Source: Ectothiorhodospira haloalkaliphila ATCC 51935
GTDB taxonomy: Bacteria; Pseudomonadota; Gammaproteobacteria; Ectothiorhodospirales; Ectothiorhodospiraceae
DNA length: 64,000 nucleotides
Direction of reading: 5' to 3'
Assembly (NCBI RefSeq): GCF_000633935.1
Contig: NZ_KK214996.1
Location: 494,928 to 558,927, forward strand
Shown here: one piece after another, positions 1 through 64,000 of the stretch
Numbering within the stretch: the stretch's first letter is position 1
Layout: the number at the start of each line of letters is the position of its first letter
The notes under the pieces: model-generated
What the model was told of the DNA's origin: nothing
The model's input: only the letters and a program-made list of their open reading frames with translations
The model's database searches: none
Program-made: the position numbers and the translations under genes

Positions 1-169
1 CGGATCCCACCAGCGACGACACTTGCTCCAGGTAGACGAATGGCGGGCAGACCGCCACATCGACCGAGTCAAGAGCGGCCACCTGAGCAGCCACGTCGTG
101 CATCAGGGCCTGGTTCGCCGAGCGCGAACCGTTCATCTTCCAGTTACCAGCCACCAGGGGTCTACGCAT
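1..169 (-). CDS. tpiA: Triosephosphate isomerase, N-terminal part (runs off window)
   Basis: The minus strand from ATG at 169 encodes MRRPLVAGNWKMNGSRSANQ and, further on, VAVCPPFVYL. These match the N-terminus of triosephosphate isomerase (glyceraldehyde 3-phosphate/dihydroxyacetone phosphate interconversion in glycolysis), including the active-site Asn and Lys of the GNWKMN motif. A GGAGAT ribosome-binding site lies a few bases upstream. Only about 56 codons are inside the window; the catalytic His and Glu are beyond position 1. The gene lies downstream of glmM on the same strand, a usual gammaproteobacterial order (glmM-tpiA-secG). Confidence 0.93.
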   Translation of the reverse strand, partial: MRRPLVAGNWKMNGSRSANQALMHDVAAQVAALDSVDVAVCPPFVYLEQVSSLVGS

Positions 170-306
170 GGATCATCTCCGTGAAATGGACACCCACCCG
201 GCTGAACACAGAGGTCCTCTGCCTCCCCGGAGGGAGCAATCCGGCCCCTGTCGTCCCCGGATCATGAAGCGGGGAATCCTACCTGCGCGCGGCCGATAAA
301 TCAATT

Positions 307-1668
307 TCAGGATGCACGCTCGGCCGCGTGGCGAACGCAGTCCGCCAGGTCCTGGGCAAGGCGCCCCACCAGGGCCATGTCGGATCCCTCCACCATCACC
401 CTCACAAGCGGCTCTGTGCCCGAGGGCCTGAGGAGTACGCGACCACGGCCAGACAGGGTGGATTCAGCATCCCTGACCGCCTCGCGCACGGTCTGGGTAT
501 CCAGCAACCCGTGGGGACGAGCGCTTGGGTTGACGGGCACGTTCAACAAGGTCTGCGGGTATTTTTCCATGCCCCGCTGCAATTCGGAAAGCGGCCGCCC
601 GGTGGTGCCCATCACCTCGAGGATCTGCAGCGCCGAAATGATCCCGTCGCCGGTACAGGTACGATCCAGGCAAATCAGATGCCCGGAGGACTCCCCACCC
701 AGCAACCAGCCTTCGTGATGCAGGGCCTCCATGACATAACGATCGCCCACGGCCACCCGCCTGAAGGGAATGCCTGCCGACTCCATGGCCTGTTCCAGAC
801 CCAGGTTGCTCATCAGGGTACCCACGACGCCTCCTTGCAGGATGCCGTCCCGGTGGCGCGCCAGGGCGATGATGCACAGGGCCTGATCCCCGTCCACCAC
901 ATCGCCGCGCTCGTCCACCAGGATCAGACGGTCCCCGTCCCCATCCAGGGCGATGCCCAGATCCGCCTTGTGGGCCAGCACAGCGGCCTGAAGCTCACGA
1001 GGATGCAGGGCCCCGCAACCCTCGTTGATATTGAATCCATCGGGCCGGACGCCCACGGGGATCACTTCGGCACCGAGTTCCTCGAACACATGGGGTGCCA
1101 CCGCGTAGGTCGCGCCATTGGCACAATCCACGACGATACGCAGGCCGTGCAGGTGGGTACCGGTCGGGATGGTGCTCTTGCAGAATTCGATGTAGCGACC
1201 GGCTGCATCCACCACCCGTTCCACCTTGCCCAGATCCGCGGAATCCACGGTCTCCATGGGCTGACCCAGGGTTGCCTCAATGGCCAGCTCCACCGGGTCG
1301 GGCAACTTGTTGCCGTTGGTGCAGAAGAACTTGAAGCCGTTGTCGTAATAGGGGTTATGGGAGGCGCTGATCACGATCCCCGCCGAGGCCCGGAAGGTAC
1401 GGGTGAGGTAGGCCACCGCGGGCGTCGGCATGGGGCCCAGCAAGCGGATATCCACCCCGGCCGCCGACAAGCCGGCCTCCAGGGCCGACTCAAACATGTA
1501 ACCGGACACACGGGTGTCCTTGCCGATCAGCACCAGGCCCTCACCATCGGGGGCCAGCACCCGCCCTGCCGCCCAGCCCAGGCGCAAGGCGAAATCCGGC
1601 GTCATGGGGTAACGCCCCACCCGTCCGCGAATGCCGTCGGTACCAAAATACTGTCTTTCCTGAGTCAT
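307..1668 (-). CDS. glmM: Phosphoglucosamine mutase
   Basis: GlmM converts glucosamine-6-phosphate to glucosamine-1-phosphate in the cytoplasm, feeding UDP-GlcNAc for peptidoglycan and LPS. The start [15 protein letters not shown] at 1668 gives 453 residues, close to the E. coli length of 445. Visible motifs are the phosphoserine active-site loop [15 protein letters not shown] (about residue 100), the metal-binding DGDGDR loop, the GGESSGH sugar-binding loop and the C-terminal phosphate-binding [11 protein letters not shown]. The open frame extends 74 codons upstream, but that extension has no similarity to the family and would run into folP. folP lies 64 bp upstream on the same strand, so the two are probably cotranscribed, as in E. 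coli (ftsH-folP-glmM). Confidence 0.97.
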
Positions 1669-1732
1669 CAATCCAAGCCTGTCCTGATCAAGAGGGTTTC
1701 GGCGCAGCGAAGCGGCGCGCTTGCCCGAGTTT

Positions 1733-2569
1733 TCAGTGAATGAACGGCTCACCCACCGACCGGAGCACGCGCAGCGCATCCCGGGTGGCCGCCACGTCGT
1801 GCACACGCAGGATGCTGGCCCCCTGCTGGGCAGCCAGCAGGGCCGCCGCCACGCTGCCCTGGATTCGTTCCGAGGCTGGCCGCTCATCACCCAGCATCCG
1901 GCCGATCATGGTCTTGCGCGACATCCCCACCAAAAGCGGCAATCCCTCCACGGCCAGCTCCGGGAGACGGCGCAACAGGGTGAGATTGTGCTCCAGGTTC
2001 TTGCCGAAACCGAAACCCGGATCCAGCAACAGGCGGTCCGCCAAAATGCCTGCGGCCCGACAAGCCACCACCCGCTCGGCCAGAAAATCGCGCACTTCGG
2101 CCACCACGTCCCCATACCGGGGATCCACCTGCATGCTGCGGGGCTGACCCTGCATGTGCATCAGGCACACGGGAACCTCGCACCGCGCTGCCATCTCCAG
2201 GGCCCCCGGGTCCTGCAGGGCACGCACATCGTTGATCAGTGTGGCACCCGCGGCGCAGGCGGCCCGCATCACTTCGGCCTTGCTGGTATCCACGGAAATC
2301 GGCACCGGCACCCGGGGCGCCAGGGCCTCGATGATGGGAACGACCCGGGTCAGTTCCTCCTCGACAGGGACGGATGCAGCGCCGGGGCGTGTGGACTCAC
2401 CGCCCACATCAATGAAATCGGCCCCCTCCTCCACCATGGTGAGCGCGTGCTCAATGGCCTGGGCAGGATGAATGAAGGCACCCCCGTCGGAAAATGAGTC
2501 CGGGGTGACGTTGAGAATGCCCATGATGCGGGGCTGGGTGAGATCAATGGTGTACTGACCAAACTGCAT
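1733..2569 (-). CDS. folP: Dihydropteroate synthase
   Basis: FolP condenses p-aminobenzoate with dihydropterin pyrophosphate in folate synthesis and is the sulfonamide target. Starting at ATG 2569 ([13 protein letters not shown]) gives 278 residues, against about 282 in E. coli. The first signature, [14 protein letters not shown], is near residue 18. [16 protein letters not shown] is the pterin-site segment, and [12 protein letters not shown] and [10 protein letters not shown] carry further substrate contacts. An upstream in-frame Met at 2602 is possible, but the shorter start aligns best with the family. ftsH lies upstream across a hairpin-rich 180-bp gap, and glmM is 64 bp downstream. Confidence 0.96.
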
Positions 2570-2624
2570 GACGAAACCATGGCCGTGAAAGAACTGGATC
2601 ATAACCGGCCATGGGCACTCATGG

Positions 2625-2657
2625 CCATTCCGGGGCCATTCCGGGACCATTCCGGGA
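2625..2657. repeat. Three tandem 11-bp repeats upstream of folP
   Basis: Three adjacent copies of CCATTCCGGGR (11 bp) lie in the ftsH-folP gap, followed by a partial fourth copy beginning CCATGACAGGG. The array is 55-90 bases upstream of the folP start. No function is evident. Confidence 0.7.
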
Positions 2658-2676
2658 CCATGACAGGGCCAGACGC

Positions 2677-2706
2677 AGAGAAGCCGCCCCTGAGGGCGGC
2701 TTCTCT
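2677..2706 (-). terminator. Strong hairpin downstream of ftsH
   Basis: A perfect 13-bp stem (AGAGAAGCCGCCC with its complement, 4-nt loop) sits 44 bases after the ftsH stop. The T-rich tail is weak on both strands, so it may attenuate, stabilise the RNA end or be a palindromic repeat rather than act as a textbook intrinsic terminator. Confidence 0.55.
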
Positions 2707-2722
2707 GTCTTACCGGCTTCAA

Positions 2723-2742
2723 ATGCCGCCGTGAGGCGGCAT
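2723..2742 (-). terminator. Second hairpin immediately after ftsH
   Basis: ATGCCGCC, a 4-nt loop and GGCGGCAT form an 8-bp perfect stem seven bases beyond the ftsH stop. There is no U-tract, so a role in termination or mRNA stability is only inferred. Confidence 0.4.
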
Positions 2743-2749
2743 CCGGGGC

Positions 2750-4678
2750 TCAGGTCTGACTGGCAGGGCCACCAATGATGCCCTTGCCTTCCTTGTCCTT
2801 GCCATCACCCTTGGCACTGGCGTCACCGTCGCCGGAACCGGGTTCATCACCACCGGTCCAGCCGTCCGGATCCCGGGGTTCACGCCCTTCCATGATGTCG
2901 TTGATCTGCTCCACATCGATGGTCTCATATTTCATGAGCGCCCTCGACATGGTGTGCAGTTTCTCCATGTGCTCCTCAAGGATGGTCTTTGCCCGCTCGT
3001 AGCTGGAGTCGATCACCCGGCGGATTTCCTCGTCGATGGCATGGGCCGTCTCGTCGGACATCTGCTTGTGCTGAGTCACCTGACGACCCAGGAAGACCTC
3101 GCCTTCGTCCTCACCGTAGGCCAGCGGACCCAGGCGGTCGGAAAGACCCCACTTGGTGACCATGTTGCGGGCAATGGAGGTGGCCCGCTCGATGTCGTTG
3201 GACGCACCCGTGGTGACCTTGTCCGGCCCGAAGATGATCTCCTCGGCGATACGGCCGCCAAACAGGGAGCAGATCTGACTTTCCAGGCGCGTCTTGCTGT
3301 GACTGTAGCGATCCTCGTCCGGCAGGAACATGGTGACGCCCAGCGCCCGCCCACGGGGGATGATGCTCACCTTGTAAACCGGATCATGCTCCGGCACCAG
3401 GCGCCCCACAATGGCATGCCCAGCCTCGTGATAGGCGGTGAGCTTCTTCTCGTCCTCGCTCATGACCATGGACTTGCGCTCGGCGCCCATCATGATCTTG
3501 TCCTTGGCCCGCTCGAAGTCGATCATCTCCACCAGGCGTTTGTTGGCCCGGGCGGCAAACAGCGCTGCCTCATTGACCAGGTTGGCCAGGTCGGCCCCCG
3601 AGAAACCGGGCGTACCGCGGGCAATCAGGTCGGGCTTGACGTTGTCATCCACCGGCACCTTGCGCATGTGCACCTTGAGGATCTGCTCGCGACCACGCAC
3701 ATCCGGCAACGGCACCACCACCTGGCGGTCGAAGCGACCGGGGCGCAGCAACGCCGGGTCCAGCACGTCGGGACGGTTGGTGGCAGCAATGACGATGATG
3801 CCTTCCGTTCCCTCAAAGCCGTCCATCTCCACCAGGAGCTGGTTCAGCGTCTGCTCGCGCTCATCATGACCTCCACCCATACCGGCGCCACGCTGGCGAC
3901 CGACGGCATCGATCTCGTCGATGAAGATGATGCAGGGCGCATGCTTCTTGGCCTGCTCGAACATGTCACGCACCCGGGAAGCGCCCACACCCACGAACAT
4001 CTCGACGAAGTCGGAGCCGGAGATGCTGAAGAACGGCACCTTGGCCTCGCCGGCGATGGCCTTGGCCAGCAGCGTCTTACCGGTACCCGGAGACCCCACC
4101 ATCAGCACACCGCGGGGAATCTTGCCGCCCAGCTTCTGGAACTTGCTGGGATCGCGCAGGAAATCCACCAGTTCGCTGACTTCTTCCTTGGCCTCGTCGC
4201 AGCCGGCCACATCGGTGAAGGTGATCTTCACCTGGTCCTCACTCATCATGCGCGCCTTGCTCTTGCCAAAGGACATGGCGCCACGACCACCGGCCCCACC
4301 CTGCATCTGACGCATGAAGTAGATCCACACGCCGATCAGCAGCAGGAACGGGAACCAGCTGATGAGGATGTCCGTGAACAGGGAGCGCTGCGCGGGCTCA
4401 TCGACGCGGATCTCGACGTTGCTGTTGAGCAGATCGCCGATCAGACCCGGATCATCGGGGGCATGGGTGCGGAACTGCTCACCGTTGATGGTGCGCCCCT
4501 CGATGGTCTTGTCCTCGATGAAGACGCTGTCAATGCGTCCGGCCTTCACCTCGCCAATGAATTCCGAATAGGACCAGGCTTGAGCCTCCTGCTGCTGCGG
4601 TGTGAAGTTGTTGAACACCGACATCAGCACGATGGCAATAACCGCCCAGATAATCAGGTTTTTTACCAGCTCGTTCAA
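2750..4678 (-). CDS. ftsH: ATP-dependent zinc metalloprotease FtsH
   Basis: FtsH is an inner-membrane AAA+ protease that degrades misfolded membrane proteins and short-lived regulators. A TTG start at 4678 is chosen because GAGG lies 8 bases upstream and the product [11 protein letters not shown] matches the family N-terminus. This gives 642 residues (E. coli 644-647). The first membrane segment is near residues 5-24, a periplasmic loop follows, and the second segment is near 100-120. The AAA domain has Walker A GSPGTGKT (GPPGTGKT is usual in E. coli), Walker B IIFIDEID and the second region of homology ending RPGRFDRQ. The zinc site HEAGH lies in the protease domain. The C-terminal tail is acidic and glycine-rich. 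rlmE is 46 bp upstream, the conserved order. Confidence 0.97.
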
Positions 4679-4724
4679 GGGTCTACCTCGACTATTCCGT
4701 GGTGTGCTGTTGGTTTCACAGACC

Positions 4725-5360
4725 TTACACCAGTTTGCGGCCCCTGGCCAACGCATACACCTCGCGGGAGCGGGCCCGGGAAGCCTGGGGTTTACGAATC
4801 TGCACCTTGTTGAATTGCCCGCGCAGGGTCTTCACGTACTCGTCGAACCCTTCGCCATGGAAAATTTTGACCAGGAAATCCCCGCCAGGTTTCAACACCC
4901 GACCGGCTGTGTCCAGGGCAAGCTCTGCCAGGTACATGGCGCGCGGCTGGTCCACCGCATCCATTCCACTGATATTGGGGGCCATATCGGAAAGTACAAG
5001 GTCAGCGGGCTCATCCCCCATCTCGGCCCCCATGGCGGCGAGGATGGCATCCAGCACGTCGTCCTCGCGAAAATCCCCCTGCACGAAGGTGACACCCTCC
5101 AGGGGAGCCATCTCCAGGATATCCGAGGCAATCACACAGCCCTTGCGGCCCACCAGGCCTGCGGCATACTGGCTCCAGCCCCCGGGGGCGGACCCCAGAT
5201 CCAGCACCCGCATCCCAGGGCGGATCAGCCGATCCCGCTCCTGGATCTCCTGGAGCTTGTAGACGGCCCGGCAGCGCCAGCCCTCTTCCTGGGCCTTTTG
5301 CACGTAAGGGTCGCTGAAATGTTCCTTGAGCCAGCGTTGGCTGCTTTTGCTGCGGGACAT
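4725..5360 (-). CDS. rlmE: 23S rRNA 2'-O-ribose U2552 methyltransferase
   Basis: RlmE (RrmJ/FtsJ) uses SAM to methylate U2552 of 23S rRNA late in 50S assembly and is heat-shock induced in E. coli. The start [20 protein letters not shown] at 5360 gives 211 residues (E. coli 209). The SAM motif [15 protein letters not shown] is near residue 56, and the family's K-D-K-E catalytic tetrad is represented by the N-terminal Lys, LSDMAPN, FLVKIF and the C-terminal Glu. It is upstream of ftsH on the same strand and divergent from yhbY, the normal gammaproteobacterial layout. Confidence 0.96.
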
Positions 5361-5500
5361 GATGGGCGAGGTCTGTGAATGGACGAGCGCGTGAGGATAC
5401 CTCAACCGGATGGGCCTTGGGGCGACAGCACTTGAGAGTTGACGAGCGAGCCCTCAAACTGCGCGGCCTGTCCATCTCAGTCGGAACCCTGTTCACCGCC

Positions 5501-5791
5501 ATGCCCACCCCTCAGCAGATCAAACACCTTCGCACGCTGGCCCATGACAAGAAACCCGTGGTCAGTCTCGGCCGACACGGCCTGACCGATGCCGTGCTGG
5601 AAGAACTGGACATTGCCCTGAATCATCATGAACTCATCAAGGTGAAGGTGGGGGTGGGCAATCGTGAGCTGAGGGATCAGGTGGTGGCACAGATGTGCGA
5701 ACGAAGCGGCGCGACTCTGGTGCAGCGGATCGGCAACATTGCCACCCTGTTTCGGCGCAATCCGGAAAAGCCGGTGGTGAAACTGCCCTAG
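5501..5791 (+). CDS. yhbY: Ribosome assembly RNA-binding protein YhbY
   Basis: YhbY is a CRM-domain RNA-binding protein associated with pre-50S particles. The start MPTPQQIKHLRTLAHDKKPV at 5501 gives 96 residues (E. coli 97). The family's GxxG loop is represented by VGVGNREL near residue 55, and the C-terminal IGNIATLFRRNPEKP is highly characteristic. An open frame continues 42 codons upstream but lacks similarity and overlaps the rlmE promoter region. The gene diverges from rlmE with a 140-bp gap. Confidence 0.94.
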   Translation: MPTPQQIKHLRTLAHDKKPVVSLGRHGLTDAVLEELDIALNHHELIKVKVGVGNRELRDQVVAQMCERSGATLVQRIGNIATLFRRNPEKPVVKLP

Positions 5792-5823
5792 TAAGCAAAG
5801 AAGGGCCTGGCCCCGTTTCGAAG

Positions 5824-5848
5824 CCCCTCTCCCCTAGGGGGAGAGGGG
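5824..5848. repeat. C/G-rich palindromic repeat between convergent yhbY and greA (copy 1)
   Basis: CCCCTCTCCCC and its reverse complement form an 11-bp stem, followed by TTGGGGTGAGGGG. A near-identical element with the same 3' extension is at 36245. Both lie between convergent genes, so a bidirectional terminator or a dispersed palindromic repeat family is likely. Confidence 0.75.
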
Positions 5849-5864
5849 TTGGGGTGAGGGGGCC

Positions 5865-6337
5865 TCACACATACCGGACGGCCACGACCTCGTAGTGCTT
5901 TTCGCCCGCCGGGGCGTTGAAGGTGAATTCATCACCCTCTTCCTTGCCGATCACCGCGCGAGCGATGGGGGAGTTCACGGAGATCCGACCCGCCTTGATG
6001 TCCGCCTCATCGTCGCCGACGATCTGGTAGCTCACTTCCTGATCCGAATCCAGATCCAGCAGATCCACGGTGGCGCCGAACACCACCTTGCCACCCGCAT
6101 TCAGTGTGGTCACGTCGATGATCTGCGCGTTGGAGAGCTTGCCCTCCAACTCCTTGATGCGCCCCTCGATGAACCCCTGCTGCTCTCGAGCTGCGTGATA
6201 CTCGGCATTTTCCTTCAGGTCACCGTGGGCGCGCGCCTCGGCAATGGCGGCGATTACCCGAGGGCGATCCTCGCTCTTGAGCTTCTGCAGTTCTGCCTTG
6301 AGCAGTTCGGCCCCACGGACCGTCAGCGGCGTCTTGC

Positions 6338-6341
<4 letters not shown>
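5865..6341 (-). CDS. greA: Transcription elongation factor GreA
   Basis: GreA stimulates cleavage of backtracked RNA by RNA polymerase. The 158-residue product has the E. coli length. The N-terminal coiled coil contains the functional acidic tip with [15 protein letters not shown] (about residues 41-55), and the C-terminal FKBP-like domain contains the conserved [15 protein letters not shown]. Its ATG overlaps the carB stop by 4 bases (ATGA), so translation is coupled to carB. carAB-greA is a known gammaproteobacterial arrangement. Confidence 0.97.
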
Positions 6342-9562
<3,221 letters not shown>

Positions 9563-9647
9563 GGAATGTCTTACCGTGGGCAACGCGGCGCGCTCGGGCG
9601 CGCCGGTGGGCGAATGGGGTCTGGCGATGCCGCGGCTTGCGCCGTCT

Positions 9648-10784
9648 TCAGGAGGCGCGGGCTCGCATCATGTCAATGAACCGGTCGAAACCCGGGGCCA
9701 CGTCGGCAGGACCGGGGGAGGCCTCCGGGTGACCCTGAAACGTCTGTACCGGGCGGTCGGTGAGCTCGACGCCCTGCAGGGTACCGTCAAACAGGGAGCG
9801 GTGAGTGGGCCGTACGTTGTCCGGCAGTTGGGCATCATCCAGGGCAAAGCCATGGTTCTGACTGGAGATCATCACCCGCCCGGTGGCCAGATCCTGCACC
9901 GGATGGTTGGCACCGTGGTGGCCGAACTTCATCTTCATGGACTGCGCCCCGACAGCGAGGCCCAGCAACTGATGCCCCAGGCAGATACCGAGAATGGGCA
10001 GGTTCTTCTGCTCCAGCAGCTCGCGGATGGCGGTGATGGCGTAGTCGCAGGGCTCCGGGTCGCCGGGCCCATTGGAGAGCAGCACGCCGTCGGGTTTCAG
10101 GGCCAGCACGTCGGCCGCCGGAGTCCGGGCCGGCACCACCGTCACGCGGCAACCCCTGTCCACCAGCATGCGCAGGATATTGCGCTTGGTGCCGAAGTCG
10201 TAAGCCACCACGTGATGGGGCTGTGCTTGCGGTGCCTTGCGGTAGCCCTCGCCCAGCACCCAGGTACCTTCATTCCAGGTGTAGGTCTCCGGGGTGGTGA
10301 CCTCGCTGGCCAGATCCAGGCCCTTGAGGCCCTGGAAGCCCCGGGCGGCTTCCAGGGCCTTTCGTTCATCCACCTCGCCGGCCATGATGCAGCCGTTCTG
10401 GGCGCCCTTCTCGCGCAACAGACGGGTGAGGCGGCGGGTATCCACACCGCCGATGGCCACCACGCCGTGGCGTACCAGATAATCGGGCAACGTCTCGGTG
10501 GCGCGCCAGTTGGACATGCGCGAGGGCACATGACGCACAATCAGGCCGGCCGCATGGGCGCGGTCGGATTCCTCGTCCTCGGGGTTGACCCCGGTGTTGC
10601 CGATATGGGGGTAGGTCAGCGTGACCAGCTGACGGGAGTAGGAGGGATCCGTGAGGATTTCCTGGTATCCGGTCATGGCGGTATTGAACACCACCTCACC
10701 CACGGTGAGACCTTCGGCGCCCACGGCATGACCGTGAAAGAGGCTGCCATCTTCCAATGCCAACAAGGCGGGTGTGGTTTTCAA
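9648..10784 (-). CDS. carA: Carbamoyl-phosphate synthase, small (glutamine amidotransferase) subunit
   Basis: CarA hydrolyses glutamine and passes ammonia to CarB. The class I amidotransferase domain carries the nucleophile in [13 protein letters not shown], the HGANHPV segment and the catalytic His-Glu in [11 protein letters not shown]. The start is uncertain: a GTG at 10799 lacks a good ribosome-binding site, while a TTG at 10784 follows GGAGGT closely and gives an N-terminus ([14 protein letters not shown]) that aligns with E. coli CarA. I chose the TTG, giving 378 residues. dapB is upstream at about 150 bp on the same strand. Confidence 0.95.
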
Positions 10785-10932
10785 GCTGACCTCCGACACG
10801 CATACAGAAGGGGCGGGACGAGACCAGCCCGACCAGCCCGGATAGGATTAGACAACAACGTAAGGATGGGTCAGATAGTAGCGGATCAGGCCCGGGGGTG
10901 TCCAATGCAGCCCCCGTCAACACCGCCTGAAA

Positions 10933-12890
<1,958 letters not shown>

Positions 12891-13017
12891 GATTACCGTG
12901 GGTCACTCAGAAACGGTAAAGCCCGCAGGCCGCCTTCCTCCCCCGAAGGGGATAAAGACAGCCAGCGGACCCTGATTGCCTGACACGGGACCCCATGTAG
13001 CGGCCCCGCGTGCGGGT

Positions 13018-14964
<1,947 letters not shown>

Positions 14965-15076
14965 GGTGATTCTCCAGATTTCAGATGACTTTCAAGACTA
15001 TATTCGTCAGGACTACCCGGTACGTGGGGGCGCTCACGGGCTTTTCAACCCCTGACCGTTTACATTGTTCGATGCC

Positions 15077-15667
15077 TTACTGTCCGGCCGGCGGATCCTG
15101 CGACGGAGGTGGCTCGGAGGCCGGGGCCCGACTGACGATCACCATGGCCGGGCGCAGCAGACGATCATTGAGGACATAGCCCTTCTGCATCACCGTCATC
15201 ACCGTATTGGGCTCCAGTTCGGCGTTTTCCTGCATGGACATGGCCTGATGCCGCTCCGGGTCAAAGCGCTCCCCCTCGGGGTCCACTGCCTCGATACCGT
15301 GCTTCGACATGGCCTGAACCAGCATCTTCAGGGTCAGCTCGGTGCCTTCGCGGATCTTGTTCACATCCGCCTCACCCTGGGCCGCGTCCAGCCCCATCTC
15401 CAGGCTGTCGCGCACCGGCAGCAATTCGCCGGCGAATTTCTCCAGGGCGTACTTGTGGGCCTGCTCCACGTCGCGCTTGGCGCGCTTGCGCAGGTTTTCC
15501 AGTTCCGCCTGACTGCGCACCAGCTTGTCCCAGTATTCCCGAGCCTCGGCCTGGGCCTCTTCCAGCTGCTTGAGCAGCGTGGCTGGATTGAATTCGGTCT
15601 GCTGCTCCTGCGGGGCCGCGGTATCCTCTGCGGCCTGCGCATCATCTTTGTGTTCGTCGTTCGCCAT
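15077..15667 (-). CDS. grpE: Nucleotide exchange factor GrpE
   Basis: GrpE releases ADP from DnaK and acts as a heat sensor. The 196-residue product has an acidic, low-complexity N-terminus, a long coiled coil (about residues 35-90) and the beta domain with EGERFDPERHQAMSMQE and the typical VLNDRLLRPAMVIVS C-terminal segment. It lies between hrcA and dnaK, and is probably transcribed from the CIRCE-regulated hrcA promoter. Confidence 0.97.
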   Translation of the reverse strand: MANDEHKDDAQAAEDTAAPQEQQTEFNPATLLKQLEEAQAEAREYWDKLVRSQAELENLRKRAKRDVEQAHKYALEKFAGELLPVRDSLEMGLDAAQGEADVNKIREGTELTLKMLVQAMSKHGIEAVDPEGERFDPERHQAMSMQENAELEPNTVMTVMQKGYVLNDRLLRPAMVIVSRAPASEPPPSQDPPAGQ

Positions 15668-15812
15668 GAAAACTCCGCTCGGCTATTACGTGACTGGTTC
15701 CTGGCCCCCCGCTCCCGGCGCGGGGCCCTTGTTCTCGACATGACAAAGCCACGGAGTGCCAGACGGCCACCGCCGCCAGCCCCGAGGCTCTCTCCTGCCA
15801 CCTATGTGGGAT

Positions 15813-16871
15813 TCAATTTCGGGAATTCAAGGCCGCGCCCAACAGCTTGGCGGTAATGTCCACCACCGGGATGATGCGCTCATAGGCCATGCGGGTGGGC
15901 CCGATCACCCCCAGCACGCCCACCACCTGGCCGCCCACGTTGTAAGGCGCCGTCACGACGCTGCAGTCATCCAGCACCTTGTGGCCCGATTCCTGACCAA
16001 TGAAGATCTGCACACCCTGGGCACTGATGCAGGTATCCAGCAACGTTAGCAGATCCCGTTTTTCGGTGAAGGCCTCGAACAGGCTGCGCAACTTCTCCAC
16101 GCTGGACAGTTCCGCGTAGTCCAGCAGGTGAATCTGCCCCGTGAACACCACCTGGTCGTCCTGCTCCTGGTCACTGAAGGCCTGCTCACCCAGCTGAATG
16201 GCGGCCAGCATCATCGTGTTCATGTGCTCGCGCACCGCCTTCATCTCCCGCAGCACCTGCTCACGGGCCTGGCGCAGGTCCAGCCCCGCCAGGTGCTCAT
16301 TGAGATAGTTGGCCATCTGCTGCAACTCGCTGTGGGAATATTCCCGATCCAGTTGCAGGATGCGGTTTTGCACTTCGTTCTTGTTCATCACCAGGATCGC
16401 CAGCACCTGGCGCCCTGATAACTTGAGAAATTCGATCTGTACCAGGGCGGCATGATCTCGCCGCGGCACCCGCACCATGCCGGCCATCTGCGTGACTGCG
16501 GAAAGCAGATCGGACGCCGACTCCACCAGCGACTTGGTATCCAGCTCCGGGTTCAGGCGCTCCTTGAGGGTGCGTACTTCCTGGCTGTCCAGGGGCTTGA
16601 TCTCCAGCAGCGAGTCCACGAACAGGCGATATCCCTGGGCCGTGGGCACCCGACCGGCCGAGGTATGAGGCGAACTGACCAGCCCCATCTCCTCCAGATC
16701 CGACATGACGTTGCGGATCGAGGCGGGACTCAGATCCAGGCCTGCGGTGCGCGCCAGGGTACGCGACCCTACCGGCTGACCCTCGCGGACATAACTCTCC
16801 ACCAGCGCCCGCAGGAGCCGGCGGGCGCGATCATTGAGAGGCTGCGTGTTGCTCGTGTGGGTCGTCTTCAT
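15813..16871 (-). CDS. hrcA: Heat-inducible transcription repressor HrcA
   Basis: HrcA binds CIRCE operators and represses class I heat-shock genes, with GroEL assisting its folding. Starting at ATG 16871, preceded by AAGGTGG, gives 352 residues. The winged-helix N-terminus contains SYVREGQPVGSRTLAR and SPASIRNVMSDLEEMGL (about residues 25-65), followed by the HTSAGRVPTAQGYR hinge. The GAF-like core and C-terminal segment VGVLGVIGPTRMAYERIIPVVD are typical. A CIRCE element lies 9 bases upstream of the start codon, so autoregulation is expected. HrcA is absent from enteric bacteria but present in other gammaproteobacteria. Confidence 0.97.
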   Translation of the reverse strand: MKTTHTSNTQPLNDRARRLLRALVESYVREGQPVGSRTLARTAGLDLSPASIRNVMSDLEEMGLVSSPHTSAGRVPTAQGYRLFVDSLLEIKPLDSQEVRTLKERLNPELDTKSLVESASDLLSAVTQMAGMVRVPRRDHAALVQIEFLKLSGRQVLAILVMNKNEVQNRILQLDREYSHSELQQMANYLNEHLAGLDLRQAREQVLREMKAVREHMNTMMLAAIQLGEQAFSDQEQDDQVVFTGQIHLLDYAELSSVEKLRSLFEAFTEKRDLLTLLDTCISAQGVQIFIGQESGHKVLDDCSVVTAPYNVGGQVVGVLGVIGPTRMAYERIIPVVDITAKLLGAALNSRN

Positions 16872-16879
16872 GGGCCACC

Positions 16880-16906
16880 TTGGCACTCATCAGGGCAGAG
16901 TGCCAG
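16880..16906 (-). promoter_or_regulatory. CIRCE operator (HrcA binding site)
   Basis: TTGGCACTC-N9-GAGTGCCAG matches the CIRCE consensus TTAGCACTC-N9-GAGTGCTAA with symmetric changes, so the inverted repeat is intact apart from one outer position. It lies between the predicted promoter and the hrcA start and should confer HrcA repression on the hrcA-grpE-dnaK-dnaJ genes. Confidence 0.92.
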
Positions 16907-16912
16907 GACCGC

Positions 16913-16941
16913 ATGTTACTCCTGCGCCCCCGGCTGTCAAG
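16913..16941 (-). promoter_or_regulatory. Sigma-70-type promoter for hrcA operon
   Basis: On the minus strand TTGACA (16941-16936), a 17-base spacer and TAACAT (16918-16913) resemble a vegetative promoter. The transcription start would fall at the edge of the CIRCE element, as expected for a repressor-blocked promoter. Confidence 0.65.
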
Positions 16942-17019
16942 AAACCCCCGCCCCCGCCCATCCATCAGGCCATGATCCAGCCCATACCCTCCTGACGGGA
17001 TTTCCACCATAATCCGCCC

Positions 17020-17901
17020 ATGAACCAGCATTTTCAGACCATCGGCATCATTGCCAAAACCGGCGACCAGCCCCTCGCACACATCCTGGATGCGCTGGTG
17101 TCGCACCTTCTGCATCATCAGCGCCACGTCCTGCTCGACAGCAGCGCCGTGCCCTGGCTGAGCGACATCGGCGGCTGCGAGACCGTCTCCCGGGAAGAGA
17201 TCGCCGCCCGTGCCGATCTGGCCATCATTGCCGGAGGCGACGGCACCTTCCTGGCCGCCGCCCGCACCCTGGTGGACGCCGGCGTGCCGCTGCTGGGCAT
17301 CAACGCCGGGCGCCTGGGCTTTCTGGTGGATGTGTCTCCCCATGAGATGCTGGGCCGGCTGGACGAGATCCTGTCGGGACTGTACGTGGAGGATGACCGG
17401 CAGATGCTCACCGCCCGTGTCATGCGCGGTGATCAGGTGGTAGCGGAAGGCGATGCCCTCAATGACGTGGTGATGCACATCCGTGATGTGGTGCGCATGA
17501 TCGAGTTCGATACCTGGATCAACGGCCGTTTCGTCAACACCCAGCGGGCCGATGGCATGGTGGTGGCCAGCCCCACCGGCTCCACCGCCTATGCCCTGTC
17601 AGGGGGTGGCCCCATCCTCTCCCCCTGCCTGGAGGCCGTGGTCCTGGTCCCCATCTGCCCCCACGGCCTGAGCAACCGCCCCCTGGTGGTGCCGGCCGGT
17701 GCCCGCATCGAGATCGCCGTCAACGAACACAGCCGTACCCGGGCCCAGGCCGCCCTGGATGGGCAGGACACCATCGACATGGAACCGCTGGACCGCATCA
17801 TCATCGAGAGCAAACCCCGCAAACTTCACCTGATCCACCCCACCGGTTACGACTATCTGCAGATCCTCCGGGTGAAGCTGGGTTGGGGTGAGCAACCCTG
17901 A
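17020..17901 (+). CDS. nadK: NAD kinase
   Basis: NadK phosphorylates NAD to NADP with ATP. The 293-residue product (E. coli 292) has the family GGDGT motif at residues 72-76 within IIAGGDGTFL, the LGINAGRLGFLVD segment, the NDVV segment and the conserved SPTGSTAYALSGGGPI loop. It diverges from hrcA with a 148-bp gap and is followed by recN on the same strand, the conserved gammaproteobacterial neighbour. Confidence 0.97.
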   Translation: MNQHFQTIGIIAKTGDQPLAHILDALVSHLLHHQRHVLLDSSAVPWLSDIGGCETVSREEIAARADLAIIAGGDGTFLAAARTLVDAGVPLLGINAGRLGFLVDVSPHEMLGRLDEILSGLYVEDDRQMLTARVMRGDQVVAEGDALNDVVMHIRDVVRMIEFDTWINGRFVNTQRADGMVVASPTGSTAYALSGGGPILSPCLEAVVLVPICPHGLSNRPLVVPAGARIEIAVNEHSRTRAQAALDGQDTIDMEPLDRIIIESKPRKLHLIHPTGYDYLQILRVKLGWGEQP

Positions 17902-17967
17902 GCCGGGTGCGCCGGGATACTGTATGTGATTACAATAGAGGAAACCTGATAGCGGACACCCGAGGCC

Positions 17968-19641
17968 ATGCTCACTCATATCCATATCCGTGACTTCGCC
18001 ATCGTCGATGAACTCTCGCTGGATCTGACGGATGGCATGACCGCCCTCACCGGGGAGACCGGTGCCGGCAAATCCATCCTGGTGGATGCACTGGGCCTTG
18101 TCCTGGGAGATCGGGCCGACAGCAGCGCGGTGCGCCACGGGGCACAGCGTGCCGAGGTGAGCGTGCAGATCGAGATCGGCGACGAGGCAGCGGCCTCTGC
18201 GTGGCTGGAGGAACAGGGTCTGGACAGCGGCGAATGCCTGCTGCGTCGGGTGGTCAACCGGGACGGCAAAAGCCGGGCCTGGATCAACGGCAGTCCCGCC
18301 ACCCTGCAATCCCTCAAGACCCTGGGCGAGATGCTGGTGGACATACACGGCCAGCACGCTCACCAGTCACTGCTGCGCAAGGAGGTGCAGCGGCGCATTC
18401 TGGATGAATACGCGGACCATCCCAAACGGCTGGCGACCATGCGCCAGAGCCATGCCCAGTGGCAGAAGCTGGCACGCCGCCTGGCCGACCTGAGCGAGGA
18501 CAGCCAGGCACGGGATGACCGTCGGGACCTGCTGCGTTTTCAGGTGGAAGAACTCCAGGCCCTGGAACTGGCGCCGGAGGAATGGAGCCAATTGGAGGAG
18601 GAGCACGGCCGACTGGCCCATGCCGGAAGACTCATGGAAATGGCGGAGTCCGCCTACCAGGCCCTGTATGAGCGCGACGACAGCGCCGAGTCGCTCATCG
18701 GGCACTTTGCCGGGGAACTGGAGCAAGGGGAGTCGCTGGATGCGCGCCTGAGCGAACCCCGGGAACTGCTGGCCACCGCCCACATCCAGATCCGCGAGGC
18801 GGCAGACTGGCTGAGACGCTATGCCGATGGCCTGGAGATGGACCCGGCGCGCCTGGAATTCGTGGAGTCACGCATGGCCGCCATTCAGGACCTCGCCCGC
18901 AAGCACCGGGTGGAACCGCAGGCACTCCCGCAGGTTCTGGAGCAGATGCAGGATGAGCTGGCCGATCTGGAGGAGGGCATGGGCAATCTGGACGAACTGC
19001 ACCAGGCGGTGAACACGGCCTTGGCGGACTGCCGCAAGGCAGCCCAGGCCCTGCACCAATCGCGCCACAAGGCCGCCGATCGGCTGTCACGGGCGGTCAC
19101 CGAGGCCATGCAGGGCCTGGGCATGGAAGGGGGGCGTTTTCAGTGCCAGGTGTCCTCCCAGCCCGAGGGACAGCCCACGCCCCATGGCACCGACCAGATC
19201 AGTTTCCAGGTCAGCGCCAACCCGGGCCAGCCGGTGCAGCCACTGGCCCGGGTGGCCTCCGGCGGCGAACTGTCACGCATCAGCCTGGCCATCCAGATGA
19301 TCGCCGCCCGCGCCCTGCCCACGGCCACGCTCATCTTCGACGAAGTGGACACGGGCATCGGTGGCGCGGTGGCCGAGGTGGTGGGCCGGCAGTTGCGCTC
19401 CCTGGGCGAGCATCGCCAGGTGCTGTGCGTCACCCATCTTCCCCAGGTGGCCGCCCAGGCCCATCATCACCTGCAGGTGAGCAAGCACAAGGGACGGGAT
19501 CACACCGCCACCCGCATCCAGCCCCTGGTGGACGACCACCGGGTACAGGAACTGGCGCGCATGCTGGGCGGGGTGGAGATCACGGAACAGACCCTTGCCC
19601 ACGCAGCCGAAATGGTCAACCGGGCAGGCGCATCGCCCTAG
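17968..19641 (+). CDS. recN: DNA repair protein RecN
   Basis: RecN is an SMC-like ATPase acting in double-strand break repair. The 557-residue product (E. coli 553) starts MLTHIHIRDFAIVDELSLDL, with Walker A GETGAGKSI near residue 31 and a long coiled-coil middle. The ABC-type signature ASGGELSRISLA and Walker B LIFDEVDTGIGG lie near residues 430-460, followed by the His-switch segment LCVTHLPQVAA. In enterics recN is LexA-regulated; I did not identify a convincing LexA box in the 66-bp nadK-recN gap. Confidence 0.97.
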   Translation: MLTHIHIRDFAIVDELSLDLTDGMTALTGETGAGKSILVDALGLVLGDRADSSAVRHGAQRAEVSVQIEIGDEAAASAWLEEQGLDSGECLLRRVVNRDGKSRAWINGSPATLQSLKTLGEMLVDIHGQHAHQSLLRKEVQRRILDEYADHPKRLATMRQSHAQWQKLARRLADLSEDSQARDDRRDLLRFQVEELQALELAPEEWSQLEEEHGRLAHAGRLMEMAESAYQALYERDDSAESLIGHFAGELEQGESLDARLSEPRELLATAHIQIREAADWLRRYADGLEMDPARLEFVESRMAAIQDLARKHRVEPQALPQVLEQMQDELADLEEGMGNLDELHQAVNTALADCRKAAQALHQSRHKAADRLSRAVTEAMQGLGMEGGRFQCQVSSQPEGQPTPHGTDQISFQVSANPGQPVQPLARVASGGELSRISLAIQMIAARALPTATLIFDEVDTGIGGAVAEVVGRQLRSLGEHRQVLCVTHLPQVAAQAHHHLQVSKHKGRDHTATRIQPLVDDHRVQELARMLGGVEITEQTLAHAAEMVNRAGASP

Positions 19642-19683
19642 CCTTCACGGCGCCCCCTGCTTGAGCGCCCGGCAGCCCGGAAC

Positions 19684-20124
19684 TCAGTCTTCCTCGTCCT
19701 CATCCTTCGCGCAGGGGCAGGAACTCTGGCTGCATTGGCCGTAAATGATCAACGCGTGATCCTTGATGGTGTAGCCCAGGCGGTTGGCAATGGCCTGCTG
19801 TCGCTCCTCAATCAAGGGATCCACGAACTCATCCACACGCCCGCATTTCACGCACACGATGTGGTCGTGATGGCGCCCGCGCTCAAGCTCGAATACCGCC
19901 TGGTTGCCTTCAAAGTGGTGGCGACTCACCAGGCCGGCGGCCTCGAACTGGGTCAACACCCGGTAGACGGTGGCCAGGCCGATCTCCTCGCCGGCCCCCA
20001 GCAACTCCCGGTAGATGGCCTCCGCGCTCATGTGGTGATCCTCTTCCTTTTCCAGGATCTGCAGAATCTTGACCCTGGGCAACGTCACCTTGAGTCCGGC
20101 CTTTTTGAGGTCTTGAGTTTCCAT
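19684..20124 (-). CDS. fur: Ferric uptake regulator Fur
   Basis: Fur is the iron-responsive repressor of iron acquisition genes. The 146-residue product has an N-terminal winged helix (LKVTLPRVKILQIL; LATVYRVLTQFEAAGL) and the metal-binding dimerisation domain with RHHDHIVCVKCG near residue 85 and the C-terminal cysteine pair region CSQSSCPC. It converges on recN with a 42-bp gap and diverges from bamE, the conserved fur/omlA arrangement of pseudomonads and relatives. Confidence 0.96.
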   Translation of the reverse strand: METQDLKKAGLKVTLPRVKILQILEKEEDHHMSAEAIYRELLGAGEEIGLATVYRVLTQFEAAGLVSRHHFEGNQAVFELERGRHHDHIVCVKCGRVDEFVDPLIEERQQAIANRLGYTIKDHALIIYGQCSQSSCPCAKDEDEED

Positions 20125-20233
20125 CGGAGGGGTTCTCCATGCGGGGCTACACCCTGGCTTGGTGTAGAATTCCGCGCTATGTGGTGTTCGGGACAGGACC
20201 CATCTTGCAATTCACGGCTTACTGGAAGCAATC

Positions 20234-20563
20234 ATGGCAAGACTGATTCTCTATTCTATCCTTATCGCCGGCCTGTTGCAGGGTTGCAGCGGCGGGCTGT
20301 TTTCGGTGTTCAAACCGGACGTGCAACAGGGCAACGCCCTCAATGAAGATCAGGTGGAACAGCTCCAGCAGGGCATGACACCGCGCCAGGTGCGTTTCCT
20401 GCTGGGCGAACCCGTGCTCAGGGACCCCTTCCAGGGGGACCGGCGCTGGGATTACGTCTACTACCTCAAACCCGGCGATGGCCCCGCGGAGCGCCGACGC
20501 CTGACCGTTTTCTTCGAACAGGGGCAGGTGAGCCGGATCAGCGATACCGGGGGGCACCAGTAA
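20234..20563 (+). CDS. bamE: Outer membrane protein assembly factor BamE
   Basis: BamE (SmpA/OmlA) is a lipoprotein of the BAM complex that inserts beta-barrel proteins. The 109-residue product has a lipoprotein signal peptide ending LLQGC (Cys18) and the SmpA/OmlA core: GNALNEDQVEQLQQGMT, VRFLLGEPVLRDPF and WDYVYYLKPG. It diverges from fur and converges on rnfH with a 15-bp gap. Confidence 0.95.
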   Translation: MARLILYSILIAGLLQGCSGGLFSVFKPDVQQGNALNEDQVEQLQQGMTPRQVRFLLGEPVLRDPFQGDRRWDYVYYLKPGDGPAERRRLTVFFEQGQVSRISDTGGHQ

Positions 20564-20578
20564 TCCGGCAGCGGGCTG

Positions 20579-20872
20579 CTACTGGGCAGCCCGCTGCTTG
20601 CGCACCGCCTTGGGATCGGCGATCAACGGCCGGTAGATTTCCACCCGGTCCCGATCCCGCAAGGGGGCGTTGAGCTTGGCCAGCTTGCCATACACACCCA
20701 CCTTGTTGCTGGCCAGGTCGACCTCGGGGCACTGATCCAGGATTCCCGACTCCTGAATCGCCTGCTCGACGGTGGCCCCCTCCGGCAGGGACACCTCCAG
20801 CACCACCTGCTTCTCGGGCCGGGCGTAGGCCACCTCCACGCGCAACCCCGATGGCTTGTCAGCGGGCACCAT
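20579..20872 (-). CDS. rnfH: RnfH family ubiquitin-like protein
   Basis: This 97-residue protein belongs to the RnfH/UPF0125 family (also called RatB). The beta-grasp core has [20 protein letters not shown], followed by the family segment [26 protein letters not shown]. The role is not settled; family members are encoded beside ratA and in some rnf clusters. It overlaps the end of ratA by 14 bases, so coupled translation is likely. Confidence 0.93.
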
Positions 20873-21296
20873 AGACCACCCTGGCGCGTTTCACGAAGGA
20901 ATCCACCAGGCTGTTGGCCACTTGGTGGAACACAGGCCCGATCACCGCGCTCATGATGCGGTTGGAGAATTCGAACTCCAGGTCCAGGGACACCCGGGTG
21001 ACATTCTCGTTCAGGGCATCAAACCGCCAGAAGCCCTCCAGGTGGCGGAAAGGGCCATCCACCAGGCGCATTTCAATCATCTTGTTGCGCTGCAGACGAT
21101 TGCGCGTGGTGAACGATTTGCGCACTGCCCCTTTGGCCAGTTCAATGGAGGCCTTGATCTCGTCCTCATCGGCCGATAGCACGGCCGAGGAACGGCATCC
21201 GGGCAGGAAGCCCGGATACGCCTTGACGTCGTTCACCAGATCGAACATCTCCTGGGGCGTGTACGGCACGATGGCCTGACGACTGATGGAAGGCAT
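20859..21296 (-). CDS. ratA: START-domain protein RatA (ribosome association toxin / coenzyme Q-binding family)
   Basis: The 145-residue START/polyketide-cyclase-like protein begins [24 protein letters not shown] and includes [14 protein letters not shown], typical of the RatA/COQ10 family. In E. coli RatA binds 50S subunits and blocks 70S formation; mitochondrial homologues bind ubiquinone. It lies divergent from smpB across the transporter gene and directly upstream of rnfH; the ratA-rnfH-smpB neighbourhood is conserved. Which of the two roles applies cannot be read from the sequence. Confidence 0.93.
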
Positions 21297-21311
21297 GAGA
21301 CTCCTCTGGCA

Positions 21312-22703
21312 CTAGATGATATTGATCGCTTTGAGGAACACCAGCAGGATGCCGATGGGCGCTGCGAAGCGCAGCACATAGTACCACGCTCCAAAAATCA
21401 GCCGGGAGCCGATACCCAGCTCATCCTCCACCGAACGACGGGTCATGCGCCAGCCCACGAACAGGGCGATCAGCAGCCCCCCCAGGGGCAGCAGGATATT
21501 CATGGTCAGGTATTCCAGGATGTCGAATATCGTGCCGCCAACGTAGATCACCTCCCCGCCCCAGGACACGTGGAAGCCAAAGCCAGCGGACCACAGGTTG
21601 AAGGACAGCACCGTACCGATCCCCAGCAGCCAGGCGATGGCGCCGACGATCACCGCCGCCATCGGGCGCTCGATATCCCGGTTTTCCGACAGCCACGCCA
21701 CCGCCGGCTCCATCAGGGAGATGGACGAGGTCCAGGCGGCCATCACCAGCAGCACGAAGAACAGGGTGCCGAAGAACAGGCCGAAGGGCATCTCCGCAAA
21801 GGCCAGGGGCAGGGTCATGAAGATCAGCCCGGGACCCGCGTCGGCGGCCAGGCCACTGGCGAAGACGATGGGGAAGATCGCCATACCGGCCAGCAGGGCC
21901 ACTGCGGTATCCGCCGACACCACGGCAGCCGAGGTCCGGGCGATGGAGGCCCGGGAGCTCAGGTAGGACCCATAGATCATGATGGCCCCCATGCCCAGGC
22001 TGAGGGTGAAGAAGGACTGCCCCATGGCGAGCAGGATGGTATCGCCGGTCACCTGACTGAAGTCGGGCTTGAACAGGAATCGCAACCCTTCCCCGAAATG
22101 CCCCAGGCTGTAGGCATAGCCCACCATCACCAGCAGCAGGACGAACAGGGCCGGCATGAGGAATTTCACCGCCTGTTCAAGGCCGGAGCGCACCCCCCGC
22201 GCGACCACCAGCACGTTCATGATCATGAACAGCGTATGCCAGGCCAGCAAACGCTCCGGATCGGAAACCAGGCCGTTGAACAGGGCCTCGACACCCTGAG
22301 CGTCCAGACCGGAGAAGGCCCCGCCCGCAGCGCGAAACACATAGGAGAGCGACCACCCGGCGACCACGCTGTAAAAGGACAGGATCATGAAGCCGGCTGC
22401 CACGCCAATCCAGCCCACCATGCCCCAGATGCGACTCAGGCCTTCCTCCCTGGACAGGGTGGCCATGGTGTTGATGGGGCTTTGGCGCCCCCGCCGCCCC
22501 AGGCTGATCTCGGCCATCATGATGGGCAGACCGATGGCCAGGATGCAGGCCAGATAAATGAGCACGAAGGCACCTCCCCCGTTCTCACCGGCGATGTAAG
22601 GAAATCGCCAGATGTTCCCCAGCCCTACCGCCGAGCCGGTGGCCGCCAGCACGAAAATCAGCTTGGACGACCACTGCCCGTGTATCGAGGTTTCTCTTCT
22701 CAT
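21312..22703 (-). CDS. Sodium-dependent transporter, neurotransmitter:sodium symporter (SNF) family
   Basis: The start [20 protein letters not shown] at 22703, with GGAGG 8 bases upstream, gives 463 residues. The first helix contains [14 protein letters not shown], the unwound sodium- and substrate-binding motif of NSS transporters. About 11-12 hydrophobic segments follow, the count typical of bacterial members. The substrate is probably an amino acid, but it cannot be assigned. It is inserted between ratA (15 bp downstream) and smpB (divergent), where E. coli has no gene. Confidence 0.93.
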
Positions 22704-22799
22704 TGTGGATCCTCCGGATTTGCCGGTCATTTTGATGAAATTCCGCTCAGGCCTCAACGTCTCACCCCGACGAGCCGCCCCTCGTTTATAATCGCCGCC

Positions 22800-23276
22800 A
22801 TGAGCAAGAAACAAAAAAACCAGGGGGGCGGCAGTACCATCGCCCTGAACAAGAAGGCCAGACACGACTATTTCATCGAGGATCGCCTGGAGGCGGGCCT
22901 GGTGCTTGAGGGCTGGGAGGTGAAGAGCATGCGCGCCGGACGGGCGCAGTTGAGCGAGAGCTATGTGCTCATCAAGCGGGGTGAGGCCTGGCTGTTCGGG
23001 GCCCACATCAGCCCGCTGTCCACGGCCTCCACCCATATCAACCCGGACCCTTCGCGCACCCGCAAGCTGCTATTGCACGGCACCGAACTGAGCAAGCTCA
23101 TCGGCCTGGTGGAGCGGCGCGGCTACACCGTGGTGCCGCTGGCCCTGTACTGGAAACGGGGTCGGGCCAAGCTGGAGATCGGCCTGGCCAAGGGCAAGAA
23201 GGCCCATGACAAGCGGGCCGTGGAGAAGGAACGGGACTGGCAGCGGGAGAAGGCGCGGGTACTCAAGAGCGGTTGA
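22800..23276 (+). CDS. smpB: SsrA-binding protein SmpB
   Basis: SmpB binds tmRNA and delivers it to stalled ribosomes. The start [20 protein letters not shown] at 22800 gives 158 residues (E. coli 160). The beta-barrel core includes [24 protein letters not shown] and [10 protein letters not shown], and the basic C-terminal tail ([18 protein letters not shown]) is the helix that enters the mRNA channel. A long upstream frame extension is antisense to the transporter and is not coding. It converges on dnaQ with only 4 bases between stops. Confidence 0.97.
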
Positions 23277-23280
23277 GCGC

Positions 23281-23994
23281 TCACCAGCGCTCCTCCACCC
23301 CCAGCTTTTCCAGCACGCGGTGGTGGGCCTCGAGTTCCTGCTCGCTGGCCCGGGGCACCGCGAGCCGGGGTCGATCGGCGGACAGGCGGCGGATGGCCAC
23401 CTCGGCAGGCCCGGTTGCCCCCTCCCCTTCCGCGTCGCCCCCCAGGGACAGGGTCTTCTGCCCGCCGGTCATGGCCAGGTAGACATCTGCCAGGATACGG
23501 GCATCCAGCAAGGCCCCGTGGAGTTCGCGACCGGAGTTGTCGATCTGGTACCGCTTGCACAGGGCATCCAGGCTGTTGCGCTGGCCCGGGTGCATCTTCC
23601 TGGCCATCACCAGAGAGTCGGTGATCGTGCAGTGGTCTTCCACGCACCCCCGGTCTGCCCCCAGCAGCTTGAGCTCGTGATTGATGAATCCCACATCGAA
23701 GGGGGCATTGTGGATGATCAACTCGGCGCCACGGATGAATTCGAGGAAGTCTTCCACCACGTCCGCAAAGCGGGGTTTGTCTGCCAGAAAGGCATTGCTG
23801 ATGCCGTGGACCTCCTCGGCACCGGCATCCACCTCCCGGTCAGGCTGCAGATACTGGTGATAGTGTCGGCGGGTCAGCCGGCGCTTGACCATCTCCACGC
23901 AACCGATCTCGATGATGCGATGCCCCTGCGCCGGCTCCAGGCCGGTGGTTTCGGTGTCGAGGATGATCTGACGTGCGGGGGTATCGGTCTGCAT
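23281..23994 (-). CDS. dnaQ: DNA polymerase III epsilon subunit (3'-5' exonuclease)
   Basis: DnaQ is the proofreading exonuclease of the replicative polymerase. The 237-residue product begins with Exo I, QIILDTETTGLEPAQGHRII (about residues 9-28). Exo II is LIIHNAPFDVGFINHEL, and Exo III is HGALLDARILADVY with the catalytic His and Asp. The C-terminal region that binds the alpha subunit is less conserved. rnhA is upstream on the same strand; in E. coli these two genes are divergent. Confidence 0.96.
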   Translation of the reverse strand: MQTDTPARQIILDTETTGLEPAQGHRIIEIGCVEMVKRRLTRRHYHQYLQPDREVDAGAEEVHGISNAFLADKPRFADVVEDFLEFIRGAELIIHNAPFDVGFINHELKLLGADRGCVEDHCTITDSLVMARKMHPGQRNSLDALCKRYQIDNSGRELHGALLDARILADVYLAMTGGQKTLSLGGDAEGEGATGPAEVAIRRLSADRPRLAVPRASEQELEAHHRVLEKLGVEERW

Positions 23995-24044
23995 GGTTCT
24001 CTCGGTGGGGCTTTAAGGCGATGCCGCGTGCTTGCAGGCCGGGC

Positions 24045-24500
24045 TCATCCGGCCAGGGCACCCGCCTTCATCTCGTCGATGGCCTGGTTGGCCAGGGTAT
24101 CGGCCAACTCGTTTTCAGGGTGACCGGTATGACCGCGCACCCAATGCCAGCTCACCTGATGGAGCGCCGCGGCGGCGTCCAGACGCTGCCACAGATCCTG
24201 GTTCTTCACGGGCTGGCCGGCGGCCGTGCGCCACTGGCGCTTTTTCCAGTTGGGCATCCACTGATTGACACCGTTCTTCACATATTGTGAATCGGTGGTC
24301 AGCGCCACCTGGCAGGGGCGCTTGAGGGTCTCCAGGGCCTGGATGGCGGCCATCAGCTCCATACGGTTGTTGGTGGTCAGCGCCTCCGACCCCTTGAGGT
24401 GCTTTTCATTCCCCTTGAAGCGCAGCACCGCGCCCCAGCCGCCGGGACCCGGGTTACCGCGACAGGCGCCATCGGTATAGATTTCCACCACTTCACTCAC
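24045..24500 (-). CDS. rnhA: Ribonuclease HI
   Basis: RNase HI cleaves RNA in RNA:DNA hybrids. A GTG start at 24500, with GGAG 8 bases upstream, gives 151 residues (E. coli 155) beginning [20 protein letters not shown]. The catalytic DEDD set is visible: Asp in [11 protein letters not shown], Glu in NNRMELMAA, Asp in TDSQYV and the C-terminal Asp in ENELADTLA. The start lies inside the end of the methyltransferase gene (8-base overlap), so the two are coupled. Confidence 0.97.
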
Positions 24501-25251
24501 GATCACGTCTCCTGCACAAGGGTTTTGCCATGCCACCGGGGACCATTCCCCGCATGGCGCGCCAGCGGGGACGCATCGGGGTCATGGTGGACACCCGCTT
24601 GCGGGCCAGAATCACATAGGCCCCTCCCAGGTAAGGCAGATTGCGTCCCCCCAGCCCATGAACGATACCCAGCCGCTCCCGCAGCCCCTTTCCGCCAGCG
24701 GGTGGCGTAAAACCCGCGTAGGCCCGGGCGAGCACCTCAAAGCCTAGCAGGGACAGCCATTCCCGTGTGCGGCCGGTGCTGTAACAGGGCTGGGCCCAGG
24801 GTGTGCTCCCACGACGCCCGGGCAACATCTCCCATAACCCCATCGCACTCAGGGGGTTGAAGCCGACGATGATCACATTGCCCTCCGGCAGCAGGGTGCG
24901 CTCCACTTCCCGCATCACCTGGTGCGGATCATCGCTCAGTTCCAGGGTGTGCATCAGCAGCACCAGATCCAGGGAGTCGGCCAGCACCGGCCACGCCTCC
25001 GGAAGCGCCGCCACATGGCCCTCAACCGGTCGGTATTCCATACAAAAGCGATGATTGATGCGACTGCTGGCCAGCAGATCCTCACCCAGGGCCACCTGCC
25101 CCAGTTGCAGGACATGAAAACCGAACAACTCCGGCAGGAAACGATCCAGGTGGACCTGCACCGCCGCCAGGAGCGCTCGCCCGGGGGGCGTCGAATACCA
25201 GCGGCGCAAGGCGTCCTGGCGATCGACGATGGGAGCATGGGAGGGCGACAT
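24493..25251 (-). CDS. SAM-dependent methyltransferase, YafS-like
   Basis: The start at ATG 25251 ([21 protein letters not shown]) gives 252 residues. It has a degenerate class I SAM methyltransferase fold: [14 protein letters not shown] for motif [22 protein letters not shown] for the motif II/III region, and [19 protein letters not shown]. Its place upstream of rnhA matches E. coli yafS, whose substrate is unknown. The neighbouring gloB found between yafS and mltD in E. coli is absent here. No strong ribosome-binding site was seen. Confidence 0.85.
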
Positions 25252-25332
25252 AGGGCGGAGGATAGAGACTTTCGCGAAGAGTGGCCAGTCAGGGTTGAGG
25301 GGGGGAACCGCCCCCGCTATCCTAGCGCGCCT

Positions 25333-26742
25333 ATGATAAAGAAGAAAACGCTTGGACACTGGGGGGCCGCCACTGGCATCTGCATCCTGTTTGCAGGGTG
25401 TGCCAGCCTGCCCGATCGGGAGCCCCTGGAGGGCGCCGAGGAGGCGGTCCAGCCCATGCTGCCGAGCCCTCCCAGCGAGGCAGAGGCCGAGCATCTGAGA
25501 AGCGAGGTGGCACGGGCCATCAGCGAGCATTCGGTCGCCGAGCTGGGGGTCGACGATGACCTGTGGGCCCGGGTTCGCCGGGGCATGGGGATGCCCGACG
25601 CCCGTGACGAGGACCGCGTGTTACGGTATATCGAGTGGCACCAGGAATATTCCCAATATCTGGAGCAGGTCACCGCCCGTGCCGCCCCCTTCCTTCACTA
25701 CATCCTGGAAGAGATCGAGGCCCGGGGGCTGCCCACGGAGTTGCTGCTGCTGCCCATCGTCGAAAGCGCCTATCTCCCCATGGCCCAGTCCCCCAGTCAG
25801 GCGGCGGGCATCTGGCAGTTCATCCCCTCCACTGGCCGCCACTTCGGCCTGGAGAGCAACTGGTGGTACGACGGTCGTCGGGACATCCACGCCTCCACCC
25901 AAGCGGCCCTGGACTACCTCACCCAACTCAATGAACGCTTTGAAGGCGACTGGCCGCTGGCCCTGGCCGCCTACAACGCTGGCCAGGGCACGGTGAGCCG
26001 CGCCATTCAACGCAATGAGCGTCGGGGCAAACCCACCGACTACTGGCATCTGGACCTCCCCCGGGAGACACAGCACTACGTCCCTCGCCTGCTGGCCCTG
26101 CAGGCCATCGTGCGCGACCCGCAGCGTTATCAGGTCGGCCTGACACCGGTGCCCGATGAACCTCGCATCCAGGTAGTGGATACCAAGGGGCAGATTGAAC
26201 TGGCAGTGGCCGCCAGACTGGCCGGAGTGGACAAGGAAACCCTGAGAACGCTCAACCCCGGATTCAACCGCTGGGCGACGGCACCCAACGGCCCGCATCA
26301 TCTGCTGTTGCCAGCAGACCGCGTGAGCGACTTTCACGATGGCCTCAGCCAGCTGGACGATGGCGAGCGCGTGACCTGGCAGCGTCATCGCATCCGGTCA
26401 GGTGAAAACCTGGGCCGCATCGCCGCTCGTTATGACGTGACCGTGGGCACGCTCAAGGAGGTCAATAACCTCAAAGGCACCATCATCCGTGCCGGCGATC
26501 ATCTGCTGATCCCGTCCCCGGGCGTCAGCCGGCAGGTCGCCGCGGGCCCGACTCAAGGCAACGAACCCACCCGCCAGGTGGAATACACGGTCAAACCCGG
26601 CGACACCCTCTGGCATGTGGCCCGCCATCATGGCGTGACTGTCCGGGACCTGGCCCGCTGGAACGAACTGTCCACCTCCGACATCCTGCGCCCGGGCCAG
26701 ACCCTGATCATCCGCACCAGCGGTGAGGCAGTCTCTGCCTGA
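25333..26742 (+). CDS. mltD: Membrane-bound lytic murein transglycosylase D
   Basis: MltD cleaves glycan strands of peptidoglycan, producing 1,6-anhydromuropeptides. The start MIKKKTLGHWGAATGICILF at 25333 gives 469 residues with a lipoprotein signal ending LFAGC (Cys23). The GH23/SLT domain contains the catalytic Glu in LLLPIVESAYLPMAQSPSQA, then GIWQFIPSTGRHFGL and LALAAYNAGQGTVSRAI. Two LysM repeats near the C-terminus (IRSGENLGRIAARYDVTVGT and YTVKPGDTLWHVARHHGVTV) bind glycan. It diverges from the yafS-like gene. Confidence 0.95.
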   Translation: MIKKKTLGHWGAATGICILFAGCASLPDREPLEGAEEAVQPMLPSPPSEAEAEHLRSEVARAISEHSVAELGVDDDLWARVRRGMGMPDARDEDRVLRYIEWHQEYSQYLEQVTARAAPFLHYILEEIEARGLPTELLLLPIVESAYLPMAQSPSQAAGIWQFIPSTGRHFGLESNWWYDGRRDIHASTQAALDYLTQLNERFEGDWPLALAAYNAGQGTVSRAIQRNERRGKPTDYWHLDLPRETQHYVPRLLALQAIVRDPQRYQVGLTPVPDEPRIQVVDTKGQIELAVAARLAGVDKETLRTLNPGFNRWATAPNGPHHLLLPADRVSDFHDGLSQLDDGERVTWQRHRIRSGENLGRIAARYDVTVGTLKEVNNLKGTIIRAGDHLLIPSPGVSRQVAAGPTQGNEPTRQVEYTVKPGDTLWHVARHHGVTVRDLARWNELSTSDILRPGQTLIIRTSGEAVSA

Positions 26743-26882
26743 AGCCGAACATTGGCCCCGGGTGGCCGGTCACCCCACCGATTGCCACCTTTCGCGCTAT
26801 TCTGTGATGGCATCGGCAAACGGGCGAGGCTATCCTGAGAGTTCCTTGACCACCTCACCGCACGCAGACGGCGACAGCCCGG

Positions 26883-27698
26883 ATGACCCTGAAAGAGACG
26901 CTGCAGATTGCCGGATGTACCGACCCGGGACGCACACGGGCAAGAAATGAAGATGCCATCGGCGAGGACGCGGAACTGGGCCTCATGGTGCTGGCCGATG
27001 GCATGGGGGGGCATTCCGGGGGGGATGTGGCCAGCCGCATCGCCGTGGACACCATCATTGCCGAATTACGCCAGAGCCTGGCCCGCGCCGGGGGCGGCCA
27101 GGGGGAAAGCAACGATGAGATCAGCCTGCAGGTGCGCGAGGCCGTCATCCAGGCCAACCGGGCGATTCATGAGGCCGCCGCGGATAACGTGGGCAACGCC
27201 GGCATGGGAACCACCCTGGCCGTGGCCCTGTTGCGTCCCGGGCGCATCATTCTCGCCCACGTGGGGGACTCCCGGATCTATCGCTTTCGCAACGGCGAGC
27301 TGGAACAGCTCACCGTGGATCACACCCTCATCCAGGAACTGGTGGACCGGGGCCTGTGCAGCGCCGACCAGGCACGGACATCATTGAACCGCAACCTGGT
27401 CACCCGCGCCCTGGGGATCGACTCCAGCGTGGCGGTGGACATCCGCGAGGAACTGGTCATGCCCGGCGACATCTACCTGCTATGCTCCGATGGCCTCAAT
27501 GACATGCTGGAGGATGCCATGATCGAGGACGTTCTCGGCCGCCATCAGGCCGACCCGCACGAGGCCTCCCGGGAACTGGTACGACACGCGAACGAGTCGG
27601 GTGGCCGGGACAACGTCTCGGTGCTGATCGGGCGCACCTCGTTGGCCTCGCGAACGCGGGGTCGCTGGTATCATCGACTCCTGGGTCTGCGACGGTAA
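26883..27698 (+). CDS. PP2C-family Ser/Thr protein phosphatase
   Basis: The 271-residue protein has the PP2C motifs of bacterial Stp/PrpC/PppA enzymes: the acidic RARNEDAIGED near residue 19, VLADGMGGHSGGDVAS (metal-binding Asp-Gly), GMGTTLAVALL, AHVGDSRIYRFR, LCSDGLNDML and GGRDNVSVLI. All metal-binding Asp positions appear intact. It would dephosphorylate Ser/Thr phosphoproteins in the cytoplasm. Two FHA-domain genes follow 4 and 15 bp downstream, forming an apparent three-gene operon, but no Ser/Thr kinase gene is present in the window. Confidence 0.93.
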   Translation: MTLKETLQIAGCTDPGRTRARNEDAIGEDAELGLMVLADGMGGHSGGDVASRIAVDTIIAELRQSLARAGGGQGESNDEISLQVREAVIQANRAIHEAAADNVGNAGMGTTLAVALLRPGRIILAHVGDSRIYRFRNGELEQLTVDHTLIQELVDRGLCSADQARTSLNRNLVTRALGIDSSVAVDIREELVMPGDIYLLCSDGLNDMLEDAMIEDVLGRHQADPHEASRELVRHANESGGRDNVSVLIGRTSLASRTRGRWYHRLLGLRR

Positions 27699-27702
27699 GC
27701 TC

Positions 27703-28431
27703 ATGGCCATGAAGTCACTTCCCCGACTGATCATCAACACCGGTGAAACCCTCAGAGGCACCGTGGCCCTGGGCAACAAGCCCATCACCATCGGTCGCCG
27801 CCCTGACAACGACATCCGCCTGGACAACCTGGCGGTCAGCGGCTATCACGCCCAGCTGATCCCCCTGCTCAATGACATCATCCTGGAAGATCTGAACAGC
27901 ACCAACGGCACCCTGGTGAACGATCAGTCCGTACGCAAGCGGGTCCTGCTCGAAGGTGACAGAATCGCCATCGGCAGTCACGAACTGCTGTTCACCCGCG
28001 TCCCGCCGGAGGACATGACCGAGGATCAGGACCCTGATCCACCCGAGGAAACGCTGATCGTCACTACCCGCACCGGCAAGAACCCCTCAGACGGGGCGAG
28101 TGCCGGCGCAACGCGGGCACCGGGACACACGCCCCTCACCCATGGCGCCTGTCTGCAGGTGCTCACCGGCGCACAGGCCGGGCGGGAATGGCCGCTGACC
28201 AAGGCGCTGACCACCATCGGCAGCCCTGGAGTACAGGTGGCAGCCATCAGCCGTCGGGGTGATACCTTTCACATCAGCCGCGTGGAGGGTGGCAGCCACC
28301 CCCACGCCCCTCGCCTGAACGGTGAGGATCTGGGCACCCAGCCCCGGGCACTACAACACCAGGACGTAATCGAAATCGCCGGCGTGAGCATGGAATTCAT
28401 CGACCGTTCCACGCTGAGCCAGCATCACTGA
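27703..28431 (+). CDS. FHA domain protein (first of two)
   Basis: The 242-residue protein has an N-terminal forkhead-associated domain that binds phosphothreonine peptides: ITIGRRPDNDIRLDNLAVSGYHAQLI (read as two pieces around GRRPDNDI and SGYHA) and LEDLNSTNGTLVND. The Gly-Arg, Ser-x-x-His and Asn-Gly positions are intact. The C-terminal half contains a second, more divergent FHA-like fold (about residues 145-240, with LTGAQAGREWPLTKALTTIG). It starts 4 bases after the phosphatase stop, suggesting that the phosphatase and FHA proteins act on the same phosphoproteins. Confidence 0.9.
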   Translation: MAMKSLPRLIINTGETLRGTVALGNKPITIGRRPDNDIRLDNLAVSGYHAQLIPLLNDIILEDLNSTNGTLVNDQSVRKRVLLEGDRIAIGSHELLFTRVPPEDMTEDQDPDPPEETLIVTTRTGKNPSDGASAGATRAPGHTPLTHGACLQVLTGAQAGREWPLTKALTTIGSPGVQVAAISRRGDTFHISRVEGGSHPHAPRLNGEDLGTQPRALQHQDVIEIAGVSMEFIDRSTLSQHH

Positions 28432-28446
28432 CCGGAACCGCTCTCC

Positions 28447-29160
28447 ATGGCACGACTCCTGGCCTACAAGAACCGCCAACCCCAAGGGGAGTTCCCCCTC
28501 TCGGAGGGGACGACCACCATCGGTCGCAAGCCCGACAACCTCATCTGTCTGCAGGACCGCACCGTGAGCGGCCACCACGCGCGCCTGCGGCTGTACCGGG
28601 AAGAGGTGATCCTGCAGGACCTGGATAGCACCAACGGCACCTACGTCAATCGCGAGCGCATCCAGGAGAAGGCCCTCAAGGATGGGGATTTCATCCTCAT
28701 CGGCAATTGGCGCCTGCGGCTGCAACTGGAATCGCCTTCGGCCGCTGCGCCCCCACCCATGGATATGCTGCGCCTGGCCACGCCCGGCATGCCACCGGGC
28801 CCGGTCTGCGACGAGGTGGCCCGCCGCATCCAGGACATGCAAACACAAGTGGACGCACGCCCCACACAAGATCCACACGCCCCGCGACCCCACGCCCGCC
28901 TGCACATCGGCAGCGGCCGCAATCAGGGTCGCAACCTGGATCTGCTCTCACCCCTGAACGTCCTGGGCGAGCCGGGCCGTCAGGTGGTGGTCATTGCCCT
29001 GGGAGAACCGGGCCAGGCCACCACGCTGACGAACCTGTTTTCGGAACTGGATCCACCCCAGGTGAACGAAGAGCCCCTGGCCGAGGGGGACAGCCGCAGC
29101 CTGCAAGATTGCGATGTGCTGGAGGTGGCCGGGGTGCGCATGGTCCTGGTCATGGACTGA
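28447..29160 (+). CDS. FHA domain protein (second of two)
   Basis: The 237-residue protein is a paralogue of the preceding gene. Its N-terminal FHA domain shows TTIGRKPDNLICLQDRTVSG, HHARLRLY and LQDLDSTNGTYVNRERI, with phosphothreonine-binding positions intact. A proline-rich linker precedes a C-terminal region (about residues 155-237) that again resembles the diverged second half of its neighbour. Its stop overlaps the convergent transporter ATPase gene by 11 bases. Confidence 0.9.
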   Translation: MARLLAYKNRQPQGEFPLSEGTTTIGRKPDNLICLQDRTVSGHHARLRLYREEVILQDLDSTNGTYVNRERIQEKALKDGDFILIGNWRLRLQLESPSAAAPPPMDMLRLATPGMPPGPVCDEVARRIQDMQTQVDARPTQDPHAPRPHARLHIGSGRNQGRNLDLLSPLNVLGEPGRQVVVIALGEPGQATTLTNLFSELDPPQVNEEPLAEGDSRSLQDCDVLEVAGVRMVLVMD

Positions 29161-30805
29161 CCCGGGGCACGGCGGCCAGCAGCTTGCGGGTGTACTCGTG
29201 CTCCGGCTGGCGACAGACCCGGCGCGCCGGCCCGTATTCCACCACCCGCCCCTGATACATCACCGCCATGGTATCGGCCAGGTACTCCACCACGCCGATG
29301 TTGTGGGTGATGAACAGCAGGGTCAGCCCCCGCTCCCGGGTCAGGCTCATGAGGATCTCCAGGATCTGCGCCTGCACCGACACATCCAGGGCACTGGTCA
29401 CCTCGTCGCAGACGATGAAGGCCGGATCCAGCACCAGGGCCCGGGCAATGCCGATGCGCTGACGCTGCCCTCCGGAGAATTCATGGGGATAGCGCCACAG
29501 GGTATCGGTGGGCAGTTGCACCTGCTCCAGCACCCTGGCCGCCCGCTCCAGACGATCCTCCTTGTCGATGCCGATCCCGTGCACCGCCATGGGCTCGGTC
29601 AGCGTGGCCGCCACCGTGAGGCGCGGATTCAGCGACGACATGGGGTCCTGGAAGATGATCTGCATGCGCCGCCGGTAAGGCTGCATGCGGCTTCGGGGCA
29701 AACGGGTGATGTCGTCGCCACCAAAGTGGATGAAGCCGCCGGTGGGCTCCACCAGACGGAGAATGGCCCGACCCAGGGTGGTCTTGCCACAGCCGGATTC
29801 CCCCACCAGGGCCAGCACCTGGCCCCGGGGAATCTCCAGGCTCACCCCGTCCACGGCTCGCACGTGGTCCACCACCCGGCGCATCAGCCCCTTGCGCACC
29901 GGGAAATGGATCTGCAGGTCATCCAGCCGCACCAGGGGATCGCCAGTGGGTGTTGGTGTCCCGCCCTCCCCCGCCGCCTCCCGACGCCGGGTGAGATTCT
30001 CCGGCAGGGCATCGATGAGTTGGCGGGTATAGGGGTGCTCCGGGTGATCCAGCACCTGGCGCACCGTGCCCTCCTCCACCAGCTTGCCCAGGCGCATCAC
30101 GCCCAGTCGATGGCCCATCTGCGCCACCACCCCGAAATCGTGGGTGATGAACAGGATGGACATGCCATTGCGCTCCTGCAGTTCCCGCATCAGGCGCAGG
30201 ATCTCCGCCTGCACGGTCACATCCAGGGCCGTGGTGGGCTCATCGGCGATCAACAGATCCGGCTCGCAGGCCATGGCCATGGCGATCATCACCCGCTGGC
30301 GCTGGCCGCCCGAGAGGCGATGGGGGAACTCGTCGGCCCGCTCGGCGGGGTTGGGGATCTGCACCTGGGCCAGGGCCTCCACGGCCCGCTCCCGGGCCTC
30401 GGCGTCACTGAGCTGGGGCTGGTGCAGCTTGAGCACCTCGACGATCTGATCGCCCACCGGGAACACCGGGTTCAGGGAGGTCATGGGCTCCTGGAAGATC
30501 ATGCTCATGCGCATGCCGCGGATCTGCCGCCGCCGGGCCTCATCCAGTTGCAGCATGTCCACCACTTCGCTGCGACCCTGCACGTCCCGGGCCCGGAACA
30601 GGATCTGGCCGCCCGGATGCCGGCTGATGTCCCGGGGCAGGAGCTGGATCACCGACAGCGCCGTCACCGACTTGCCGCTGCCCGACTCCCCCACCAGACA
30701 GAAGGTCTCGCCCGGCTGAATGCCAAAACTCACCCCGTCCACGGCGCGCACCGTCTCGCCGCCGGCCTCCAGATGGGTGTGCAGATCCTTCACTTCCAGC
30801 AGCAC
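29150..30805 (-). CDS. yejF: Peptide ABC transporter ATPase with two fused ATP-binding domains (YejF type)
   Basis: The 551-residue protein carries two complete ABC ATPase domains. The first has Walker A GESGSGKS, signature LSGGQRQR and Walker [13 protein letters not shown]. The second has [16 protein letters not shown] and [13 protein letters not shown] fused double ATPase with OppD/DppD-type oligopeptide-domain tails ([14 protein letters not shown]) is typical of YejF, which energises peptide uptake. A GTG start at 30805 follows GAAGAAGG. It is the last gene of a four-gene unit in the order binding protein, permease, permease, ATPase. Confidence 0.9.
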
Positions 30806-30807
30806 GG

Positions 30808-32001
30808 TCAGGCCTTCTTCTTCAGGTAGGGGTCAAGGGCGTCACGCAGGGACTCGCCCACCAGGTTGTAGGCGAACACCGTGAGGAAGATGGCGCCGCC
30901 GGGGAAGGCCGCCATCCACCAGTTGAAGGAGGAGGACTGCACCGCCTGGTTGAGCATCTGCCCCCAGGAGGGGTCGTCCACCAGCCCCAGCCCCAGAAAG
31001 CTCAGGGTGGCCTCCGCCAGGATGGCCGAGGCCACCCCGAAGCTGGCGGCCACCAGGATGGGGGCCACCCCATTGGGCAGCATGTGCCGGAACAGCACCG
31101 AACGCAGCGGCAGGCCGCAGGCCACCGCTGCCTGTACGTAGTCCTGCTCACGCAGTTTGAGAAACTCCGCGCGCACGTAGCGGGCGTAACCGGACCAGGA
31201 GGTGATGCCGATGATGATCATCATCATGTACAGGCTGCGTCCGAAGAAGGCCACGAAGGTGAGCAGCAGGAACAGGGTGGGAATGGCCTCGAAGATCTCC
31301 ACGATGCGCATCCCGATGATGTCGACGATCCCCGAGAAATACCCCATCAGCCCGCCCACGATGATGCCGATGCCCAGGGCGATGCCGGTGGCGATGAAGC
31401 CGATCCCCAGGGCAATGCGCGAGGCATGGATCATGCGCGAGAGCACATCGGCGCCGTTCTCCTCGGTGCCCAGCCAGTGGCGGCGGATCTCGTCGGCCAG
31501 GGGCGACTCCAGCCCGGTGTCACCGAAATCACGCAGATAGTCCTTGGGGGAGTAAGGCACCGGGGCCCACAGCACCCAGTCATACTGCCCCGCCGCCTCG
31601 GCCTCGCGATGCTGCTCGTAGATCACCAGTTCCGGCGGCGTGACGGTGAAGTGGCTGAGGCTGCCGCTGATCACCAGCACGGCCAGCACCGCCAGCAGCT
31701 TGTGCCAGAAGGGCCGGCGCAGGAACCACACCGCCACCGCCGTGAAGAACACCGCCAGCAGGGTCACGTCCGCCGCCGTGAGATGGGTCAGCACCGGCGC
31801 CATCAGCCCCCCCTCGCCCATGGCCAGCAGCGGATGACTGGTGGCCAGGAAGGGGGCGAACACCGCCACCATCACCAGCAGCAGGATCCAGGTCAGGCCG
31901 ATGCGCGCGCCCCAGCGCAGCAGCACCTCGCGGACCACCTGGGCGGCATAGCTGCGGCGCTGGCGCGGCGGAGCAAGCGCTTCCTGGGTCGATTCAGTCA
32001 T
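30808..32001 (-). CDS. yejE: Peptide ABC transporter permease (YejE/DppC type)
   Basis: The 397-residue inner-membrane permease has an N-terminal extra region with several hydrophobic segments and the canonical BPD transport domain. Its cytoplasmic coupling loop is YVQAAVACGLPLRSVLFRHM followed by LPNGVAPILV. The C-terminal QSSSFNWWMAAFPGGAIFLT is characteristic of the DppC/YejE group. It is longer than E. coli YejE (341), the extra length being hydrophobic sequence near residues 50-120. It overlaps the upstream permease gene by 8 bases and ends 2 bases before the ATPase start. Confidence 0.9.
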   Translation of the reverse strand: MTESTQEALAPPRQRRSYAAQVVREVLLRWGARIGLTWILLLVMVAVFAPFLATSHPLLAMGEGGLMAPVLTHLTAADVTLLAVFFTAVAVWFLRRPFWHKLLAVLAVLVISGSLSHFTVTPPELVIYEQHREAEAAGQYDWVLWAPVPYSPKDYLRDFGDTGLESPLADEIRRHWLGTEENGADVLSRMIHASRIALGIGFIATGIALGIGIIVGGLMGYFSGIVDIIGMRIVEIFEAIPTLFLLLTFVAFFGRSLYMMMIIIGITSWSGYARYVRAEFLKLREQDYVQAAVACGLPLRSVLFRHMLPNGVAPILVAASFGVASAILAEATLSFLGLGLVDDPSWGQMLNQAVQSSSFNWWMAAFPGGAIFLTVFAYNLVGESLRDALDPYLKKKA

Positions 32002-33376
32002 AACTCACCCGGGGATCGGCAATGGCATAACACAGATCAGCAATCAGGTAGCCGGCCAGGGTGAGCACACCACTGATCAGGGTGACCGACAGCACCAGTT
32101 CCCGGTCACGGGTCTGCACCGCCTCCACGGCCAGCTTGCCCATGCCATCGATGGAGAAGATGGTCTCCACGATCACCGATCCGGCCAGCAGGCTGGGCAG
32201 CAGGGTGGCCGACACGGTGATCAGCGGCAACAATGAATTGCGGAACACATGCCGCCAGAGCACGTCCCGCTCGCTCACCCCCTTGGCCCGGGCGGTGCGC
32301 GCATAGTCCGAGAGCAGGTTCTCCAGCACCGCCGAGCGGGTGAGCTTGGCGAGAAAGGCAAAGCCCCCGTAGGCCAGGCACAGCACCGGCAGCACCAGAT
32401 GCCAGAGCCGGTCCAGCAGGAAGCCGCGCACGAACTCCCCCTGGGCCAGCCCCGCCGCCAGGCCGATGCCGATGGCCATGCCCACCAGCCCCAGCAGGCC
32501 CACGCGCAGGGCCACGAAACTGTTCCCCGCCGCCAGGGCCAGGCTGCCACCGACGCCGGCCATGAGCAGCAGGTGCAGCAACCCGAAGGCCTGATCCGAC
32601 ACCTGGGCCGCCATCATGAAACCCAGGATTGCGCCGGTGGCACTGCCCACCAGCAGCCGCCAGCGCTGCGCCGCGCGCAGGGCCAGCCAGACCATCAGGG
32701 CGGCTCCCAGGCCCGCCAGCAGGAACAACATCAGCAGGTCGGTGGCCGTGCCCCAGTGGGGCAGGAAGGTCATGTCCAGGGCCTCGCGACGATTGATGCC
32801 CCCGGTGGGGAACCAGCGCCAGAATTGTTCCGAGGCGAAGAAACCGATGAGCAGCACCCCGGCCAGCATGGTGGGCACCGACCACAGGCCCAGCAGCACC
32901 ACGCCGGAGCCGGTATCGAAGCTGCCGCCGCGCCGGGTGGCGGCCTGCACTCCCACGGCGATGGCGATGATGTAGATGATGGGAATGGACAACACGTTCA
33001 GCAGCAGCGTGATGGGCAATCGCTCGGCGATCAGGTCCCCCACCGGCCTCCCATAGCGGAAACTGGTGCCCAGTTCAGAGCCCTTCCAGAATGAAAAACC
33101 CTCGATGGCCCCATCCCGGTCGAAGGTGAAACCGGCCGGCGAGATGTTGTTCACCCAGCGCAGATACTGCACCGGCGGCGGCTGATCCAGCCCGTACATG
33201 CGGTTGTAGTAGTCCTCCATGGCCTGCTTGGCCTGGGGCTCCAGGTTCATGCCGTCCACCAGGGACTGGGCACTGATGCCCCCGGGGGCCGCCGCCATGA
33301 CAACGAACACCACGATGGTGATCCCGATCAGGGTCGGGATCATCAACAGCAGACGCCGAAGGATGTAGGTGAACAC
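31994..33376 (-). CDS. yejB: Peptide ABC transporter permease (YejB/DppB type)
   Basis: The 460-residue permease starts with GTG (VFTYILRRLLLMIPTLIGIT), the usual DppB N-terminal membrane segment. The coupling loop near residue 385 is YARTARAKGVSERDVLWRHV followed by FRNSLLPLI. It is about 100 residues longer than E. coli YejB (364); the extra stretch (about residues 205-330) is hydrophobic and may add membrane segments. It forms the permease pair with the next gene. Confidence 0.9.
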   Translation of the reverse strand: MFTYILRRLLLMIPTLIGITIVVFVVMAAAPGGISAQSLVDGMNLEPQAKQAMEDYYNRMYGLDQPPPVQYLRWVNNISPAGFTFDRDGAIEGFSFWKGSELGTSFRYGRPVGDLIAERLPITLLLNVLSIPIIYIIAIAVGVQAATRRGGSFDTGSGVVLLGLWSVPTMLAGVLLIGFFASEQFWRWFPTGGINRREALDMTFLPHWGTATDLLMLFLLAGLGAALMVWLALRAAQRWRLLVGSATGAILGFMMAAQVSDQAFGLLHLLLMAGVGGSLALAAGNSFVALRVGLLGLVGMAIGIGLAAGLAQGEFVRGFLLDRLWHLVLPVLCLAYGGFAFLAKLTRSAVLENLLSDYARTARAKGVSERDVLWRHVFRNSLLPLITVSATLLPSLLAGSVIVETIFSIDGMGKLAVEAVQTRDRELVLSVTLISGVLTLAGYLIADLCYAIADPRVSYD

Positions 33377-33380
33377 GGGG

Positions 33381-35255
33381 TCAGCGCGCGTGACGTTGTT
33401 GTTCGATGGGCACGTAGATCTCCAGCGGCACCGTGCCCAAATTCAGCCCCAGGCGGGTGCGCTTGAGATTGGCCAGCCGGTCATCCACGAAGGCCAGGGT
33501 CTGGCGGCGCATCAGGAAGGTGTAGGGCTGGTCCTCGTGCAACACCCGCTGAACCTGGTGCCAGATGGCCATGCGCTCCTCCTCATCCACCGTGGCCCGG
33601 GCCTTTTCGATCAGGGCATCCAGCTCCGGGTTTTCGTAACTGATGAAGTTGTCCCCGCCCGACACGGTCTGGCTGGAATGGAACATCTGGTAAACATCGA
33701 TCTCCACGCCGCTGGTCCAGCCCAGGGTGATGGCATCGAAATCCTTGCGGTTGAGCAGGTCCAGCATCACCGACCACTCGGTGGGCCGGGGGCGCATGAG
33801 GATGCCGGCGCGGGCATACAGATCCCGCAGGAACAGCACCATGCGCCGGGTGTCCTCGTTATCCTGGAAGAACACCATATCGAACTCGAAGCGCTTGCCA
33901 TCGGGGCCCTGGAGGATGCCGTCGCCATTGCGGTCCTCGAAGCCTGCCTCTTCCAGCAGCGCGCGGGCCTTGTCCACACTGAACTCATGGGGTTCCAGGC
34001 TGCTGTCATGCTGGGGACTGCGCGGGTTGAAGGGGCTGATGGCCACCTCCGCGTAGCCGAGCATGATCTCGTCGATCACCCGCTCCATGTCGGTGAGATG
34101 GGTCATGGCCAGGCGCACGCGCCGGTCGGCGAATCGCGTGGGCTCATCGTTGCGCCGCTGATTCCAGCCGATGTAGGTGTACCCCCCGGTGGGGCTCATG
34201 AATTCGAAGTGCTGGGTGCGGGCCCGCAGGCGCTCATCCTCCAGCAACTGTCGGTATTCCCGGGGCCGGGCCGTGTAGAGATCGATGTCCTGATTGCGGA
34301 AGGTGGTCAGCCGGGCACTGTCGTTCTCGATCACCCGCCATAGCAGGCGGTTGAAGGGCGGGTCCACCGGCCCCCAGTAACGGGGATTGCGCTGCAGTTC
34401 CACCATGCCGGCGTCCGGTGTCCAGCCCTTGGGATCGCTCAGGCGATAGGGGCCAGAGCCCAGCAGCAGGCCGCGGGATTCATTGAAGCGGCGGGGCTCA
34501 TCCAGGTAAGGCTCGTAGAAGTGGCGGGGCATCACCTGCATGCCGCCGGCCAGGGAAAGACTGTTGAAATAGGGCTCGGAGAAGGTGAAGGCCACCTCGT
34601 GCTCGCCCAGGGCCTCCACCTTTTCCAGTTTTTCCAGGAAGGCCCGGGCCCGGGGGGCAGCGATGTCATCGTTCATGATGAACTCGTAGGTGAACACCAC
34701 GTCATCCGCGGTGAGGGGCTCGCCGTCGGAGAATTCCAGGCCCTGCCGCAACTGGAAGGTGATGGTGAGCCCATCGTCGCTGAATGCCCAGTCCCGGGCC
34801 AGCAGGCCCTGCCATTCCAGGGTGTCCGGGTCGCGCACCAGCAGGGACTCGAGCACATAACTCTGCACCTCGCTGGCGTAGGCATCGCTGGACACCAGCG
34901 GCGTCAGTGTGGACAAGCCGGTGGGAAAGGCCCGCACCAGCCAGTCTCCGGTGGCAAAGTCCGGTTGCTGGCTGGCCTCGAAGGCCCGGGCAAAGGCCTC
35001 GGGCACGGCATCGGCATCCGCCGGCCCCTCCCCTGCACCGGGCGCCACCACCCCGGCCCGCAGCCGCGCATCCAGCCCCTGCACCGCCCCGCGGATGCGA
35101 CGCAGATCGTCTCCCTGCTCCTGCAGGGTACGCTGCATCTCCGCCATGCGGGACCACTGCCGATCCACCTGGTACATGAGCAGGATCAACAGCAACCCCA
35201 GACCCAGCAACAGGCCCAGCATCACGAAGTCTTTCGAGGTGTAGCGTTTTTCCAT
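33381..35255 (-). CDS. Extracellular solute-binding protein family 5, membrane-anchored
   Basis: The start MEKRYTSKDFVMLGLLLGLG at 35255 gives 624 residues. An N-terminal hydrophobic segment (about residues 11-27, ending LLILLMY) is followed by a predicted coiled coil (about 30-60) rather than a signal-peptidase site, so the protein is probably tethered to the inner membrane. The rest is an SBP_bac_5 peptide-binding domain with FSDGEPLTADDVVFTYE and FNPRSPQHDSSLEPHEF among recognisable segments. It is 4 bp upstream of the yejB-like permease and should supply its substrate. A conventional YejA is soluble and periplasmic, so the anchor is unusual. Confidence 0.87.
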   Translation of the reverse strand: MEKRYTSKDFVMLGLLLGLGLLLILLMYQVDRQWSRMAEMQRTLQEQGDDLRRIRGAVQGLDARLRAGVVAPGAGEGPADADAVPEAFARAFEASQQPDFATGDWLVRAFPTGLSTLTPLVSSDAYASEVQSYVLESLLVRDPDTLEWQGLLARDWAFSDDGLTITFQLRQGLEFSDGEPLTADDVVFTYEFIMNDDIAAPRARAFLEKLEKVEALGEHEVAFTFSEPYFNSLSLAGGMQVMPRHFYEPYLDEPRRFNESRGLLLGSGPYRLSDPKGWTPDAGMVELQRNPRYWGPVDPPFNRLLWRVIENDSARLTTFRNQDIDLYTARPREYRQLLEDERLRARTQHFEFMSPTGGYTYIGWNQRRNDEPTRFADRRVRLAMTHLTDMERVIDEIMLGYAEVAISPFNPRSPQHDSSLEPHEFSVDKARALLEEAGFEDRNGDGILQGPDGKRFEFDMVFFQDNEDTRRMVLFLRDLYARAGILMRPRPTEWSVMLDLLNRKDFDAITLGWTSGVEIDVYQMFHSSQTVSGGDNFISYENPELDALIEKARATVDEEERMAIWHQVQRVLHEDQPYTFLMRRQTLAFVDDRLANLKRTRLGLNLGTVPLEIYVPIEQQRHAR

Positions 35256-35403
35256 CGGACGGGTCCATGACGGCTTGAGGGCCAAGTCTCCGGGTTCGGC
35301 GAGGGTGTGACAAGGGGTGGGGCGCGCGTCCCGCACCGTTAGTAGTATCATGTCCGCCGAATCATCTTGATACCACTGAAACAGACAGACAGGAGATCAC
35401 AGC

Positions 35404-36192
35404 ATGGGTTTCATGACCGGCAAGCGGGTGCTCATCACGGGCGTGGCCAGCAACCGCTCCATCGCCTATGGCATTGCCAAGGCCATGGCGCGTGAGGGCG
35501 CGGAACTGGCCTTCACCTACCAGGGCGATCGCCTGAAGGATCGGGTGGCCAAGCTCGCCGGGGAATGCGGCTCCAGCATCGTGTTGCCCTGCGATGTATC
35601 CAGCGACGAACAGATCAATGCGGTTTTCGAGCAACTGGGTCAGCACTGGGATGGACTGGAGGGCCTGGTACATGCCATCGCCTTCGCCCCCAAGGAGGCC
35701 CTGGAGGGTGATTTCCTGGATGGCATGTCCCGGGAGGCCTTCAACACCGCCCATGACATCAGCAGCTACAGCCTGGCGGCCCTGGCCAAGGCGGCCCGGC
35801 CTATGATGAAGGGCCGGGATGCGTCCATCCTCACCCTGTCCTACCTGGGCGCCGTGCGTTCCATGCCCAACTACAACCTCATGGGCCTCGCCAAGGCCAG
35901 CCTGGAGGCCAACGTGCGTTTTCTGGCCTACACCCTGGGCCCGGAGGGCGTGCGCGTGAACGGCATCTCCGCCGGCCCCATCCGCACCCTGGCCGCCGCC
36001 GGCATCGGCGACTTCCGCAAGATCCTGGACCATGTGGAGAACAATGCCCCGCTGCGTCGCAACGTGACCATCGAGCAGGTGGGCAACGCCGCCGCGTTCC
36101 TGTGCTCGGACCTGGCCTCGGGCATCACCGGGGAGATCACTTACGTGGACTCCGGCTACAGCACCCTGGGGCTGGGGCCGGCGGAGGTGTGA
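35404..36192 (+). CDS. fabI: Enoyl-[acyl-carrier-protein] reductase (NADH)
   Basis: FabI reduces trans-2-enoyl-ACP in the last step of fatty acid elongation and is the triclosan/isoniazid-type target. The 262-residue product equals the E. coli length. The SDR nucleotide site is [20 protein letters not shown], and the catalytic Tyr and Lys are in [19 protein letters not shown] (Y-x6-K). GGAGATC lies upstream of the start. It diverges from the transporter operon and converges on ppiD across a palindromic repeat. Confidence 0.97.
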
Positions 36193-36244
36193 GGGGTTCT
36201 ACTGTGCTCTTCTCCCCAGGGCAACAATGAACTACTGATGGACG

Positions 36245-36270
36245 CCCTTCTCCCCCTTGGGGGAGAAGGG
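36245..36270. repeat. C/G-rich palindromic repeat between convergent fabI and ppiD (copy 2)
   Basis: CCCTTCTCCCCC and its exact complement form a 12-bp stem with a 2-base centre, followed by TTGGGGATGAGGGG. This closely matches the element at 5824, including the 3' extension and the position between two convergent genes. Confidence 0.75.
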
Positions 36271-36291
36271 TTGGGGATGAGGGGCGTGGGA

Positions 36292-38193
36292 TCAGAGGTT
36301 GTCCCGGTGGATCTTGATATCCGCCTGCGCCTGCAGGGACTCCAGCACCGCCTCGAAGTCCAGCGCACCATACAGGCCACGCAGATGACCGCGAGCACCG
36401 CTCAGTGCACGCTGATCCGGTTCCACGTTCCGTACCTCCTGCAGGGTCAGCAGCGCGTAGTCCCCGTCTTCCAGGCTCACGCCGCCCGCCGTGTGCCGCC
36501 CTTCCCGGGGCGCCGACAGACCAAAGGCCGTGCGCAGGATTTCGTTGGGCACGCGGGCATCCTCGCGGGTCACCGTGCGGTTCTCATCCAGTTCACCCGG
36601 CAGGCCCTGAGTCACCTGTGACAGGCTCTCGCCTTCCCTGAGGGCCTGCAGCAGCACCTCCCCGGCTTCTCGTGCCAATCGCGCGGATTCCTCGGCACGA
36701 ATCAGCTCGCGGATTTGATCCTCCACCTCTTCCAGAGGACGGGGCGTGGACGGCTCGTGCTCCTTGACTCGAATCACCAGGGCCCGGCCATCGGCCAACT
36801 CCAGTAGATCGCTGTTGCGCTCCTCCTGAAGCACCGGCGTGCTGAAGGCCGCCCGGCGCACTGCGTCCTGCTCGCCGATGCCCTCGCCTTCATCGCGGGT
36901 CAGCCAGTCGGTTTCACGGACTTCCAGACCCGTGGCATCCGCCACGGCGGCCAGACTGCGGGGATTTTCATAGGCCTGGGTGATCATCTGCTCGATGAGT
37001 TCGATCTGCCGGGATTCCACCTGACGGGCGCGGACCTCCTGTTCCACCTCGTCACGCACGGCCTCGAAGGGCTCCGATTCAGCAGGCTGGATCTCCGTCA
37101 GGCGCAGGATATGAAAACCTTCATTGGTCCGCACCGGCTGGCTGATCTCCCCCTCATCCATGGTGAACAGCACACCATCCAGGGCCGATCCCAGGTCCCC
37201 CCGTTGCAGATACCCCAGGTCGCCACCATCACCGGCGCTGAAGTCATCCTCGGAGGCCTCCCGAGCCACCGACTCGAAGTCTTCACCTTCATCGATACGG
37301 GCGCGCAACTCCCGGGCCTTGCTGCGCAACGCCTCCACCTGGGCATCATCCGCATCCCGGGGCACGCGCACCAGGATGTGCGCCGCGCGGCGCTCCTCCG
37401 GCGAGGTGAAACGATCCAGTTCCTGACGATAATGACGCCGCAGTTCCGATTCGGACACACTCAACTCCGATTCCAGGCGCCCCAGATCCAGTTCCACATA
37501 ACTCAGGCGCACCCGCTCCGGCGTGCGGAAGCGCTCTTCATTCTGGGCATAGTAGGCCTGTACCTGGTCATCATCGATATTCACCTCCCGGGCATAGTCC
37601 TCGGCAGGGATGATGAAATAACTCAGGGTGCGCTCCTGGTTGCTCAGGCGCAGGTACTCTCGCACCTCGGCGTCGGTGACCAGGGCCGAGTTGCGAACTC
37701 CCGCCTCGAACTGCTCCAGACGCAGACCCTGTGCCACATCGGCCTCGAAAGCGCCGCGGCTGATACGCTGAGCCTCCAGCAGCCTTTGATAGCGCTCGGG
37801 GTCGAAAACACCGTTCTGATGGAACACTTCAATGCCGGACAACTCCCTGGCGACCGCTTGCTGGCTGATGGTGAAACCACGCTCGCTCACGATCTGCCTG
37901 ACCAACTCACGCCGGATCACGGATTGCAGAGCGTGCTCCCGCAGGGCCTGTTCATCCAGGACACCGTCGGGCAGACGTCCACCAAAAAACTGCGCCATCT
38001 GGTCGCGCTGACGCTGCACCTCCCGCTGCAACTCCCGGGTGGTGATCTCGGTGCCGTTGACCTCGGCCGCCACCAGGCGGGCGCCGCCACCGAAATACTC
38101 GTGAACCCCCCAAAGAGCAAACGGGATGGTGATCATGATGATGATGGCGTAGGCGAACCAGCCCGACGCCTTGTCGCGAATTTTCAGAAGCAT
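36292..38193 (-). CDS. ppiD: Periplasmic folding chaperone PpiD
   Basis: PpiD is an inner-membrane-anchored, periplasmic SurA-like chaperone near the Sec translocon. The 633-residue product (E. coli 623) begins MLLKIRDKASGWFAYAIIIM with one membrane helix (about residues 12-32). A SurA-N-like chaperone domain follows, with IRRELVRQIVSERGFTISQQ. The parvulin domain near 265-360 includes RAAHILVRV, SAGDGGDLGYLQRGDL and TNEGFHILRL. In E. coli the parvulin domain is catalytically inactive. It lies downstream of hupB and two tRNA genes, as in other gammaproteobacteria. Confidence 0.96.
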   Translation of the reverse strand: MLLKIRDKASGWFAYAIIIMITIPFALWGVHEYFGGGARLVAAEVNGTEITTRELQREVQRQRDQMAQFFGGRLPDGVLDEQALREHALQSVIRRELVRQIVSERGFTISQQAVARELSGIEVFHQNGVFDPERYQRLLEAQRISRGAFEADVAQGLRLEQFEAGVRNSALVTDAEVREYLRLSNQERTLSYFIIPAEDYAREVNIDDDQVQAYYAQNEERFRTPERVRLSYVELDLGRLESELSVSESELRRHYRQELDRFTSPEERRAAHILVRVPRDADDAQVEALRSKARELRARIDEGEDFESVAREASEDDFSAGDGGDLGYLQRGDLGSALDGVLFTMDEGEISQPVRTNEGFHILRLTEIQPAESEPFEAVRDEVEQEVRARQVESRQIELIEQMITQAYENPRSLAAVADATGLEVRETDWLTRDEGEGIGEQDAVRRAAFSTPVLQEERNSDLLELADGRALVIRVKEHEPSTPRPLEEVEDQIRELIRAEESARLAREAGEVLLQALREGESLSQVTQGLPGELDENRTVTREDARVPNEILRTAFGLSAPREGRHTAGGVSLEDGDYALLTLQEVRNVEPDQRALSGARGHLRGLYGALDFEAVLESLQAQADIKIHRDNL

Positions 38194-38295
38194 GGGGTAT
38201 TAGCTATCCAACAACGGAAAGTGAGGTCCATGATACCCAAAAGCGCATCGGGTTTCGCGGGGGAGGTGAGCAGATCCAAAGGGGAGCCAGAAAGC

Positions 38296-38323
38296 AAAAA
38301 GGGTGCCCTGAGGCACCCTTTTT
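38296..38323 (-). terminator. Rho-independent terminator after tRNA-Asp
   Basis: On the minus strand a 12-bp stem (AAAAAGGGTGCC and complement) with a 4-base loop ends in a run of T, 9 bases after the tRNA-Asp CCA end. It should end the hupB-tRNA transcript before ppiD. Confidence 0.9.
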
Positions 38324-38332
38324 GTTTGAATA

Positions 38333-38409
38333 TGGCGGAGCGGACGGGACTCGAACCCGCGACCCCCGGCGTGACAGGCCGGTATTCTAACCAACTGAAC
38401 TACCGCTCC
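38333..38409 (-). tRNA. tRNA-Asp (GTC)
   Basis: A 77-nt cloverleaf with acceptor GGAGCGG paired to CCGCTCC, encoded CCA, T-loop GGTTCGAGTCC, and anticodon loop CTGTCAC giving anticodon GTC. It is followed by a strong terminator. Confidence 0.98.
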
Positions 38410-38454
38410 AAATTGTAATCTAATGCTACCAGAATTCTTCTGGAATGAACACCT

Positions 38455-38530
38455 TGGTGGGTGCTGAGGGGATCGAACCCCCGACATTCGCCTTGTAAGG
38501 GCGACGCTCTACCAGCTGAGCTAAGCACCC
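38455..38530 (-). tRNA. tRNA-Val (TAC)
   Basis: A 76-nt cloverleaf with acceptor GGGTGCT/AGCACCC, encoded CCA, T-loop GGTTCGATCC, and anticodon loop CTTACAA giving anticodon TAC. Its 5' end is 12 bases after the hupB stop, so it may be processed from the hupB transcript. Confidence 0.98.
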
Positions 38531-38542
38531 GATGAAAGCGCG

Positions 38543-38815
38543 CTAGTTTACAGCATCTTTCAGTGCTTTACCAGCCTTAAAGCTCGGGACTTTCGAAGCC
38601 GGGATCTGGATGGTGTCGCCGGTGCGCGGGTTGCGGCCGCTGCGGGCATCGCGCTCACGAACCAGGAAGGTTCCGAAACCGACGATTGTCACCTGATCAC
38701 CTTGGCGGAGTGTATCAGAAATCACATCAACAATGGAATCCACCGCACGCGCGGCTGCAGCCTTGGGGAGGTCGGCGGAGCTGGCGACGGCGTCAATGAG
38801 TTCGGATTTATTCAT
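38543..38815 (-). CDS. hupB: DNA-binding protein HU, beta type
   Basis: HU is a nucleoid-associated dimer that bends DNA. The 90-residue product starts [20 protein letters not shown] and has the beta-arm signature [20 protein letters not shown] (about residues 45-64) with the intercalating-Pro region [14 protein letters not shown]. It has the usual position between lon and ppiD. GAAGG lies 10 bases before the start. Confidence 0.98.
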
Positions 38816-38981
38816 TCAGTTGTACCTTCAGTTAGGCAATAGCGTGGACGAAGCGCGTGGCGTCTCGCCGAGTCAAGGGAAATAGCCAGCCTGAGCGCCT
38901 GAAAAAAACGGGCGGCACGGACTCGGTTCGTCAGAGGTTACAGGGATTTATTGTTATGGGCGCTTGGACAAGAACGCGGAC

Positions 38982-39011
38982 TTTATACCAAGCGCATTTC
39001 GAAGCTGTCAA
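38982..39011 (-). promoter_or_regulatory. Sigma-70-type promoter for hupB
   Basis: On the minus strand TTGACA (39011-39006), an 18-base spacer and TATAAA (38987-38982) give a near-consensus promoter. The predicted leader to hupB is about 160 bases. The 339-bp lon-hupB gap holds this promoter and the long hairpin at 39068; no coding sequence is apparent. Confidence 0.75.
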
Positions 39012-39067
39012 CAACGCGCCCGGGCCGCAAAGCCCCGCGCAGCGCCGTTTGTGGCCATTATCAAGAA

Positions 39068-39124
39068 CCTGCGCGCACACCCTCGGGCTGTCCTTGCGGA
39101 CGCGTCCGAGGCTGTGCGCGCAGG
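39068..39124. repeat. Long imperfect hairpin between lon and hupB
   Basis: Two 19-base arms beginning CCTGCGCGCACA (one mismatch) enclose an inner GTCC-TTGC-GGAC stem-loop, giving a 57-base structured element 30 bases after the lon stop. There is no T-tract on either side, so simple intrinsic termination is not assured. It lies just upstream of the hupB promoter. Confidence 0.7.
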
Positions 39125-39154
39125 CAACTCCCGACAAAACGCCGGGGTCAGGCG

Positions 39155-41593
39155 CTAGTGGTGCGGCACGCGGCCTGTGGATCCCTTGCCGGCGGGCTTG
39201 GCTGCCACCTCCGGTTTCTCCGGGGCCTCTTCCTCGGCACCGGCCGGACGCTCCTTGAGCGCAATGGCCAGCACCTCGTCAATCCAGCGCACCGGGCGGA
39301 TATCCAGACGGCTCTTGATGTTCTTGGGGATATCCGCCAGATCCTTCTCGTTCTCATGAGGAATCAGCACGGTCTCGATACCGCCCCGGTGGGCCGCCAG
39401 CAACTTCTCCTTGAGGCCGCCGATGGGCAGCACCTCGCCCCGCAGGGTGATCTCCCCGGTCATGGCCACATCGGAGCGCACCGGGATCCCCGTGAGCGAC
39501 GAGACAATGGCCGTACACATGCCAATACCGGCGCTGGGACCATCCTTGGGCGTGGCCCCCTCGGGCACGTGGATGTGGATGTCCTTCTTCTCGTGGAAGT
39601 CCTCGGCAATGCCCAGGGTCTGGCAACGACTGCGCACCACGGTCATGGCTGCCTGAATGGACTCCTGCATCACGTCCCCGAGCTTGCCGGTGTGGATGCA
39701 CTTGCCCTTGCCGGGTACCACAGCCGCCTCGATGGTGAGCAACTCGCCACCCACCTCGGTCCAGGCCAGACCGGTCACCTGCCCCACCTGATCGTGCTCC
39801 TCGGCCACACCGTAGCGGAAACGCCGCACACCCAGGTACTTGTCCAGGTTCTTGGGCGAGACCACGGTCTTGCGGTCCGAGGCCTTGATCAGATGGGTCT
39901 TCACCACCTTGCGGCAGATCTTGGAGATCTCACGTTCCAGGTTACGCACCCCCGACTCGCGGGTGTAGTAACGCACGACATCGCGGATGGCCGCCTCACT
40001 GATGTTCAGCTCATCCTCCTTCAGGCCGTTGTTCTTCATCTGCTTGGGCACCAGGTAATTCTGGGCGATGCTGGTCTTCTCATCCTCCGTGTAGCCGGGC
40101 AGACGGATCACCTCCATGCGGTCCAGCAACGGACCGGGAATGTTCATGCTGTTGGCCGTGGCCACGAACATGGTGTCCGACAGGTCAAAATCCACCTCCA
40201 GATAGTGATCCGCGAAGGTGCTGTTCTGCTCAGGGTCCAGCACTTCCAGCAGGGCCGAAGCCGGGTCGCCCCGGAAGTCCATGGCCATCTTGTCGATCTC
40301 ATCCAGCAGGAACAGCGGATTACGCGTACCCGCCTTGGACAGGTTCTGAACGATCTTGCCCGGCAGGGCGCCAATGTAGGTACGCCGGTGACCACGGATC
40401 TCGGCCTCGTCGCGCACCCCACCCAGGGACATGCGGGTGAACTTGCGATTGGTGGCCCGGGCGATGGAACGCCCCAGGGACGTCTTGCCCACCCCCGGCG
40501 GGCCCACCAGGCACAGGATGGGGCCCTTGAGCTTGCGCACACGCTGCTGCACGGCCAGGTACTCGAGGATGCGCTCCTTCACCTTTTCAAGACCGTAGTG
40601 ATCCTCGTCCAGAACCCGCTGGGCCTCCTCGATGTCGTTGCGCACCTTGGAGCGCTTCTTCCAGGGCACGCTGGTGAGCCATTCCACGTAGTTGCGCACC
40701 ACCGTGGCCTCGGCCGACATGGGTGACATCATCTTGAGCTTGTTGAGCTCGTTCTGGGCCTTCTGCTTGGCCTCCTTGGGCATGCCGGCCTTTTCCACCC
40801 GGCGCTGCAGCTCCTCGAACTCGTTGGGGGCATCTTCCAGGTCGCCCAGCTCCTTCTGGATGGCCTTCATCTGCTCATTGAGGTAGTACTCGCGCTGGCT
40901 CTTCTCCATCTGCTGCTTCACGCGGCCGCGAATGCGCTTCTCGATCTGCAGGATGTCGATCTCCCCTTCGATCAGGGACATCAGGTGCTCCAGGCGAGTG
41001 CGCACGTCATCCACCTCGAGGATCTTCTGCTTCTCCTCGATCTTCAGGGACATGTGCGCGGCGATGGTATCTGCCAGGCGCGCAGCGTCCTCGATGCCCG
41101 CCAGGGAAGTGAGGATCTCGGGCGGGATTTTCTTGTTGAGCTTCACATACTGGTCAAAGAGATTGAGCACCGAACGTGTGAGCACTTCCATCTCCCGCTC
41201 GTCGACGCTGGTCTCCTGAGGGATCATGGAAATCTGTGCCGAGAAATGCTCCTCGCCATCGGTGAGTTCCATCACCCGCGCCCGCTCCGAGCCTTCCACC
41301 AGGACCTTGATGGTCCCATCGGGCAGCTTGAGCAGTTGCAGGATGGTGGACAGGGTGCCCACCCGGTGGATCTCTTTCGCCGATGGCTCGTCCACCTCGG
41401 CGCTCTTCTGGGCCACCAGAAGGATCTGCTTGTTGTTTTCCATGGCGGTGTCCAGCGCCCGAATGGACTTCTCGCGACCTACGAAGAGCGGGATCACCAT
41501 ATGGGGATAGACCACCACGTCCCGCAGCGGCAGGACGGGCACCGTCTGGATGGGCTCGTTGGTGGCTGCTTGGGTCTTCTGTTCGTTATCCAT
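39155..41593 (-). CDS. lon: ATP-dependent protease Lon
   Basis: Lon is a cytoplasmic AAA+ serine protease degrading misfolded and regulatory proteins. The start [20 protein letters not shown] at 41593 gives 812 residues (E. coli 784). The N-domain begins [20 protein letters not shown], Walker A is [15 protein letters not shown] and Walker B is [10 protein letters not shown]. The protease domain has the catalytic Ser in [10 protein letters not shown] and Lys in [14 protein letters not shown]. Upstream are clpX, clpP and tig on the same strand, the canonical order. Confidence 0.98.
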
Positions 41594-41789
41594 GGTGCTT
41601 GGGTCTCGTCTGGATTCGGTATGGGCCCCCGCCGATCCACGGCGCGCGGGGGGTGGCACGCGCCAATACCTTATTTGATGGGTATGTTAACGGCGAATTC
41701 AAGGACCAAAGGAAAAAAAGCCGGAAATTCCAGCCTGGGAGGGTCAAAACGAGAGAAAAGGGGGGTGAATGGTGAGAAAAACCAGAACA

Positions 41790-41815
41790 GGGGGGCAGAT
41801 CTGAATCTGCCCCCC
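41790..41815 (-). terminator. Terminator-like hairpin downstream of clpX
   Basis: GGGGGGCAGAT and its complement form an 11-bp stem with a 4-base loop about 30 bases beyond the clpX stop. On the minus strand it is followed by TGTTCTGGTTTTTC. It lies in the 252-bp clpX-lon gap, where lon must have its own promoter if this terminates; I could not fix a clear lon promoter. Confidence 0.65.
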
Positions 41816-41845
41816 CTTTGGCCAGCATGGCGCCGGGGATACCGA

Positions 41846-43120
41846 TCAGTCCGACGCGGCCTTCTGGTAGTCGGAGTTCTCGTAGATCAGATAGGGCTTG
41901 GCGTCCCCCATGATCACTGCATCATCAATGACCACCTTGGAGACATTCTCCGTGGAGGGGATCTCGTACATGCTGTCCAGGAGCACCTGCTCCAGAATGG
42001 TGCGCAGACCACGGGCACCCGTCTTGCGCTCCATGGCCTTCCTGGCCACGGCCCGCAGGGCATCCTCGCGGAACTCGATCTCCACCCCTTCCATCTCGAA
42101 CAGCTTGCGATACTGCTTGGTCAGGGCGTTCTTGGGCTCGGTGAGGATGCGGATCAGGGCATCTGAATCCAGCTCCTCCAGCGTGGCCACCAGAGGCAGC
42201 CGACCCACGAACTCGGGGATCAGACCGAACTTGACCAGGTCCTCCGGCTCCACGCCAAACAGCACCTGGGAACTGGAACGGGATTCATCCTTGGCCTTCA
42301 CCTCGGCAGAGAAGCCGATACCGCCCTTCTCGGTGCGGTCCCGAATGACCTTTTCCAGGCCGGAGAACGCCCCGCCCACGATGAACAGGATGTTGCGCGT
42401 ATCCACCTGCAGGAATTCCTGCTGAGGGTGCTTGCGGCCACCCTGGGGCGGCACCGACGCCACGGTGCCCTCGATCAGCTTCAGGAGTGCCTGCTGCACA
42501 CCCTCGCCGGATACATCACGGGTGATGGAGGGGTTGTCGGACTTGCGGGAGATCTTGTCGATCTCATCGATGTAGACGATACCCGTCTGGGCCTTTTCCA
42601 CATCGTAGTCGCATTTTTGCAGCAGCTTCTGGATGATGTTCTCCACATCCTCGCCCACGTACCCCGCCTCGGTGAGGGTGGTTGCATCGGCGATGGTGAA
42701 GGGAACATTCAGCAGGCGGGCGAGGGTCTCGGCCAGCAGGGTCTTGCCCGAGCCGGTGGGGCCAACGAGCAGGATGTTGCTCTTGGCCAGCTCCACGTCG
42801 TCCTTGCCGCTCTTGGCTTCCAGACGCTTGTAATGGTTGTACACGGCCACGGAGAGGATCTTCTTGGCCCGCTCCTGACCAATCACGTATTCGTCGAGAA
42901 TCTGGTTGATTTCGTGGGGCGTGGGCAACTTGCTGCCCGAGGCGGCCGCCTGCTCCTGCATCTCCTCACGGATGATGTCGTTGCACAGCTCCACGCACTC
43001 GTCGCAGATGAACACGGACGGACCCGCGATCAGCTTCCGCACCTCATGCTGGCTCTTGCCGCAAAAGGAGCAATAAAGCAGTTTCCCGCTGTCCGAATCC
43101 TTGCCTTTGTTGTCGCTCAT
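41846..43120 (-). CDS. clpX: ATP-dependent Clp protease ATP-binding subunit ClpX
   Basis: ClpX unfolds substrates, including ssrA-tagged proteins, and feeds them to ClpP. The start [20 protein letters not shown] at 43120 follows GAGG and gives 424 residues, the E. coli length. The N-terminal zinc-binding domain has [11 protein letters not shown] and ICDECVELC. Walker A is [15 protein letters not shown], Walker B is [10 protein letters not shown], and the ClpP-binding IGF-type loop is in the segment [11 protein letters not shown]. clpP is 111 bp upstream. Confidence 0.98.
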
Positions 43121-43231
43121 CGCCGACCTCAATTCGTACCGTTCGGTTACACCTTGCCCCTTTTATCAGCAGGATGCAAGCCGCCCGCGGGCAGGGTTAT
43201 TGGGTGCCGGAGCGCGCCCGGCACCCGACTA

Positions 43232-43879
43232 TCAGGGCTTCGCCGGCGGCGTGCGGACGTCGAGCACCTTGTCCACAATGCCGTATTCCTGGCTCTCCGG
43301 GCCACTCAGGAAACGATCCCGCTCGGTATCCTCGGCGATACGCTCAATGGACTGCCCCGTGTGGCGGGCCAGGATGCCATTGAGTTGATCCCGAACCTTC
43401 AGGATTTCCCGGGCGTGGATATCGATGTCCGTGGCCTGACCCTGGAAACCACCCAGAGGCTGGTGGATCATCACCCGCGAATGGGGCAGGCAGTAACGCT
43501 TGCCCTTGGCGCCACCGGCCAACAGAACGGCACCCATGCTGGCAGCCTGACCGATGCACAGGGTGCTCACGTCCGGCTTGATGAACTGCATGGTGTCGTA
43601 GATGGCCAGGCCGGCGGTGACCACACCGCCCGGCGAATTGATGTAGAGGCTGATGTCCTTGTCGGGGTTCTCCGACTCCAGGAACAGCATCTGGGCCACG
43701 ATCACGTTGGCCATGTAGTCTTCCACCGGACCCACGGCAAAGATCACCCGCTCCTTGAGCAGGCGTGAGTAAATATCATAGGCGCGTTCGCCACGGGCGG
43801 TCTGTTCGACCACCATGGGCACCAGGTTCAGGGCCCGGGTATCCTGGGCCCCACCACTTGTCAAACCATCATCTTGCAT
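43232..43879 (-). CDS. clpP: ATP-dependent Clp protease proteolytic subunit
   Basis: ClpP forms the tetradecameric serine protease chamber. The start [20 protein letters not shown] at 43879 gives 215 residues. The catalytic Ser is in [14 protein letters not shown], the His in [14 protein letters not shown] and the Asp in the C-terminal RDRFLSGPE region. The ATG overlaps the tig stop by one base (TGATG), so ClpP translation is coupled to trigger factor. Confidence 0.98.
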
Positions 43880-45189
43880 CAGGCCTGATTCTCCTGGGAA
43901 GGATTCATGAGGGCGTCGAAACTCATGGGTTCGTCGCTGACCTCGCACTGGGCCAGCACCCATTCGACCACCTGCTGCTCAAGCACCATGGCTTCCAATC
44001 CGCTCATGGCCTGCTTGTTACCACGATAATAGCTGATCACTTGCTGCGGATCTTCATAACCGGCGGCCATGGCCTCCAGCTCGGCGGTGACCTTGTCCTG
44101 GTCCACCTTGATATCGTGCTGGCGAACGATCTCGCGGATCACCAGCCCCAGGCCAACGCGTCGCTCGGCGTCTGCCTTGAACTGCTCGTCGGGCAGCTGC
44201 GGCGCCCCTTCCTGGTTCATGCCGTAGCGGGACTGAGTCTGCTCGCGCAGGCGGTTGATCTCTTCCTGCACGATGGCTGACGGCAGATCGACGGAGTTAC
44301 GCTCCAGCAGGGCGTCCATGACCTGGTCCTTGACCCGCGCCTTGACCGCCTGCCCCATCTCGCGGGACATGTTGTTCTTCACTTCCTCGCGCAGCTTCTC
44401 CATGCCGCCCTCTTCCACTCCGAAGGCCTTGGCGAACTCGTCGTTCAGCTCCGGCAGGGAAGGCTCCTGGACCTTCTTCACGGTGAGCGCAAACTCGGCC
44501 GTGCGGCCTGCCAGGTGTTCGGCCGGGTAATCCTCGGGGAAGTTCACCTCGATGGTCTTTTCCTCACCGGGGTTCACGCCAGGCAGCTGGTCTTCAAAGT
44601 CTTTGATCATGCGACCCTGGCCCAGTTCAATCGGCACGTCCTCGGCCTCGCCACCCTCGAAGGCCTCGCCATCCAGGGTGCCCTTGAAGTCCACCACCAC
44701 CTGGTCTCCTTCAGCGGCCGGGCGCTCCACATCCACCCACTCACGGCGCTGCTTGCGCAGGGACTCGATCACCTTGTCCACGTCCGCCTCGGTGATCTCC
44801 ACCTGAGGACGCTTGATCTGGGCGCCGGACATGTCGGCAGGCTGCACCTCGGGGAACACCTCGAAGGTGGCCACATATTCCAGCGGCTGACCCGCCTCCA
44901 TGGACTGGGGCTCGATGTCCGGGGTGCCGGCGGGGATGATGCGTTCCTGAGCCAGGGCCTCCTGGTAGGAGGACTGCAGGATCTCGCCCAGAACTTCCTG
45001 ATACACACCTTCGCCGTAGCGCTTCTGCACCACCTTGAGGGGCACCTTGCCGGGACGGAAACCATCGATGCGCACGCGCTTGACCAGCGACTTGAGGCGA
45101 CGATCCACCTCTTCCTGAATGCGCTCGGCAGGCACCTGCACCGTCATCCGCCGCTCCAGGTTGCTCAGGGACTCCACTGATACTTGCAT
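43879..45189 (-). CDS. tig: Trigger factor
   Basis: Trigger factor is the ribosome-bound chaperone and peptidyl-prolyl isomerase at the nascent-chain exit. The 436-residue product (E. coli 432) has the ribosome-binding signature [12 protein letters not shown] near residue 43. The FKBP-type domain near 160-245 includes [20 protein letters not shown] and [20 protein letters not shown], and a C-terminal chaperone arm follows. It heads the tig-clpP-clpX group downstream of tRNA-Leu. Confidence 0.98.
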
Positions 45190-45300
45190 GGAATGAAAAC
45201 CTCTTCGCCTCTAAATTTTCGAATCTTGAGTCGTGGCAAACCCGGCGTCCCTTGGGGCGCCTTGCAGCCACTGCGGGCTCGACTTGCCAAACGCGTAAAT

Positions 45301-45386
45301 TGGTGCGAAAGGAGAGACTCGAACTCTCACGGGTTTTCCCCACTGGAACCTAAATCCAGCGCGTCTACCAGTTCCGCCACTTTCGC
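45301..45386 (-). tRNA. tRNA-Leu (TAG)
   Basis: An 86-nt class II tRNA with long variable arm (GTGGGGAAAACCCGT), acceptor GCGAAAG/CTTTCGC, encoded CCA, and anticodon loop TTTAGGT giving TAG. It lies about 110 bases upstream of tig. Confidence 0.97.
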
Positions 45387-45473
45387 ATGCATCCATTACC
45401 AACCGTGCAAACCCGGGATTATACAAGCACGCCACACGCACTATAACCCATTGCGCCGCCCGTGCCGCAGATA

Positions 45474-45505
45474 CGAAAAGGCCCGGCATGCGCCGGGCCT
45501 TTTCG
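45474..45505 (-). terminator. Terminator after the Pro-Arg-His-Lys tRNA group
   Basis: A perfect 14-bp stem (CGAAAAGGCCCGGC and complement) with a 4-base loop lies 12 bases beyond tRNA-Lys. The stem itself ends in CCTTTTCG on either strand. It separates the four-tRNA group from tRNA-Leu. Confidence 0.85.
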
Positions 45506-45517
45506 AAACACACAAAA

Positions 45518-45593
45518 TGGTGGGCCGTGAAGGACTTGAACCTTCAACCAATGGATTAAGAGTCCACTGCTCTACCAATTGAGCTAACGGCCC
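45518..45593 (-). tRNA. tRNA-Lys (CTT)
   Basis: A 76-nt cloverleaf with acceptor GGGCCGT/ACGGCCC, encoded CCA, and anticodon loop CTCTTAA giving CTT. It is the last of four clustered tRNA genes. Confidence 0.97.
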
Positions 45594-45652
45594 GTCTGAC
45601 TGGTACCCGCTTTCGGGTTACTGCCAGGGTCGCCAGATACCCTGCCAGAAGA

Positions 45653-45729
45653 TGGGGTGGCCGACGGGGCTCGAACCCGCGACAACCGGAATCACAATCC
45701 GGGACTCTACCATCTGAGCTACGGCCACC
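45653..45729 (-). tRNA. tRNA-His (GTG)
   Basis: A 77-nt tRNA with acceptor GTGGCCG/CGGCCAC, discriminator C and encoded CCA. The genome-encoded G at position -1 (45729) can pair with the discriminator, the His identity element. Anticodon loop ATTGTGA gives GTG. Confidence 0.97.
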
Positions 45730-45764
45730 ATCATTTTCAACACTGCCACCGGTCACCCGGCAAA

Positions 45765-45841
45765 TGGCGCGCCCGGCAGGACTCGAACCTGCAACCCTCG
45801 GCTTAGAAGGCCGATGCTCTATCCAGTTGAGCTACGGGCGC
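45765..45841 (-). tRNA. tRNA-Arg (TCT)
   Basis: A 77-nt cloverleaf with acceptor GCGCCCG/CGGGCGC, encoded CCA, and anticodon loop CTTCTAA giving TCT. Confidence 0.97.
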
Positions 45842-45868
45842 GGAGTCCACGCATCCTCCGGGTCTTTA

Positions 45869-45945
45869 TGGTCGGGGTAGAGGGATTCGAACCCCCGACA
45901 TCCTGCTCCCAAAGCAGGCGCGCTACCAGACTGCGCTATACCCCG
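45869..45945 (-). tRNA. tRNA-Pro (TGG)
   Basis: A 77-nt cloverleaf with acceptor CGGGGTA/TACCCCG, encoded CCA, and anticodon loop TTTGGGA giving TGG. It is first in the Pro-Arg-His-Lys transcript order on the minus strand. Confidence 0.97.
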
Positions 45946-46032
45946 GATTTCCCAACCTCACAAACAGCCGAGGCGACGCGGAAGCCGTGGATATTAAACC
46001 CATATTTCCACCGCGTCAATGCGCGAACAGGG

Positions 46033-46788
46033 TCAATCCCCTCCGGCACGCAGCATGCGCTTGCGCCGCCAGCGCAGCAGCGCCAGGCCCGGGCCGGACA
46101 GGGCATACAGCAAGAACCCCGTCCACAGCACCTTGGCCGGATCCAGGGCTGTCAGCATCACCGCGAAAAGCACCCCCAGCACGACAAAGAACGGCACGCG
46201 GTGACGAAAATCCATATCCTTGAAACTGAAGTAGGTGAGATTGCTCACCATGGCCGCACCGCTGAGCACCGTGAGCAGCAACGCGAGCAGGAACAGATCC
46301 TGACCCGCAAAGCCCAACTCATTCCATACCCACACCATCCCCATCAGCACGGCAGCCGCCGATGGACTCGGCAGCCCCTGGAAAAAACGCTTGTCGGAAC
46401 TACCCGCCTTCACATTGAACCGGGCCAGACGCAGGGCGGTGGCGGCGGCATAGAAAAAGGCCACCACCCAGCCCAGCTGCCCCAACCCCGACAGGGCCCA
46501 CAAATAGATGATGATGGCGGGCGCCACGCCAAAGGAGACCATGTCCGCCAGGGAGTCATACTCGGCCCCGAAGGCGGTCTGGGTCTGGGTCATGCGGGCC
46601 ACGCGCCCATCCACGCCATCCAGGATCATGGCCACGAAGATCGCCACTGCCGCCGCGGTGAACTGCCCCTCAAAGGCGGCGATAATGCCGTAGAAACCGG
46701 CAAACAGCGCCCCCGTGGTGAACAGGTTGGGCAGCAGGTAGATACCGCGCCGCCCCCGTGGGGGCGTTGCCTCACCTTCGTCGTTCAC
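46033..46788 (-). CDS. pssA: CDP-diacylglycerol-serine O-phosphatidyltransferase
   Basis: PssA makes phosphatidylserine from CDP-diacylglycerol and serine at the inner membrane. The 251-residue product is the small, integral-membrane (Bacillus-type) enzyme with the CDP-alcohol phosphotransferase motif DGVDGRVARMTQTQTAFGAE (DG-x2-AR-x8-G-x3-D-x3-D) near residue 57. Around seven or eight hydrophobic segments follow. The GTG start at 46788 overlaps the end of the psd-like gene by 4 bases, so the two steps of phosphatidylethanolamine synthesis appear coupled. Confidence 0.94.
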   Translation of the reverse strand: MNDEGEATPPRGRRGIYLLPNLFTTGALFAGFYGIIAAFEGQFTAAAVAIFVAMILDGVDGRVARMTQTQTAFGAEYDSLADMVSFGVAPAIIIYLWALSGLGQLGWVVAFFYAAATALRLARFNVKAGSSDKRFFQGLPSPSAAAVLMGMVWVWNELGFAGQDLFLLALLLTVLSGAAMVSNLTYFSFKDMDFRHRVPFFVVLGVLFAVMLTALDPAKVLWTGFLLYALSGPGLALLRWRRKRMLRAGGD

Positions 46789-47420
46789 GACTCGGCTTCC
46801 TGCTTTTTATGGACCAGGGTGGCCATCACATCCGTCGCCGCAGCCACACGCTGGCCCGGCTGCACCTCGGCACGCGACGTGGGCGGCAGGTAAACCTGAA
46901 CCCACCGGCCAAACCCCAGAAAGCCGCAACGACGGCTCTGGCCCAGACGATCGCCGCTACCGGCCACGCAATTGAATACATGCGGCCAGGAGCGACTTTG
47001 CATGGCCACAACCACATCATCCCCCTCGTCGGTCTTCAACCAGACGGCCAGATGCCCGCTGGCATCCACGGCATTATCGGTCTTGCGACGGAAGAATTGC
47101 TGCACCCGGCATTCCAGCGGGCTGTACATATTGAACTCCCCACGCCAGTTCTGGCGCAGGGTGATGCGCAACGCCGGACGCTCCAGGAACGGGTCGTGGC
47201 ACTCGTCCACGGCCGTCACCCGCGCATCCAACGGACTGAAAACGGCCAGCGGGCGGGAGGGTGTATCCCGCCCCCGGTTACGAAACACAAAAAAGCCGCC
47301 CAGCAGCAACAGCCACGTGGGGGCGGCCCACACGCCCAAAAACAAATGCGCCACGGCCACCAACACGGCCAGCAGCGCAAGATAGGCACGTCCTTCCGGA
47401 GCAATGGGTAACATGATCAT
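46785..47420 (-). CDS. Phosphatidylserine decarboxylase-like protein lacking the processing serine
   Basis: The start at ATG 47420 gives 211 residues. Two N-terminal hydrophobic segments (about residues 10-45) and the core NMYSPLECRVQQFF match short, class II-type phosphatidylserine decarboxylases, which self-cleave at a Gly-Ser to form the pyruvoyl group. The region equivalent to the usual GFIRFGSRVDVYLP reads GFLGFGRWVQVYLPP, so the essential Ser is Arg (codons GGC CGG). The product should not be able to self-process or decarboxylate by the known mechanism. It overlaps pssA (GTGA) and follows ilvC, a place where related bacteria carry psd-like genes. A functional Psd may exist elsewhere. 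A sequencing error could not easily restore Ser, since several neighbouring residues also differ. Confidence 0.8.
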   Translation of the reverse strand: MIMLPIAPEGRAYLALLAVLVAVAHLFLGVWAAPTWLLLLGGFFVFRNRGRDTPSRPLAVFSPLDARVTAVDECHDPFLERPALRITLRQNWRGEFNMYSPLECRVQQFFRRKTDNAVDASGHLAVWLKTDEGDDVVVAMQSRSWPHVFNCVAGSGDRLGQSRRCGFLGFGRWVQVYLPPTSRAEVQPGQRVAAATDVMATLVHKKQEAES

Positions 47421-47462
47421 CCCGGCCCCGGGCACGCGGCGCGCACCCGGGGCGTTGAGGCT

Positions 47463-49021
<1,559 letters not shown>

Positions 49022-49023
49022 GA

Positions 49024-50718
49024 TTACAGGAGGATCATTTCGTTCTGGCCCGCACCGGCCGGGATCATGGGATAGACGTTCTCACTCTGGTCAGTGATGA
49101 AGTCCATGAAGACCAGACGATCCTTCATGTCCAGGGCCTCCTTGAGCGCCCCTTCCACGTCGCCCGGCGACTCAATGCGCATGCCCACGTGCCCGTAGGC
49201 CTCGGCAAGCTGCACGAAGTCCGGCAGGGCATCCATGTAGGACATGGCATAACGCCCCTGATAGAAGAACTCCTGCCACTGGCGCACCATGCCCATGTAG
49301 CGGTTGTTCAGGGCCACCACCTTGATGGGCAGATGATACTGCAGGGCCGTGGACAACTCCTGGATGCACATCTGGATGCTGGCCTCGCCGGTCACGCAGA
49401 CTACGGTCTCGTCCCGGTGGGCCAACTGGGTGCCGATGGCCGCCGGCAGACCGAAGCCCATGGTGCCCAGGCCGCCGGAGTTGATCCAGCGATTGGGCTT
49501 GTCGAAACCGTAGAACTGGGCCGTCCACATCTGATGCTGCCCCACGTCGGAAGTGACGAAGGCATCCCCCTGGGTGAGGCGATGCAGGGTCTCCAGCACG
49601 TACTGGGGCTTGATCAGCTCGCTGTCGCGATCGTACTTGAGGCAGTCCATGGAGCGCCATTCGTCGATCTGCTTCCACCAGTTCTCCAGCGGTTCGGGAT
49701 CGGGGCGGCGCTCCCCGGCCTTGATCTCCTTGATCATGGCCTTGAGCACGCTGTCCACCTGACCGACGATGGGCACATCCACCTTCACGTTCTTGGAGAT
49801 AGAGGCCGGATCCACGTCCACGTGGACGATGCGGGCATTGGGACAGAACTTCTCGATATTGCCCGTCACCCGGTCATCAAAGCGGGCGCCGATGGCAATC
49901 AGCACATCCGCGTGATGCATGGCCATATTGGCCTCATAGGTGCCGTGCATCCCCAGCATGCCGATGAACTGCTTGTCCGACGAGGGGTAGGCGCCCAGGC
50001 CCATCAGGGTATTGGTGATGGGGTAATTCAGCAGCCGGGTGAGCTCGGTCAGCGACCTGGAGGCATTGCTCAGGATCACCCCCCCGCCACTGTAGATCAC
50101 CGGCTGACGGGCGGAGAGTATCAGGTCCACCGCGCGACGAATCTGCCCCGGATGCCCCTTCACCGTGGGGTTGTAGGAGCGCATCTTGATGGAGCGCGGA
50201 TACTGGAACTCGCACTTGTCAGCAGTGATGTCCTTGGGGATGTCCACGACCACGGGCCCCGGGCGCCCGGTGGTGGCCACGTAGAAGGCTTTCTTGATGG
50301 TGGTGGCCAGGTCCTTCACGTCCTTCACCAGGAAGTTGTGCTTCACGCAGGGCCGGGTGATGCCCACGGTGTCCACTTCCTGGAAGGCATCGTTGCCGAT
50401 CAGGCTGGTGGGCACCTGGCCACTGAAGACCACCAGGGGCACGGAATCCATGTAGGCATCGGCGATGCCGGTGACCGCGTTGGTGGCTCCCGGGCCGGAG
50501 GTCACCAGCACCACACCGGGGCGATTGGTGGACTTGGCGTAGCCCTCTGCAGCGTGCACGGCGGCCTGCTCATGGCGCACCAAGATGTGCTCCACCTTGT
50601 CCTGGCGGTAGAGGGCGTCGTAGATGTGCAGTACCGAGCCCCCAGGATAGCCGAACAAGGTATCGACATTCTCTTCCTGCAGGCATCGGACAAATATCTC
50701 GGCACCGGTCAATTCCAC
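49024..50718 (-). CDS. ilvI: Acetolactate synthase large (catalytic) subunit
   Basis: This ThDP- and FAD-dependent enzyme makes acetolactate and acetohydroxybutyrate. The 564-residue product starts with GTG (MELTGAEIFVRCLQEENVDT) and has the catalytic Glu region VRHEQAAVHAAEGYAKSTNR. Other markers are the FAD segment with IGARFDDRVTG, and the ThDP motif that starts VCVTGEASIQM and continues to NNRYMGMVRQWQ. In the ThDP motif, GEAS replaces the usual GDGS, a conservative Asp-to-Glu change worth noting. It heads the ilvI-ilvH-ilvC unit. Confidence 0.96.
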   Translation of the reverse strand: MELTGAEIFVRCLQEENVDTLFGYPGGSVLHIYDALYRQDKVEHILVRHEQAAVHAAEGYAKSTNRPGVVLVTSGPGATNAVTGIADAYMDSVPLVVFSGQVPTSLIGNDAFQEVDTVGITRPCVKHNFLVKDVKDLATTIKKAFYVATTGRPGPVVVDIPKDITADKCEFQYPRSIKMRSYNPTVKGHPGQIRRAVDLILSARQPVIYSGGGVILSNASRSLTELTRLLNYPITNTLMGLGAYPSSDKQFIGMLGMHGTYEANMAMHHADVLIAIGARFDDRVTGNIEKFCPNARIVHVDVDPASISKNVKVDVPIVGQVDSVLKAMIKEIKAGERRPDPEPLENWWKQIDEWRSMDCLKYDRDSELIKPQYVLETLHRLTQGDAFVTSDVGQHQMWTAQFYGFDKPNRWINSGGLGTMGFGLPAAIGTQLAHRDETVVCVTGEASIQMCIQELSTALQYHLPIKVVALNNRYMGMVRQWQEFFYQGRYAMSYMDALPDFVQLAEAYGHVGMRIESPGDVEGALKEALDMKDRLVFMDFITDQSENVYPMIPAGAGQNEMILL

Positions 50719-50815
50719 GGTCTGGGTCTCCTGCTGCGCGCTCTGCGGGCCTAGTCTCGGGGTCGCTCCCGGGCGCGTGATGAGCGCGCCGCACGGAAGC
50801 GAGGGGAAAAGGGTC

Positions 50816-50830
50816 GATCATAATATGATC
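50816..50830. promoter_or_regulatory. 15-bp palindrome in the ilvI/ychJ divergent region
   Basis: GATCATA-A-TATGATC is a perfect inverted repeat about 100 bases upstream of ilvI, and includes a TATTAT that could serve as an ilvI -10 box on the minus strand. A regulator site or fortuitous AT palindrome are both possible. Confidence 0.35.
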
Positions 50831-50892
50831 TGGTGGGAATTTCACTACCGCCGGCCATACACTGGATCACCCCCCTTCCGAAGAGAACCCAC

Positions 50893-51218
50893 ATGCCAAA
50901 ACGCAAGCACCCGCCACGGGCTGACAACGCACCCTGCCCGTGCGGCTCCGGCCTCCACCGCGAACGCTGCTGCGGCCCCTTTCTGGATGGCACCTCCCTC
51001 CCCCCAACGGCCGAAGCCCTGATGCGCTCCCGGTACACCGCCTTCGTGGAGGGGCGGACCGACTACCTTCTGGACACCTGGCTGCCCAGGACCCGCCCTC
51101 CCCTGCTGGACCTGGAGCCAAACCAGCAGTGGCTGGGGCTGAGCATCCGTGCCACGTCAGCTGGCGGCGTGGGGGATGAGCGCGGCGAGGTGGAGTTCGT
51201 GGCCCGCTCCCGCATCAA
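50893..51218 (+). pseudogene. ychJ: YchJ-like SEC-C motif protein, 3' end lost to IS insertion
   Basis: From ATG 50893 the reading frame gives the YchJ/UPF0225 N-terminus with the SEC-C metal motif CPCGSGLHRERCCGPFL (about residues 15-31). It continues with EALMRSRYTAFVEGRTDYLL, then VEFVARSRIN. Family members continue about 25-30 residues further with a conserved RLHE...GRWYYVDG type ending. Here the frame enters IS3-family sequence at about 51218 and runs on to a stop near 51420. The function is unknown; the SEC-C motif binds zinc. It diverges from ilvI. Confidence 0.85.
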
Positions 51219-51610
51219 CCGCCTGCGGGTCCACCAGGGTTTGTCGCTGGGCCCGGCTCAACGACCGAGCCTGCGCGATAAAAAATCCCGTTCCACCGTC
51301 AGCTTGCCGATCTCACGGTACAGGGTGTCGATCTCCTCCTGGGTCTTCTGGGCCGCCTTGCCCCCGCCCTTGCCCTCGAAGATCCCCGTCGCCTTGTCCA
51401 GCAACTCACGCCGCCACTGACTCACCATGGTCGGATGGATCTCGAAGCGGGCTGCCAGCTCCGAGGTGGTCTGCTCCCCTTTGAGGGCCTCAAGGGCCAC
51501 CTTGGCCTTGAAGTCAGCGCTGTATTGCTTGCGTTTCCTGCTCATGATCAGATTCTCCTGTCGGAATGATCAGAGCTTAACCCCTGGTCCGAATTTTGGG
51601 GTCCACCTCA
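51219..51610 (-). mobile_element. IS3-family insertion sequence remnant
   Basis: An intact orfA and one terminal sequence remain. The outer end near 51610 reads TGAGGTGGACCCCAAAATTC on the minus strand, a typical IS3-group terminus beginning TG. After orfA, another frame encodes LSRAQRQTLVDPQAVDA, matching the start of orfB, but breaks into ychJ at about 51219. The rest of orfB and the other end are missing, so the element cannot move by itself. Confidence 0.85.
51258..51545 (-). CDS. IS3-family transposase OrfA
   Basis: The 95-residue product starts MSRKRKQYSADFKAKVALEA after AGGAG. It has a helix-turn-helix (TTSELAARFEIHPTMVSQWR) and a leucine-zipper-like C-terminal region ending LTVERDFLSRRLGR, the classic OrfA layout. 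In intact IS3 elements, programmed frameshifting fuses OrfA to OrfB; OrfB is truncated here, so the protein is probably non-functional for transposition. Confidence 0.93.
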   Translation of the reverse strand: MSRKRKQYSADFKAKVALEALKGEQTTSELAARFEIHPTMVSQWRRELLDKATGIFEGKGGGKAAQKTQEEIDTLYREIGKLTVERDFLSRRLGR

Positions 51611-51687
51611 TATGTCTTGTGGACCCATTCCTCCGGGCAGAGATTTCTATTCATAGTCAGTGCGTTACAGATGAAGCGTCCGAATAA

Positions 51688-51747
51688 CTGCGCATAATCG
51701 AGAACTGGGCATAATTTCGATTATGCGCAGCTCGATTATGCGCAGCT
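51688..51747. repeat. Array of a 13-bp unit in direct and inverted orientation
   Basis: The unit CTGCGCATAATCG occurs at 51688-51700. A variant, CTGGGCATAATTTCG, follows at about 51705. The reverse complement then occurs twice in exact 15-bp tandem (CGATTATGCGCAGCT at 51718-51732 and 51733-51747). CTGCGCATAATCGAG at 51688-51702 is perfectly inverted relative to the later copies. Clustered, oppositely oriented short repeats are typical of recombinase or regulator binding regions; no recombinase gene is visible nearby. Confidence 0.8.
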
Positions 51748-51750
51748 ACA

Positions 51751-52011
51751 AATAATCGAAAGGCTTGGCTGTTCGCCAATACCTCTCAGGGTGCCCGGGC
51801 CAGTGCCACCTGTTACTCACTGATCGAAACAGCCAAAGCCAATGGCCTGGAGCCCTCGGCCTACATCCACCATGTGCTGGAGCACATTGCCGAGGCCGAT
51901 ACAGTGGAGAAACTGGAAGCACTGCTACCTCCCCTGGAACGCGCAGTTGCCGGGGGCTTCGAAGGCGGCCTAATTCCAATCCCGCAAGGGGGTCGGTTTA
52001 TGGGCGCTTAC
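51751..52011 (+). mobile_element. IS66-family remnant: 3' end of tnpC transposase, frameshifted
   Basis: The plus strand encodes NNRKAWLFANTSQGARASAT, then CYSLIETAKANGLEPSAYIH and VEKLEALLPP, characteristic of the IS66 TnpC C-terminus. One extra C in the CCTCCCCTGG stretch near 51930 shifts the frame; removing it restores LLPPWNAQLPGASKAA and a stop at 51971-51973. The sequence up to 52011 ends GGGCGCTTAC, compatible with the IS66 terminal repeat, which begins GTAAGCG on the other strand. The rest of the element is missing. Confidence 0.85.
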
Positions 52012-52098
52012 CCTCTCTCCGATGTCAGCCGCCAAGCAAGCTCACATGAATGTTAAATGAAGCATCCCTACACTATCAGCGATCACGCACACGACAAG

Positions 52099-53058
52099 TC
52101 ATCGTCGAGGCAGCTCTCTGCCCTTCACGAGAACCTCCTGACCTGTTTCAAGCCGGTAGGAGTCTGGAAAGAAATGCACAAGCCAGAGTTTGACCACGCG
52201 CCAGACCTGCGCGTACTCTTCTTCCGATCCCGTGCCGCCAAGGCTGGCAGCCAGAAACTCGTGAGCTTTCGTGTCCGTCAAACCGGCCGCCGCCAGCTTG
52301 TCTACCTCTGCAAGCAGCGGCATCTGTTTCAAGATGCCCGCCACATAGGCTGTGAAGAGATCCTGCGTCAGCCCCTGAGGCGGTGACAGCGCCGCCAGAT
52401 CCGCCTGAGCCGCCTCGAACGCGCTGGTCACCATCGTATCGGCGCCGCGCCCGCGATAGACCTGCCAGAGGCGGTCCGGTGTCGGGCATCGCGGTACCCA
52501 CAAGGTCTGCTCAACCTCCGTCGCAACATCGTCTTCAACCTCCGGAAGCCGACGCGGGGTTTTGTCTTTTTTCAGGTCATCGGCCTGCCGGCGAATGCGG
52601 TCGCGCAACTCTTCAGTGGCTTGCACGGCGGAGCCCAGCAGCGCGTGTTCCCATTCGGCCAGCCCTTCGAGCTCGGCCGGAAGGGCGACAAGCAACTCGA
52701 CATTGGACGGTGTGTGCCAGCCGAGGCCTCGCGCTGTAAGGTTGGCAGAACCGACGAGACAGTCCCTGCCGTTCGAATAGTATTTCGCATGCAGGTGCGG
52801 ATGGACCAGAAGGCGTCCGCCGCGCGCGCCGGCGATGTCCTCGAGGATTTCGAGATCACAGACGCCGGAGGCGATGTCCTCGGGAAGCCAGCGCGTGACA
52901 CAGATGCATTCCGACACCGTCTCGGGGACGGCATGGAGCAACCGGCGCAAGGTCGGGGATTTGATGTACGGCGCTGCTATGACCACCCGGTCGTTAGCGG
53001 CCCTGACAAGTTCGAGAATACCGTCGCCGGGAAGGACAACCGCCATGTCATTCGTCAT
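52099..53058 (-). CDS. Phospholipase D-family nuclease-like protein (putative SspH/effector)
   Basis: The 319-residue protein has one HKD-type motif: H90-A-K92 in HLHAKYY, followed by LVGSANLTARGL (Gly-Ser-x-Asn). The spacing to the acidic residue is not canonical, as in other defence-linked PLD proteins. A single motif implies a dimer if catalytic. The N-terminal half is the PLD fold; the C-terminal half (about 160-319) is unassigned, with an acidic, charged stretch near 150-170. It overlaps the GHKL ATPase gene by 11 bases; an alternative ATG at 53046 exists. PLD proteins act as nucleases in other systems (for example DISARM DrmC is PLD-like). Here it is the last gene of the island and probably cuts DNA, but this is inference. 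Confidence 0.83.
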   Translation of the reverse strand: MTNDMAVVLPGDGILELVRAANDRVVIAAPYIKSPTLRRLLHAVPETVSECICVTRWLPEDIASGVCDLEILEDIAGARGGRLLVHPHLHAKYYSNGRDCLVGSANLTARGLGWHTPSNVELLVALPAELEGLAEWEHALLGSAVQATEELRDRIRRQADDLKKDKTPRRLPEVEDDVATEVEQTLWVPRCPTPDRLWQVYRGRGADTMVTSAFEAAQADLAALSPPQGLTQDLFTAYVAGILKQMPLLAEVDKLAAAGLTDTKAHEFLAASLGGTGSEEEYAQVWRVVKLWLVHFFPDSYRLETGQEVLVKGRELPRR

Positions 53059-54883
53059 CCTCTTCGGTGAGGAAGAAGCGCGCCATCTTTCCCCATTCCT
53101 GCCGCATCTCGAACAGCCGGTTCTTCTGCCGAACTTCCTCCATCTCGTAGCGCGCCCAAGCGGCGAACAGCAGCTCCAGCGTGTCGGCAGCCGTGTGAAT
53201 CCGCTCCATCAACTCGGCATCGGTCTCGTCGCCGATCTGGGGTCGCAGCGATTCAATCAGTTGGTCGTAAAAGGGATGGTTGCTATTGAAGACGACTTCA
53301 GTCAGCCCGCCTTGTTTGTGTTCGACATTGAAGAACGCATAACCTTCCATCGACTTTTCAAGGAACAGGACCTTCCGCTTGCGCGTGAAAGTCGCTTCGG
53401 CGATTTCCCGGGCAACGTCCTGACGGTAGTGTTTGTCCTCCATCAGGTCTTTCTCGAGATCGTCGCGATCCTTCTCCGTGAACTCTTCGCGGTCAGACTC
53501 CGTCTCGTGTCCCTGTTCAGCGCGCTCGCGGAATTTTGTCGTGGCTAGGTCGGAAACGTCAGGCTCGTCATGCCTGTCTTCTTTCGTCCGACGTCCGACA
53601 TTCTGTTTCTTGAGGCGTTTGCGCACCTCCTGAATCTGGTCGCGTATGTGATCGACGATGGGCAGCAGAATCGCGCGCGGATCGCCTTCGCCCTGTATGC
53701 GTTCCTGAAACTCCGACCGCGATTCGCCGGGATTGGCTTCGGCCTTCCAGTCGAACTGGGCCATATGCGAGAAGATCGTCGCGCTTTGCTTGGTGTTGGT
53801 AACGCCGAACACCTCGTCGAGCGTCGAGGGAAACTCGACCTCGACGCCCCACCAGCGTTCGGTCGGGTCGTAGCTATTGGTCCATGCGGGATCAAGGTCC
53901 AGTTCGCGGCCCTCGCGGACGATTGACAGGCCGATGTTCTTAGCGGCGTGTTTGCCGTAGGGCTTCGAGCCGCGGTCGCTCCTGTCTTCCGGCACGGTTT
54001 CTTCCCGCGCCCAGCTCATGCGGACCACGACATCGTGCTTTGCGCCGTCATAGTCGATGGAGAATACCTCGTCCGCGCCACCCCAGGGCTGAAACATCGG
54101 CTCCGTGTTGAACGGGGCGGGGGTCGATGAATCGCGCATCAGGTAGAGCGGGTCGTTGACGCGCACCGGTTCGTCGAAGGTAGGTTCACCCTCGTCTTCG
54201 GGCAATGCCAGGAGCCGGATCGAAAGGCGTCCGTCGTCGATGAATTTCCGGTACATACGCCCGACAAGTGATTCTGTGTGGCGCAGCGTCGCCTGCGCGC
54301 CGCGCCAGCTCAGGCGATGATCGTCGAAATTCGTCCAGAGCACGAGCGTGCCGGTCGTCTCGACGTCGTCGGAACGGGCGCGCCATTCATCGGGAAGCGG
54401 TTTGTGCGCAGGGGCCGGAACCGCATACAGCCGCCGCCCTTCGATTTCATCGACATCGAGATAGGAATACATGGCATTGTCCGGACCGTTCTGCCATGTC
54501 CAGACTTCCACCCGGCGACACTGCGAAATCGACGAGTTCGGCAGGCCCATACCGAAACGGCCGATACCCTTCCGGTCCGTCAGATGCGTGCCGTTTCCGA
54601 ACTGAAGGGCGAGACGCAGCGTCTCGGGGGTCATGCCGTCGCCGTTGTCCAGGATGCCGATTGCCTGAATCCTCCGGCTGGCGCGTTCGTTGACCTGCCG
54701 ATACCCTTCAAGGCAGATCACCTCGACATTGCCGGCGTTCGCCTGAACGGAATTGTCGATCAACTCCGCAAGCGCGTACGCGGTGTTCTTGTAGCCGCTG
54801 TCGCGCATGGCCTTCACGGCCAGTTCAGGCGGAATGATTTCTCCATCGAGCCTTTGCGACTCAGCAGCTTCTGTCAGGCTCAT
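53048..54883 (-). CDS. GHKL (Hsp90/MutL-type) ATPase of defence module
   Basis: The start at ATG 54883 is chosen because GGGAGG lies about 10 bases upstream; it gives 611 residues. The Bergerat-fold motifs are clear: N-box AELIDNSVQ (Glu40, Asn44), G1 box DNGDGM (79-84) and G2 box GIGRFGMG (106-113). The C-terminal half is highly charged with a probable coiled coil (about 430-520) and an acidic end (TEEDDE). I cannot match the C-terminal region to a named domain. It overlaps the helicase gene by 23 bases and the PLD gene by 11 bases. GHKL ATPases are recurrent in defence islands, probably as ATP-driven sensors or clamps. Confidence 0.9.
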   Translation of the reverse strand: MSLTEAAESQRLDGEIIPPELAVKAMRDSGYKNTAYALAELIDNSVQANAGNVEVICLEGYRQVNERASRRIQAIGILDNGDGMTPETLRLALQFGNGTHLTDRKGIGRFGMGLPNSSISQCRRVEVWTWQNGPDNAMYSYLDVDEIEGRRLYAVPAPAHKPLPDEWRARSDDVETTGTLVLWTNFDDHRLSWRGAQATLRHTESLVGRMYRKFIDDGRLSIRLLALPEDEGEPTFDEPVRVNDPLYLMRDSSTPAPFNTEPMFQPWGGADEVFSIDYDGAKHDVVVRMSWAREETVPEDRSDRGSKPYGKHAAKNIGLSIVREGRELDLDPAWTNSYDPTERWWGVEVEFPSTLDEVFGVTNTKQSATIFSHMAQFDWKAEANPGESRSEFQERIQGEGDPRAILLPIVDHIRDQIQEVRKRLKKQNVGRRTKEDRHDEPDVSDLATTKFRERAEQGHETESDREEFTEKDRDDLEKDLMEDKHYRQDVAREIAEATFTRKRKVLFLEKSMEGYAFFNVEHKQGGLTEVVFNSNHPFYDQLIESLRPQIGDETDAELMERIHTAADTLELLFAAWARYEMEEVRQKNRLFEMRQEWGKMARFFLTEEDDE

Positions 54884-56519
54884 CCCAAACGTCCTCCCAG
54901 TTCTTGAATGCGTCGGCCACGCTGCCAAAGCCAGGCAAGTGCGGATCGACAACCGTTACAATCTCGGCCTCGTCATTTCCACCGGCCCGCGTGCCGCGCG
55001 TCGCCCTGCCGACCATCTGGCTGTAAAGCACAAGCGACCGTGTCGGGCGCGCGATGACGGCTGCACTCGTCGCGGGCGCGTCGAATCCGGTGGTCAACAC
55101 ACCGTAGTTTACAACCACCATAGCGCGATTATCTTTACTTTTGAAACGCCTGATTACTCTTTCGCGTTCCGCTGTATTGCTTTGACCGGTTACAACAAAT
55201 GCTTCATGTCCGCGTATGGACAAGATCGCCGTAAGCACGCGCGCGTTCTCCACCGATGGCGCGAATACGATGACGCGGCGATGCCGCGTCATCAGGTCTT
55301 CGACTGCGGACAGGATTTTCAGGTTGCGCTGCGTGTCCGTACCCAGACGCTCCAGAATCTGTTCCGGCACGTCGATCGCGGATGAGAGCGCATTGACATC
55401 GTTCTCGCTCAGCGTGAGCCCCGCATCGGAATTTAGTGTGCGGAAGGTTGGGCGCGCAAGATATTTCTGGTCGATCAGGAAAGTGACGGGGTCGTCGTAA
55501 CCTTCGACTTCGAGCGTGACCTTACGGCCGTCGAAATAATCCGAAAGCTTGCGGTCCTCGCCGATATCCGACCAGCTTCGTCCGGGCGTCGCCGTGAGGC
55601 CCAGCAAGGCGTTGTGCGGCCGCTTGCTGTAGAGGGCCGTAAGGATCGCCGCGTATGTCGGCGCAATCGCCTGGTGAGCCTCGTCGATAATCGTCAACGA
55701 GACGCGGTCGGCCAGACGCAACAGGGTTGCGGCATCGCGGTTGTCGAGCGCCGACATCTTGGCGAGGCCGGAAACGATCACACCGTCCTGTATGTCGAGA
55801 ACATCCGGTCTCCTGTGTCCCCAGAAGCGGACGAGTGCGGTTTCCCGATTACCGAGAAACTTCCATGCATTCTCGAACTCGCCCGCGGCTTGGTCCAGAA
55901 GTTCGGCATTCTGGGCGAGCCAGCAGACGACGGTCGGCTCGCTCCGGCGCAGATGTTCCGCCACGATGTGCATGGCCGTGCGGGTCTTGCCCGCGCCTGT
56001 CGGCATATGAAGAATGACCTTGCGCGGCGCGTCGCCAAGCGCATGCACCACACGCTCGGCAGCGGCACGCTGGTGATCGAACAGCGCGTATCCGGCGGAT
56101 GCCTTCGTGGCGTCCGGCGCCGAGTCTGCCGGCGCGCGAACGTCCCGGACCACGCCGAAGAACGAGTACAACACAGCCAGCGCCGCAGAATCGGCGGCGG
56201 CGACGCAGAGATCGTCGTATAGCGTGCGGCCGTCTTTCGCGCCGAGATGCCCGCCCAGCTCGCGCGCCTTGGATAAGGGCAGCATGCGGATGATGCGGCT
56301 GCGCATTTCCGGGTCGCGCAACGCTTCGGAGGGTTCGACAAGGTTGACGGCAAGCTCCCCGAGCCGGGTGCCGGAGTCCAGTTCGGGGTCGAGCCCCCGA
56401 AGCGTATCCACGATCGACGGACCGATCACCTCGCGCAACGCAGATGCCTTGGCGTTGCGCAACAGGGTTTGAAGGGCCATGCCCGGTACGGTGTCAGGCG
56501 TGTGGGTCGATCTGGTCAT
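54861..56519 (-). CDS. SF2 DEAH-box helicase of defence module
   Basis: The 552-residue protein contains a complete superfamily 2 core: Q-like ALFDHQ (about 145-150), Walker A HMPTGAGKTRT (171-181), DEAH box IIDEAHQ (277-283), motif III GLTATPGR, then motifs V and VI with GVLTTGFDAP and QMVGRATRG near residue 500. An N-terminal region of about 140 residues is not recognisable. The start is uncertain between ATG 56519 and ATG 56480, neither with a strong ribosome-binding site. It begins 90-129 bp after the DGQHR gene, the widest gap in the island, and is coupled to the GHKL gene downstream. The likely role is DNA translocation or unwinding for the effector module. Confidence 0.92.
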   Translation of the reverse strand: MTRSTHTPDTVPGMALQTLLRNAKASALREVIGPSIVDTLRGLDPELDSGTRLGELAVNLVEPSEALRDPEMRSRIIRMLPLSKARELGGHLGAKDGRTLYDDLCVAAADSAALAVLYSFFGVVRDVRAPADSAPDATKASAGYALFDHQRAAAERVVHALGDAPRKVILHMPTGAGKTRTAMHIVAEHLRRSEPTVVCWLAQNAELLDQAAGEFENAWKFLGNRETALVRFWGHRRPDVLDIQDGVIVSGLAKMSALDNRDAATLLRLADRVSLTIIDEAHQAIAPTYAAILTALYSKRPHNALLGLTATPGRSWSDIGEDRKLSDYFDGRKVTLEVEGYDDPVTFLIDQKYLARPTFRTLNSDAGLTLSENDVNALSSAIDVPEQILERLGTDTQRNLKILSAVEDLMTRHRRVIVFAPSVENARVLTAILSIRGHEAFVVTGQSNTAERERVIRRFKSKDNRAMVVVNYGVLTTGFDAPATSAAVIARPTRSLVLYSQMVGRATRGTRAGGNDEAEIVTVVDPHLPGFGSVADAFKNWEDVWDEPDRSC

Positions 56520-56609
56520 TGTTCATTCACGGCGGGTGCGATGCGCCTGACCTTTCCTGTTCATGTCATTCTTGTGCATTCTCGCCCATCCGCTCCGCGG
56601 TATACGGTT

Positions 56610-57872
56610 TCACCTGATCTTTTCCGGCAATTCAGCCGCATCATCGCCGGTTTCTCTTTGATACCTCTCAAGCAATGTCGCTTCAGTGTAGTTCTTTGCG
56701 TTCTTCCCGACCATGTACAAAAGAACTTCACGAATAGTCACCTTGTGGCCGTTGAGCATGATCTTTTTATTCGGCTCCCACATGAGCCACCGAAACGGTT
56801 CTTCATCGAGGCTATCGGGCAACTCGGCTGCCAGCTTGGCGGCCCGCGCCAGGCTCATATCCTTCGTGAAGCGGGCGATCACACGAGTCATGATTTCCAG
56901 TCCGATCGGCCGAAACAGGACATGCCCGCCATGATTCCCACGATACTTCTTGACCACCGGTTCGGTGTTCTTCGCGCTGAAAAATTCGTCCAGCGCTTTG
57001 AAATTCTTTCTGAGCTGAAGGAAATAGCTTTCCGCGAACCTCAAATATTTATCCAGCGTCTGGTCGTCGGCACGGACCCTCTGCAAATCCGCCTTCTGCT
57101 CTCTCAAATCCGAATACGCGTTGGTAAACAGGATCGTCAGCACGTCGTAGAGGTTGGCGATTGTCGTTAAGCTCGTCGTGTTGGCGGTCGGCATGTTGTT
57201 GCTGGCGACAAAAGCGAGCCTGTTGTCTGCGAAAAGCTTCGTTTCTTCAATGAGTCGCCTTACGCAAATGGCCATGACATCGTCTTCATCGAGGGCGATG
57301 ATTTCCCCCTTGGAAACGGGTCGTGCCGTCTTGTTCAAGGTCGTGAACAACCGGCGTGTGCGCTCCAATCCTTTTTTGGTGTCCTTGTGTCCGACGAATA
57401 TGACGGAGAGTTCATCATAGGGGTCGTTGTCCAGACCGTCTTTCACAGCCTTCTTGATGCCCGCCAGACGATGCTGACCGTCAAGCGCAAAAAGCTTCTC
57501 CTGTCCCGTCAGCGTCAGGAAGCCGACAGAGGAAACCGTATCCTCGGTCAGGTTCTTCAACTCATCCGGGGCGGTCTTGCTCCGAACATCCGAAAGGGCG
57601 TGCCAGTTCGGCTGGCCGCCGTATGTAGCAATGACAAGGGAATTGAAGAAGCGCTCGGGCTGCCTCTTGAGATAATCCGCTATCTGTGCGGCACGGCCTC
57701 TCTTGAGGTGTCTTTGGATCATGTCCGAAAGCTCTTCGTTCTCGTGGATTTCCTCCGCGAAGTTGACGCGGGAACTCAATTCCCCCACGTCCATAAGGCA
57801 TGAATAGAAAACCCAGTCGCCCATGACGCCACGGAGGGCCGGCAGTACGATTTTCTTGTGCTTTTTCGCCAT
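56610..57872 (-). CDS. DGQHR domain protein (DndB-like)
   Basis: The 420-residue protein carries the diagnostic FALDGQHRLAGI (DGQHR at residues 131-135). LSVIFVGHKD and FTTLNKTARPVSKGEIIALDEDD follow, typical of the DndB/DGQHR family. DndB is a transcriptional repressor of dnd genes in some double-strand phosphorothioation systems. A DGQHR gene is not part of the core SspABCD set, so its presence here is notable. Its ATG overlaps the GIY-YIG stop by one base (TAATG) and GGAGGG lies 10 bases upstream, so the two are coupled. A regulatory role or a DNA-contact role are both possible. Confidence 0.9.
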   Translation of the reverse strand: MAKKHKKIVLPALRGVMGDWVFYSCLMDVGELSSRVNFAEEIHENEELSDMIQRHLKRGRAAQIADYLKRQPERFFNSLVIATYGGQPNWHALSDVRSKTAPDELKNLTEDTVSSVGFLTLTGQEKLFALDGQHRLAGIKKAVKDGLDNDPYDELSVIFVGHKDTKKGLERTRRLFTTLNKTARPVSKGEIIALDEDDVMAICVRRLIEETKLFADNRLAFVASNNMPTANTTSLTTIANLYDVLTILFTNAYSDLREQKADLQRVRADDQTLDKYLRFAESYFLQLRKNFKALDEFFSAKNTEPVVKKYRGNHGGHVLFRPIGLEIMTRVIARFTKDMSLARAAKLAAELPDSLDEEPFRWLMWEPNKKIMLNGHKVTIREVLLYMVGKNAKNYTEATLLERYQRETGDDAAELPEKIR

Positions 57873-58393
57873 TACCGGAACGCCCTCCGTTTTTGCTTTG
57901 TATCGGCTTCAAGGTCTCCCTCGGAGAACGGCGGCATCAGCGCCGTGTTGAGCTGTTTTTCGAGCGCCTGCAAATCATTTGAGGAAATATCATCGTCGAT
58001 GGGAGCGAAATAGAACCGCAGCACCTGATGCCAGGTTCCGATCATCCGTGCTATGCGTGCGCGTTTCTTGACCTTTCTGGCATTGAGATACTCCTTATAC
58101 CGGTCCCTCAGCGAGCGTTCGGAATCGCGTCCTGCGATTCCAATGTAGAGAACGTACCCGTGGGGCGGTAGAACAGCATTATTCCTGCAAATCGCGAAAG
58201 CGTAGATACCTCGCTTGTCAGCAGGAACCTTTTCCAGCTCTTCGTCACCGTAGCTGATGGAGTCCCACGCAAGGGCCTCGATTGCGTGCTCATTCGCCAT
58301 CATCTTGTCTGGCGACAAAGTGACGGGCACCGTGTACTTGGCGATTTCCTCGGTTGCCTCGTTTGCAAAATCTATCAAGGAGTCCAGGTCCAA
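57872..58393 (-). CDS. GIY-YIG domain protein, putative nuclease
   Basis: The 173-residue product has the two hallmark strands RGIYAFAI (residues 61-68) and YVLYIGIAGRD (80-90), then a helix with RSLRDRYKEYL supplying the conserved Arg, and E145 in LQALEKQLN in the metal-binding position. The catalytic set (two Tyr, Arg, Glu) thus looks complete, suggesting a single-strand-cutting endonuclease domain. The first about 55 residues are unassigned. The start is TTG at 58393, 21 bases after the sspD stop; an internal ATG at 58303 is an alternative but lacks a ribosome-binding site. It lies inside the ssp operon and is coupled to the DGQHR gene. Confidence 0.85.
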   Translation of the reverse strand: MDLDSLIDFANEATEEIAKYTVPVTLSPDKMMANEHAIEALAWDSISYGDEELEKVPADKRGIYAFAICRNNAVLPPHGYVLYIGIAGRDSERSLRDRYKEYLNARKVKKRARIARMIGTWHQVLRFYFAPIDDDISSNDLQALEKQLNTALMPPFSEGDLEADTKQKRRAFR

Positions 58394-58414
58394 CCGTCCG
58401 TGCCCCCGCCTTCT

Positions 58415-59251
58415 TTATTTGTGACACGCCAGACAGACTTTGGCCTTGCCGTACAGGTCGTCGATATCCAGCGGCTCGCTGTCCGGCCGGAGCGGGTTCG
58501 GCTGAACCTTCGACTTCATGCGGGCAAGCCGTTGTTCGTGCTCTTCCCTGATCTGCGCGACGCGCTCCGGCTGCTGCAGCTCTTCGAGAGATTCGCCCTG
58601 GCTCCAGGTGAACGGGGAACCGTGTTCGACAGCGTCCTTCTCATACGCTTTAGCCTCTTCGAATGCGTCCGGGTGTTGCTCCTTAAGCCGCACCCATTCA
58701 ATTTTCTGCTGGAAGAAGCAGAAGGTGCAGCCGCTGCGGGTCCGCCACTCGTAATATTTCGGCAAGCCGAGCCCGGCCCCTTCCAGGACATCGAGGACGC
58801 CGGCCTTGTCGATTCCGGCTTCCTTGAACGGCAGCTTCACGATCAGCTTGTCATGCTTCGAGGAATACCCGTCACGGTATTCCTCGTCACTGCGGATGGC
58901 GACGTAGCTGTACACCGTAATGCCGTCGTCGAGCATTGGGCGTAGCCAGCGCTCGAACGGGCGAAGCTTGAGCTGCCGCGTGCACCAGCGCGTCTGGGGC
59001 GACGGCAGGAAATCATTGTACTGCTTGAGCCAGAAATCGAAGTCGCGGTCGGGATTCAGTCGCAATATCGGTTGCCCGAGAAAGCCCTCCAGCCGCCCGA
59101 GATATTCGTAGACTTCGGGCAGCTCTTTGCCGGTGTCCGTGAAGAAATATTCGATTTTCAGCTCAGGAAGATGCTGACGCATGTAGACGGCAAGAGCCGC
59201 GCTGTCGCGGCCCCCGGAAAGACCAAGGACGTGTCTCACAGGACCGTTCAT
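58415..59251 (-). CDS. sspD: Phosphorothioation sulfurtransferase SspD (PP-loop, DndC-like)
   Basis: The 278-residue product belongs to the PAPS-reductase/ATP-pyrophosphatase family with the PP-loop LSGGRDSAAL (SGGRDS at 12-17) and FTDTGKELPE. Cysteines C90 (RWCTRQLK), C175/C178 (SGCTFCFF) and C273/C276 (KVCLACHK) could hold an Fe-S cluster, as in DndC/SspD. It would activate the DNA phosphate and insert sulfur. The ATG at 59251 overlaps the sspC stop by one base (TGATG); the TTG three bases earlier is a less likely start. The sspB-sspC-sspD order is that of the single-strand phosphorothioation system. Confidence 0.92.
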   Translation of the reverse strand: MNGPVRHVLGLSGGRDSAALAVYMRQHLPELKIEYFFTDTGKELPEVYEYLGRLEGFLGQPILRLNPDRDFDFWLKQYNDFLPSPQTRWCTRQLKLRPFERWLRPMLDDGITVYSYVAIRSDEEYRDGYSSKHDKLIVKLPFKEAGIDKAGVLDVLEGAGLGLPKYYEWRTRSGCTFCFFQQKIEWVRLKEQHPDAFEEAKAYEKDAVEHGSPFTWSQGESLEELQQPERVAQIREEHEQRLARMKSKVQPNPLRPDSEPLDIDDLYGKAKVCLACHK

Positions 59252-62200
59252 CAAGACGCAGCTCTTCCTTTCCCGTTCTTCTTGGGCAGTGCAGGCTTTT
59301 GCATGTAGCGCGTGCTCAGTTCCGCCAGCGCAGCGAGAATGATGCTGCGCCTGGTTGTGTCGGATTCGTCGAGCGCCGCTTCGACACGGTCTATGAGCGC
59401 GTTTACGGCTGCGCGGTCCGAGTCCGCAAGATAGAATTCTTCAAGAATCGGCGCGGGCCGTCCGTTCGTGCCGATAACGACGGCCATCGCATGACGCTTG
59501 TCGGGACGGCCCTTGACGCGTGCGTAGGTTTCCGCGCGAAGGAATTTCTGCGCCATATCGGCGACCTCGATCGCTGCCTGGTCAAGGTCGGGATCGACCC
59601 AGTCGCGCGGCGGCTTGTTCGCGGCCAGACTGGCAATCCCCTCGAAACTCTCGTCCGAACCGTCGAAGCGGGCCAGCCGACCGACGAAGGCGTCGAGCCG
59701 GAAGTCGCCGGCGAGCTGTCTGATATTCTCGGCGCGCTCACGCAGCTCCGCGAGAGACTGCGACGAAATGTTCGGCACCTGCAATTCGGCGAGCATCAGG
59801 TCGCGCATGCGATGCAGCATGGACGGATAAGCCTGCACCAGCTCTTCGAGCCCGTCGCGGACACTCTCTATCACCCGGCGCAGATCGGCATCCGTGTCTA
59901 GCGCCACGTCCTCTCCGAGGGTTCCCGGAATATCATCGAACAGGAATCGGTTCGGATCGTGCGCGCGTTTGAACAGGTCGCGAATGCGCGCCGCGTTGGC
60001 GGACAGGCGCATTGTCCGTGTCGTCCAGTTCGGCAACTGCTCGAATATGGACATCAACCCGCGACCAACGTCGATGGGTTCAAGATGCACAAGCTCGTTG
60101 GTCTGATCGAGATCGCGAACGACTTCCGCCATATCCGACAAAAGACGCCGCGCGATATCCGTCAGGTCCATCCAGCGCAACTGGATGACGGTCGCGTCCT
60201 TGGCGAGATAATCGGCATCTACATCGTCGAACCGGACCCTGAAAATTCCCTCGCGGTAAACCGCAAGCTTGTCACGCTGGGACTGGATGAACGCGACGGC
60301 GAGAAGCGGCATCAGGCCGTCTTTGACGCCGAACGGCGGATCGCGCCACAGCTCGAAAATCTCCGAAACGGTCACCGTCCGTTCGGCATTCTTTTTTACG
60401 TATTCGAAGGCGGCCTGCCACATCGGCGCGAGACCGCACGGATCGTCACCGTCCGTGGGCGCAACGAACCGGAACGTCTTGCCCTGCCGGACGTACAGGC
60501 GGGTTTTTTCCAGGATGGAAGCAAACAGCCCGCCTTCGGCCGGGTAGCCATCGATACCGAGCCGCGCGTCGCCTTCATTGACGACCATGCGGTGCAGCAA
60601 CTTGTTCTGCGCCATTACGGCGCTGCCGGACGGCTGTTGCCGGTTGAGCAATTCGTTATGAAGACGCGGGCTCTCGGGGAAGCGGCGGTCCGCCAGTTCC
60701 GAGGCGATGCTGTTCAGATCGGCCTGTTGCAGCCGCTTTTTGTGATGTTTTTTGCGGAACCACAGCGCATTGTCGAAGGCTTTGTGCAGTTCGGTTTCCA
60801 AAAGCGCCTGCAACGCAGCAAGCCGGGCCGAAACCTCCCGTCGGGCAACCTGGTCTCCGGCCAGTTCGGGGTGACTGTTGCTGACGTTTTCCAGCGCGAT
60901 CAGTTCCCGGGCCAGCGGCACGACGGCCCATGACTGTTTGGAAATGCCGACGACGATATCGCCCTTGCCCTTCCCGCTGTGGGAGGCCGCTTCCCGGCAA
61001 AGCTTTTCAGCCCGTCCCTCTTTTTCTCCCTCAATCGGGATCGCCAGCAGAAACTGTCCGATCGAGCCATTTTCCGGCTCAAATCCGGCGGCGAACTCGA
61101 CGATGTCGCTGACCGGCACGATGTTCACATCGAACCACCGCATGGCGCCGGTTTCGTGGTAGTGGCGCTTGGCGAGGATCGGCTGAAGACCGGCAAGCGA
61201 CTTCAGGTGCCCGAAGTCGATCTCGTCGATTTCATCGAGCGCCGTCCGGACGGCCCGTTCGATATCGAAGTCGCTGCCGGCGAAAATGGCGCGGGCGTCG
61301 AGAAACTTTTTGAAGATCGTGAGCGACCAGCCGTCGAGGTCGGAAAGCGCCTTCTCAATTGCCTTTTGCGGCGTGTCGGGAAAGCAGGATTGCAGCAATT
61401 CGGAATTCGGAAGTAGGCCCGAGCGTTCCTTGAACAGGTCGATCACGGCAATGGTCTTGAGCAACCTGACATGCAGCGCATCGCCGCCAAGGGACTCGCA
61501 GCGTTCCAGCACTTCGGCCGCCAGCGCCCACCGGTGTCCGTCAGGCGAAGCCAGTATGGACGGCTCGAGGTTGGCGCGCAGATAGTCCCACAGCCGGTCG
61601 GGGCCGTAGAGTTCGCCGTCCTTCGCATGGTTCAGGAAGTTCTGAAATCCGTGCAGTTCGGATGAATTGAGGAATCCGAAAATACTGCGCTGGTTCTGGC
61701 CGAAACGCCGCCGCGAAATCGGGCCAAGTAGCGCGGCGACGACCGGGTGCAGCGGCCAGCAGTCCTCAAGCATCGAAGCCAGCCGCGAAGCGTCCTCTCG
61801 AGGCCGATCGCGCCGCGCGAATGCGGCGACCGAAGACGCAAGAGCGCCCGGCTTCTTCGCGACATGATCGCTCTCTATCGCACGGGAGATGAGGTCGATT
61901 TGTTCTTCACCCGCCGTATCGACGACAAGGTCGATGAACCGGCCCTGTATCTTCGCCCATTCGTCCCGCATGTCATGCGAGAGCCGGTGCGCGTATTCCT
62001 CAAATGCCTGGTGCAGCACGCCGACGATCAGGAGACGCCCGTTGCTGCGTGAAGCCGCTTCGGCGAGCTGCTGAAGGATGTAGATATCCGAGCCGTCCTG
62101 CGCGGCGGCTTCGAGAAACTTACCCATTTCGTCGATGAAGAGGACAAGCCCGCCATGGGTCTTCGGCTTACATGCGGCCGCGTCGGTAAGCGTCTCTATC

Positions 62201-62649
62201 AGGTTGGTCTCGGTCCATCCGCCGCGCGGTACGCGCGGCACAAGCCCGGCTCTTTTGGCGGCTTCACCTATGACTGTAACGGGATCTGCGCGTGTACCGA
62301 CGACGGGAAGGATGCGCCATCCCTTCGTGCCTGTCGGCAAGGCTTTCCGGATCGTATTCGTCAGGCTCTGCCCGAAAACCTTCGCCGCCTGTTTTTGCAA
62401 TCCGACATCGCCGTTCAACAGCGCGGCCAGCGCAACGGCAAGGCTGGATTTGCCGCTGCCGTAGGGGCCGGTCCAGGTGAATGCGCCCTGTCCGGTCTCG
62501 GACACGTGCCGCGCCATCGTGGCGAGAACTTCCGCTGAGGATTGCGGGCAGGCAAAGCCGTCGAGGGCAGCGGCGTCCCCGAGGTCGGTGTCGATGCGGA
62601 CCGATCTCAGGAAACGGCGGGCGATGCGGACGCGCTCCTTTAGTAGCAT
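59251..62649 (-). CDS. sspC: Large P-loop ATPase SspC
   Basis: The start at ATG 62649 (MLLKERVRIARRFLRSVRID), preceded by AAAGAGG, gives 1132 residues. Walker A is WTGPYGSGKSSLA (GPYGSGKS at 61-68) and Walker B LVLFIDEMGKFLE (Asp173, Glu174). The remaining about 900 residues are largely helical, with no domain I can name. The size and position between a DUF4007 gene and a PP-loop gene identify it as SspC, the ATPase of the SspABCD phosphorothioation complex. It overlaps sspB (TAATG) and sspD (TGATG) by one base each, implying fixed translational stoichiometry. A longer frame upstream to 62766 overlaps sspB and is not used. Confidence 0.9.
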   Translation of the reverse strand: MLLKERVRIARRFLRSVRIDTDLGDAAALDGFACPQSSAEVLATMARHVSETGQGAFTWTGPYGSGKSSLAVALAALLNGDVGLQKQAAKVFGQSLTNTIRKALPTGTKGWRILPVVGTRADPVTVIGEAAKRAGLVPRVPRGGWTETNLIETLTDAAACKPKTHGGLVLFIDEMGKFLEAAAQDGSDIYILQQLAEAASRSNGRLLIVGVLHQAFEEYAHRLSHDMRDEWAKIQGRFIDLVVDTAGEEQIDLISRAIESDHVAKKPGALASSVAAFARRDRPREDASRLASMLEDCWPLHPVVAALLGPISRRRFGQNQRSIFGFLNSSELHGFQNFLNHAKDGELYGPDRLWDYLRANLEPSILASPDGHRWALAAEVLERCESLGGDALHVRLLKTIAVIDLFKERSGLLPNSELLQSCFPDTPQKAIEKALSDLDGWSLTIFKKFLDARAIFAGSDFDIERAVRTALDEIDEIDFGHLKSLAGLQPILAKRHYHETGAMRWFDVNIVPVSDIVEFAAGFEPENGSIGQFLLAIPIEGEKEGRAEKLCREAASHSGKGKGDIVVGISKQSWAVVPLARELIALENVSNSHPELAGDQVARREVSARLAALQALLETELHKAFDNALWFRKKHHKKRLQQADLNSIASELADRRFPESPRLHNELLNRQQPSGSAVMAQNKLLHRMVVNEGDARLGIDGYPAEGGLFASILEKTRLYVRQGKTFRFVAPTDGDDPCGLAPMWQAAFEYVKKNAERTVTVSEIFELWRDPPFGVKDGLMPLLAVAFIQSQRDKLAVYREGIFRVRFDDVDADYLAKDATVIQLRWMDLTDIARRLLSDMAEVVRDLDQTNELVHLEPIDVGRGLMSIFEQLPNWTTRTMRLSANAARIRDLFKRAHDPNRFLFDDIPGTLGEDVALDTDADLRRVIESVRDGLEELVQAYPSMLHRMRDLMLAELQVPNISSQSLAELRERAENIRQLAGDFRLDAFVGRLARFDGSDESFEGIASLAANKPPRDWVDPDLDQAAIEVADMAQKFLRAETYARVKGRPDKRHAMAVVIGTNGRPAPILEEFYLADSDRAAVNALIDRVEAALDESDTTRRSIILAALAELSTRYMQKPALPKKNGKGRAAS

Positions 62650-63608
62650 TAGGCGGCCTCTTTCCCGGGGCGCGAAGCGTAGTCGCCGGGCAGCCTGGAA
62701 AGCGCCGTCTCTTCGCCGATCTCGATGTTGCGGACAACCTGCTTGAGTCCGGCGGTTTCCGACCACCGGAGTGCGCCGTCCGTAGCATCGTCGAGCACAG
62801 CGAGGCGGTCGGCCACGTCGTTCTCGTCGAATTGGAACACGCGCCCCGGACTGCCCGGCGCGTGGGCAATGGCCTCGAAGGACAGCGTGGCGGCGTTGGG
62901 ATAGAAGCGAGACCAGAAATCAACGAGGGCGTAAGCGAATACGCCGTCGCCCAAGGTCGATTTCGGACCGCGCACGAAGCGAAATCCGTCGTTCTTGCCT
63001 ATGGCTTTGATGAGCCCCAACTCCGTCAGCGGTGACTCAAGGGCATCGTCATGCCCGGACTTCCCGGACGGCTGCCGCGCGACGTAGGTGCGAATGAAAC
63101 AGGCCACGTCGTTCTTGAGCGTGGTTTGCGCAACGCGCGACCATCCGCGATCGCTCGCAAGGCGGTCCAGTTTCCGGATCAAGCCGTCTCGCTCAAACGT
63201 AATGGCGGGGTAATGGCTGAACGCCCAGAACCAAGTGGTTCGTTCAGGGTGTGCCGCGAACTGCCAGTGAAGAAGCCAAAGAGTTGCGGGATATTCCATC
63301 CACGGATCGAGTCCACCGGGACCGAACAGCAACCGGCCGAGTTCGGTGGTTTCAACCGTGTTGGTGGCAGGCTCCCGGATAATTCGCGCCGCTTTCGCCC
63401 AATAGCGGATGGAGCCGACCATGTTCTTGCCGACACCGAAACGCGCTATGGCCTCGTCGTCCCAACACGCAGCGCGGTTGTCGGTTTCGGACTCTGTCTC
63501 GGCGACGCGGTCGAACGCCTTTTTCAGCCACCCGTAGCGCAACGGGAAGGTTTCGTGCCCCGAAAACTGCGGGCTGTAGTCATTCTGAAAAAGCGGTCCG
63601 CGCGCCAT
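62649..63608 (-). CDS. sspB: DUF4007 nickase SspB of DNA phosphorothioation system
   Basis: The start at ATG 63608, with GAGGGAG upstream, gives 319 residues. The DUF4007 hallmark FSGHETFPLRYGWLKKAF is at residues 15-32, followed by GVGKNMVGSIRYW and a C-terminal FDENDVADRL. SspB in the described SspABCD system is a DUF4007 protein with nicking activity that opens one DNA strand for sulfur insertion. The upstream in-frame extension to 63674 lacks similarity. It is first in a tightly coupled operon and is divergent from sspA with a 153-bp gap. Confidence 0.93.
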   Translation of the reverse strand: MARGPLFQNDYSPQFSGHETFPLRYGWLKKAFDRVAETESETDNRAACWDDEAIARFGVGKNMVGSIRYWAKAARIIREPATNTVETTELGRLLFGPGGLDPWMEYPATLWLLHWQFAAHPERTTWFWAFSHYPAITFERDGLIRKLDRLASDRGWSRVAQTTLKNDVACFIRTYVARQPSGKSGHDDALESPLTELGLIKAIGKNDGFRFVRGPKSTLGDGVFAYALVDFWSRFYPNAATLSFEAIAHAPGSPGRVFQFDENDVADRLAVLDDATDGALRWSETAGLKQVVRNIEIGEETALSRLPGDYASRPGKEAA

Positions 63609-63644
63609 GTCTCCCTCGGGCTGCTGGATGATGCGTCCAGCTCG

Positions 63645-63674
63645 ACTGTACCCCGAATGGCGTGCTACGGTCAA
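63645..63674 (-). promoter_or_regulatory. Possible promoter for the sspBCD operon
   Basis: On the minus strand TTGACC (63674-63669), an 18-base spacer and TACAGT (63650-63645) loosely fit a sigma-70 promoter. The leader to the sspB start would be about 30 bases. The match at -10 is only partial. Confidence 0.4.
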
Positions 63675-63680
63675 TGCATG

Positions 63681-63697
63681 CTGGAGACGGGCTCCAG
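63681..63697. promoter_or_regulatory. Inverted repeat in the sspA/sspB divergent region
   Basis: CTGGAG-ACGGG-CTCCAG is a 6-bp inverted repeat just upstream of the putative sspB -35 box and about 65 bases before sspA. It could be an operator, for example for the DGQHR protein, but nothing in the sequence proves it. Confidence 0.3.
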
Positions 63698-63761
63698 AAG
63701 CGAGCCGATGCCGGAAAGCGGCAACCCGCAGGGCTTTGAGCCTCTATGTCATTGAGGAAAC

Positions 63762-64000
63762 ATGAAAATCGGAAAAACGATATATCTCGACCATCAGGCG
63801 ACGACTCCGGTCGATGCACGTGTTTTAGCCGAAATGACGCCGTATTTCAGCGAATCTTTCGGCAATCCGCATTCATCGGATCACATCCTCGGGTGGGACA
63901 CATCGCGTGTCGTGGACAATGCAGCCGCGCGAGTCGCGCGGCTGATCGGCGCGGACCCCGATGAGATCATCTTCACCTCTGGGGCGACCGAAGCGAACAA
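63762..64000 (+). CDS. sspA: Cysteine desulfurase of phosphorothioation system, N-terminal part (runs off window)
   Basis: From ATG 63762, after TTGAGGAAAC, the frame encodes [20 protein letters not shown], then [13 protein letters not shown] and [11 protein letters not shown]. This is the N-terminus of a PLP-dependent NifS/IscS-type cysteine desulfurase of the DndA/SspA kind, and the frame stays open to the window end (about 79 codons). It would mobilise sulfur from cysteine as a persulfide for SspD. The PLP Lys and the active Cys are beyond 64000. It is divergent from sspB and completes the SspABCD set. Confidence 0.93.

Follow-up and report, generated by a model that had tools for sequence, protein, structure and literature searches.

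Organization of the cassette and its modification core

Inspection of the open reading frames in the window (the whole stretch of DNA analyzed, 64,000 nucleotides) revealed a nine-gene cassette in Ectothiorhodospira haloalkaliphila ATCC 51935, with eight genes on the minus strand and sspA diverging from them on the plus strand. The sspA gene (63762-64949, corresponding to 690-1877 of L003), encoding a cysteine desulfurase, crosses the window end, with 239 of its 1188 bases (63762..64000) inside. The minus-strand genes sspB (62649..63608), sspC (59251..62649), and sspD (58415..59251) encode a DUF4007 DNA-binding subunit, a large BrxC-related AAA+ ATPase, and a PP-loop/PAPS-reductase-like sulfurtransferase with the PP-loop motif SGGRDS, respectively. 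The starts of these three genes and of the GHKL gene described below were shifted inward, guided by profile and alignment starts; sspB and sspC overlap in a TAATG stop/start. DNA similarity with relatives spans positions 52085-64949, i.e., the nine genes to within 14 bases, and both limits are defined by L057, whose sequence outside both ends is unmatched.

SspA matched the PADLOC profiles for SspA (5e-128) and DndA (9.5e-125), its NCBIfam IscS/DndA matches staying under the equivalog cut-offs. SspB matched its PADLOC profile at 2.1e-107 and Pfam DUF4007 (PF13182) at 1e-85, SspC its PADLOC profile with E = 0 and 1350 bits (profile positions 1-1044 of 1045), and SspD the whole of its PADLOC profile at 4.1e-138. 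SspB, SspC, and SspD are thus present together with SspA, with PADLOC profiles covered whole or nearly whole, which bears out the original prediction of an SspABCD core at these places, including the similarity of the genes at 59251-63608 to SspB, SspC, and SspD. The cassette, an antiviral one by this reading, probably tags the DNA of its host cell with sulfur.

The predicted contiguity of this core with GIY-YIG, DGQHR, SF2 helicase, GHKL, and PLD genes is likewise real and is conserved in relatives. The survey of gene order that had been proposed found all nine genes in identical order in L044; all nine occur rearranged in L034, L048, L115, and L075, and L042 and L043 hold eight of them, the position of sspA lying beyond the fetched stretch in both. 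While the nine-gene set exists as predicted, it is neither a single unit nor a unique layout: the same set stands in other loci, and the locus consists of three modules that recombine, namely SspABCD, a triad of SF2, GHKL, and PLD genes, and a GIY-YIG/DGQHR pair. As a named subtype, the nine-gene set was not found among PADLOC 2.0.0 matches or in the literature searched.

The SF2/GHKL/PLD triad and its linkage to Ssp cores

The first triad gene (54861..56519, minus strand) encodes a RadD-like SF2 helicase with Pfam matches to ResIII (3.5e-22) and Helicase_C. Its best solved relative is RadD (6.3e-23); the NCBIfam matches to RadD (2.6e-36) and dnd_restrict_1 (1.9e-14) lie under the respective cut-offs, and the PADLOC PbeA profile is matched at 5e-26 in the helicase region only. 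The second gene (53048..54883, minus strand) encodes a MORC/MutL-like GHKL ATPase matching Pfam HATPase_c_3 at 2.3e-21. Its predicted structure combines the GHKL and S5 folds, and MORC and SMCHD1 rows rank first, the Z values being 21.9 for MORC3, 21.1 for SMCHD1, 20.9 for MORC4, and 19.0 for MutL. Compared by eye with the MORC motif GhXhhpXXRhl, the segment GLSIVREGREL fits except for an E where h is expected. MORC-type ATPases are known from eukaryotic gene silencing. The third gene (52099..53058, minus strand) encodes a nuclease of the PLD family whose one HxK...GSxN motif is kept in 77 of 81 family frames; the profile matches of the protein comprise Pfam PLDc_2 (0.0007; 19.9 bits versus a cut-off of 27) and, both partial, PADLOC DrmC (8e-7) and ZacB (1.2e-7). 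Catalytic motifs are conserved in most members, and the PADLOC 2.0.0 matches of the triad proteins are partial only. Searches of PDB sequences with the PLD protein, the DGQHR protein, and the GIY alignment returned nothing at E 1.

Relatives of the GHKL gene were taken as the best 80 of 191 loci, a choice that over-represents nearer relatives. Among these best 80, sspB/C/D was present in 69 loci, covering 12 phyla, and any ssp gene in 71. The nearest ssp-triad gap in these 69 loci had a median of 167 bp and did not exceed 2 kb in 55 of them, and Ssp lay upstream of and collinear with the triad in 45 of 73 arrangements. Matches were present in 52 plasmid records, and ssp genes were found in all eight of the plasmid neighborhoods examined. 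In 398 Pseudomonadota genomes including our own (two draws with identical handles, counted as one sample), DUF4007 was present in 11, which included all 6 genomes that had a strong full-length GHKL protein; with our own genome left out, strong GHKL coincided with DUF4007 in 5 of 5 (Fisher p 3e-9), with the triad linked to Ssp in all five, and none of the 26 genomes with weak GHKL only had DUF4007.

Solitary triads look rare, as would be expected if unrestrained triad action harms the host. In the Halobacillus locus L118, no ssp gene lies within 10 kb of the triad; another contig of this genome carries an Ssp core accompanied by SspG/SspH-like genes. Eleven triad loci (best 80 of 191) are without sspB/C/D; six of them belong to genomes in which no DUF4007 was found, i.e., five MAGs and one draft isolate. 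PLD was unrecognized in 18 of the best 80 of 191 loci, mostly of Nostoc-type cyanobacteria according to their record titles and some truncated at a contig end; in such loci the nuclease may be dispensable or have a substitute.

Neither SspF/G/H nor PbeA was detected in any of the 80 triad stretches (best 80 of 191 GHKL loci), and SspE stood beside the triad in 7 of them. A survey led by SspB covered 65 loci; after 11 without recognizable SspC were dropped, the remaining 54 Ssp cores comprised 14 with the triad, 9 with SspFGH, and 10 with PbeA, the triad being called from GHKL alone (>200 bits), with PLD recognized in 11 of the 14. A stricter cut (SspC >300 bits and >700 aa) gave the triad in 14 of 51. 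When triad, SspFGH, and PbeA are mapped as states onto an SspC tree of 102 rows, with rows lacking a recognized effector excluded, 13 changes are required, and triad and SspFGH members occur as supported sisters (L131/L124). The state "triad" alone needs 21 changes, 18 of them forced by starred branches, against a shuffled mean of 31.9; since this count separates triad-plus-SspE rows and rows without effector, 13 is the fairer number. Exclusion between triad and SspFGH is not absolute, as full-length SspFGH and a diverged SF2/GHKL pair occur on the same Agrobacterium plasmid (L040). L041, where a frame joining SspF-like and SspH-like pieces lies upstream of sspA, was rejected as a locus with both, this being a remnant instead of a full SspFGH; the SspF model was built without that frame, and survey locus labels were unchanged. 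Tree distances correlate strongly within modules (0.89 for GHKL-SF2, 0.80 to 0.94 for SspB/C/D) and less between them (0.34 to 0.58, with 0 of 999 permutations as high), which argues for two modules rather than one.

Relation to known systems and possible mode of action

With the SspABCD-SspFGH system (PMC8092258), the locus shares an SspB/C/D(+A) core and an adjoining three-gene effector cassette. SspFGH, however, is described as a Walker-A protein, SspG, and an FtsK-like protein, in contrast to the SF2, MORC-like GHKL, and PLD proteins here, and no SspF/G/H match was found in eight proteins of the cassette or in 20 kb of L002. SspABCD-SspE, as described in the same article, shares the modification core; SspE (PDLC02790) was not detected in the whole own genome by a search that was positive in 5 of 14 control genomes. 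DndCDEA-PbeABCD combines PLD, a ResIII helicase, and an SMC-like ATPase beside a phosphorothioate (PT) module, but there PbeA is one fused protein, PbeC is SMC-like, and the chemistry is Dnd (PMC6459918), whereas here the genes are split, the ATPase is of GHKL type, and the core is Ssp. The operons of MORC/paraMORC proteins described by Iyer et al. in 2008 (PMC2292703) likewise unite a GHKL-S5 ATPase, an SFII helicase, and a nuclease, with a predicted role in restriction-modification. Nitrococcus mobilis and Marinobacter sp. figure among the species listed there, and the records of the triad loci L053 and L064 bear the same names. The partners named in the passages of that article covered here are DNA methylases and endonucleases, although its Fig. 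2 could still show the triad; PAPS and phosphoadenosine occur 0 times in its text, where the string "sulf" is confined to a species name. Searches of open-licence PubMed Central articles returned no account of the triad as coupled to phosphorothioation.

The triad is probably coupled to PT, with one sign or the other; concerning the sign, SspFGH-like attack on unmarked DNA is plausible and slightly favored over SspE/Pbe-like activation by PT. In the mechanism that we infer, which extends to PT chemistry in this organism, assembly of the proteins into a complex, DNA cleavage, the choice between marked and unmarked DNA, and the function of the pair, SspA would take sulfur from cysteine, SspD would relay it, and SspB together with the SspC ATPase would insert it into the host DNA backbone. 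The GHKL protein, as an ATP-driven dimer, would form a DNA clamp, the helicase would translocate along the clamped DNA, and the PLD nuclease would nick or cut DNA with too few PT marks. The DGQHR protein might act as sensor or regulator of the PT level and the GIY-YIG protein as a second nuclease, the pair being optional. Taken as a whole, i.e., an Ssp-type PT restriction-modification system whose effector, the triad, attacks under-marked DNA and to which the pair is an accessory, this account has in our view an even chance of being right.

A triad that is PT activated, inert without marks, so that host marks license a block of phage replication with or without cutting, is a real though lesser possibility. 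SspE (PMC8092258) and PbeABCD (PMC6459918) are described as acting only with marks present. PbeA, a PLD-ResIII fusion beside an SMC-like ATPase, is PT dependent and harmless without PT, and Pbe, the nearest known effector in parts, blocks replication without cutting, i.e., points to the opposite sign (PMC6459918); the helicase matches to PbeA (helicase region) and dnd_restrict_1 (below cut-off) and the seven loci (best 80 of 191) in which SspE accompanies the triad agree with this. Yet solitary pbeAC, meaning pbeAC without dnd, is common (320 of 553; PMC6459918), although some may have ssp, given that PbeA accompanied Ssp in 10 of the 54 cores. Triads, by contrast, stand mostly beside ssp (69 of 80, best 80 of 191), like a module that is dangerous alone, for which SspFGH provides the precedent (PMC8092258).

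That the triad is an independent defence system merely sharing islands with Ssp would suit L118 and the moderate correlation of module tree distances (0.34 to 0.58), but is unlikely in view of the short median gap (167 bp in 69 loci of the best 80 of 191), the collinear order with Ssp upstream in 45 of 73 arrangements, the linkage in 5 of 5 non-own genomes, and the replacement of SspFGH or PbeA beside the same core. A locus with a mainly epigenetic or redox role, in which PT marks control gene expression and DNA is compacted or silenced by the MORC-like ATPase instead of being destroyed, appears still less probable: the GHKL fold is nearest to eukaryotic MORC/SMCHD1 ATPases and PT has been linked to gene regulation (PMC9239176), but the linked PLD and GIY-YIG nucleases have conserved catalytic residues, and plasmid carriage and patchy distribution fit defence. 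Partial similarities (SspC-BrxC, PLD-DrmC, GHKL-MzaB, SF2-PbeA) suggest a named non-Ssp system, i.e., BREX type 4, DISARM, MZA, or Dnd-Pbe, which is nevertheless highly improbable, as eight proteins gave no PglZ, BrxL, DrmA, DrmB, MzaA/C/D/E, DndD, or DndE match at E 0.001 and what PLD, GHKL, and SF2 do match is covered in part or falls well short of curated cut-offs. Specifically, BREX type 4 (PglZ and BrxL with DUF4007/PAPS reductase) was rejected for want of PglZ/BrxL matches in the eight proteins, and DISARM, which consists of the DrmA helicase, DrmB, the DrmC PLD protein, and a methylase, because only the partial DrmC match was obtained from them. MZA comprises full-length MzaB with MzaA, C, D, and E, and the GHKL protein reached 69 bits against the NCBIfam MzaB cut-off of 850. 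For Dnd-PbeABCD, which combines a DndCDE core with the PLD-SF2 fusion PbeA and a CxC/SMC-like PbeC, only the helicase region matches, PLD is separate, and DndD, DndE, and PbeC had no match.

Of 2,678 sspBCD sets, 2,211 were reported to lack both SspE and SspFGH, and the authors raised the question of further restriction partners (PMC8092258). For such orphan sets the triad, which turned up no less often than SspFGH or PbeA among the 54 cores of the SspB-led survey, is a concrete, testable candidate partner and could help explain sulfur-tagging sets that seem to have no attacking partner. As a PT-coupled effector class, the triad would join DndFGH, SspFGH, SspE, and Pbe, tie a MORC-type ATPase to sulfur-based self/non-self recognition, put a MORC-type DNA clamp at the service of bacterial immunity, and illustrate effector swapping on one modification core. 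Whether the triad is a further PT effector class and the partner of many orphan SspBCD sets, and GIY-YIG plus DGQHR a portable PT-responsive nuclease pair, we regard as evenly balanced.

The GIY-YIG/DGQHR pair

The GIY-YIG gene (57872..58393, minus strand, TTG start) overlaps the DGQHR gene (56610..57872, minus strand) by one base. The GIY-YIG gene had no Pfam, PADLOC, or NCBIfam match; residues G62, Y64, Y83, and G85 of the GIY and YIG motifs of its product, as well as R98 and E145 in the role of catalytic Arg and Glu, are invariant in an eight-row alignment. The predicted model (pLDDT 70.6) resembled I-TevI (Z 7.3) and Eco29kI (Z 6.8), and the first eight rows from a second aligner (Z 4.9 to 7.7) comprised Eco29kI, named as GIY-YIG, as well as I-TevI, 2lwf, 9u75, and Hpy188I, which we take to be GIY-YIG folds. 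Foldseek with the model returned nothing under E 0.001, and all Z values of the second aligner were below 8. Motifs and a modest predicted fold together place the protein in the GIY-YIG superfamily.

The DGQHR protein matched NCBIfam DGQHR (TIGR03187) with 119 bits (cut-off 58.85) and Pfam DndB with 98.2 bits (cut-off 29.1; 6.4e-28); an assignment to DndB proper was rejected, the TIGR03233 equivalog match reaching 56 of 328 bits. DGQHR-domain proteins beside PT genes have been described for DndB and its PT-associated relatives (PMC4507180, PMC3226654), but here the partner gene is of the GIY-YIG type; PMC10853773 mentions GIY-YIG (URI) genes in the vicinity of Dnd loci, without DGQHR pairing in the section concerned. 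The DndB-type operator TACGN10CGTA (PMC4507180) had five one-mismatch matches in the window, where 5.75 are expected, none of them between sspA and sspB; DndB-like autoregulation is thus unsupported. Promoter and terminator scans gave chance numbers.

Across the loci scanned, a GIY gene lay directly upstream of 18 of 30 DGQHR genes, the 30 including our own locus and L086/L138, apparently one contig twice; a strict regular expression gave fewer such loci than the wider inspection behind this count. The pair was also found beside SspFGH (L188) and beside Dnd (L189) and hence follows phosphorothioation and not one effector. If the pair is compatible with single-strand (Ssp) as well as double-strand (Dnd) chemistry, it would recognize sulfur as such, not one sequence motif.

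Gene organization and protein families of the island

Within the 3.45-Mb genome (window G000:C2:494928-558927), the island extends from 52099 to the window end and comprises eight minus-strand genes plus a ninth, divergent gene that leaves the window. As transcribed, the eight are sspB, sspC, sspD, a GIY-YIG nuclease gene, a DGQHR gene, and the genes for an SF2 helicase, a GHKL ATPase, and a PLD nuclease (the last three termed the triad); sspA (63762-64949), divergent from the others, runs past the window end. sspB and sspC overlap by TAATG, and the coordinates place further overlaps at sspC/sspD, GIY-YIG/DGQHR, SF2/GHKL, and GHKL/PLD; with these five overlaps, the minus-strand block reads like one operon.

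DNA comparison with the nearest relatives (L042, L043, L044, and L057) revealed similarity that spans the nine island genes and then ends. Identity to the island was 85-90% for L042 (over 52095-63716), 75-81% for L043, and 71-72% for L044 (two pieces), the stretches of these three reaching only as far as the sspB/sspA end, and 74-76% for L057 (two pieces, 52085 to 64949), which continues past both island ends with sequence without match to the window. The original prediction of nine linked genes thus holds in that DNA similarity covers all of them, but the set is separable: in L057 sspD is followed directly by the helicase gene, the GIY-YIG/DGQHR pair being absent as one block, and modules swap partners, as described below. 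An integron-integrase fragment (4e-18) lies in the host genome approximately 1.5-1.9 kb past the window end, shortly after sspA (L003:2440-2823), and an IS3-type OrfA, judged by eye, precedes the PLD gene (51258-51545), which together suggest a cassette site scarred by mobile elements. Farther right (L003:5000-17700) are frames that we take, by eye, to be a sulfur-oxidation-like cluster (Hdr-like, lipoate-related, and DsrE-like), so that E. haloalkaliphila is probably a sulfur oxidizer.

The predicted SspABCD set was borne out by PADLOC, with matches to SspA (5e-128; DndA, 9.5e-125), SspB (2.1e-107), SspC (E = 0), and SspD (4.1e-138); PADLOC 2.0.0 matches of the triad proteins were partial only. 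The closest solved relative of the SF2 helicase is RadD (PDB search, 6.3e-23), and the protein also resembles the helicase part of PbeA (5e-26). For the GHKL protein, the structure model (alignment of 29 rows; pLDDT 83.3) matched MORC3 best (Z 21.9, rmsd 4.0, 312 aligned), followed by SMCHD1 (Z 21.1), MORC4 (Z 20.9), and then MutL (Z 19.0), the comparison covering residues 2-432 and hardly any of the final ~180 residues. The PLD gene product scored below the Pfam cut-off; HxK...GSxN is retained in it and in 77/81 family frames. The GIY-YIG gene gave zero matches in the profile libraries searched; GIY, YIG, Arg98, and Glu145 are kept across 8 aligned rows, and GIY-YIG folds rank first for its modest model (pLDDT 70.6), all with Z < 8 (I-TevI, Z 7.3; R.Eco29kI, Z 6.8). 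The DGQHR protein exceeds the DGQHR domain cut-off (119 versus 58.85 bits); an assignment as DndB was rejected, its equivalog score being far below that required (56 versus 328 bits).

Linkage of the triad to ssp genes

Nine GHKL proteins served as queries in a search for relatives; from the 191 recovered we retained the best 80, a set biased to near relatives and including MAG contigs. Neighborhood profiles of these 80 loci, in which 12 phyla are represented, detected SspB/C/D in 69, any ssp gene in 71, the SF2 helicase in 76, and PLD in 62. In the 69 loci with SspB/C/D, the nearest ssp and triad genes, measured on frames running stop to stop, are separated by a median of 167 bp (within 2 kb in 55, maximum 6.9 kb), and all eight plasmid neighborhoods inspected contained ssp genes. 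For the 11 loci of the 80 without sspB/C/D, DUF4007 was present elsewhere in five genomes (L118, L046, L052, L104, and L119) and was not found genome-wide in six (L077, L111, L112, L113, L117, and L121), these being five MAGs and one draft isolate. Among 398 sampled Pseudomonadota genomes, all 6 with a strong GHKL match fall within the 11 carrying DUF4007 (5/5 with the host genome excluded; Fisher p 3e-9), and DUF4007 occurred in 0/26 genomes with weak GHKL matches.

Several loci depart from the common arrangement. In Halobacillus (L118 and L187), a lone triad sits amid housekeeping-like genes, with Ssp and SspG/H-like genes on another contig of the same genome. A single 895-residue frame (L111:9950-12637) joins GHKL to a PLD-like domain (below the Pfam cut-off), which suggests that GHKL and PLD are physical partners. 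In Nostoc-type cyanobacteria (L087, L089, L093, L095, L099, and L105), PLD was not recognised, and a short frame (351-393 residues) lacking Walker A encodes the helicase; in L093 this frame follows an HTH + HNH gene. Between ssp and triad, L047:12807-17044 and L051:3890-8244 carry a histidine-kinase-like GHKL protein (HATPase_c_3, HATPase_c, and HEF_HK, the last below cut-off in L047) and a partner gene; this insert looks like the HEF_HK two-component-like pair described in PMC8011034, here beside a phosphorothioate (PT) system. Gaps of similar size occur in L049, L050, L076, and L091, contents having been inspected in L047 and L051.

Exchange of known and candidate effectors beside the Ssp core

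DUF4007 searches in five phyla yielded 65 loci (one per positive genome, focal genomes excluded), 54 of which contain the SspC core. By classes defined with our own profiles and thresholds, these 54 cores carry the triad in 14 cases, SspFGH in 9, and PbeA in 10 (one has both SspFGH and PbeA), and 22 are without a recognised effector, at least 5 of them in stretches shorter than 15 kb; PADLOC upheld the SspF, SspE, and PbeA labels on examples. The triad accompanies 5/10 cores in Pseudomonadota, 5/19 in cyanobacteria, 0/3 in Actinomycetota, 3/9 in Bacteroidota, and 1/13 in Bacillota. SspF/G/H or PbeA was found in none, and SspE in seven, of the 80 triad stretches (best 80 of 191 GHKL relatives). 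One Agrobacterium plasmid locus is an exception, combining full-length SspFGH with a diverged SF2/GHKL pair. Near such a diverged pair and upstream of sspA, L041:24838-27864 holds a frame fusing SspF-like and SspH-like pieces, an apparent remnant of an SspFGH module.

On the SspC tree (FastTree, 102 rows), the states triad, SspFGH, and PbeA require 13 changes, and the effector differs within the supported sister pairs L131/L124 and L079/L125. Across 57 non-redundant loci, distance agreement is strong inside modules (GHKL-SF2, 0.89; SspB-C, 0.94; C-D, 0.87; B-D, 0.80) and lower between triad and Ssp modules (0.34-0.58). Taken together, these patterns indicate two modules that co-travel yet exchange partners; as judged from sequence, the triad is a candidate effector module that stands in for other effectors beside the Ssp core. 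SspBCD and PbeA-like PLD-helicase genes share one stretch in the 10/54 cores L123, L134, L149, L150, L155, L160, L169, L173, L175, and L177, whereas Pbe is described with Dnd (PMC6459918).

Relation to known systems, proposed action, and the accessory pair

PT effectors found in the literature are SspE, SspFGH, DndFGH, DndI, and Pbe. The parts of Pbe (PLD, ResIII helicase, and SMC-like ATPase) match the triad, in which a putative MORC-like clamp replaces the SMC-like ATPase. No SspBCD with helicase, GHKL, and PLD was found in the openly licensed literature searched. Iyer et al. 2008 (PMC2292703) predicted restriction-modification operons of MORC/paraMORC, SFII helicase, and nuclease, and a drawing in that paper may include the triad; a term search of its text returned neither PAPS nor phosphoadenosine. 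We therefore class this island among PT systems of the Ssp type, the triad being its putative effector module.

In the proposed mechanism, the Ssp proteins would mark host DNA, a GHKL dimer would act as a clamp on DNA, the RadD-like helicase would translocate along it, and the PLD nuclease would cut or nick. SspFGH is harmful to cells without PT (PMC8092258), and Pbe is harmless without PT, which it requires for action (PMC6459918). Because triads mostly adjoin ssp genes, we lean slightly toward an SspFGH-like attack on unmarked DNA over a Pbe-like dependence on PT. Solitary pbeAC accounts for 320/553 cases in PMC6459918, a weak contrast, since these are without dnd but may carry ssp.

The GIY-YIG/DGQHR pair is probably a sensor or limiter of PT that also contributes a nuclease. 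In PMC10853773, GIY-YIG genes near Dnd loci appear as boundary genes and possible backup effectors; pairing with DGQHR was not found in the passages of that paper on Dnd boundary genes. Among 30 DGQHR frames of 300 residues or more (loci L034-L189 and the host locus), 18 are immediately preceded by a GIY-YIG gene. Twelve of these 18 pairs adjoin Ssp and triad; the others lie beside Ssp with PbeA (L160), Ssp with SspFGH (L188, SspF/G/H confirmed), Ssp without a recognised effector (L143, L159, and L168), and, in one case, Dnd + CxC (L189).

Follow-up and report, generated by a model that had tools for sequence, protein, structure and literature searches.

A gene for a predicted GIY-YIG endonuclease next to sspD and the gene of a DGQHR-domain protein that follows it form an obligate two-gene unit, probably a compact module against invaders that has not been named so far. 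In the window, i.e., the whole stretch of 64,000 nucleotides that was analysed, the GIY-YIG gene starts with a TTG at 58393, a site used by several relatives too, and its stop ends at 57872 (Table 1). The distance of 21 nt to the sspD stop (58415) given in an earlier reading of the sequence alone has been confirmed, with the gene on the minus strand, and the coupling to the DGQHR gene that this reading claimed takes the form of one nucleotide shared by the GIY-YIG stop and the DGQHR start (TAATG). Homologs of SspB, SspC and SspD are present in order beside the gene (PADLOC 357, 1350, and 458 bits); the listed ORF of sspC extends to 62766, and the start at 62649 is our own reading.

Table 1. 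Coordinates of the two-gene unit and of its neighbours in the window.
Feature	Position	Strand	Evidence or motifs
Phospholipase-D-like nuclease, helicase-GHKL-PLD module	52099..53058	-	Pfam/PADLOC and locus comparison
GHKL ATPase, MzaB-like N-terminal domain, helicase-GHKL-PLD module	53048..54952	-	Pfam/PADLOC and locus comparison
SF2 helicase, first gene of separate PT-associated three-gene module	54861..56519	-	Pfam/PADLOC and locus comparison
DGQHR/DndB-superfamily partner, 420 aa	56610..57872	-	Invariant QR, DGQHR, FxxxN motifs; TAATG overlap with GIY-YIG gene
GIY-YIG endonuclease subunit (predicted), 173 aa	57872..58393	-	G62-x-Y64, Y83-x-G85, R98, Y102, E145
sspD, PAPS-reductase-like	58415..59254	-	PADLOC SspD 457.7 bits
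sspC, AAA ATPase	59251..62649	-	PADLOC SspC 1349.6 bits, match begins at residue 42
sspB, DUF4007 nickase	62649..63674	-	PADLOC SspB 356.7 bits
Divergent cysteine desulfurase, SspA-like, 5' part (window end cuts gene)	63762..63998	+	ORF listing and locus comparison

Regarding the 173-aa protein, scans of Pfam, PADLOC, NCBIfam and PDB sequences with the single sequence gave no match, so that the GIY-YIG motif claim needed testing. The family profile did not match any PDB sequence either, and the support for the fold comes from profile-profile and fold comparison. In an alignment of 29 rows (the window and 28 relatives), W43, P57, G62, Y64, P76, Y83, G85, G88, R98, Y102, R111, E145, and P154 are invariant, which bears out the GIY and YIG strands, the Arg and the Glu noticed earlier in the ORF. 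The set covers the Tyr of GIY, the Tyr of YIG, the Arg, the residue four positions after it and the metal-binding Glu, an active-site pattern known from Eco29kI, I-TevI, and UvrC (PMC1952068, PMC2630997). The residue at Arg+4 is Tyr in the window family and in the compared UvrC domains, while it is His in Eco29kI and Tyr in R.Hpy188I (PMC1952068, PMC2630997). The classical sixth residue, a C-terminal Asn (N90 in I-TevI, N154 in Eco29kI; PMC1952068, PMC2630997), is not kept, as position 157 is Ser in the window and Asn or Cys in its relatives. Since Eco29kI N154L retains ∼10% activity and R.Hpy188I has Gln at this place (PMC1952068, PMC2630997), the Asn is not strictly defining for GIY-YIG proteins. 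Compared with the UvrC N-terminal domain, Eco29kI and I-TevI, the family thus shares the Tyr, Tyr, Arg, Tyr/His (R+4), and Glu pattern and differs in the replaced Asn, in a family-specific N-terminal cap and in its DGQHR partner gene. This cap, with the invariant W43 and P57, now accounts for the ∼55 N-terminal residues that the sequence-only reading had left unassigned.

In HHalign, the family was compared with UvrC, YhbQ-type, and other GIY-YIG domains of related genomes (22 in all); the alignment reached a probability of 94.9, a pairwise E of 4.5e-8 and a score of 47.3, against a maximum score of 18.2 in 100 column-shuffled control runs. The AlphaFold2 model (pLDDT 84.6, pTM 0.77) follows the order beta-beta-alpha-beta-alpha, and its two best PDB matches in Foldseek, 2lwf and T4 EndoII (2wsh), are weak (E of 0.2–0.36); in 2lwf, the GIY-YIG fold is that of the N-terminal domain in a plant glutaredoxin. 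A comparison of the model with viral models gave a match to a GIY-YIG protein with a probability of 1.00 and a TM of 0.59. The assignment to the GIY-YIG superfamily is established, and catalysis by the protein is likely judging from its conserved residues.

The partner protein scores above the cut-offs of TIGR03187 (119 bits, cut-off 58.85), which places it among DGQHR-domain proteins, and of PF14072 (98.2 bits, cut-off 29.1). Throughout 28 aligned sequences QR (Q53-R54), DGQHR (131–135), and FxxxN (F176, N180) are invariant, as is an Ile (I52) directly before Q53-R54. The best PDB matches of its model have been ParB-N domains, at weak scores (Foldseek), and HHalign gave no match to GmrS/DndI with a shallow template profile of two sequences. 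Matches of the partner profile to VPS28 in the PDB have been set aside, as a helical stretch had matched by chance. An HNH (DUF1524) nickase domain was found neither in the GIY-YIG nor in the partner protein (Pfam, NCBIfam). The partner has the DGQHR domain in common with DndB but has been ruled out as its ortholog, as it lies far under the cut-off of the TIGR03233 equivalog (56 vs 328 bits) and branches in a clade of its own, separate from canonical DndB (SH-aLRT 100); both proteins coexist in Dnd loci L003, L005, L020, L023, and L025, where a separate canonical dndB is found in addition to the pair. In one of these, from Salmonella SARB27 (L005:12507-13698), the partner is frameshifted near its start and the annotated CDS begins after the break.

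Thirty loci with the GIY-YIG gene have been compared, namely the window, 4 annotated plasmid or phage records, 23 genome contigs and 2 viral contigs; in the viral contigs a single-sequence scan returned no relative, whereas an alignment-based scan did. The DGQHR family follows directly in 30/30 loci, so that co-occurrence of the two genes across genomes was found without exception, and stop and start overlap in 28 (22 loci share 4 nt and 6 share 1 nt), the exceptions being a 2-nt gap in L014 and the frameshifted partner of L005. Searching the other way round, we found full-length members of the DGQHR family (identity of 37% or more) in exactly 5 of 72,556 plasmid records, the same 5 that hold the GIY-YIG gene, and the remaining plasmid matches were DndB-type with <30% identity. 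Likewise, the only two strong DGQHR matches in 398 genomes of the phylum occur in the two genomes with strong GIY-YIG matches. A mirror-tree comparison over 27 loci gave r = 0.95 for the pairwise identities of the GIY-YIG and DGQHR proteins (maximum of 2000 permutations 0.46). For 11 Ssp loci, the correlations of r = 0.97 between GIY-YIG and DGQHR and of r = 0.97 between SspB and SspC, vs r = 0.62 between GIY-YIG and SspB, reveal two co-evolving blocks. No fusion of the two genes occurs among the collected loci.

The pair is found next to PT (phosphorothioate) modification genes in 24/30 loci. Fifteen of these are SspBCD loci (the window, L002, L004 as seen in L032, L006–L016, and L028; in L007, a short contig, SspBCD is only partly visible) and nine are Dnd loci (L003, L005, L018, L020, and L022–L026), while three more have PT genes elsewhere in the genome (L019, ∼26 kb off on the same contig, L017, and L027). 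In total, 27 of the 28 testable carrier loci have PT genes of their own. As a baseline, DUF4007 occurs in 2.8% of the phylum sample, dndC in 3.8% of E. coli genomes (204/5426) and dndBCD in 1.8% of the genomes of a published survey (568/31,478; PMC11662687). Co-occurrence with sspBCD thus extends to 14 further loci. With the GIY-YIG fold supported as well, neither of the two outcomes that the sequence-only reading had named as speaking against it, a predicted structure lacking this fold and an absence of co-occurrence with sspBCD, has been observed. Its description of the gene as embedded in the sspBCD operon holds for the position only: in 11 Ssp loci the pair follows sspD directly and shares its strand, yet membership of SspBCD has been rejected, because merely 4/69 sspD-bearing plasmids carry the gene and 65/69 do not, the pair also stands beside Dnd genes, in P2-like prophages and in an integron, and its evolution is coupled to DGQHR and not to SspB. 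On the tree, at least 3–4 changes are needed for the Ssp label. In a Tenderia plasmid (L034:10876-11964), the slot directly after sspD, taken by the pair elsewhere, is filled by a nucleoside 2-deoxyribosyltransferase-like gene, and genes related to sspH, sspG, and sspF come next on the opposite strand.

Most PT loci with enough flank hold another restriction-type module, and the pair is therefore rarely the sole candidate effector. This third module differs among loci, and at least three kinds accompany the pair: SspFGH in L004 and L009–L011, a PbeA/PbeC or CxC type in L003, L008, L012 and, by homology, L013, helicase-GHKL-PLD in the window, L002, L006, L016 and partly L015, and a GmrSD-like protein with an SNF2 helicase in L018. 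In the latter Dnd-type locus (L018:12180-18701), an 855-aa GmrSD/SspE-like protein, the SNF2 helicase and a ParB_N protein adjoin the pair. In the window, the helicase, the GHKL (MzaB-like) ATPase and the PLD-like nuclease form a separate three-gene module (52099-56519), which is a candidate for a further restriction module of SspBCD; its gene order is kept in L006 and L016 and inverted in L002, and in L015 the PLD and GHKL genes are on the opposite strand. Further out, where the PT island ends, an ORF at 51258-51545 resembles by eye an OrfA of IS3-family transposases. The operon of L006 has a methyltransferase-like gene (L006:6183-7128) inserted between sspC and sspD, related to a gene that adjoins the pair in L003 and L026, and otherwise resembles the operon of the window (86–96% identity).

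Some copies of the pair stand alone. In Vibrio sinaloensis (L021), the two genes and nothing else lie between attC-like repeats (9780-9903 and 11585-11724), and the pair is, as read from these repeats, a single cassette of the Vibrio chromosomal integron. Neither dndC nor DUF4007 has been detected in this genome, so PT is not always available in the same cell. A further copy (L030) is carried by a P2-like prophage, where it is flanked by gpQ (portal) and gpA (replication), and pairs of 100% nucleotide identity occupy the same slot in E. coli PEC209 (L092:10001-11682) and JNEC-KY180 (L093:10001-11682). In all three the pair is the only intact cargo of this slot, with an IS21 element besides in PEC209, and gpQ-gpA of P2 has been described as a defence hotspot by Rousset et al. 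(PMC9122126). Neither PEC209 nor JNEC-KY180 is among the 60 dndC-bearing E. coli genomes listed (204 in total). These stand-alone copies argue for a self-sufficient, defence-type cargo and against a subunit of the modification machinery. Next to gpA of pair-carrying P2-like phages, a PAPS-reductase-like gene (phrog_424) that is not DndC has been observed (L027:14715-16034, L030:14203-15210), and a gene of the same kind adjoins the pair at a contig end in L029 (L029:11785-12657).

How such a pair may work is suggested by known PT-linked effectors. In SspE and DndI, an NTPase of the ParB superfamily that is stimulated by PT is joined to an HNH nickase (PMC13251355, PMC11662687), and GmrS/GmrD combine a ParB/Srx-fold NTPase with a nuclease, encoded by two genes or fused into one (PMC4619093). 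Taking these fused and separate arrangements together with the invariant motifs of the partner, a split NTPase-gated nickase is the simplest model, and we give an even chance to the pair being a two-subunit, PT-responsive and NTPase-gated DNA nickase with a separate GIY-YIG subunit. The DGQHR subunit would bind DNA and NTP (binding of ATP and GTP is known from a DndB-like protein of a bacterium; PMC12704722) and would switch its state depending on whether host PT marks are present or absent on the DNA. In the permissive state it would license the GIY-YIG subunit to nick unmarked DNA by means of one metal held by E145. The logic of SspE/DndI, an NTPase sensor plus a nickase, would thereby be split over two proteins with GIY-YIG in place of HNH, and the pair could plug into Ssp- or Dnd-type PT systems and also move alone. 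Complex formation, NTPase activity, nicking, sulfur sensing, and an anti-phage effect are all inferred here. The second nickase and the sulfur-sensing restriction enzyme brought up by the sequence-only reading are both possible roles.

The likeness to SspE/DndI comprises a ParB-superfamily NTPase-like module, a DGQ(Q/H)R motif, a linked nickase or nuclease and PT genes alongside. SspE/DndI, however, are one protein with HNH (DUF1524) and DUF262, while the pair consists of two proteins of the GIY-YIG and DGQHR/DndB type; unlike SspE (SspABCD-SspE) and DndI (IscS-DndBCDE-DndI), it is common to Ssp and Dnd loci. A PT-sensing Tyr has been identified in SspE (Y30/Y63) and in DndI (Y25; PMC13251355, PMC11662687). 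If the QR motifs are assumed to correspond as in PMC4619093, Y25-Q26-R27 of DndI faces I52-Q53-R54 in the partner, and the pair has not been filed as SspE because the sulfur-sensing Tyr is replaced by Ile. As this Ile is invariant, the pair is unlikely to sense sulfur through the corresponding residue, and PT, if read at all, is presumably read differently than by SspE/DndI. GmrS/GmrD, a type IV restriction system, set the precedent for an NTPase and a nuclease in two genes but differ in their HNH nuclease, their glucosylated hmC DNA target and the lack of a PT association. GIY-YIG genes near PT modification genes are known from Iyer et al. 2024 (PMC10853773), where the passages considered here describe URI/GIY-YIG nucleases at the boundaries of Dnd loci, stand-alone and as backup effectors, with no mention in these passages of an obligate DGQHR partner, an Ssp association or a stand-alone two-gene cassette.

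A backup role of this kind has to be weighed for the pair itself. The DGQHR protein would then hold the GIY-YIG nuclease inactive and, with no reading of PT, release it as a backup or suicide effector when the main PT restriction system fails or NTP pools shift in infection, an idea put forward in general form in the same passages, both for DndB and for URI (GIY-YIG) nucleases that stand alone where Dnd loci end (PMC10853773), and which suits both the complete restriction module usually found beside the pair and the copies without local PT genes. We nevertheless consider it unlikely, given that 11 Ssp loci place the pair right after sspD on the same strand instead of at a boundary, and that a PT-independent suicide device would not need so strong a PT association. 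More improbable is a regulator, in which the DndB-like DGQHR protein represses the PT operon and GIY-YIG serves as a DNA-binding cofactor that sets the modification frequency. Canonical DndB does bind palindromes in its own promoter and limits PT frequency (PMC4507180), and the partner belongs to the DndB superfamily; yet five Dnd loci have their separate dndB, and the pure regulator that the sequence-only reading had also considered is disfavoured by the invariance of the active site and by stand-alone copies with no adjacent PT operon to control.

The match to UvrC, a repair incision nuclease and the best one by profile, and the position mostly right after sspD in Ssp loci would suit a nuclease that serves the modification pathway in processing or repair and nicks or trims DNA at PT sites or intermediates of the SspB nickase. 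Such a role is hardly probable, as the gene is dispensable for most sspD plasmids, evolves with DGQHR instead of SspB and is found in prophages and an integron with no PT genes alongside. These latter copies would be explained by a PT-dependent, type IV-like restriction of incoming PT-modified DNA, but nearly all testable carrier loci have PT genes of their own and would cut themselves, which makes this reading very improbable.

Our literature search for GIY-YIG with PT, DndB, or DGQHR, which covered few subscription papers and preprints so that a prior description is possible, returned neither the obligate pair nor its use with SspBCD nor the stand-alone copies. The obligate DGQHR pairing, the SspBCD association and the stand-alone copies appear to be new, while PT-linked effectors made of an NTPase and a nuclease are of a known kind. 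It may tentatively be considered, with less than even confidence, that the pair is an independent mobile anti-phage system in its own right, for which PT marks would be one of several self-signals, and an undescribed effector class for a part of the sspBCD loci without SspE and SspFGH. In a survey of 2021, ∼84% of sspBCD loci had no known restriction partner (PMC8092258), and a compact pair that combines an obvious nuclease with a putative nucleotide switch and has natural stand-alone copies in E. coli prophages makes a part of this question directly testable. If the preferred split nickase is indeed gated by PT, the SspE/DndI logic of an NTPase sensor plus a nickase would have evolved with a nuclease whose fold is unrelated, and with a sensing pocket of another kind.

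Follow-up and report, generated by a model that had tools for sequence, protein, structure and literature searches.

A near-obligate GIY-YIG/DGQHR gene pair accompanies both Ssp- and Dnd-type phosphorothioation loci and is distinct from DndB

Comparative genomics shows that the DGQHR protein gene in the phosphorothioation (PT) cluster of Ectothiorhodospira haloalkaliphila ATCC 51935 belongs to a near-obligate pair with an upstream GIY-YIG gene, that the DGQHR proteins so paired are distinct from DndB, and that the pair accompanies PT systems of both the single-strand (Ssp) and the double-strand (Dnd) type as a mobile and optional accessory. The stretch analysed, here called the window, comprises 64,000 nucleotides, and the following features are given in its coordinates.

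52099–53058, minus strand: putative nuclease of the PLD/HKD type (PF13091, E 7e-4, below the cut-off)
53048–54952, minus strand: MutL/MORC-like GHKL ATPase, MzaB-like (PF13589, 76.7 bits)
54861–56519, minus strand: SF2 helicase (ResIII/DEAD), first gene of a candidate restriction module (PF04851, 79.5 bits)
56610–57872, minus strand: DGQHR protein gene, 420 aa (open reading frame; PF14072, TIGR03187)
57872–58393, minus strand: GIY-YIG nuclease-like protein gene, 173 aa (motif, structure model, distant relative)
58415–59254, minus strand: SspD, PAPS-reductase-type sulfurtransferase (PADLOC SspD, 457.7 bits)
59251–62766, minus strand: SspC, ATPase (PADLOC SspC, 1349.6 bits)
62649–63608, minus strand: SspB, DUF4007 (PF13182, 287.8 bits; PADLOC SspB, 356.7 bits)
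63609–63761, no strand: intergenic region between the divergent sspB and desulfurase genes
63762–64000, plus strand: start of the divergent cysteine desulfurase gene, SspA type (complete in the genome, 395 aa)

Read along the minus strand, the order is SspB, SspC, SspD, GIY-YIG, DGQHR, helicase, GHKL ATPase and PLD-type gene. The ATG at 63608 is the likely SspB start as read from the sequence, the longest open reading frame extending to 63674, and the real SspC start probably lies inside the listed frame. PADLOC recognises an Ssp system in SspB, SspC and SspD, to which the divergent cysteine desulfurase can be added; these matches confirm an earlier note on this DNA, which had placed the DGQHR gene in an Ssp operon. 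The intact DGQHR motif described there was found at residues 131–135 of the 420, and the coupling to the GIY-YIG gene through TAATG, in which the stop of the one and the start of the other have one base in common, proved to be recurrent: overlaps of one or four bases were counted in 21 of 29 pairs detected by HMM, a recurrence that is not due to chance. Further downstream, the GHKL ATPase scores 69 bits against the NCBIfam MzaB model, below its cut-off, and the PLD-type gene gives weak DrmC/ZacB-like matches in PADLOC. A small transposase-like open reading frame (51258–51545; IS3-type by eye) separates the ilv core genes from the Ssp island and is a possible border of the latter. Promoter and terminator scans returned matches at chance level.

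A sister family of DndB

The window DGQHR protein passes the Pfam DndB model PF14072 (98.2 bits, cut-off 29.1), as the one such match in its genome, and the NCBIfam DGQHR model TIGR03187 (119 bits, cut-off 58.85); it fails both the DndB equivalog TIGR03233 (56.1 bits, 328 needed) and DGQHR_dnd_1, TIGR04172 (31.2 bits, 450 needed). In a 59-row tree, 31 pair-family proteins fall on one side of a branch (support 98/87) and 17 DndB proteins on another, apart from them (support 100/99), and both groups persist in a quick tree computed without six long rows (SH-aLRT 94 for the pair family and 100 for DndB). Profile alignment reveals full-length homology between the two (hhalign probability 99.9 over 363 columns), and they share the DGQHR motif, a QR pair and an F..LN motif. 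They differ, however, in their diagnostic motifs, which read (I/L)QR, RRLFTTLNK and IALDEDD in the pair family and AQR, QQMFADLN and LYDHRD in DndB, as well as in tree position, in the GIY-YIG partner and in that the pair family coexists with DndB. No cysteine occupies the DndB Cys29 column in the pair family, and many rhizobial-type DndB proteins in our set have valine there.

On these sequence comparisons the DGQHR protein represents a sister family of DndB and is not DndB itself, membership being ruled out by the equivalog score, the tree and the coexistence of both proteins. The earlier note, which had proposed a phylogeny, called the protein DndB-type; this is not borne out by the two separate, supported groups, or by the genuine DndB found alongside in five Dnd loci. 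Nor are its kin limited to unrelated DGQHR proteins, since its homology to its sister DndB extends over the full length. Proteins of the TIGR04172 family resemble it in being PT-linked, in carrying DGQHR and in not being DndB, but they form another tree group, and the neighbour of the TIGR04172 gene in locus L041 is membrane-like, so that a GIY-YIG partner was ruled out for them. DpdB carries a DGQHR-type domain; it is not among the named references of the 59-row tree, and the window protein has no PADLOC match to it. Like the window protein, DpdB is ParB-like and encoded in a DNA-modification cluster, in its case one for 7-deazaguanine modification (PMC12839542).

A structure model of the DGQHR protein (pLDDT 82.8) comprises a ParB/sulfiredoxin-like N-terminal part (residues ∼16–209) and a helical C-terminal half. 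Foldseek alone gave no reliable match to it, and in a second structural comparison the best 20 rows all belong to the ParB/Srx superfamily with weak values below the reliability mark of Z 8 (ParB 5.8, the top match, with an rmsd of 3.7 over 92 residues; sulfiredoxin 5.1, SspE 4.0, BrxU 3.8 and Osa 3.0). A ParB/Srx fold is nevertheless credible, the Z values being suggestive, in view of the coherence of these weak matches and of published work that places DGQHR-like domains in this fold (PMC4619093). Searches of PDB sequences with the DGQHR and the GIY-YIG profiles returned nothing useful.

The GIY-YIG partner and the constancy of the pairing

The gene at 57872–58393 has no match in Pfam, NCBIfam or PADLOC. 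Its assignment rests on the motif, on a structure model (mean pLDDT 73, better in the core) and on a distant member of the same pair, in locus L043, that passes the Pfam GIY-YIG cut-off (PF01541, 39.3 bits against 22.6). Compared with known folds, the model has among its first ten rows the UvrC N-domain (Z 8.7, rmsd 2.4 over 83 residues), I-TevI (Z 7.2), Eco29kI (6.0) and Hpy188I (5.7); in single-sequence Pfam searches, weak matches to two GIY-YIG models were obtained for 4/22 and 3/22 partners. By motif and predicted fold, the product is a member of the GIY-YIG superfamily. Positions G62, Y64, Y83, G85, R98 and E145 are invariant in 28/28 partners, a count that includes the contig-end copy L067, absent from the 31-row tree, and leaves out L044, which has no GIY-YIG gene, and L003, L013 and L058, in which it is broken or partial (in-frame stop, frameshift and loss of the 5′ part, respectively). 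The C-terminal asparagine counts among the catalytic residues of GIY-YIG enzymes and is not required for the fold or for the four other positions; it is serine in the window protein, mostly serine in the Ssp branch and asparagine in 8 of the 28 partners. Relative to L001, dN/dS is about 0.08 for both the GIY-YIG and the DGQHR genes.

The constancy of the pairing is seen in a scan of a genome collection, in which 19 loci (L001–L019) were retrieved with the DGQHR protein alone, yet in all 19 a GIY-YIG gene lies directly upstream. Plasmid and phage collections contributed 10 and 2 records, the close ones being five plasmid records and a Salmonella record filed in the phage collection, and a scan of viral contigs gave nine loci, three of them close. 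The survey of such pairs that the earlier note had suggested found a GIY-YIG gene directly upstream in 30 of 31 family members, 29 recognised by HMM and L081 by hhalign (86% probability), with L044 as the one member lacking it. The HMM was built from 22 of the same partners, to the exclusion of L003, L013, L043, L058–L060 and L082. Such a neighbour was found for none of 17 DndB genes, where adjacency for L015, L053, L055 and L089 rests on 600–790 bases upstream of DndB, and for none of 15 other DGQHR genes, among them four that the tree leaves out (L062, L063, L065 and the second gene of L048); the tree and the count both omit L050 and L051. In the reverse direction, two GIY-YIG queries from different branches each recovered, from 72,556 plasmids, exactly the five that carry the DGQHR family.

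The family is rare, as implied by the few strong matches (>200 bits) in sampled groups (3/292, 3/327, 2/330 and 2/239 genomes, each including the centre genome). Among 398 genomes from the phylum, the GIY-YIG profile by itself gave matches in two, one of them the genome of the window, and a DNA search of E. coli with the Salmonella pair gave no match. Identity matrices of the GIY-YIG and DGQHR proteins correlate closely over 25 loci (r 0.94); for 13 Ssp loci, however, the correlations of the pair with SspD/SspB (r 0.6–0.7) are about equal to that between GIY-YIG and DGQHR, and this weak Mantel comparison fails to set the pair apart from SspD/SspB.

Phosphorothioation context and neighbouring restriction modules

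By context, the 31 pair loci divide into 20 of Ssp type, 7 of Dnd type, two with PT genes elsewhere on the contig (L017 and L058, with DndC at 580 bits or SspD at 368 bits some 25 and 36 kb away) and two, L059 and L060, without established PT genes, neither of which is counted as PT-linked. A PT context for these last two was considered and dropped, the SspD-like gene of L059 being a phage-type PAPS reductase (phrog_424). On the tree, at least three switches between Ssp and Dnd are required over 27 loci. The presence of one and the same pair in both PT types, together with these switches, implies that parts have been exchanged and that the pair serves a separate role, in agreement with both suggestions of the earlier note. 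The pair comes after sspD, on the same strand, in 17 of the 20 Ssp loci, and restriction genes are often on the opposite strand. Genuine DndB adjoins the pair in five Dnd loci (L015, L019, L039, L040 and L090), while three others (L018, L043 and L044) come from genomes with no PF14072 match besides the pair protein. Locus L090 (260–17713) holds three DGQHR families in a single PT locus, namely DGQHR_dnd_1, DndB and the GIY-YIG-paired kind, the gene for the last being cut by the contig end.

Other Ssp loci dispense with the pair, for modification as well as beside the same restriction module, which identifies the pair as an accessory. Among 69 plasmids with SspD, four (at most five) carry it and at least 64 do not; a fifth pair plasmid, from Rhizobium sp. 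NXC14, is of Dnd type and is not among the 40 SspD records listed. Pannonibacter p.BB_2 has the window order SspBCD-helicase-GHKL-PLD without the pair, with the helicase 80 bases after SspBCD on the same strand (identities to the window of 77% for SspD, 45% for the helicase, 47% for the GHKL ATPase and 35% for the PLD-type protein), and the Ssp cluster of Mesorhizobium pOM4 likewise lacks the pair. In Candidatus Tenderia (L091) the slot after sspD is taken by an unrelated gene (9876–10964) whose product has a membrane-like N-terminus and a nucleoside-deoxyribosyltransferase-like domain, possibly an alternative accessory effector.

Three kinds of restriction module are found beside the pair: a helicase-GHKL-PLD module (window, L001, L002, L016, L037 and L082), SspFGH (L006, L007, L010, L012 and L038) and Pbe-type genes (L003, L005, L011, L013, L014, L019 and L039). 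The latter two are anchored by PADLOC matches in L038 (SspF 786 and SspH 2429 bits) and L005 (PbeA 652 bits), the remaining loci being assigned by similarity to genes of L038, L005 or L039. SspFGH was rejected as a name for the window trio, as PADLOC gave no SspF, SspG or SspH match for eight proteins (for the helicase, among the best 25 of 29 families). The SF2 helicase, GHKL ATPase and PLD-type genes at 52099–56519 stand beside SspBCD in six pair loci and on two plasmids without the pair, and, being neither SspE nor SspFGH, they are a candidate restriction partner for orphan SspBCD; the module resembles the MORC/paraMORC plus helicase systems predicted previously (PMC2292703).

In L040 and L043 the pair adjoins a gene for a GmrSD-type ParB-HNH protein, so that it is no simple substitute for such a gene. 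An apparent operon in L043 (9055–13788) comprises DndC, a GmrSD-type (SspE-like) protein, a canonical GIY-YIG protein and the DGQHR protein. Neither PF03235 nor PF07510 was detected in the DGQHR or the GIY-YIG protein of the window, and the window's genome has no GmrSD_N (PF03235) match. A DGQQR protein was found in none of the 20 Ssp pair loci, which is not significant; this absence of DGQQR protein/SspE is uninformative, since SspE is rare anyway.

Some loci have additional features. In the two closest relatives, methyltransferase-like open reading frames are inserted after sspC and before sspD (L001, 6066–7323; L002, 7266–8589), a 511-aa frame joining a DndE-like domain to a HerA/TrwB-type ATPase adjoins the pair in L018 (7887–9422), and an Xre/RES toxin-antitoxin pair is found directly upstream of the desulfurase-ssp operon in L016 (2027–3159) and L037 (2252–3375).

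Proposed function of the pair

By analogy with SspE and DndI, we propose that the pair may be a two-gene, NTP-switched, PT-associated nuclease rather than a DndB-type repressor, a reading to which we give an even chance. The DGQHR protein, related to DndB as a sister and probably of an NTP-binding, ParB/sulfiredoxin-like fold, would be the switch or recognition subunit and the GIY-YIG protein the DNA-cutting subunit, the two being separate, translationally coupled polypeptides with a nuclease of GIY-YIG instead of HNH type. Such a module would cut unmodified incoming DNA and spare PT-marked host DNA; that its two proteins form a complex, hydrolyse NTP, sense PT, cut DNA and act against phages is what we infer for it.

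In SspE and DndI, a ParB-type NTPase domain that senses PT is joined within one polypeptide to an HNH nickase, which it gates (PMC9646914, PMC11662687). The pair resembles them in the ParB/Srx-like fold, the DGQ(H/Q)R motif, the link to a nuclease and the occurrence in PT loci of Ssp or Dnd type; it differs in that it consists of two proteins with GIY-YIG in place of HNH, whereas SspE and DndI unite DUF262 and DUF1524/HNH, domains present in neither member of the pair, in one protein, and in that no useful similarity is seen at the profile level. The effector reading is favoured by this precedent, by the location of the pair beside such a protein in L040 and L043, and by the copy in L059 (7880–13745), which lies between the portal gene and replication gene A of a P2-like prophage; this gpQ-gpA interval is a documented anti-phage hotspot (PMC9122126). 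It is weakened by closer kinship with a repressor, as the DGQHR family aligns over its full length with DndB and gave nothing useful against GmrSD proteins with the SspE/DndI-type domain, which makes DndB its nearest characterised relative, and by the place of the pair in the modification operon. A regulator, too, would fit its location after sspD and the frequent placement of restriction genes on the opposite strand.

Alternatively, the DGQHR protein could be a DndB-like regulator that binds the ssp promoter in an ATP-dependent manner and limits PT, the GIY-YIG protein then being an effector linked to it or a co-regulator. The full-length homology with DndB, itself an ATP-modulated repressor of dnd (PMC4507180, PMC12704722), is in keeping with this, as are the usual position straight after sspD in the modification operon and the three Dnd-type loci where the pair protein is the sole PF14072 protein of the genome; a DndB-like protein has also been reported to bind ATP and GTP, in a survey of ParB folds whose available text does not contain the term GIY-YIG (PMC12704722). 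However, true DndB is also present in five Dnd loci, one of which has three DGQHR families, none of the 17 DndB genes has a GIY-YIG partner, at least 64 of 69 SspD plasmids manage without the pair, and a nuclease coupled to the start codon would be superfluous for a repressor. DndB is encoded by the first gene of dndBCDE, and the window gene instead follows sspD and GIY-YIG. The Salmonella DndB operator TACG-N10-CGTA, which is known from Salmonella only, has no exact copy in the 64-kb window, and its one-mismatch copies (five, 5.75 expected) are at chance level, with none in 63609–63761. A DndB-like repressor role, which the earlier note had entertained, is thus not supported by the coexistence with DndB, the separate tree group or the operator search, and we regard a regulatory function as unlikely.

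It is less likely again that the pair assists modification, with the GIY-YIG protein steered by the DGQHR protein to nick or process DNA so that SspBCD or DndCDE can add PT to particular sites or take it away. Such a helper would be consistent with the apparent co-transcription of the pair and the modification genes, and the association with three different restriction modules suggests that the pair tracks modification and not any single restriction partner; pair-less Ssp operons, however, are common and complete, and the copy in the P2 prophage hotspot of L059 lacks an established PT modification operon. Least probable, if only by a little, is a back-up suicide module that kills the cell once a phage inhibits the PT system, as proposed for the URI/GIY-YIG nucleases located at the boundaries of Dnd systems (Rakesh et al. 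2024, PMC10853773) and in line with the frequent location of the pair at the operon end or in its own unit, since the near-constant DGQHR partner suggests controlled and not indiscriminate action. The boundary nucleases described there resemble the pair as GIY-YIG-type nucleases tied to PT genes, but they are described as standalone, and the available text mentions neither a DGQHR partner nor an Ssp context.

To return to the SspE/DndI-like nuclease, a broader version of it is that the pair represents a new class of PT-sensing effector, in which a free-standing DndB-like NTP switch would read the sulfur mark and license a separate GIY-YIG nuclease, mobile between Ssp and Dnd and stackable on SspFGH, Pbe-type or helicase-GHKL-PLD modules; this we advance tentatively, with appreciably less confidence than the nuclease function itself. 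An early profiling study noted a DGQHR protein co-occurring with Dnd genes (PMC3226654), and in the portions of the literature covered, subscription papers and supplements being outside their scope, no description was found of a GIY-YIG/DGQHR pair or of a DGQHR protein in an Ssp cluster.

Our results provide a caution for annotation, as RefSeq plasmid records name the pair-family protein DndB and thereby attach the name of a repressor to members of a different family. SspBCD clusters without a recognised restriction partner made up ∼84% in a 2021 survey (PMC8092258), and the pair, found as it is with PT systems of either type, provides a concrete candidate for such a partner. It also offers a direct test of whether one reader and nuclease can use both single- and double-strand PT marks. 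If it does represent a new effector class, the family would comprise two branches, one of repressors, to which DndB belongs, and one of effectors.
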